Assembly: GCA_001871075.1 (NCBI GenBank)
Contig: MNUP01000027.1
Coordinates: 1 to 20,194, forward strand
Direction of reading: 5' to 3'
Length of the DNA: 20,194 bases
Source: Candidatus Desantisbacteria bacterium CG1_02_49_89
GTDB lineage: Bacteria; Desantisbacteria; UBA1551
Below the pieces are notes generated by a model that saw only the letters and a program-made list of their open reading frames with translations, did not search any database and was not told the origin of the DNA. Below, piece after piece: positions 1 through 20,194 of this stretch. A program made the position numbers and the translations under genes. How positions within the stretch are numbered: the first letter of the stretch is position 1; the number at the start of each line of letters is the position of its first letter.

Positions 1-750
1 GAGGAGCAGAACGCGATCTATGTTTCAGGCGGAGAAGATGTCGTGAGAAAAACAGAGGATTATATTTCTGTTATAGATGTTTCTCCTCCCCAGGTCATGA
101 TGGAAATACTTGTTATTGAAGCGACGCGCACCGCGGGAGAGGATTTTCAGTTCGGTTTTGCAGGCAAGCAGGATAACATCACTGCCAGCGCCCAGTCCGC
201 GAGCTATACCCAGCTTGACATACGTTCCGTGGATTTCCTGCCCAAAGAGTTTTCAATAATGCTGAAAGCGTCCATAAGCAAAGGCAAGACCAAAGTGAAG
301 GCGAACCCGAGGATCGTGACTGTCAGCGGCAAAGAGGCAATTATCAAAACCGGAACAGGCGGTTATTACAAGGACGGAGCTACATATCCCTGGCAGATAA
401 AAATGTTCGATTACGGCATTATCTTGCGCGCAAGGCCGTGGGTAACCGCTTCGGGAGAGATCATACTGGAGCTGCATCCCGAAGTGAATACGGTTACCGG
501 GAAAACCGCGGACAACCTTCCGGAAATGAACCGCAGGACTGTTGATACCACGGTCCGCGTTAAGAACGGGCAGACTGTCACGATAGGCGGGCTTATCCAG
601 GAGGATGAAATCCTTACTTCGAAGAAAGTGCCTTTTCTCGGGGACATTCCTTTCCTCGGTGCGCTTTTTACAAGCAAAACCCTTTCCACAACGCAGAAAG
701 AAGTCGTTATTTATGTGACCCCAACCATACTTACTAATACCAATAGATAA
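1..750 (+). CDS. Secretin, C-terminal part (partial at left edge)
   Basis: The reading frame is open from base 1, so this is the 3' end of a longer gene; the GTG at 43 is not a credible start. Secretins are outer-membrane channel proteins of type II/III secretion and type IV pilus systems. The first ~30 residues (NAIYVSGG, then VIDVSPPQVMMEILVIEA) look like the end of an N-domain running into the secretin core. The C-terminal block carries the family signature: VTIGGLI, then VPFLGDIPFLGALF, then KEVVIYVTPTIL. The beta-barrel region is complete and ends close to the last signature motif, with no pilotin-binding extension. Which system it serves cannot be told, because the N-terminus and upstream partners lie outside the window. 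The family call is secure; the subfamily (GspD, PilQ or RcpA type) is open. Confidence 0.93.
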   Translation, partial: EEQNAIYVSGGEDVVRKTEDYISVIDVSPPQVMMEILVIEATRTAGEDFQFGFAGKQDNITASAQSASYTQLDIRSVDFLPKEFSIMLKASISKGKTKVKANPRIVTVSGKEAIIKTGTGGYYKDGATYPWQIKMFDYGIILRARPWVTASGEIILELHPEVNTVTGKTADNLPEMNRRTVDTTVRVKNGQTVTIGGLIQEDEILTSKKVPFLGDIPFLGALFTSKTLSTTQKEVVIYVTPTILTNTNR

Positions 751-795
751 AACCCGTCGATAATTATTAAATTTTTACCTTAAATCCCTCTTACT

Positions 796-836
796 CCCCC
801 TTTAGAAAAGGGGGAAGGCAGGGGGATTTGTTTTTT
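796..836 (+). terminator. Hairpin with U-rich tail after the secretin gene
   Basis: CCCCCTTT (796-803) pairs with AAAGGGGG (807-814) around a 3-nt loop. A second G run follows, then TTTGTTTTTT at 827-836. It lies 46 bp after the secretin stop and could terminate that transcript. The T run begins 12 nt after the stem, which is far for a classical intrinsic terminator. A dispersed C/G-run palindrome is the alternative. Confidence 0.5.
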
Positions 837-837
837 G

Positions 838-929
838 GATGCATCTGTGCATCTTGTATTTAAAACAGGAAAATGGTTAATCGGTGTAATCATTTTTCGA
901 AATCCGTGTAATCATCGAAAACGTTTTCG
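838..929. repeat. Spacer with inverted repeats and a tandem ~21-bp word
   Basis: Three elements lie between the secretin hairpin and the island promoter. GATGCA and TGCATC (838-843, 848-853) form an inverted repeat. The word AATCSGTGTAATCAT occurs twice in tandem, from 879 and from 901. A perfect 14-bp palindrome CGAAAACGTTTTCG lies at 916-929. The tandem word is related to the GATTACxGTGATT family seen at 5490 and 7808. No gene is visible between 751 and 1039. Confidence 0.6.
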
Positions 930-949
930 TGCTATTTATATATATTAGC

Positions 950-978
950 TTGACAATTACTATAATACATGTTATAAT
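950..978 (+). promoter_or_regulatory. Consensus sigma70 promoter of the restriction-modification island
   Basis: TTGACA at 950-955 and TATAAT at 973-978 are both perfect consensus hexamers with a 17-bp spacer. Transcription should start near 985, about 55 bp before the zinc-ribbon start codon. It is the best promoter in the window and would drive the zinc-ribbon, RM and possibly glycosylase genes. A second TATAAT at 961-966 is too close to the -35 to be used with it. Confidence 0.85.
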
Positions 979-985
979 ATGTAGG

Positions 986-1001
986 TAATTAAGGTTAATT
1001 A
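986..1001. promoter_or_regulatory. Possible operator: inverted repeat at the predicted transcription start
   Basis: TAATTAA (986-992) and TTAATTA (995-1001) form a perfect inverted repeat around GG, at +1 to +16 of the predicted transcript. The position suits a repressor site for an RM cassette whose expression needs control. The DNA is so AT-rich that a chance palindrome is a real possibility. Confidence 0.3.
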
Positions 1002-1039
1002 TAACAATTTTAATAAATAATAGATCGGAGGTAGATTAT

Positions 1040-1195
1040 ATGAAAGAGACTATTTCGAGACAAAGAGCATGGCAAATTGAAAAGAAAAAAAAAGGATTAT
1101 GTGTAATATGTGGCAAGAAAAAAGTAAGAACATTTCTTCGTTGCAGATCTTGTAGAGAAAAAATTAGGAATTATAATAATAGGAAAAAGGATTAA
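1040..1195 (+). CDS. 51-residue zinc-ribbon miniprotein
   Basis: The ATG at 1040 is preceded by GGAGG (1027-1031) with an 8-nt spacer, one of the best ribosome binding sites in the window, and lies just below a consensus promoter. The product has two CxxC knuckles, C21-V-I-C24 and C35-R-S-C38, ten residues apart, in a very basic context with a Lys/Arg/Asn-rich tail. This layout (LCxxCG, spacer, CxxC, basic helix) is a zinc-ribbon or treble-clef half, as seen in small nucleic-acid-binding proteins of mobile elements. The stop at 1193-1195 is one base before the methyltransferase ATG, so translation is probably coupled. Its 3' end contains a 20-bp sequence repeated exactly at 3292. Function is unknown; a regulator or accessory of the RM enzyme is inference. 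It has no helix-turn-helix, so it is not a classical C protein. Confidence 0.75.
   Translation: MKETISRQRAWQIEKKKKGLCVICGKKKVRTFLRCRSCREKIRNYNNRKKD
1169..1188 (+). repeat. Left copy of exact 20-bp direct repeat
   Basis: The 20 bases starting AATTATAAT and ending AGGAAAAA are identical to 3292-3311; flanking bases differ on both sides. This copy lies inside the last codons (44-50) of the zinc-ribbon gene. Together the copies bracket the methyltransferase-nuclease and glycosylase genes. Confidence 0.8.
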
Positions 1196-1196
1196 G

Positions 1197-2675
1197 ATGA
1201 TGGAAAATTTAGAATTTAATAATATTTATAATATAGATTGTATAGAAGGGATGAAATTAATACCTGATGCCACAATAGATCTTGTTGTAACAGATCCTCC
1301 TTTTGCTATAGATTTTAAGGCAAAGAGAAGCAATTACAACAGGACAGCTTCTAGAGTTTTAGAAGGTTATAAAGAAATTCCAGCGAACGAATATTATTCA
1401 TTTACTTTTAACTGGATGAAAGAAGCTTATAGAGCATTAAAAGAATCAGGTAGTATGTATGTATTTTCGGGCTGGAATAATTTGAAAGACATTTTAGTTG
1501 CTCTTGATAAGATTGGTTTTATTACTATTAATCATATAATATGGAAATATCAATTTGGCGTTGTTACAAAAAGAAAGTATGTTTCTTCACATTATCATTG
1601 TTTATTTGTATGTAAAAATGATAAACAAAGAAAATTTTTTCCATTTACAAGATATAAGAAAGAAGATAGGGGAAAGGATAATGGCAGTTTACATTATGCA
1701 GATAAAGAAGACGTTTGGGTAATAAATAGGGAGTATTGGAATGGAGATGTTAAAACTCCCACCAAGCTTCCATTGGATCTTATAAAAAAGATTTTAGAAT
1801 ATTCAAGTGAAAAGAATGATGTTGTTCTAGATCCATTTTTAGGTTCAGGCCAAGTGGCTGTAGTAAGTAAAATGTTCGGTAGGCAATATATTGGATTTGA
1901 GCTTGTTAAAGAATATTACGATTTTGCATATGAAAGGTTAGAGAAAAATATGTATAGAATCAAAGAAGAAGATGCCAGTGTTCAACCTTCTTTATTTGAT
2001 TCAAGCGATGGGAGGTGGAATAAAATGAGTTTTTTATCAAATGCAAAAGAAATCGCAGAACATTTAAAGAAAATTCCGAAATTATGGGATGGGAGAGATG
2101 CTATTTTAGAAATGAAGAAAAATAGTTATCAACATTGGAAACAAATGGAATGGATGGGTTTTTATTTTCAATTTCTATGTGAGAAATATTTAGCAGATTT
2201 AATTAAAATTCCTGGACCTAAATATGGAAATGTTAGCTTTGATGGTTTGAAAGATATTCCTTGGGATTTTAAAGCACACGCTATGAATACGAGTAGCAAT
2301 CAAATAATAGTTAATGATAGTCAAGCGACTGCAAAAGGGATTAAAAACTACAAAGCTGTAGGTCTTATTCTAGCTATCGGAGAAGTTTTATATAATGATG
2401 AAGATAGAACATTTCAAAAATGGCATCAAAAATTAAAAGGAGGAAAATCAGTATATGAGAAAGAAAGAATAAAAAGAGGCGCTTGGTCTAGATTAAGAAA
2501 AGTATCTTTTGATTTGAAACAAATTTCTTTTATCAAAATTACAGATGATACATTAATTAAATGTGGTTCTTTTCAAAGTGATTTTAGAAATTCAAATGGA
2601 AAACCAAGAAGAGCAAAAGTATTAATAGATTTGGAAAAAAATCAAAAGGAATTGGAATATTATATTGAATTCTAA
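1197..2675 (+). CDS. Fused DNA methyltransferase and putative PD-(D/E)xK restriction endonuclease
   Basis: Residues ~8-255 are an N6/N4 amino-methyltransferase. Motif IV is TDPPF (32-36) and the SAM-binding motif DPFLGSG (212-218) follows it, the beta-class order. DPPF suggests N6-adenine methylation. A linker holds QPSLF (263-267), which resembles the beta-clamp-binding pentapeptide. Residues 277-492 are a second domain of no family I can name. It contains D349 and then D357-F-K359 (PWDFKAH), a plausible PD-(D/E)xK nuclease core, followed by a basic C-terminal region. A methyltransferase joined to a nuclease is the layout of single-chain type II RM enzymes. The ATG at 1197 overlaps a second ATG at 1200; AAAAAGG at 1184-1190 is the likely binding site. 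The gene is far more AT-rich than the housekeeping genes, which suggests transfer. The methyltransferase is certain; the nuclease is inferred from one motif and the context. Confidence 0.85.
   Translation: MMENLEFNNIYNIDCIEGMKLIPDATIDLVVTDPPFAIDFKAKRSNYNRTASRVLEGYKEIPANEYYSFTFNWMKEAYRALKESGSMYVFSGWNNLKDILVALDKIGFITINHIIWKYQFGVVTKRKYVSSHYHCLFVCKNDKQRKFFPFTRYKKEDRGKDNGSLHYADKEDVWVINREYWNGDVKTPTKLPLDLIKKILEYSSEKNDVVLDPFLGSGQVAVVSKMFGRQYIGFELVKEYYDFAYERLEKNMYRIKEEDASVQPSLFDSSDGRWNKMSFLSNAKEIAEHLKKIPKLWDGRDAILEMKKNSYQHWKQMEWMGFYFQFLCEKYLADLIKIPGPKYGNVSFDGLKDIPWDFKAHAMNTSSNQIIVNDSQATAKGIKNYKAVGLILAIGEVLYNDEDRTFQKWHQKLKGGKSVYEKERIKRGAWSRLRKVSFDLKQISFIKITDDTLIKCGSFQSDFRNSNGKPRRAKVLIDLEKNQKELEYYIEF
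2011..2027 (+). promoter_or_regulatory. Internal ribosome binding site and in-frame ATG at the nuclease domain boundary
   Basis: GGAGG at 2011-2015 sits 9 nt before an ATG at 2025-2027 that is in frame with the fusion (Met277). Initiation here would make a free 216-residue C-terminal domain (2025-2675). The site falls exactly between the methyltransferase with its QPSLF linker and the putative nuclease, so it may be the start of a once-separate endonuclease gene. Confidence 0.55.
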
Positions 2676-2741
2676 CTATAATGGAAATAGTTGTTATTCT
2701 TTAATTAATATTATTCAAATTATTTTAATCGATAATTAAAT

Positions 2742-3227
2742 ATGAGGAATAAGATAATAGGATTAAAGCCCATTGTTGATCAAGACACTAAATTACTAAT
2801 ATTAGGATCTATACCAGGTAATTCTTCATTAAAAAACAAAGAATATTATTCTTGTAAAAATAACCATTTTTGGAAAATTATTTTTAAGACATTTAGTAAA
2901 AAAGACCCAATTGATTATAAAGAACGAATAAACTTTTTAAAATTAGAAAATATTGGTATTTGGAATATTATTAGGTCATGTCAAAGACAGGGAAGTTGTG
3001 ATGATAAAATAATTGGTCCCAAACTAAATAATTTGGGGAAGCTGTTATATAAATACCCAAATATTAGTCGAATATTTTTAAATGGTAGGAAGGCATATGA
3101 TCTTTTTCAAAGTTTTTTTCCTAATTTAAATATTTCTAATAAGTATCTTCCATCTACGAGTTCCAGAAATACAAAAAGTTATAAATATATTATCCGTAAA
3201 TGGGAAAAATATTTGAAAAGGAGTTAA
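2742..3227 (+). CDS. Hypoxanthine-DNA glycosylase-like protein (UDG superfamily, family 6)
   Basis: The 161-residue length and the motif series match the DNA-deoxyinosine glycosylase family, which excises deaminated adenine. They are LILGSIPG (motif 1), YYSCKNNHFW, the block IGIWNIIRSCQRQGSCD, FLNGRKA, and LPSTSSRN (motif 2). NHFW contains the asparagine position considered important in this family. No clear Shine-Dalgarno precedes the ATG at 2742; the 66-bp spacer after the RM gene is very AT-rich. The gene shares the low GC of the RM fusion and lies inside the same 20-bp direct repeats, so it looks like part of the same cassette. A role in repairing lesions at methylated adenines is inference. 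A mismatch-specific Mug-like activity is the alternative. Confidence 0.8.
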   Translation: MRNKIIGLKPIVDQDTKLLILGSIPGNSSLKNKEYYSCKNNHFWKIIFKTFSKKDPIDYKERINFLKLENIGIWNIIRSCQRQGSCDDKIIGPKLNNLGKLLYKYPNISRIFLNGRKAYDLFQSFFPNLNISNKYLPSTSSRNTKSYKYIIRKWEKYLKRS

Positions 3228-3291
3228 AAGTCAAAATATAATTAATAAATTAGATTTACCACATTAAATTTCCTATAAATGATGGGTTATC

Positions 3292-3311
3292 AATTATAAT
3301 AATAGGAAAAA
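3292..3311 (+). repeat. Right copy of exact 20-bp direct repeat
   Basis: Identical to 1169-1188. It lies 64 bp after the glycosylase stop and 44 bp before the next promoter. Read in the phase of the left copy, the sequence continues open as KNHFCKGH to a TAG at 3331-3333, as though it were the displaced 3' end of a zinc-ribbon gene. Confidence 0.8.
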
Positions 3312-3354
3312 TCACTTCTGCAAAGGTCATTAGAAATACTATTTTTACTATTTC

Positions 3355-3382
3355 TTGACTTTTTGGCAAAAATAGCTATAAT
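3355..3382 (+). promoter_or_regulatory. Sigma70-type promoter for the tsaC/sua5-like gene
   Basis: TTGACT (3355-3360, 5/6) and TATAAT (3377-3382, 6/6) have a 16-bp spacer, predicting a start near 3390. Because the promoter overlaps a TTG at 3363 that would open the longest reading frame, that TTG cannot be the start, and the ATG at 3450 is preferred. Confidence 0.7.
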
Positions 3383-3393
3383 ATTTAAGAATA

Positions 3394-3427
3394 CGATTTC
3401 AGCGATAAAAAACCGATTTCAGCGATT
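3394..3427. repeat. Two direct copies of CGATTTCAGCGAT in the 5' leader
   Basis: The copies begin at 3394 and 3414, 20 bp apart, at the start of the predicted leader. An inverted copy lies at 4146-4157 on the other side of the gene. The word differs by two bases from GATTACAGTGATT at 5490 and 7808, so it is probably a member of the same family. Confidence 0.65.
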
Positions 3428-3449
3428 ACCATATAATAAATACTCTTAT

Positions 3450-4103
3450 ATGAATATATTATATATAAATTCAAAAAATCCCGAAAAGAAAAAAGTCGGG
3501 AAAGCGGCAGGCATAATAAGGAAAGGCGGCGTTGTTATTTTCCCAACGGATACCGTATACGGGATAGGCGCGCGCGCTGACCGCAAGGTATCTGTCGGCA
3601 GGATATTCAGGATAAAGGGGAGGGCCGGAAATAAACCCCTTATATTATTTATTAATAAAAGAGACTTAAATATATATATCAAATGCATTCCCGCAGGCGC
3701 GAAAAAAATTATCGCAAGATTCTGGCCCGGCGCCCTTACTATGGTATTTAAGGCGGGCCGGGGCATCAGGTTCCCGGTAAAAGACAGGCGCGGCACCGTA
3801 GGGATAAGGATGCCTGATCACAGGTTCCTTCTCGCGGTCCTGAAAAAAGCAGGGGTGCCGTTCGCCACTACAAGCGCTAACATATCCGGGCAGAAAAGCC
3901 CAACAAGCGTGAAAGATATACCGGAAACCATGCTGAATAAAGCGGACCTGGTCATAGATGGCGGCAGGACATCCAAAGGGAAGGCATCCACTGTTCTTGA
4001 CCTGACCGCTGAGCCGTTCAGGGTCCTGCGCGAGGGAGCGGTTTCCTTAAAGCAACTGCAAAAGGCTGTTCGTGCATCGTGCTTCGTTCATCGTGTGTCG
4101 TAA
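3450..4103 (+). CDS. L-threonylcarbamoyladenylate synthase (TsaC/Sua5/YrdC family)
   Basis: Makes threonylcarbamoyl-AMP from threonine, bicarbonate and ATP, the first step of the t6A37 tRNA modification. At 217 residues it is a single YrdC domain without the Sua5 C-terminal domain. Family motifs are GGVVIFPTDTVYGIGARAD, the block IKGRAGNKPLILFI, FWPGALTMVF, GIRMPDH and FATTSANISGQ, then STVLDLT and LREGAVS. The ATG at 3450 is chosen because it immediately precedes the conserved N-terminus; the upstream TTG at 3363 lies inside the promoter. No strong Shine-Dalgarno is visible. The last ~10 codons (4070-4100) are a period-7 word array, so the C-terminal tail ASCFVHRVS is probably not ancestral. 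Confidence 0.93.
   Translation: MNILYINSKNPEKKKVGKAAGIIRKGGVVIFPTDTVYGIGARADRKVSVGRIFRIKGRAGNKPLILFINKRDLNIYIKCIPAGAKKIIARFWPGALTMVFKAGRGIRFPVKDRRGTVGIRMPDHRFLLAVLKKAGVPFATTSANISGQKSPTSVKDIPETMLNKADLVIDGGRTSKGKASTVLDLTAEPFRVLREGAVSLKQLQKAVRASCFVHRVS
4070..4100 (+). repeat. Period-7 array forming the 3' end of the tsaC/sua5-like gene
   Basis: Units TCGTGCA, TCGTGCT, TCGTTCA and TCGTGTG run from 4070 to 4097, with TCG following, directly before the TAA. Seven is not a multiple of three, so successive units are read in different phases. Confidence 0.75.
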
Positions 4104-4108
4104 ATAAA

Positions 4109-4136
4109 TTGACAGAAGTAATTATAAATAAATAAT
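4109..4136 (+). promoter_or_regulatory. Probable sigma70 promoter for rpiB
   Basis: TTGACA (4109-4114) and AATAAT (4131-4136, 5/6) are separated by 16 bp. The predicted start is near 4143, about 30 bp before the rpiB ATG. The surrounding DNA is AT-rich, so the -10 is less certain than the -35. Confidence 0.5.
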
Positions 4137-4173
4137 AAGTGTCAAATCGCTGAAATCAGATAAAAGGAAAAAC

Positions 4174-4647
4174 ATGAGAGTGGCTATAGGGAATGATCAC
4201 GCGGGATGCGGGCTGAAATCCGCGATCGCGGGTTACCTGGAAAAAAAGGGGATCGCGTACAGGAATTTCGGGACTGACAGCGGGGAACCCGTGGATTACC
4301 CGGATATCGCGGCTCCTGTCGCGGAAGCCGTCAGCAAAGGCAGGTATGACAGGGGGATCCTGATATGCGGTACCGGGATAGGGATGTCCATGGTAGTCAA
4401 TAAATTCCCGGGAATAAGGGGCGCCGTATGCCATAATATTTTCACGGCGAAGGTGAGCCGATCTCATAACGACGCCAACATGCTTCTCCTGGGAGCGCGG
4501 GTCCTGACAAGAAAGAAAGCGATGGGGATCGTAAAGGTATGGCTGGGAACGGAAGCGGAAGGCGGAAGGCACGCGCGCCGTGTGCGCAAGATAACCGAGA
4601 TCGAGAGAAGGCTATGCAAGAGTCAAAGAGTCATAGAGTCAAAGTAG
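4174..4647 (+). CDS. rpiB: Ribose-5-phosphate isomerase B
   Basis: Interconverts ribose 5-phosphate and ribulose 5-phosphate in the non-oxidative pentose phosphate pathway. The RpiB/LacAB fold is shown by MRVAIGNDHAG at the N-terminus, the phosphate-binding and catalytic block ICGTGIGMSM with its cysteine, and SRSHNDANMLLLGARVL. At 157 residues it is slightly longer than the usual 145-150. The excess is the C-terminal tail, encoded by a period-8 array (4619-4644). AAAAGGAAA just before the ATG at 4174 is a reasonable ribosome binding site, and a promoter lies at 4109. An inverted copy of the GATTTCAGCGAT word sits in the leader (4146-4157). Confidence 0.95.
   Translation: MRVAIGNDHAGCGLKSAIAGYLEKKGIAYRNFGTDSGEPVDYPDIAAPVAEAVSKGRYDRGILICGTGIGMSMVVNKFPGIRGAVCHNIFTAKVSRSHNDANMLLLGARVLTRKKAMGIVKVWLGTEAEGGRHARRVRKITEIERRLCKSQRVIESK
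4619..4644 (+). repeat. Period-8 array at the 3' end of rpiB
   Basis: AGAGTCAA, AGAGTCAT and AGAGTCAA run in direct tandem from 4619 to 4642, with AG following. They encode the terminal SQRVIESK of RpiB, ending at the TAG stop. Confidence 0.8.
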
Positions 4648-4689
4648 CTGCAGGGCTTGCCCTGCCATTGCCAGCCGTATTTTTTAACA

Positions 4690-4775
4690 CTGTAATCTCT
4701 TTGATAATCACTGTAATCGCAGAAAAAAATCCCGCCCCTTCGGCGGGTCGCCGTAGTGGCGACACCGTAATCATC
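4690..4775. repeat. rplU upstream spacer: two adjacent hairpins and CTGTAATC words
   Basis: CCCGCC/GGCGGG (4731-4736, 4742-4747) and GTCGCC/GGCGAC (4747-4752, 4758-4763) are two abutting perfect hairpins, the first preceded by seven A residues. Read on the minus strand the first is a good intrinsic terminator (stem then T run), but no minus-strand gene is present. The words ACTGTAATC and CACCGTAATC at 4690, 4710 and 4764 are fragments of the GATTACxGTGATT family. An L21 autoregulatory leader is possible but not demonstrated. Confidence 0.6.
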
Positions 4776-4794
4776 TTTTAAAAAGGAGCAAAAC

Positions 4795-5112
4795 ATGTAC
4801 GCGATAGTTGAAATAGGAGGGAAGCAGTACAGGGTAAGCCCCAATAAAAACCTGAATGTGGAGTATCTGGAAAAGGAAAAGGGGGACACGGTTGAGTTTG
4901 ACAGGGTCCTTTTCCTTGCTGAAGACGGCAAGTACCAGGCAGGCAGGCCTTATCTTCAGGGAGCCAAGGTAACGGCGCAGGTTGTCACCCAGGGCAAGGG
5001 CAAGAAGATACTTGTTTTTAAGTACAAGGCCAAGAAAGGCTACAGGCGCAGGATGGGCCACAGGCAGCTGTTCACGCAGCTCCTCATCAAAGAAATTAAC
5101 GCAGGAAAATAA
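4795..5112 (+). CDS. rplU: Large ribosomal subunit protein bL21
   Basis: Binds 23S rRNA in the 50S subunit. The 105-residue length is typical and the sequence is diagnostic: MYAIVEIGGKQYRVSPN at the N-terminus and the basic YKAKKGYRRRMGHRQ near the C-terminus. AAAAGGAG ending 7 nt before the ATG at 4795 is a strong ribosome binding site. It opens the conserved rplU-rpmA-obgE cluster. The gap to rpmA is 117 bp and is filled by a paired period-7 array. Confidence 0.97.
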   Translation: MYAIVEIGGKQYRVSPNKNLNVEYLEKEKGDTVEFDRVLFLAEDGKYQAGRPYLQGAKVTAQVVTQGKGKKILVFKYKAKKGYRRRMGHRQLFTQLLIKEINAGK

Positions 5113-5115
5113 AAT

Positions 5116-5215
5116 ACCGGATGCTGGATACTGGATCCTAGATCCTAGATTGAGGAATTTATTTAGATATAATTTCCTTTATCCAGGATCCAGGATCAAG
5201 GATCTAGGATCTGAT
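5116..5215. repeat. Paired inverted heptad array between rplU and rpmA
   Basis: Five heptads of type CTGGAT/CCTAGAT run from 5116 to 5150 (ACCGGAT, GCTGGAT, ACTGGAT, then CCTAGAT twice). After a 30-bp AT-rich spacer, five heptads of the inverted word run from 5181 to 5215 (ATCCAGG twice, ATCAAGG, ATCTAGG, ATCTGAT). The arms can pair in several registers offset by 7 bp. Confidence 0.85.
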
Positions 5216-5229
5216 TTCGGAGGGAAAGA

Positions 5230-5484
5230 ATGGCTCACGTAAAAGGACAAGGAAGTTCCAGGAACGGAAGGGACAGCGCAGGGCAAAGGCTGGGCTTGAA
5301 GGCTTCCGGCGGACAGCTGGTGAACGCCGGAGCTATTATAATCAGGCAGCATGGCACGGTTTTCATGCCGGGATTTAACGTAAAAAAGGCAAAGGACAAC
5401 AGCCTTTTCGCGACAGCGCCAGGGATAGTCAGGTTTGAGAGGATCACAAGGGATAAGAAAAAGATAAGCGTCCGTCCCCAATAA
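5230..5484 (+). CDS. rpmA: Large ribosomal subunit protein bL27
   Basis: Its N-terminal arm reaches the peptidyl transferase centre. The 84-residue product starts [16 protein letters not shown], the conserved L27 N-terminus, and continues with the core motif [15 protein letters not shown] and DNSLFA. It lacks the cleavable N-terminal extension found in Firmicutes L27. GGAGGG at 5219-5224 gives a 5-nt spacing to the ATG at 5230, immediately after the heptad array ends. It sits in the usual rplU-rpmA-obgE order. Confidence 0.97.
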
Positions 5485-5489
5485 AGAAT

Positions 5490-5566
5490 GATTACAGTGA
5501 TTTTAAATTAGATTACAGTGATTAAAGCTTTATCACCGTAATCATTTTTAAATAATCACCGTAATC
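5490..5566. repeat. GATTACAGTGATT paired repeat between rpmA and obgE
   Basis: Two direct copies of GATTACAGTGATT (5490-5502, 5511-5523) are followed by two copies of the inverted word (T)ATCACCGTAATC (5531-5543) and AATCACCGTAATC (5554-5566). This makes a long imperfect stem over the whole spacer. The same two-plus-two layout occurs at 7808-7891. Confidence 0.85.
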
Positions 5567-5575
5567 GGATTTTAA

Positions 5576-6616
5576 ATGTTTATTGATGAAGCTAAGATAT
5601 TTTTGAAAGCCGGGGATGGCGGCAATGGCTGCGTCAGTTTCAGGCGCGAGAAAAACATACCTAAGGGAGGTCCTGACGGGGGCAACGGGGGCAACGGCGG
5701 TGATATAATCATTGAATCCAGCCTTGACCTTGCGACCCTGATAGATTTTCAGTTCAGGTCCCATTTTAAGTCGAAGCCCGGTGAATACGGAAGGGGAAGC
5801 AATGAATTCGGGAAGAACGGGGAACATCTGGTCATAAAGGTGCCTGTCGGCACTGTTGTAAGAAAGATCGCAAGCGGCCACTGGCCGGTTCCCAGTTCAG
5901 AAATAACGAACGAGATAATAGCGGATCTGACAAAGGCGGGAGAAAGGATAATCGTTGCGAAGGGAGGGCAGGGGGGCAGGGGCAACACTATTTTCAAGAG
6001 CTCGACAAACCAGACGCCCAGAACCGCCGAGGAGGGAACACCGGGCGAAGAAATAACCCTTAAACTGGAACTGAAGCTGATAGCGGACGTTGGCCTTGTG
6101 GGTTACCCGAACGCGGGCAAGTCCACGCTTATTTCAAAGCTCTCAAACGCAAGGCCCAAAATAGCGCCTTACCCGTTCACTACGCTGGAGCCGTACCTTG
6201 GTATCGTAAGGCGGGAAAACGAAAGCTTTGTGCTTGCGGACCTGCCGGGGCTCATTGAGGGCGCGCACAAGGGCAAAGGCCTGGGAGACAAGTTCCTGAA
6301 GCACGCTGAACGGACAAGAATAATACTGCATGTTGTTGATATGTGCGGTTATGAGGGGAAAGACCCCGCATCAAGCTTCCGCACCATAAACGGGGAAATG
6401 GAATCATACAATCCTGATTTTATGAAAAAACCGCAGATAGTGGCCGCGAACAAGACTGACCTTGAAGACGCGCGCGGGAACCTGGATGCTTTCACGAAAG
6501 AAGTCTCAGGAAAGGGATATAAGGTCATACCCATATCAGGCATTACCGGAGAAGGCCTGGACACGCTTAAACACGAATTATTTAAGCTGCTTAGCCAGGA
6601 GAAGGTGAAAGTTTAA
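5576..6616 (+). CDS. obgE: GTPase Obg
   Basis: Essential GTPase acting late in 50S subunit assembly. The glycine-rich OBG domain (1-~165) contains AGDGGNGCVSFRRE and GGPDGGNGGNGGD. The G domain has G1 GYPNAGKS (176-183), DLPGLIEGAHKGKG (222-235) and G4 NKTD (292-295), with G5 at ISGITGEG. The 346-residue length fits Obg without the extra C-terminal domain. The stretch SGHWPVPSSEITNE (~100-113) is about 11 residues longer than the matching turn in E. coli ObgE as I recall it, and its DNA is a degenerate period-7 array. No Shine-Dalgarno precedes the ATG at 5576, which follows the inverted repeat directly. Confidence 0.97.
   Translation: MFIDEAKIFLKAGDGGNGCVSFRREKNIPKGGPDGGNGGNGGDIIIESSLDLATLIDFQFRSHFKSKPGEYGRGSNEFGKNGEHLVIKVPVGTVVRKIASGHWPVPSSEITNEIIADLTKAGERIIVAKGGQGGRGNTIFKSSTNQTPRTAEEGTPGEEITLKLELKLIADVGLVGYPNAGKSTLISKLSNARPKIAPYPFTTLEPYLGIVRRENESFVLADLPGLIEGAHKGKGLGDKFLKHAERTRIILHVVDMCGYEGKDPASSFRTINGEMESYNPDFMKKPQIVAANKTDLEDARGNLDAFTKEVSGKGYKVIPISGITGEGLDTLKHELFKLLSQEKVKV
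5876..5900 (+). repeat. Degenerate heptad array inside the obgE coding sequence
   Basis: GGCCACT, GGCCGGT and TCCCAGT lie in register at 5876, 5883 and 5890, coding for the extra residues in the OBG domain. The word resembles the AGTGTCC/AGCGGCC array at 16390 when read on the opposite strand. Confidence 0.5.
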
Positions 6617-6618
6617 AA

Positions 6619-6686
6619 CGTGTCAACGTGTCAGCGTGTCAGAGTGTCAACGTTTAAACTTTAATCTAAATCTAAATCTTAATCTG
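6619..6686. repeat. Period-8 and period-6 arrays between obgE and proB
   Basis: Four octads (CGTGTCAA, CGTGTCAG twice, AGTGTCAA) run from 6619 to 6650. Then four hexads (AATCTA twice, AATCTT, AATCTG) run from 6663 to 6686. GTTTAAAACG before and CGTTTAAAC after the octads form an imperfect inverted pair. The arrays occupy nearly the whole 80-bp spacer and leave no clear ribosome binding site for proB. Confidence 0.8.
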
Positions 6687-6696
6687 AGTTACTGAA

Positions 6697-7809
6697 ATGA
6701 CGGATAATATAAAAAGGATCGTGATAAAACTGGGAAGCTCCGTGATCTTGAAAGAGAACGGGGAGCCGAATTCCGCCTGCCTGAAGGCGCTTGTCCAGGA
6801 GATGGCTGAACTGCGCAGGAACAAGGAACTGATAATAGTCACGTCAGGCGCTATAGGGATCGGTAAAACGCTGCTTGGGGTCAGCAGGCCGAAGGACCTA
6901 TCGGAGAAACAGGCGCTTGCCGCTGTCGGGCAGGCGCACCTGATACAGATCTATGAAAACCTTTTTTCCCAATACGGCATAAAGGTGGGCCAGGTCCTGC
7001 TTACCAGGGAAGACCTTCAGGGAAGGCACAGGTACCTTAACGCGCGCAATACGTTTCTGAGCCTGCTTGAGCACGGCGTGGTGCCGGTTATCAACGAAAA
7101 CGACACCGTCGCGGTAGATGAGATAAAATTCGGCGACAACGACACCCTCTCAGCCATCGTCGCTTCCAAGATGGACGCGGACCTGCTGGTGATACTGTCG
7201 GACATTGAGGGGGTTTACAGGGACCCGGATAAAAGAGAAAAGGGCGTTATCAGGGAAGTGGTTGATGACGTCGCGAACATAGAGGAGTCTGCGACGGGTT
7301 CAAGCGGGAAATCCAGGTTCGGGACAGGCGGAATTACCACAAAGATCGAGGCGGCTAAGATCATGATGTCAAGCGGGGTCCCGATGGTCGTTGCCAGGGG
7401 AGACCATCCGCACATACTCGCAAGGATCATAACCGAGTTTTCCGGAGCTAAAACGACAGGCACGTGGTTTATTTCCTCAAAAAAAATGGCGTCCCGCAAG
7501 CGCTGGATCGCTTTTAACGCTGAGATAAAGGGCAGCGTGACTATTGACGAAGGAGCCGCAAAAGCGCTGAAGGAGGACGGAAAGAGCCTTCTGCCTTCAG
7601 GAATAAAGGATGTACAGGGGAGTTTCGAGCAGGGAGATGCGGTGAGTGTCAAGGACAGCGCCGGCAGAGAGATCGCGAAAGGCGTGGTGAACTATGCGGC
7701 CGATGAAGTGAAAAAAATTGCCGGTAAAAAAACCGCGGATATAGAGCAGGCGCTGGGCCGCAAGGATTACGACGAAGTGATCCATCGGGACAACCTGGTT
7801 ATACTATGA
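6697..7809 (+). CDS. proB: Glutamate 5-kinase with PUA domain
   Basis: Phosphorylates glutamate to gamma-glutamyl phosphate, the first step of proline synthesis. The amino-acid kinase domain shows KLGSSVI near the N-terminus, IIVTSGAIGIG, the block NARNTFLSLLEHGVVPVINENDTVAVDE and KFGDNDTLSA. GTGGITTKIEAAKIM also belongs to the kinase. A C-terminal PUA domain (~280-370) includes SSLLPSGI-like SLLPSGIKDVQGSFEQGD. The 370-residue length is typical. The usual partner proA is not next to it. The TGA stop (7807-7809) overlaps the first GATTACAGTGATT copy of the following repeat by two bases. Confidence 0.96.
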   Translation: MTDNIKRIVIKLGSSVILKENGEPNSACLKALVQEMAELRRNKELIIVTSGAIGIGKTLLGVSRPKDLSEKQALAAVGQAHLIQIYENLFSQYGIKVGQVLLTREDLQGRHRYLNARNTFLSLLEHGVVPVINENDTVAVDEIKFGDNDTLSAIVASKMDADLLVILSDIEGVYRDPDKREKGVIREVVDDVANIEESATGSSGKSRFGTGGITTKIEAAKIMMSSGVPMVVARGDHPHILARIITEFSGAKTTGTWFISSKKMASRKRWIAFNAEIKGSVTIDEGAAKALKEDGKSLLPSGIKDVQGSFEQGDAVSVKDSAGREIAKGVVNYAADEVKKIAGKKTADIEQALGRKDYDEVIHRDNLVIL

Positions 7810-7891
7810 TTACAGTGATTTTGAGAAGATGATTACAATGATTATTCAAATTTAAATAATCACCGTAATCTCAGTTATAATCACCGTAATC
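7808..7891. repeat. GATTACAGTGATT paired repeat between proB and xseA
   Basis: GATTACAGTGATT (7808-7820) and GATTACAATGATT (7831-7843) are followed by two inverted copies AATCACCGTAATC (7858-7870, 7879-7891). The layout and word match 5490-5566. It starts on the proB stop codon and ends 14 bp before xseA. Confidence 0.87.
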
Positions 7892-7905
7892 CCAAAAGGT
7901 ATTTT

Positions 7906-9105
7906 ATGGACAAAAAAATATATACTGTTTCTGAGCTCACCACAAAAATAAAGCTCCTTATTGAGATGAACCTTTCGGACATATGGGTGGAAGGCGAGAT
8001 CTCGAATTTTAAATCATATCCCTCCGGCCACCTTTATTTTGACCTGAAGGATGAGGGCGGGGTCCTTCCCGCAGTTATGTTCAACGGCAGAGACAGGCTT
8101 AAATTCAAGCCCGAAGACGGGATGAAGGTGATAGCCAACGGCCGGGCAAGCGCTTACCAGAAATCCGGAAAATACCAGCTTATCGTTGAAGCACTTGAGC
8201 CGGCAGGCCTCGGGGCTTTGTACCAGGCTTTTGAACAGCTGAAGGTAAAACTCAAGGCAGAGGGGCTTTTCGACCAAGAGCATAAAAGGCCCATACCGCC
8301 TTTCCCGGATTGCATAGGTATAATAACTTCAATAAAAGGCGCGGCTATAAGGGATATGCTGCGCACCATAACCGAAAGGTTCCCCGTGCCCCGCATTATC
8401 ATATACCCGGCCCAGGTGCAGGGAGAGGGCGCGGCTGAGGATATAGCGGAAGCCATACGGGAGCTCAACGGGCTTGACGAAGAGATAAGGCCTGACGTCA
8501 TAATAGCAGGCAGGGGAGGCGGGTCGATCGAGGACCTCTGGGCGTTCAACGAAGAGCCGGTCGCAAGGGCTATTTACGGCTCTGAGATACCGGTGATAAG
8601 CGCGGTAGGCCATGAGACGGATTACACCATAGCGGATTTTGTCGCGGATGTCCGCGCTCTCACTCCGACAGACGCGGGCAAGCGGGTTGTGGCAAAAAGT
8701 AAAAGGGAGTTGAAAGACGACCTGGAAAAGGGCTGGGTTGTAAGGCTGCAGACGTCCATGGAACATTCAATAGAGACGGAAAAAGCCAGGCTGGACAGCC
8801 TGTGTTCGATGCTGCGCACGCTCCATCCCAAGAACCGCATGGAATTCTACCAGCAGCAGCTTGACTCGCTTGACTCGGAACTGAATGATATCATTGGCCA
8901 TTACATGAGCGTGACGAAAGAAGAGGTAAAAAATTTATACGGCAAGCTTATGGTGCTGAACCCAGAGGCGATACTTGAGCGCGGATACAGCATCACGTTC
9001 CTTTTGCCTGAACACGGAATAGTCATGGACGCGGGGAAGGTAAATAAAGAAGACGAGATCGAGATAAAGGTCAAAAAGGGAATAATAAGGGCAAGGGTTG
9101 AATGA
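7906..9105 (+). CDS. xseA: Exodeoxyribonuclease VII large subunit
   Basis: Catalytic subunit of ExoVII, which degrades single-stranded DNA to oligonucleotides. The N-terminal OB-fold (1-~100) has YTVSELTTKIK and the block WVEGEISNFKSYPSGHLYFDLKD. The catalytic core has IGIITSIKGAAIRDM, the stretch DVIIAGRGGGSIEDLWAFNEEPVARAI and ISAVGHETDYTIADFVAD. A coiled-coil helical region and a C-terminal segment (LERGYSI) follow. At 399 residues it is shorter than the ~450 of E. coli, and the loss is in the coiled coil. AAAAGG precedes the ATG at 7906. xseB follows after 67 bp holding a palindromic repeat. Confidence 0.96.
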   Translation: MDKKIYTVSELTTKIKLLIEMNLSDIWVEGEISNFKSYPSGHLYFDLKDEGGVLPAVMFNGRDRLKFKPEDGMKVIANGRASAYQKSGKYQLIVEALEPAGLGALYQAFEQLKVKLKAEGLFDQEHKRPIPPFPDCIGIITSIKGAAIRDMLRTITERFPVPRIIIYPAQVQGEGAAEDIAEAIRELNGLDEEIRPDVIIAGRGGGSIEDLWAFNEEPVARAIYGSEIPVISAVGHETDYTIADFVADVRALTPTDAGKRVVAKSKRELKDDLEKGWVVRLQTSMEHSIETEKARLDSLCSMLRTLHPKNRMEFYQQQLDSLDSELNDIIGHYMSVTKEEVKNLYGKLMVLNPEAILERGYSITFLLPEHGIVMDAGKVNKEDEIEIKVKKGIIRARVE

Positions 9106-9111
9106 AATTCA

Positions 9112-9158
9112 CCCTCACCTCAATCCTCTCCCCTCGAGGGAGAGGACAAAGGTGAGGG
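9112..9158. repeat. Palindromic interspersed repeat between xseA and xseB
   Basis: CCCTCACCT (9112-9120) pairs with AGGTGAGGG (9150-9158). Inside, CCTCTCCCCTCGAGGGAGAGG (9125-9145) is nearly self-complementary. This CCCTCACC...CTCTCCC word type is a widespread REP/MITE-like palindrome. It creates a spurious 25-codon N-terminal extension for xseB starting at 9098. Confidence 0.8.
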
Positions 9159-9172
9159 GGGGCGGGGTTAAC

Positions 9173-9445
9173 ATGAAAGAATTCAAGTTTGAAGAAGCCA
9201 TGAAAAGGCTTGAGGAAATAGTCCAGAAACTGGAAGAAGGCAACCTGACGCTTGAAAAATCGCTTGAACTTTTCGAGGAAGGCGTCAAGCTTTCAAGGTT
9301 CTGCACCAAGAAGCTCGAAGAAGCGCATACCAAGATCGACCTGCTTACGAAAAATCCCGCGGGGAAGGCGGAGTTAAAGCCCTTTAAGGGAAAAGAAGAA
9401 GACGGCGGGAACGGGGAGAAAGAGGGCGGCGATAAACTGCTTTAG
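9173..9445 (+). CDS. xseB: Exodeoxyribonuclease VII small subunit
   Basis: Small helical subunit that assembles on XseA. The core MKEFKFEEAMKRLEEIVQ, then LEEGNLTLEKSLELFEEG and a CTKKLEEA helix, is diagnostic. The ATG at 9173 starts directly at the conserved N-terminus. A longer frame from 9098 only translates the palindromic repeat and is rejected. The 90-residue product has a short Lys/Glu/Gly-rich tail beyond the family core. The ribosome binding site is G-rich sequence (GGGGGGCGGGG) left by the repeat. Confidence 0.94.
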   Translation: MKEFKFEEAMKRLEEIVQKLEEGNLTLEKSLELFEEGVKLSRFCTKKLEEAHTKIDLLTKNPAGKAELKPFKGKEEDGGNGEKEGGDKLL

Positions 9446-9563
9446 ATAACTGTCCGCCCCGAGTAAAACTGGGGCGAGACCTCGCCCGATTTATAAAATC
9501 GGGTGGGGATAATTGGACGATTGTCCCTAAGGGATCCCTTTAGGGGGATAACTGGCTAAACCT
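9446..9563. repeat. xseB-dxs spacer with two hairpins
   Basis: CCCGATTT (9485-9492) and AAATCGGG (9496-9503) form a perfect 8-bp stem with a 3-nt loop. CCCTAAGGGATCCCTTTAGGG at 9525-9545 is a near-perfect palindrome around GGGATCCC. The words GTCC and GGATAAYTGG recur, and a related TTGTCC-TAGGGA motif occurs at 19515-19528. No T run follows either stem, so these look like interspersed palindromes, not intrinsic terminators. Confidence 0.55.
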
Positions 9564-11453
9564 ATGCTGGAAAAAATAAATGACCCCAAAGACCTTAAAA
9601 AACTTGATATTAAAGACCTGAGTATCCTCGCCGGAGAAATAAGAAGTGAGATAGTGAAAGTTGTGTCCGTGACCGGCGGCCATCTTTCCTCAAACCTTGG
9701 CGCGGTTGACCTGACCCTTGCCCTGCATTATGTGTTTGACGCGCCGAGGGATAAAATAGTGTGGGATGTGGGGCACCAGACATACGCGCACAAGTTGATC
9801 ACGGGCAGGCGGGGAAGGTTTCACACACTGCGCAAACACAAGGGCCTGAGCGGTTTCCCGAAGAGGGAGGAAAGTGTTTACGATGTTTTTGATTCGGGCC
9901 ATTCCAGCACCTCGATCTCCGTGGCGCTGGGGATCGCATGCGCGAGGGATTTACAAGGAGAAGATTACAAAGTGGTTGCCGTAATAGGGGACGGCTCCAT
10001 GACAAGCGGGGTTGCGTTCGAAGGCCTGAACCAGGCAGGCGGGCTCAAGAAAAATATTATAGTCATACTTAACGATAACGAAATGTCCATATCCAAGAAC
10101 GTGGGGGCTCTTTCAAAATATCTGACCAAGCTGATAACTAATCCAGATTACAACAAGCTCTACCAGAATCTAAAGGACCTGCTTCAGGACATACCCGTGA
10201 TAGGCGACAGGATCGTTGACCTGGGCAAGAAAATGACAGAGGGCCTGAAGGGCGTGTTTGTCCCCGGAGCTCTTTTCGAAGAAATGGGTTTCAGGTATTT
10301 CGGCCCGGTGGACGGCCATAACATCCCGGAAATGGCTGATGTCATGAAAAAAGTCAGCAACCTTGAAGGGCCCAGGCTCATACACGTGGTGACAAAGAAG
10401 GGCAGGGGGTTCAAGCCCGCGGAGGACAACCCGGATGTTTTTCACAGCTCGCCGCCTTTCGATCTTGAAACCGGGATCCTCAAGACCCAGCCCGCGGCGC
10501 CTCCTTCTTTTGCCAGAGTTTTTTCGCGGACCCTTATTGAACTTGCAGAACGGGATGAAAAGATAGTCGCGATAACAGCTGCGATGTCGCTGGGCACAGG
10601 CCTTGAGGATTTTTCTAAAAAATATCCCCAGAGATTTTTCGACGTGGGGATAGCGGAGGAACACGCGATGGTTTTCGCCGCAGGCCTCGCGCTTGAGGGT
10701 ATGAAGCCTGTAGTCGCAATATATTCAACGTTCCTGCAGAGGGCGTACGACCAGGTGCTCCACGACATATGCCTGCAGAACCTTAGCGTTGTGATCATCT
10801 CAGCGCATTCGGGGATAGTAGGGGAAGACGGCCCAACGCATCACGGCGTTTTCGACCTGTCATACCTGCGCCACCTTCCCGGCATCACGGTAATGGCACC
10901 GAAGGACGAAGCGGAACTAAGGCACATGCTGAAGACAGCATGTAACCATAAAGGCCCGGTTGCCATAAGGTATCCGAAAGACAGAGGCGTGGGAGCCGAT
11001 ATATCGGTTCCCCTCAAAATGATCGATATCGGCTTGGCAGAGGTCCTGAAAAAGGGCGGTGATATAGCGGTTTTGGGCATAGGTTCCATGGTTTATCCGT
11101 GCCTGAAAGCTTCCGAGATCCTTGAAAAGGAGGGAATAAAACCGTGTGTGGTTAACGCGCGTTTTATCAAGCCTCTTGACAGGGACCTGCTGGTTGAGCT
11201 GGCAGGCACCTTCGGCAAATTCGTTACAGTCGAGGAAAACACGCTTGAGGGCGGATTCGGTTCAGCGGTAATGGAATTATTTGAGAAGGAAAACCTGGCA
11301 GGAAAGATCGCCATTAAGCGCATCGGGCTTCCGGACAGGTTTATAGAACACGGCCCAAGGCCTGTTCTTTTGAAAGAGTGCGGCCTGGACGCGGAATCCA
11401 TAGCGGCGACAATAGAGGTCTGGTTTAAAAGACAATTAAAAATTAAAAATTAA
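9564..11453 (+). CDS. dxs: 1-Deoxy-D-xylulose-5-phosphate synthase
   Basis: Condenses pyruvate and glyceraldehyde 3-phosphate to DXP, the entry to the MEP isoprenoid pathway; thiamine diphosphate enzyme. The N-terminal TPP domain has GGHLSSNLG (His40), VGHQTYAHK (His71), the TPP/Mg motif GDGSMTSG (142-149) and ILNDNEMSIS. The middle domain has GIAEEHAMVFAAGLALEG and IYSTFLQRAYDQ. The third domain ends with RIGLPDRFIEHG. The 629-residue length is typical. The start has no strong Shine-Dalgarno. The final codons (QLKIKN) and the TAA at 11451-11453 lie inside a period-7 array, so the natural C-terminus has been overwritten or extended. Confidence 0.97.
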   Translation: MLEKINDPKDLKKLDIKDLSILAGEIRSEIVKVVSVTGGHLSSNLGAVDLTLALHYVFDAPRDKIVWDVGHQTYAHKLITGRRGRFHTLRKHKGLSGFPKREESVYDVFDSGHSSTSISVALGIACARDLQGEDYKVVAVIGDGSMTSGVAFEGLNQAGGLKKNIIVILNDNEMSISKNVGALSKYLTKLITNPDYNKLYQNLKDLLQDIPVIGDRIVDLGKKMTEGLKGVFVPGALFEEMGFRYFGPVDGHNIPEMADVMKKVSNLEGPRLIHVVTKKGRGFKPAEDNPDVFHSSPPFDLETGILKTQPAAPPSFARVFSRTLIELAERDEKIVAITAAMSLGTGLEDFSKKYPQRFFDVGIAEEHAMVFAAGLALEGMKPVVAIYSTFLQRAYDQVLHDICLQNLSVVIISAHSGIVGEDGPTHHGVFDLSYLRHLPGITVMAPKDEAELRHMLKTACNHKGPVAIRYPKDRGVGADISVPLKMIDIGLAEVLKKGGDIAVLGIGSMVYPCLKASEILEKEGIKPCVVNARFIKPLDRDLLVELAGTFGKFVTVEENTLEGGFGSAVMELFEKENLAGKIAIKRIGLPDRFIEHGPRPVLLKECGLDAESIAATIEVWFKRQLKIKN

Positions 11454-11514
11454 AAATGCAAAATTAAAGGAATGGTTTTCAATTTTGAATTTTACATTTT
11501 GCATTTTGCATTGG
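11434..11514. repeat. Paired inverted heptad array across the dxs stop codon
   Basis: Five heptads (AATTAAA three times, AATGCAA, AATTAAA) run from 11434 to 11468. After 11 bp, five heptads of the inverted word (CAATTTT, GAATTTT, ACATTTT, GCATTTT, GCATTGG) run from 11480 to 11514. The dxs stop codon is within the first arm, and the second arm ends 4 bp before the next gene's ATG. Confidence 0.87.
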
Positions 11515-11518
11515 TGAA

Positions 11519-11986
11519 ATGCGGATATTTTTAAACTACCTGTTATTCTTCCTGCTTTACGTTGTAGGGAGCCGGATACTGTTCATCCCGGCTGGTATAT
11601 CGCTGGGGATGGGGAAATACGTTGTTTTGTCCGTCGTATTCATTTTTGATATACTTCAGATACCGTTATATTTTTATATTTACGATAAAGGCACTTCCAG
11701 GATAAAGTTTCTGTCTTTCTTATATTCAAAGATGCCCTCTAAGGAAAGGATGCTGAACTCTCCGCTCCTGAAATTCGCCGAAAGACTCGGGGCGTTCGGG
11801 GTGGTATTTGTGGCAGCGATGCCCGCGTTCGGAGGGGGCATGTGGACTTCGATACTTATGGCTTATTTCCTTAAAATAGACCGCAGGAAGAGCGTTCTTC
11901 TCCTGGCGCTGGGCAGCCTGATCGGCTGTCTTATTGTGGTATTCGGTTTTGACGGGCTTATCCATCTGTTTAAATTTAAAATTTAG
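11519..11986 (+). CDS. Small multi-pass membrane protein (small multidrug export family-like)
   Basis: The 155-residue product has an N-terminal hydrophobic helix (LNYLLFFLLYVVG), a second at ~35-55 (VVLSVVFIFDILQIPLYFYI), a basic cytoplasmic stretch, and two C-terminal helices. The segment RLGAFGVVFVAAMPAFGGGMW followed by SILMAYFLKIDRRKS resembles the conserved C-terminal half of the small multi-drug export protein family (Pfam PF06695), whose transport function is not well established. The ATG at 11519 follows the heptad array directly with no clear Shine-Dalgarno. The C-terminal HLFKFKI lies in an AAATTTAAAATTT stretch. The membrane location is clear; the family call is moderate and the substrate unknown. 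Confidence 0.7.
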   Translation: MRIFLNYLLFFLLYVVGSRILFIPAGISLGMGKYVVLSVVFIFDILQIPLYFYIYDKGTSRIKFLSFLYSKMPSKERMLNSPLLKFAERLGAFGVVFVAAMPAFGGGMWTSILMAYFLKIDRRKSVLLLALGSLIGCLIVVFGFDGLIHLFKFKI

Positions 11987-12170
11987 CCACTGAAGCCACT
12001 GAAAAAGTTTTTAACCACGAGATTTCACAGATTTCTATCTGGCAGTCATTGCGAGCGAAAGCGAAGCAATCTTGTATTAGATTGCTTCGTCGCTACGCTT
12101 CTCGCAATGACATATCGTGTGAAAATCTAGTGTAATCGTGTGGTTTGAATTATCTCAGTGCCCTCTGTGG
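11986..12170. repeat. Nested repeat: outer inverted words around an inner palindromic element
   Basis: The spacer opens with GCCACTGAA twice in tandem (11986-12003). It then has an outer left arm AACCACGAGATTTCACAG (12013-12030) and a matching right arm at ~12117-12147 (AAATCTAGTGTAATCGTG, GTGGTT). Between them sits a 67-bp palindrome: GTCATTGCGAG (12045-12055) pairs with CTCGCAATGAC (12101-12111), and GAAGCAATC (12063-12071) with GATTGCTTC (12080-12088). CAGTGCCCTCTGTGG (12156-12170) mirrors the opening CCACTG words. Confidence 0.8.
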
Positions 12171-12183
12171 CAGAATGAAGTAT

Positions 12184-15100
12184 ATGAAAAAATATTACGC
12201 AGGTCTGGATATCGGGTCGGTCAGCGTCAAACTTGTAATCCTCGATGCAGAAAAGAAGATCCTTAAAGATTATTACGTCCGCATAGAAGGCGAAGCGCTG
12301 CGCAGGACCGCTAAGGTCCTCAGGGATGCTTTCGCGCTTTTCAGGCAGGAAGATATAGCGGGCATGGCTGTTACGGGTTCAGGCGGCAAGCTTGTATCGG
12401 AAATACTCGGTGTCCCGTTCATCAACGAGATCATATCACAGTCAAAAAGCACCGGGTTCCTGTACCCCGGGGTTAAAACGATCATTGAGATAGGCGGCGA
12501 GGATTCAAAGTTCATACTTCTGGATGCGGGCAGAGGGACCGGCGCGGGTCTTATCAGGGATTTTTCAATGAACACGATATGCGCGGCAGGCACCGGTTCC
12601 TTCCTGGACCAGCAGGCTTCCAGGATGGGGTATACCATCGAGGAGTTCTCGGAGATCTCCCTTAAGTCTGTGACGCCGCCCAGGATCGCGGGCAGGTGCA
12701 GTGTTTTCGCCAAGACCGATATGATACACCTCCAGCAGGAGGCGACCCCTGATTACGATATAATAGCGGGCCTATGCCACGCGCTGGCACGCAATTTCAG
12801 GAGCACGATAGCAAAGAACAAGGATTTTGAAAAACCTATCTCTTTCCAGGGCGGGGTCGCGGCAAACAAAGGCATGGCAAGGGCTTTCAGCGAGGTCCTT
12901 GGGCTTGCCGGGAACGAGCTTGTTATCCCGGAATATTTCGTTTCGATGGGGGCTATAGGAGCGGCTCTCGCTCTCATTGAAAACCCGCTGAGCCAGGCCG
13001 GATTCAGGGACATAAGCGAGCTTGAAAAATACAGGATGGATCCCGCAGGCGCGCGGCTTGACCGGCTGACCGTGTCCGCAGGCGTGAATATCTTCGACTC
13101 GCTTGATGAAAAACCGATCGCCGAAGGTGGTATCACGGATGTTTTTCTGGGTGTGGACGTAGGTTCTGTCAGCACCAACGTTGTTGCCATAGACGGCAAT
13201 AAAAGGCTCCTTTCAAGGCAGTACCTGCCTACCGCCGGAAGGCCGATAGAAGCTGTAAGGAAGGGAATAGATGAGACGGGCAAGGAAATAGGCGGCAGGG
13301 TCAGGGTCAGGGGCGCAGGCACAACGGGTTCAGGCAGGTACATGACCGGTGACCTGATAGGGGCGGATGTCGTAAAGAACGAGATCACTGCCCAGGCAAG
13401 GGCTTCTATCGAGATCGATAAAAGCGTAGATACGGTTTTTGAGATAGGCGGGCAGGATTCAAAATTCATCAGCCTTAAGAACGGCGTTGTCACAGATTTT
13501 GAAATGAACAAGGTGTGCGCGGCCGGCACAGGTTCGTTCCTTGAGGAGCAGGCGGAAAGGCTGGGGATAAGCATCAAGGGTGAATTCGGCGATTGCGCGC
13601 TGCGGTCTCAGGCACCTTTGCGGCTCGGAGAAAGGTGCACGGTGTTCATGGAAACCGATGTCGTGAACCACCAGCAGAGGGGGGCGGGGAAAGAAGACAT
13701 CGCTTCAGGGCTTTCATACTCAATAGTGCAGAACTACCTCAACCGCGTGGTAGGGGATAAAAAGATCGGCGGCAATATTTTTTTTCAGGGCGCGGTCGCT
13801 TTCAACAGGGGAGTTGTTTCGGCTTTCGAAAAAGTTACAGGCAAAAAGATCACCGTCCCTCCCAATAACGACGTGACCGGCGCGATAGGCGTTGCGCTCA
13901 TCGCGATGGAATACATGAAAAAGAACGGGCTGAAGGAAAGCAGGTTCAAGGGATTTGACCTGTCGAAGAAGAAATACAGCATTTCAGCTTTTGAATGCAA
14001 AGGCTGCGCCAACAGGTGCGAGGTAAAGAAGGTCGAAGTTGAAGGGGACAGCCCGCTTTATTACGGTTCAAGGTGTGAGAAATATGAGGTCGGCAGGAAA
14101 AAAGCCAAAGTTGAGCTGCCGGACCTTTTCGCGGAGCGCGAAGAACTGCTGATGAAACCGCTGAAGGATGCGCTTAAGAGCGCAACCGCTACAAAAAAAG
14201 CGCGCTTTTCAATAGGCATACCGAGAGTGCTGTATTTTTACGAGCTGATGCCGCTGTGGATAACGCTTTTCAGGGAACTTGGATTTGACGTGGTGCTCTC
14301 GGACGCGACCAACAAGTCAATAATCCACAACGGGGTCGAATCAGTTGTTTCAGAGCACTGTTTCCCCATCAAGGTCGCGCACGGCCACATCCAGAACCTG
14401 CTTGAGAAGAAATGCAGTCATATATTTTTCCCGGTGCTGGTGAACCTGTACGGCGAATACCACGGGATAGAAAAGAGCTATGAGTGCCCTTTTGTGCAGG
14501 CGTGCCCTGACATAATAAAGTCCGCGCTCGAGCTTGGCAAAGAAACAGAATTGCTCAGCCCGGTTGTGTACCTGCGCAGGGGTAAAGAACACCTGGTCGA
14601 CGTGATGTTCCGGATGCTGGACAGGTTCGGGATAAAGAAGGCGGAGGTCAGGAAAGCCGCGGGAAAAGCGGTAAAAGCGCAAACGGAATTTTACGGCGCT
14701 GTCAGGAAAAGAGGCAGCGAAATACTCGGTTCTTTGAAAGAAAGGGCGGTGGTCGTTGTAGGCAGGCCTTATAACACGTGCGATCCGGGCCTGAACCTTG
14801 AGATACCCAAGAAACTCAGGGAAATGGGGATCCTCGCGATCCCTATGGACTACCTTACGCTTGAAAAGGTCGAGCTCGGGGTTGAATGGCCGAACATGTA
14901 CTGGAAATACGGGCAGCAGATACTCGCCGCCCTCAGGATCATAAAGGCGCATCCCAAGCTTTACCCTCTTTACATCACGAATTTCGGGTGCGGGCCGGAT
15001 TCCTTCATACTGAAATACTTCGGCAAGGAAGCCGGAAGAAAACCATACCTGAGCATTGAGGTGGACGAGCACAGCGCCGGGGCGGGCGTTATTACGAGGT

Positions 15101-16422
15101 GCGAGGCGTTCCTGGACAGCCTGGAAAACCTGGGCGACATCATCGAGCCGCATCTTCCGGGCCAGAGCATAATATCGTATTCCCCTTCGCAGGACGATCT
15201 TGCGGGGCGAAGGCTTTACGTCCCCTACATGGGCAACAGCGCTTACATTGTGGCGGCCGCGTTCCGCGCCTGCGGCCTGGATTCCGAGGTCATGCAGGTA
15301 GCTGACTCAAGATCGGTTGAGCTCGGAAGGCGGCATACTTCAGGCAAAGAATGTTTTCCCTGCATTATCACGACCGGCGACATAGTGAAAATGCTGCAGT
15401 CGCCGGGTTTTGACAGAAGGAAGGCCGCGTTCTTTATGCCTTCGGCAAGCGGCCCGTGCAGGTTCGGGCAATACAGCAAATGGCAGAGGCTTGTGCTTGA
15501 CGACCTCGGTTTCCCCGATATCCCGGTGCTCGCCCCCAACCAGTCGTCTGATTTTTACAAAAGCCTTTCCGGGTACGGCAGGGATTTTGACCGCAGGGCG
15601 TGGCTGGGCGTGTGCGCTGTTGACGCCATTGACAAGCTCGTCAGGGAAACCAGGCCTTATGAGAAAAACAGGGGGGAGTCAGACCGCCTCTACGGGGAAT
15701 GCCTGAAGATGCTGGAGAAAGCTATCGAGGACGGAAGCATATTCGATTACAGGCGCATGCTTGAAAGCATCAGGGGCAGGTTTGAAACGGTCAAGGCTGG
15801 CCGGAGATCACCTGCCAGGCCGGTCATAGGCATTGTGGGGGAGATATATATCCGCTCGCATCACTTCGCGAACAACGGCATAGTGAACGCAGTCGAGGAA
15901 CTCGGGGGCGAAACCAGGGTTTCTTCAATGGCGGAATGGTTTTTCTACACGAATAAAAACAGGCTTGACGGCTGGGCCCTTGAAAAAAATTATATCAGAT
16001 ATCTTATTGACAGCGTGAAGGATGCCTGGCAAAGGCAGAAAGAGCATATTACCGAGGAAGTTTTCTGCGGCCTGCTTTCCGACGGCAGGGAGCCGGGCGT
16101 TGAAGAGATGCTGAACAGCAGTAACCCCTACCTGAACAGGAGCATTGAGGGTGAGGCGGTGCTCAGCGTAGGCAAGGCAATTGATTACATCAGGAAGGGC
16201 GCAAGCGGGATAATAAACGTAATGCCGTTCACCTGCATGCCGGGCACCAATGTCAGCGCTGTCCTGACAAGGGTGAAAAAGGATTTCGGGGATATACCGG
16301 TGCTGAACATGTCCTACGACGGCCTTGAGCAGACCACGGCGAGAACAAGGCTTGAGGCGTTCATGTTCCAGGCGGCACAGTTCAAAAATAGTGTCCAGCG
16401 GCCAGTGTCCAGTGGTCAGTAA
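12184..16422 (+). CDS. Giant 2-hydroxyacyl-CoA dehydratase activase-like protein (BcrAD/BadFG family)
   Basis: Two tandem ASKHA-fold ATPase domains come first, each with the [4Fe-4S]-bridging cysteines of the activase family: C133 in CAAGTGSFLDQQA and C172 in GRCSVFAKTD, then C445 in CAAGTGSFLEEQA and C485 in ERCTVFMETD. A cysteine cluster C605-x2-C608-x3-C612 follows. A DUF2229-like region starts at ~676 (IGIPRVLYFYELMPLW) and a dehydratase-subunit-like region runs from ~900 to the end. Such ~1,400-residue proteins are common in strict anaerobes; their substrate is unknown. The family couples ATP hydrolysis to low-potential electron transfer. The ATG at 12184 starts at the conserved YAGLDIGS; 12175 is an alternative, and the TTG at 12145 lies in repeat DNA. 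No dehydratase subunit gene is adjacent. The last ~10 codons are a heptad array. Confidence 0.9.
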   Translation: MKKYYAGLDIGSVSVKLVILDAEKKILKDYYVRIEGEALRRTAKVLRDAFALFRQEDIAGMAVTGSGGKLVSEILGVPFINEIISQSKSTGFLYPGVKTIIEIGGEDSKFILLDAGRGTGAGLIRDFSMNTICAAGTGSFLDQQASRMGYTIEEFSEISLKSVTPPRIAGRCSVFAKTDMIHLQQEATPDYDIIAGLCHALARNFRSTIAKNKDFEKPISFQGGVAANKGMARAFSEVLGLAGNELVIPEYFVSMGAIGAALALIENPLSQAGFRDISELEKYRMDPAGARLDRLTVSAGVNIFDSLDEKPIAEGGITDVFLGVDVGSVSTNVVAIDGNKRLLSRQYLPTAGRPIEAVRKGIDETGKEIGGRVRVRGAGTTGSGRYMTGDLIGADVVKNEITAQARASIEIDKSVDTVFEIGGQDSKFISLKNGVVTDFEMNKVCAAGTGSFLEEQAERLGISIKGEFGDCALRSQAPLRLGERCTVFMETDVVNHQQRGAGKEDIASGLSYSIVQNYLNRVVGDKKIGGNIFFQGAVAFNRGVVSAFEKVTGKKITVPPNNDVTGAIGVALIAMEYMKKNGLKESRFKGFDLSKKKYSISAFECKGCANRCEVKKVEVEGDSPLYYGSRCEKYEVGRKKAKVELPDLFAEREELLMKPLKDALKSATATKKARFSIGIPRVLYFYELMPLWITLFRELGFDVVLSDATNKSIIHNGVESVVSEHCFPIKVAHGHIQNLLEKKCSHIFFPVLVNLYGEYHGIEKSYECPFVQACPDIIKSALELGKETELLSPVVYLRRGKEHLVDVMFRMLDRFGIKKAEVRKAAGKAVKAQTEFYGAVRKRGSEILGSLKERAVVVVGRPYNTCDPGLNLEIPKKLREMGILAIPMDYLTLEKVELGVEWPNMYWKYGQQILAALRIIKAHPKLYPLYITNFGCGPDSFILKYFGKEAGRKPYLSIEVDEHSAGAGVITRCEAFLDSLENLGDIIEPHLPGQSIISYSPSQDDLAGRRLYVPYMGNSAYIVAAAFRACGLDSEVMQVADSRSVELGRRHTSGKECFPCIITTGDIVKMLQSPGFDRRKAAFFMPSASGPCRFGQYSKWQRLVLDDLGFPDIPVLAPNQSSDFYKSLSGYGRDFDRRAWLGVCAVDAIDKLVRETRPYEKNRGESDRLYGECLKMLEKAIEDGSIFDYRRMLESIRGRFETVKAGRRSPARPVIGIVGEIYIRSHHFANNGIVNAVEELGGETRVSSMAEWFFYTNKNRLDGWALEKNYIRYLIDSVKDAWQRQKEHITEEVFCGLLSDGREPGVEEMLNSSNPYLNRSIEGEAVLSVGKAIDYIRKGASGIINVMPFTCMPGTNVSAVLTRVKKDFGDIPVLNMSYDGLEQTTARTRLEAFMFQAAQFKNSVQRPVSSGQ
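16390..16420 (+). repeat. Heptad array encoding the activase C-terminus
   Basis: AGTGTCC, AGCGGCC, AGTGTCC and AGTGGTC run in register from 16390 to 16417, then AGT. They encode the terminal SVQRPVSSGQ up to the TAA at 16420-16422. Confidence 0.8.
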
Positions 16423-16426
16423 CAGC

Positions 16427-16462
16427 AGTTTATAGAGTTTATAAAGTTTACACAGTTTACAA
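16427..16462. repeat. Period-9 array downstream of the activase gene
   Basis: AGTTTATAG, AGTTTATAA, AGTTTACAC and AGTTTACAA run in direct tandem from 16427. The core AGTTTACA is the same word as the period-8 array inside recN at 18511. The rest of the spacer to 16535 shows an AAGGAGGGAG stretch at 16507-16516, about 20 nt before nadK. Confidence 0.8.
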
Positions 16463-16535
16463 AGGTCAAAAGTAACTCAGGGCTTCTCGAAGACCCGCCA
16501 ATTTTTAAGGAGGGAGTCCTGATACTGCGGAACAT

Positions 16536-17324
16536 ATGATTAAAAAGATAGGGTTGATTTATAATCCTGAAAAAAAGAAGGCTGCGAGGGCGGCGAAAGC
16601 AGTTGCGGGCATGTTTGCCAGGCAAGGCGCGGAAATATTGGAAGGAGCGGACCTGGGCAAATGCCAGCTGGTCATTGCGCTCGGAGGAGACGGTATGCTC
16701 CTGCGCGCTGCAAGGCTTGTAAAACCCGGCATACCGGTGCTTCCCGTTTCCCTGGGGAGCCTTAATTTTCTTTCAGGCGCAAGCATAAGCCGGCTGAAAA
16801 ACAGCTGTAAAGCGGTTATCCGCGGGCAATTCACAACGGAAAAACGGCTGATGCTTTCTGCTGAAGCCGGGGAGCGCAGGTTCAGGGCCCTGAACGATTT
16901 CGTGGTGGAACGCGGGACGCACAGAGCGGTTGTGCTCAGGGTAAAGATAAACGATGAAATATTCGCTTCATATCTCTGCGACGGGCTGATACTTTCAACC
17001 CCGACAGGTTCAACCGCGTATTCACTTGCGGCAGGAGGGCCTGTCGCAAGCCCTGGCCTGAACGGGTTCATGATTACGCCGATCGCGCCGCACACGCTGG
17101 CAGGCAGGACTTTCGTGCTGTCCGGCAATGAGACTGTAAGCGTTATTCCGGAAAGCGAGTGCTTTTTAACAGTGGACGGGCAGGAGAAGATACCTGTTCC
17201 CGCCCGTATGTGTATAAACGTGCGCAGGTCCCCTTATTCCTTTGTCCTGGCAAGGCTCGGGAACGGAGGTTTTTACAGAACTGTTAACAGCAGGCTGGGC
17301 AGGATTCTTTCAGGGAGAAAATAG
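16536..17324 (+). CDS. nadK: NAD kinase
   Basis: Phosphorylates NAD to NADP with ATP or polyphosphate. The family motifs are present: GGDG (50-53), the NAD-binding NDFVVERG (120-127), and TPTGSTAYSLAAGGP (155-169). The segment after GGDG reads SLGSLNFLSG in place of the more usual NLGxLGFL. The 262-residue length is normal. The ATG at 16536 lies ~20 nt after a good GGAGGG, which is too far for efficient pairing, so the start signal is unclear. The TAG stop directly abuts the recN GTG, so the two genes are translationally coupled. Confidence 0.94.
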   Translation: MIKKIGLIYNPEKKKAARAAKAVAGMFARQGAEILEGADLGKCQLVIALGGDGMLLRAARLVKPGIPVLPVSLGSLNFLSGASISRLKNSCKAVIRGQFTTEKRLMLSAEAGERRFRALNDFVVERGTHRAVVLRVKINDEIFASYLCDGLILSTPTGSTAYSLAAGGPVASPGLNGFMITPIAPHTLAGRTFVLSGNETVSVIPESECFLTVDGQEKIPVPARMCINVRRSPYSFVLARLGNGGFYRTVNSRLGRILSGRK

Positions 17325-19004
17325 GTGCTGAAAGGCATTGAGGTAGAGAATTTCGCCATCATAGATAACCTGAAGCTGCAGTTCCACAAGGGCCTGAATG
17401 TTTTTACCGGGGAAACCGGGGCAGGCAAGACGATAATCATAGAGGCGCTTTCAGCGGCCCTGGGCGAGAAAACCGGGCAGGAGGTTGTGAGGACCGGCGA
17501 GGAAAAAGCAAGGGTTGCCGCGCTTTTTGACATCACGGATGTTGAAGGGATCACCGGCATTAAGGGGGAAGAACTGCTTTTCCAGAGGGAGGTAGGCCCG
17601 GGAAAGAGCGCTTGTTCTCTTAACGGCAGGATGGCGCCGGTTTCTTCGGTAAGGGAAGCCGGGAACGCGCTGGTGGACATTCACGGCCAGCATGAGCACC
17701 AGGCAATACTGAACACATCGCGCCATATAGACCTGCTGGACAGGTTCGGCGGCCTATACGGCGAGCAGAAAGAGGTCGCGAAGAAATACATTGAGCTGAA
17801 GCAGAAAGAAAAAAGGCTTGAGGAGCTTACCGGCCTTGAAAAAACCGAAGAGAGCGTGAGGGAGCTCCTCCAGTTCCAGGTCGAGGAGATAAAAAGGGCG
17901 AAGCTTAGTGAGGTGGAGGAGCCGGAGATAGAAAAGGAGCGCCTGCTTCTCGCTAACGCCCAGAAGCTCAATGAAGCGCTGAGCCTTGCGTACCAGGGCC
18001 TTTACGAAGAGGAAGGCGCGGTGGCTGAACGCGTCAGGAAGATCAGCGCGCAGCTTGAGGCGCTTGGGTCAATTGACGCGGAGCTGTCAGAGATCGCAAG
18101 AATGCTTGAAGAAGCTCGCGTGTCCATTTCTGACATCGCTTCCAGGATAAGGGTCCGCAGGGATGGGATCCAGTATGACCCCGGCAAACTTGAGGAACTC
18201 ACTGAAAGGCTGGATTTCATAGGAAAACTCAAGCGCAAATACGGCCCTGCTGTTGCGGATGTCCTGAAGTTCGGCGCAGAGACGGAAAAAAAGCTCAAAG
18301 AGATCTCCTCGCACAAAGAGGAGATAGAAAAGCTTGGCGGGGAAATAGTAAAACTGGAGAACGAGGCGTTGAAACAGGCAAAGGAGCTGTCGCGGAAAAG
18401 AAAAACCGCCGCGGCCAGGCTTGAGAAGAAAATGGTGGAAGAGCTGGCAGGGCTGGAGATGAAGAAAACGCAGTTCAGGGTTGACATTAAGCCGCGAAAA
18501 CCAAGTGCGCAGTTTACAAGTTTACAAGTTTACAAGTTTATAAGTGAGGAGCTGGGACCGAAGGGCATAGATGACGTTGAATTCCTGATCTCCCCAAACC
18601 CCGGGGAGGATCTACGACCGTTATCAAAGATCGCTTCAGGCGGGGAGACTTCCCGGATAATGCTCGCTTTGAAATCCATACTTGCCGACGCGGACGAGAT
18701 ACCGGTCCTTGTATTTGACGAGATCGACATAGGGATCGGCGGAAAGACAGCGTCAAGCGTGGGAGAGAAGCTCAGGAAGCTTGCCGGGAAGAAGCAGATA
18801 CTGTGCGTAACGCATCTCCCGCAGATAGCCGCGTTTGCGGATGTCCATTTTAAAGTGGAGAAAGTGGTAGAGAAAGGCAGGACCAAGACATCTGTCCGCA
18901 AGCTTGATGACAATGAAAAGGTGGAGGAAATAGCGAGGATGATAAGTGGCGAAAAAATTACTTCCACTTCTTTGAAACACGCTCAGGAACTGCTGAGAAA
19001 ATAA
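17325..19004 (+). CDS. recN: DNA repair protein RecN
   Basis: SMC-like ATPase acting in recombinational repair of double-strand breaks. The start is GTG at 17325, immediately after the nadK stop, with CAGGGAG upstream. Walker A is GETGAGKT (29-36), followed by the RecN-specific HGQHEHQAIL. A long Lys/Glu-rich coiled coil fills ~155-370. The ABC signature ASGGE (437-441), Walker B VLVFDEID (461-468) and THLPQIAAFAD complete the head. The 559-residue length is usual. Between the coiled coil and the signature, residues ~396-408 (FTSLQVYKFISE) are encoded by a period-8 array; the frame and all catalytic motifs are intact. Confidence 0.97.
   Translation: MLKGIEVENFAIIDNLKLQFHKGLNVFTGETGAGKTIIIEALSAALGEKTGQEVVRTGEEKARVAALFDITDVEGITGIKGEELLFQREVGPGKSACSLNGRMAPVSSVREAGNALVDIHGQHEHQAILNTSRHIDLLDRFGGLYGEQKEVAKKYIELKQKEKRLEELTGLEKTEESVRELLQFQVEEIKRAKLSEVEEPEIEKERLLLANAQKLNEALSLAYQGLYEEEGAVAERVRKISAQLEALGSIDAELSEIARMLEEARVSISDIASRIRVRRDGIQYDPGKLEELTERLDFIGKLKRKYGPAVADVLKFGAETEKKLKEISSHKEEIEKLGGEIVKLENEALKQAKELSRKRKTAAARLEKKMVEELAGLEMKKTQFRVDIKPRKPSAQFTSLQVYKFISEELGPKGIDDVEFLISPNPGEDLRPLSKIASGGETSRIMLALKSILADADEIPVLVFDEIDIGIGGKTASSVGEKLRKLAGKKQILCVTHLPQIAAFADVHFKVEKVVEKGRTKTSVRKLDDNEKVEEIARMISGEKITSTSLKHAQELLRK
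18511..18545 (+). repeat. Period-8 array inside the recN coding sequence
   Basis: AGTTTACA occurs three times, then AGTTTATA once, in perfect register from 18511 to 18542, followed by AGT. The frame is kept across it. The same AGTTTACA word forms the period-9 array at 16427, about 2 kb upstream. Confidence 0.88.
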
Positions 19005-19021
19005 ATGCCGCCGGGGTAGTC

Positions 19022-19279
19022 ATGACGCAATATAAAAAACTTTTGGCTAAGATTTTACAGGGCAGTTCCGATGCAAATATTGCTTTCACAGAAATACGTC
19101 AGTTGCTAATCAGTCTGGATTTTGATGAGCGCATTCGTGGCAGTCATCACATTTTTACAAAAGATGATATTGTGGAGATTTTGAATTTACAGACTAAAGG
19201 TGCAAAAGCAAAGCCATATCAGGTTAAGCAGATTCGAAATATAATCTTGAAGTATAAACTCGGAGGTGGAGATGTTTAA
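19022..19279 (+). CDS. hicA: HicA-family toxin
   Basis: HicA toxins are small double-stranded RNA-binding-fold ribonucleases that cleave mRNA. The 85-residue product has the motif RGSHHIFTKDD with the catalytic histidine (42 or 43) and the C-terminal KPYQVKQIRNIILKYKL typical of one common HicA subgroup. It starts 18 bp after the recN stop; the ribosome binding site is weak (GGGGTAG). It overlaps hicB by 8 bp, the usual toxin-first order. Base composition is lower in GC than recN, consistent with acquisition. The motif series makes the call strong. Confidence 0.9.
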   Translation: MTQYKKLLAKILQGSSDANIAFTEIRQLLISLDFDERIRGSHHIFTKDDIVEILNLQTKGAKAKPYQVKQIRNIILKYKLGGGDV

Positions 19280-19481
19280 GTATGAAGTAATTATCTATTG
19301 GAGCGATGAGGACAAAGCGTTTATCGCTGATGTTCCCGAATTGCCCGGCTGTATGGCTGACGGAAAAACTTATCAGGAAGCCCTGGATAACGCAAAGGGG
19401 GTAATCCATGAGTGGATCGAAACCGCCAAAGAATTGGGGAGGGCAATTCCTGAACCAAAAGGGCGGTTGGTATTTGCATAA
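19272..19481 (+). CDS. hicB: HicB-family antitoxin (short form)
   Basis: HicB neutralises HicA. The 69-residue product is a single partial RNase H-like domain: YEVIIYWSDEDKAFIADVPE, then LPGCMADGKTYQEAL and HEWIETAKELGR with IPEPKGRL. No C-terminal helix-turn-helix or ribbon-helix-helix is present, so autoregulation would need another DNA-binding factor. The ATG at 19272 is preferred over the GTG at 19266, because GGAGG (19262-19266) is its ribosome binding site. Confidence 0.9.
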   Translation: MFKYEVIIYWSDEDKAFIADVPELPGCMADGKTYQEALDNAKGVIHEWIETAKELGRAIPEPKGRLVFA

Positions 19482-19529
19482 AAGAGGTGTAAAAAATCGC
19501 CCCTGATTTGATAGTTGTCCGTAGGGAAC

Positions 19530-19558
19530 TTGATCACTGTAGGTTTTTATTTTAGATT
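19530..19558 (+). promoter_or_regulatory. Weak candidate promoter before the CsgG/LpoB-like gene
   Basis: TTGATC (19530-19535) and TAGATT (19553-19558) have a 17-bp spacer; each hexamer matches consensus at four of six positions. The predicted start is ~15 bp before the ATG at 19581, which would leave a short leader still containing AAGAGGTAG. Confidence 0.25.
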
Positions 19559-19580
19559 GAATAAATCAAGAGGTAGTTTA

Positions 19581-20105
19581 ATGAAAGCAGCCGGAATTTT
19601 TATCACAATCTTTTTATTATTTTTCACAAGCCCTGCATTTTCGCAAGAACAGAAGACTACTGCTGCCGTAATGGATCTGCAGGCAGAAGAAGGGATTTCG
19701 CAAGGTGTTGTCCGCACGCTTTCCGATTATCTTCGCACCCAGTTGGTGAATACAAACGAATATGCTATTGTTACTCGAGAGAATATGGAAGAAATTCTCA
19801 AAGAGCAGCAATTTCAACTTACAAACTGTACAAGTCAGGAATGTATTGTGCAAGTAGGAAAATTGCTCGGTGCCCGTAAAATGTTTGCAGGTTCTATTGG
19901 GAAAGTTGGAAGCACTTATCTTATTACCCTCAGAATTATTGATGTAGAATTTGGCAAGATTGAAAAAGCAGAAACTGAAAAATGCACAAAATGTGAAGAA
20001 GACGCTTTAATAAAATCTATAAAAAATATTGTAGACAAAATAATTCAGCTAGAACCAAATACTTCGAAAGACCCGCTCTTTGATATCCTAGTGTGGTGTC
20101 TCTAA
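19581..20105 (+). CDS. Exported CsgG/LpoB-like protein
   Basis: The ATG at 19581 follows AAGAGGTAG and opens a clear signal peptide (KAAGIFITIFLLFFTSPAFS, cleavage after ~21). No lipobox cysteine is seen, so the product is probably periplasmic. The mature part starts with TTAAVMDLQAEEGISQ, then LSDYLRTQLV and VTRENMEEILKEQQFQ. These resemble the CsgG / penicillin-binding-protein-activator LpoB fold (AVMDL strand, E-ILKEQ helix), as does GKLLGARKMFAGSIGKVG. The cysteine pairs CTSQEC and CTKC are typical of this uncharacterised subgroup. The 174-residue length is that of the domain alone; the last residues before the stop (DILVWCL) look unlike the rest and run into repeat DNA, so a clipped C-terminus is possible. 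The longer frame from 19515 lacks support. Confidence 0.75.
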   Translation: MKAAGIFITIFLLFFTSPAFSQEQKTTAAVMDLQAEEGISQGVVRTLSDYLRTQLVNTNEYAIVTRENMEEILKEQQFQLTNCTSQECIVQVGKLLGARKMFAGSIGKVGSTYLITLRIIDVEFGKIEKAETEKCTKCEEDALIKSIKNIVDKIIQLEPNTSKDPLFDILVWCL

Positions 20106-20125
20106 CAGATCTTTACATTTGGGCT

Positions 20126-20194
20126 TTGCGAGGAGTGTTAACGACGAAGCAATCTCGACCTAAAAATCGAGATTGCCACGCTCCCTTTGGTCGC
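20126..20194. repeat. Palindromic interspersed repeat at the right edge (truncated)
   Basis: GCAATCTCGA (20149-20158) pairs perfectly with TCGAGATTGC (20167-20176) around an 8-nt loop. Outer TTGCGAGGAG (20127-20135) matches the type of the 12045 element, sharing GAAGCAATCT. The expected closing CGCAATGAC is cut off by the window end. Confidence 0.75.

Follow-up and report, generated by a model that had tools for sequence, protein, structure and literature searches.

Rickettsia palindromic elements (RPEs) are palindromes of 105-146 bp with terminal inverted repeats, which lie between genes and also in frame in conserved genes, where they are apparently tolerated (PMC2229807). Repeats of the heptamer TAACTGA are found in marine Beggiatoaceae, cyanobacteria and Bacteroidetes; they comprise few units and are mostly intergenic, although some lie within ORFs, oriented so that no stop arises and mainly close to the ends of the protein (PMC4679880). 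GGGNATC heptamers of Xanthomonas and Nostoc are dispersed genome-wide between co-oriented genes, and their preference for four units has been ascribed to G-quadruplexes (PMC4692102). In the P6b loop of the Nostoc trnL intron, heptanucleotide repeats have been replaced by another class of repeat at the same site (PMC4476775). Arrays of heptamers or octamers are known from a few bacteria, and have mostly been treated as intergenic, with one word per genome.

Here, we describe the draft genome of an uncultured bacterium (2.48 Mb in 150 contigs; 93.5% completeness), which combines dozens of words, a single usual size of array and frequent placement of arrays in frame within core enzymes (RecN, TsaB, RibD, ThiL and ValS). 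This combination shows how spacer DNA can turn into protein sequence without loss of the gene. The starting point was an array within recN, in a window of 20,194 nucleotides that is one contig of this draft. It is not special to recN: spacer-type arrays in genes are a genome-wide pattern involving dozens of words.

An in-frame octad array in an intact recN

The recN gene of the window (17325-19004, forward strand) starts with GTG and encodes an intact, full-length protein of 559 amino acids. Its assignment rests on TIGR00634, which matches over the entire profile (1-563 of 563) with an E-value of 2.1e-157 and 525.5 bits, against a curated cut-off of 407.85; the motifs GETGAGK (residues 29-35) and SGGE (438-441) fall in invariant alignment columns. 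Within the gene, at 18511-18545 on the same strand, Tandem Repeats Finder (TRF) reports an in-frame array of the octad AGTTTACA with period 8, 4.4 copies, 96% match and a score of 63. Its 35 nt are direct octads, one of them altered, and are not palindromic. They code for residues 396-407, the QFTSLQVYKFIS region, N-terminal to the SGGE signature. The word AGTTTACA occurs six times in the window, compared with 0.44 on average and at most 3 in 100 shuffles. For tandem structure the recN DNA scores 24.5, a value reached by none of 1000 synonymous-codon shuffles (maximum 17.0), so protein sequence and codon usage cannot account for the array. An earlier note on this DNA had reported four octads in frame before the ABC signature of an otherwise intact recN, and these results bear that description out. 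Downstream of recN, at 19022-19481, two small ORFs resemble by eye a HicA/HicB-type pair.

The AlphaFold2 model of this RecN has a mean pLDDT of 88.8, and its sole segment below 50 spans residues 396-405, joining strands 383-390 and 416-423. The array-encoded residues of RecN thus make up a disordered loop that links two strands and precedes the ABC signature. This peptide most likely lacks a function of its own, and the protein seems to tolerate the floppy segment.

Relatives put the loop into context. The only other genome in the phylum set, which belongs to the same order and is here called G001, has a RecN that is 60% identical, and RecN proteins from other phyla reach 36-44% identity in a scan without the own genome. 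Between I388 and G414 there are 25 residues in this RecN versus 8 in that of G001, a difference of 17 residues or about 51 nt, of which the array makes up 35. The left, non-octad part of the extra sequence, as defined by comparison with G001, covers 18489-18510 on the forward strand; none of its 14-mers recurs elsewhere in a 0.90 Mb sample of the genome. None of the peptides FTSLQ, SLQVYK and VYKF appears anywhere in 108 further RecN proteins, drawn from many phyla, and the recN array is therefore specific to this lineage. The same residues at 396-408 of distant RecN proteins, with unrelated codons, were what the earlier note had named as evidence against its account, and none of the 108 carries them.

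The boundaries of an insertion are less sharp than the comparison with G001 suggests, since the same loop ranges from 8 to 34 residues among 109 RecN proteins, with a mode of 21-22 that lies close to the 25 found here. In other phyla, typical loops of both RecN and RibD nearly match those of this genome in length, so that, judged from sequence comparison, replacement of an older loop and insertion into a short one are equally possible origins of the recN array. The claim that a spacer word entered an essential-type gene without breaking it thus keeps its core, as the array is in frame and RecN is intact. It needs qualification in two respects: replacement of the loop may explain the array as well as a true insertion, and recN is usually non-essential.

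A genome-wide population of four-unit arrays

The window contains several other arrays, detected by TRF and given on the forward strand. Between a CoA-enzyme-activase-like ORF and an NAD-kinase-like gene, an intergenic AGTTTAYAN array of AGTTTATAA/AGTTTACAA units occupies 16427-16464, with period 9 and 4.2 copies. Immediately before it, a AGTGTCCAGCGGCC array (a 7/14-mer; 16390-16420) forms the C-terminus of ORF 12175-16422 and belongs to the gene-edge class. From the gene coordinates, a TCGTGCA heptad array (4070-4101) likewise forms the C-terminus of ORF 3450-4103, and a AAGAGTCA octad array (4618-4644) lies at the C-terminus of ORF 4174-4647. An intergenic AACGTGTC octad array is found at 6617-6653; this octad family is the most frequent of the sample, with 15 intergenic, three interior and two edge arrays. 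At 9098-9160, an alternative TTG start upstream of ORF 9152-9445 would add HPHLNPLPSRERTKVRGGG, which resembles another dispersed repeat read as protein.

Surveys drew on 0.90 Mb from this genome and 0.65 Mb from G001, with genes taken from a simple codon-based caller. Of the period 7-8 arrays in the 0.90 Mb, 160 were intergenic, 34 lay at the edges of genes and 34 in their interiors. Part of this sample had been picked for the double octad, so that counts of that word are biased upward, whereas whole-genome searches are unbiased. After synonymous-codon shuffling, zero to two interior arrays remained of the 34. For periods 7, 8, 14 and 16, the density per 100 kb was 134 in intergenic DNA, 45 over the final 40 codons of genes, 29 over the initial 40 and 5.7 in the middle. 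The population consists of units of 7-10 nt, about four per array and about 30-35 nt in total, and comprises at least 81 word families. Words of gene-internal arrays reappear between genes, and the same words are found in unrelated genes and spacers. The arrays are also concentrated in this genome: period 7-8 arrays amount to about 25 per 100 kb, versus about one in loci of many other phyla (1.04 Mb), and the 0.65 Mb of G001 contained none between genes and five within them. Perfect double AGTTTACA octads occur 27 times in this genome and not once in 58 other genomes. The perfect triple octad has three sites in the 2.48 Mb assembly, all genic (recN, ribD and tsaB), and is absent from 289 other genomes; the search for further genes with arrays of this word, which the earlier note had proposed, thus led to two additional hosts. 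Near recN in Deltaproteobacteria, Poribacteria and Nitrospirae (L175:5648-5689, L188:1603-4006 and L248:7968-8687), isolated period-7 arrays some 25-42 nt long were also seen, so the class is widespread but sparse.

Genes with internal arrays include the conserved genes tsaB, ribD, thiL, valS and that of a phosphomannomutase, and most of the arrays fall in loops, in signal peptides or at the ends of genes. Whereas tsaB and ribD carry the octad of recN, valS and thiL carry others. Several host proteins are unusually long: TsaB has 286 amino acids versus 212 in the model, and ValS 961 versus about 860. The valS gene (L091:6078-8960) contains three separate in-frame arrays, each of a different word. 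RibD exceeds its G001 counterpart by 12 residues, which are exactly the array, yet its length is about that which is usual for other phyla. In several proteins, the hydrophobic part of putative signal peptides is, as judged by eye, built from arrays, for example LVLTLHLTPCTLHCYAAE. Putative signal peptides at L099:13076, L100:2698, L101:7204, L119:10231, L127:9653 and L058:937 consist largely of TTACAC- or TTTCAAC-type heptad arrays.

Spacer repeats within genes are not confined to tandem arrays. Here, 14-mers common to at least four spacers formed 72 gene-interior islands, distributed over 53 genes, against 9-17 islands in shuffled sequences; G001 had 33 such islands, distributed over 18 genes, against 3-6 in shuffled sequences. 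Those of G001 are mainly GTAGTGGCAGAGTTTACTCTGC-type palindromes, several of which lie in frame in thiL (L166:3372-4616; 415 amino acids versus 320 in the model) and in tsaB (L166:7370-8254; 295 versus 212). Intergenic palindromes also recur inside genes in both genomes. Each of the two relatives therefore has its own spacer repeats in frame in genes, partly in the same ones.

Tract length is strikingly uniform, with peaks at 30-33 nt for period 7, 34-35 nt for period 8 and 28-31 nt for period 10, and almost no tract exceeds 40 nt. The distribution of unit numbers is the same within and outside genes, and array size clusters at about four units regardless of the word; most words are not G-rich. 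Period, in contrast, depends on location for the AGTTTAYA family, in which non-genic arrays mainly have period 9 (35 of 44) and genic arrays period 8 (four of five, with one tie; Fisher p 3e-4). The array at 16427-16464, which the earlier note had taken as kin of the recN array, does share its word but differs in period class; given the split by location, it is not likely to be the direct source. Period-9 arrays preserve the reading frame and lack stops in two of the three frames of each strand, and period-8 arrays are open in the sense strand only. Stop codons were rejected as a cause of the period-8 preference in genes, since the reading frame would favour the opposite. The split is a concrete clue to the movement of these arrays.

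How the arrays may have reached genes

We consider it probable that the recN array is a gene-internal member of a passive, tolerated, genome-wide population of arrays that spread as pre-formed blocks. Arrays would reach new sites ready-made, through some form of copying, for instance template switching or ectopic copying from one array to another, and would not grow unit by unit in place. Identical words in unrelated genes suggest block copying, and growth by single units is unlikely in recN, where the gain or loss of one or two octads leads to a stop at residues 401-413 and only three-octad changes preserve the frame. The constant tract length, with its peaks at 30-33 and 34-35 nt, also counts for blocks over steps. 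Selection would then eliminate each copy that breaks a gene, so that surviving arrays would sit where the protein tolerates additional or changed residues, namely in its loops, signal peptide or termini; the gradient in density from spacers to the middle of genes (134, 45, 29 and 5.7 per 100 kb) points to such selection. Similarity between the flanks of interior arrays is raised (3.56 versus 2.99 ± 0.14). We found neither mobile machinery nor a donor copy nor a strain with an empty site, and the spreading is therefore a process that we infer. The division between period 8 and period 9 counts against block copying, which does not predict it. Target-site duplication, as would be expected of a transposable element or MITE, was rejected, as the spacing of flanking direct repeats is divisible by three in five of 16 cases, which is the chance level.

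Birth in place is a rather unlikely explanation. Local strand slippage would act on a chance seed within the gene, selection would keep net changes that are multiples of three, and shared words would reflect biased slippage. Short words, imperfect units and the lack of target-site duplications agree with such an origin, as do the similar lengths of usual RecN and RibD loops, which would allow an existing loop to be overwritten. Slippage in place is, however, hard to reconcile with words shared by unrelated genes and spacers, or with a perfect triple octad confined to three sites of the assembly, all of them genic, and found in 0 of 289 other genomes; in recN, moreover, its steps of one or two octads would break the frame.

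The uniform size invites a more speculative and rather doubtful idea, namely that a length-measuring, perhaps dedicated, DNA process writes arrays of about 32 bp, or roughly three helical turns, with four units regardless of the word, both between and inside genes. Should this be true, unit number would be set by the writing machinery and not by slippage or G-quadruplexes, and the process would keep rewriting the loops and signal peptides of proteins.

Turnover of words at fixed, tolerant sites appears improbable as the main explanation. Arrays would be old residents whose word is homogenised or exchanged over time, for which the Nostoc trnL intron P6b loop offers a published parallel in its replacement of one repeat class by another (PMC4476775). 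The phosphomannomutase and TsaB of G001 do carry arrays of other words at sites where this genome has arrays (p 0.03 and 0.04). Two similar genes of this genome with near-identical flanks (L070:17625-17655 and L106:506-609) likewise have different heptads, of the GCTATGA and TATCGCG types, at one site. Such cases are few, however: two of 13 orthologous sites in G001, with a third marginal, have an array of another word, the 13 sites taken together give no significant result (p 0.20), and the recN and ribD of G001 simply have no array.

Slightly less probable again is a contingency locus, in which octad slippage would switch RecN off and on and make DNA repair phase-variable. As in such loci, unit changes toggle the reading frame of recN, with three octads restoring it. 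Against a switch stand the small number of units (4.4, one of them altered), the presence of arrays in the housekeeping genes tsaB, ribD, valS and thiL, where switching would be harmful, and tract lengths that cluster at four units with no slippage tail. An assembly or binning artefact, conceivable in a draft genome (150 contigs, 93.5% complete), is very improbable indeed, as the arrays lie within contigs, in frame in intact conserved genes, at dozens of independent sites and with many words.

Comparison with known repeat systems

The earlier note had likened the recN array to RPEs, and the likeness holds at the level of an intergenic repeat that also occurs in frame in genes. As with RPEs, arrays of this genome are both intergenic and in frame in conserved genes; unlike RPEs, they are not palindromes, being direct repeats of 7-8 nt units, about 32 nt long, in at least 81 word families. 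In having many dispersed arrays of 7-8 nt units, mostly between genes, the genome conforms to the short tandem repeat pattern. TAACTGA repeats likewise are short and direct, consist of few units and lie mostly between genes with some in ORFs, but involve one word where there are many here, and here interior loops of core enzymes are occupied as well. Heptamers dispersed between co-oriented genes and a preference for four units are shared with GGGNATC repeats and cyanobacterial STRRs, although the words of this genome are mostly not G-rich; a four-unit preference without G-tracts calls into question the G-quadruplex explanation for the Xanthomonas and Nostoc repeats. The Nostoc trnL intron provides a further likeness, short repeats in a tolerant loop of a functional gene, with an RNA intron there and protein genes here. 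The arrays are best read as passive protein-coding repeats that act like RPEs but consist of short tandem units of the STRR type. This genome joins features known separately: in-frame spacer repeats from RPEs, short direct repeats in ORFs from the TAACTGA family, and exchange of repeat classes at one loop from Nostoc.
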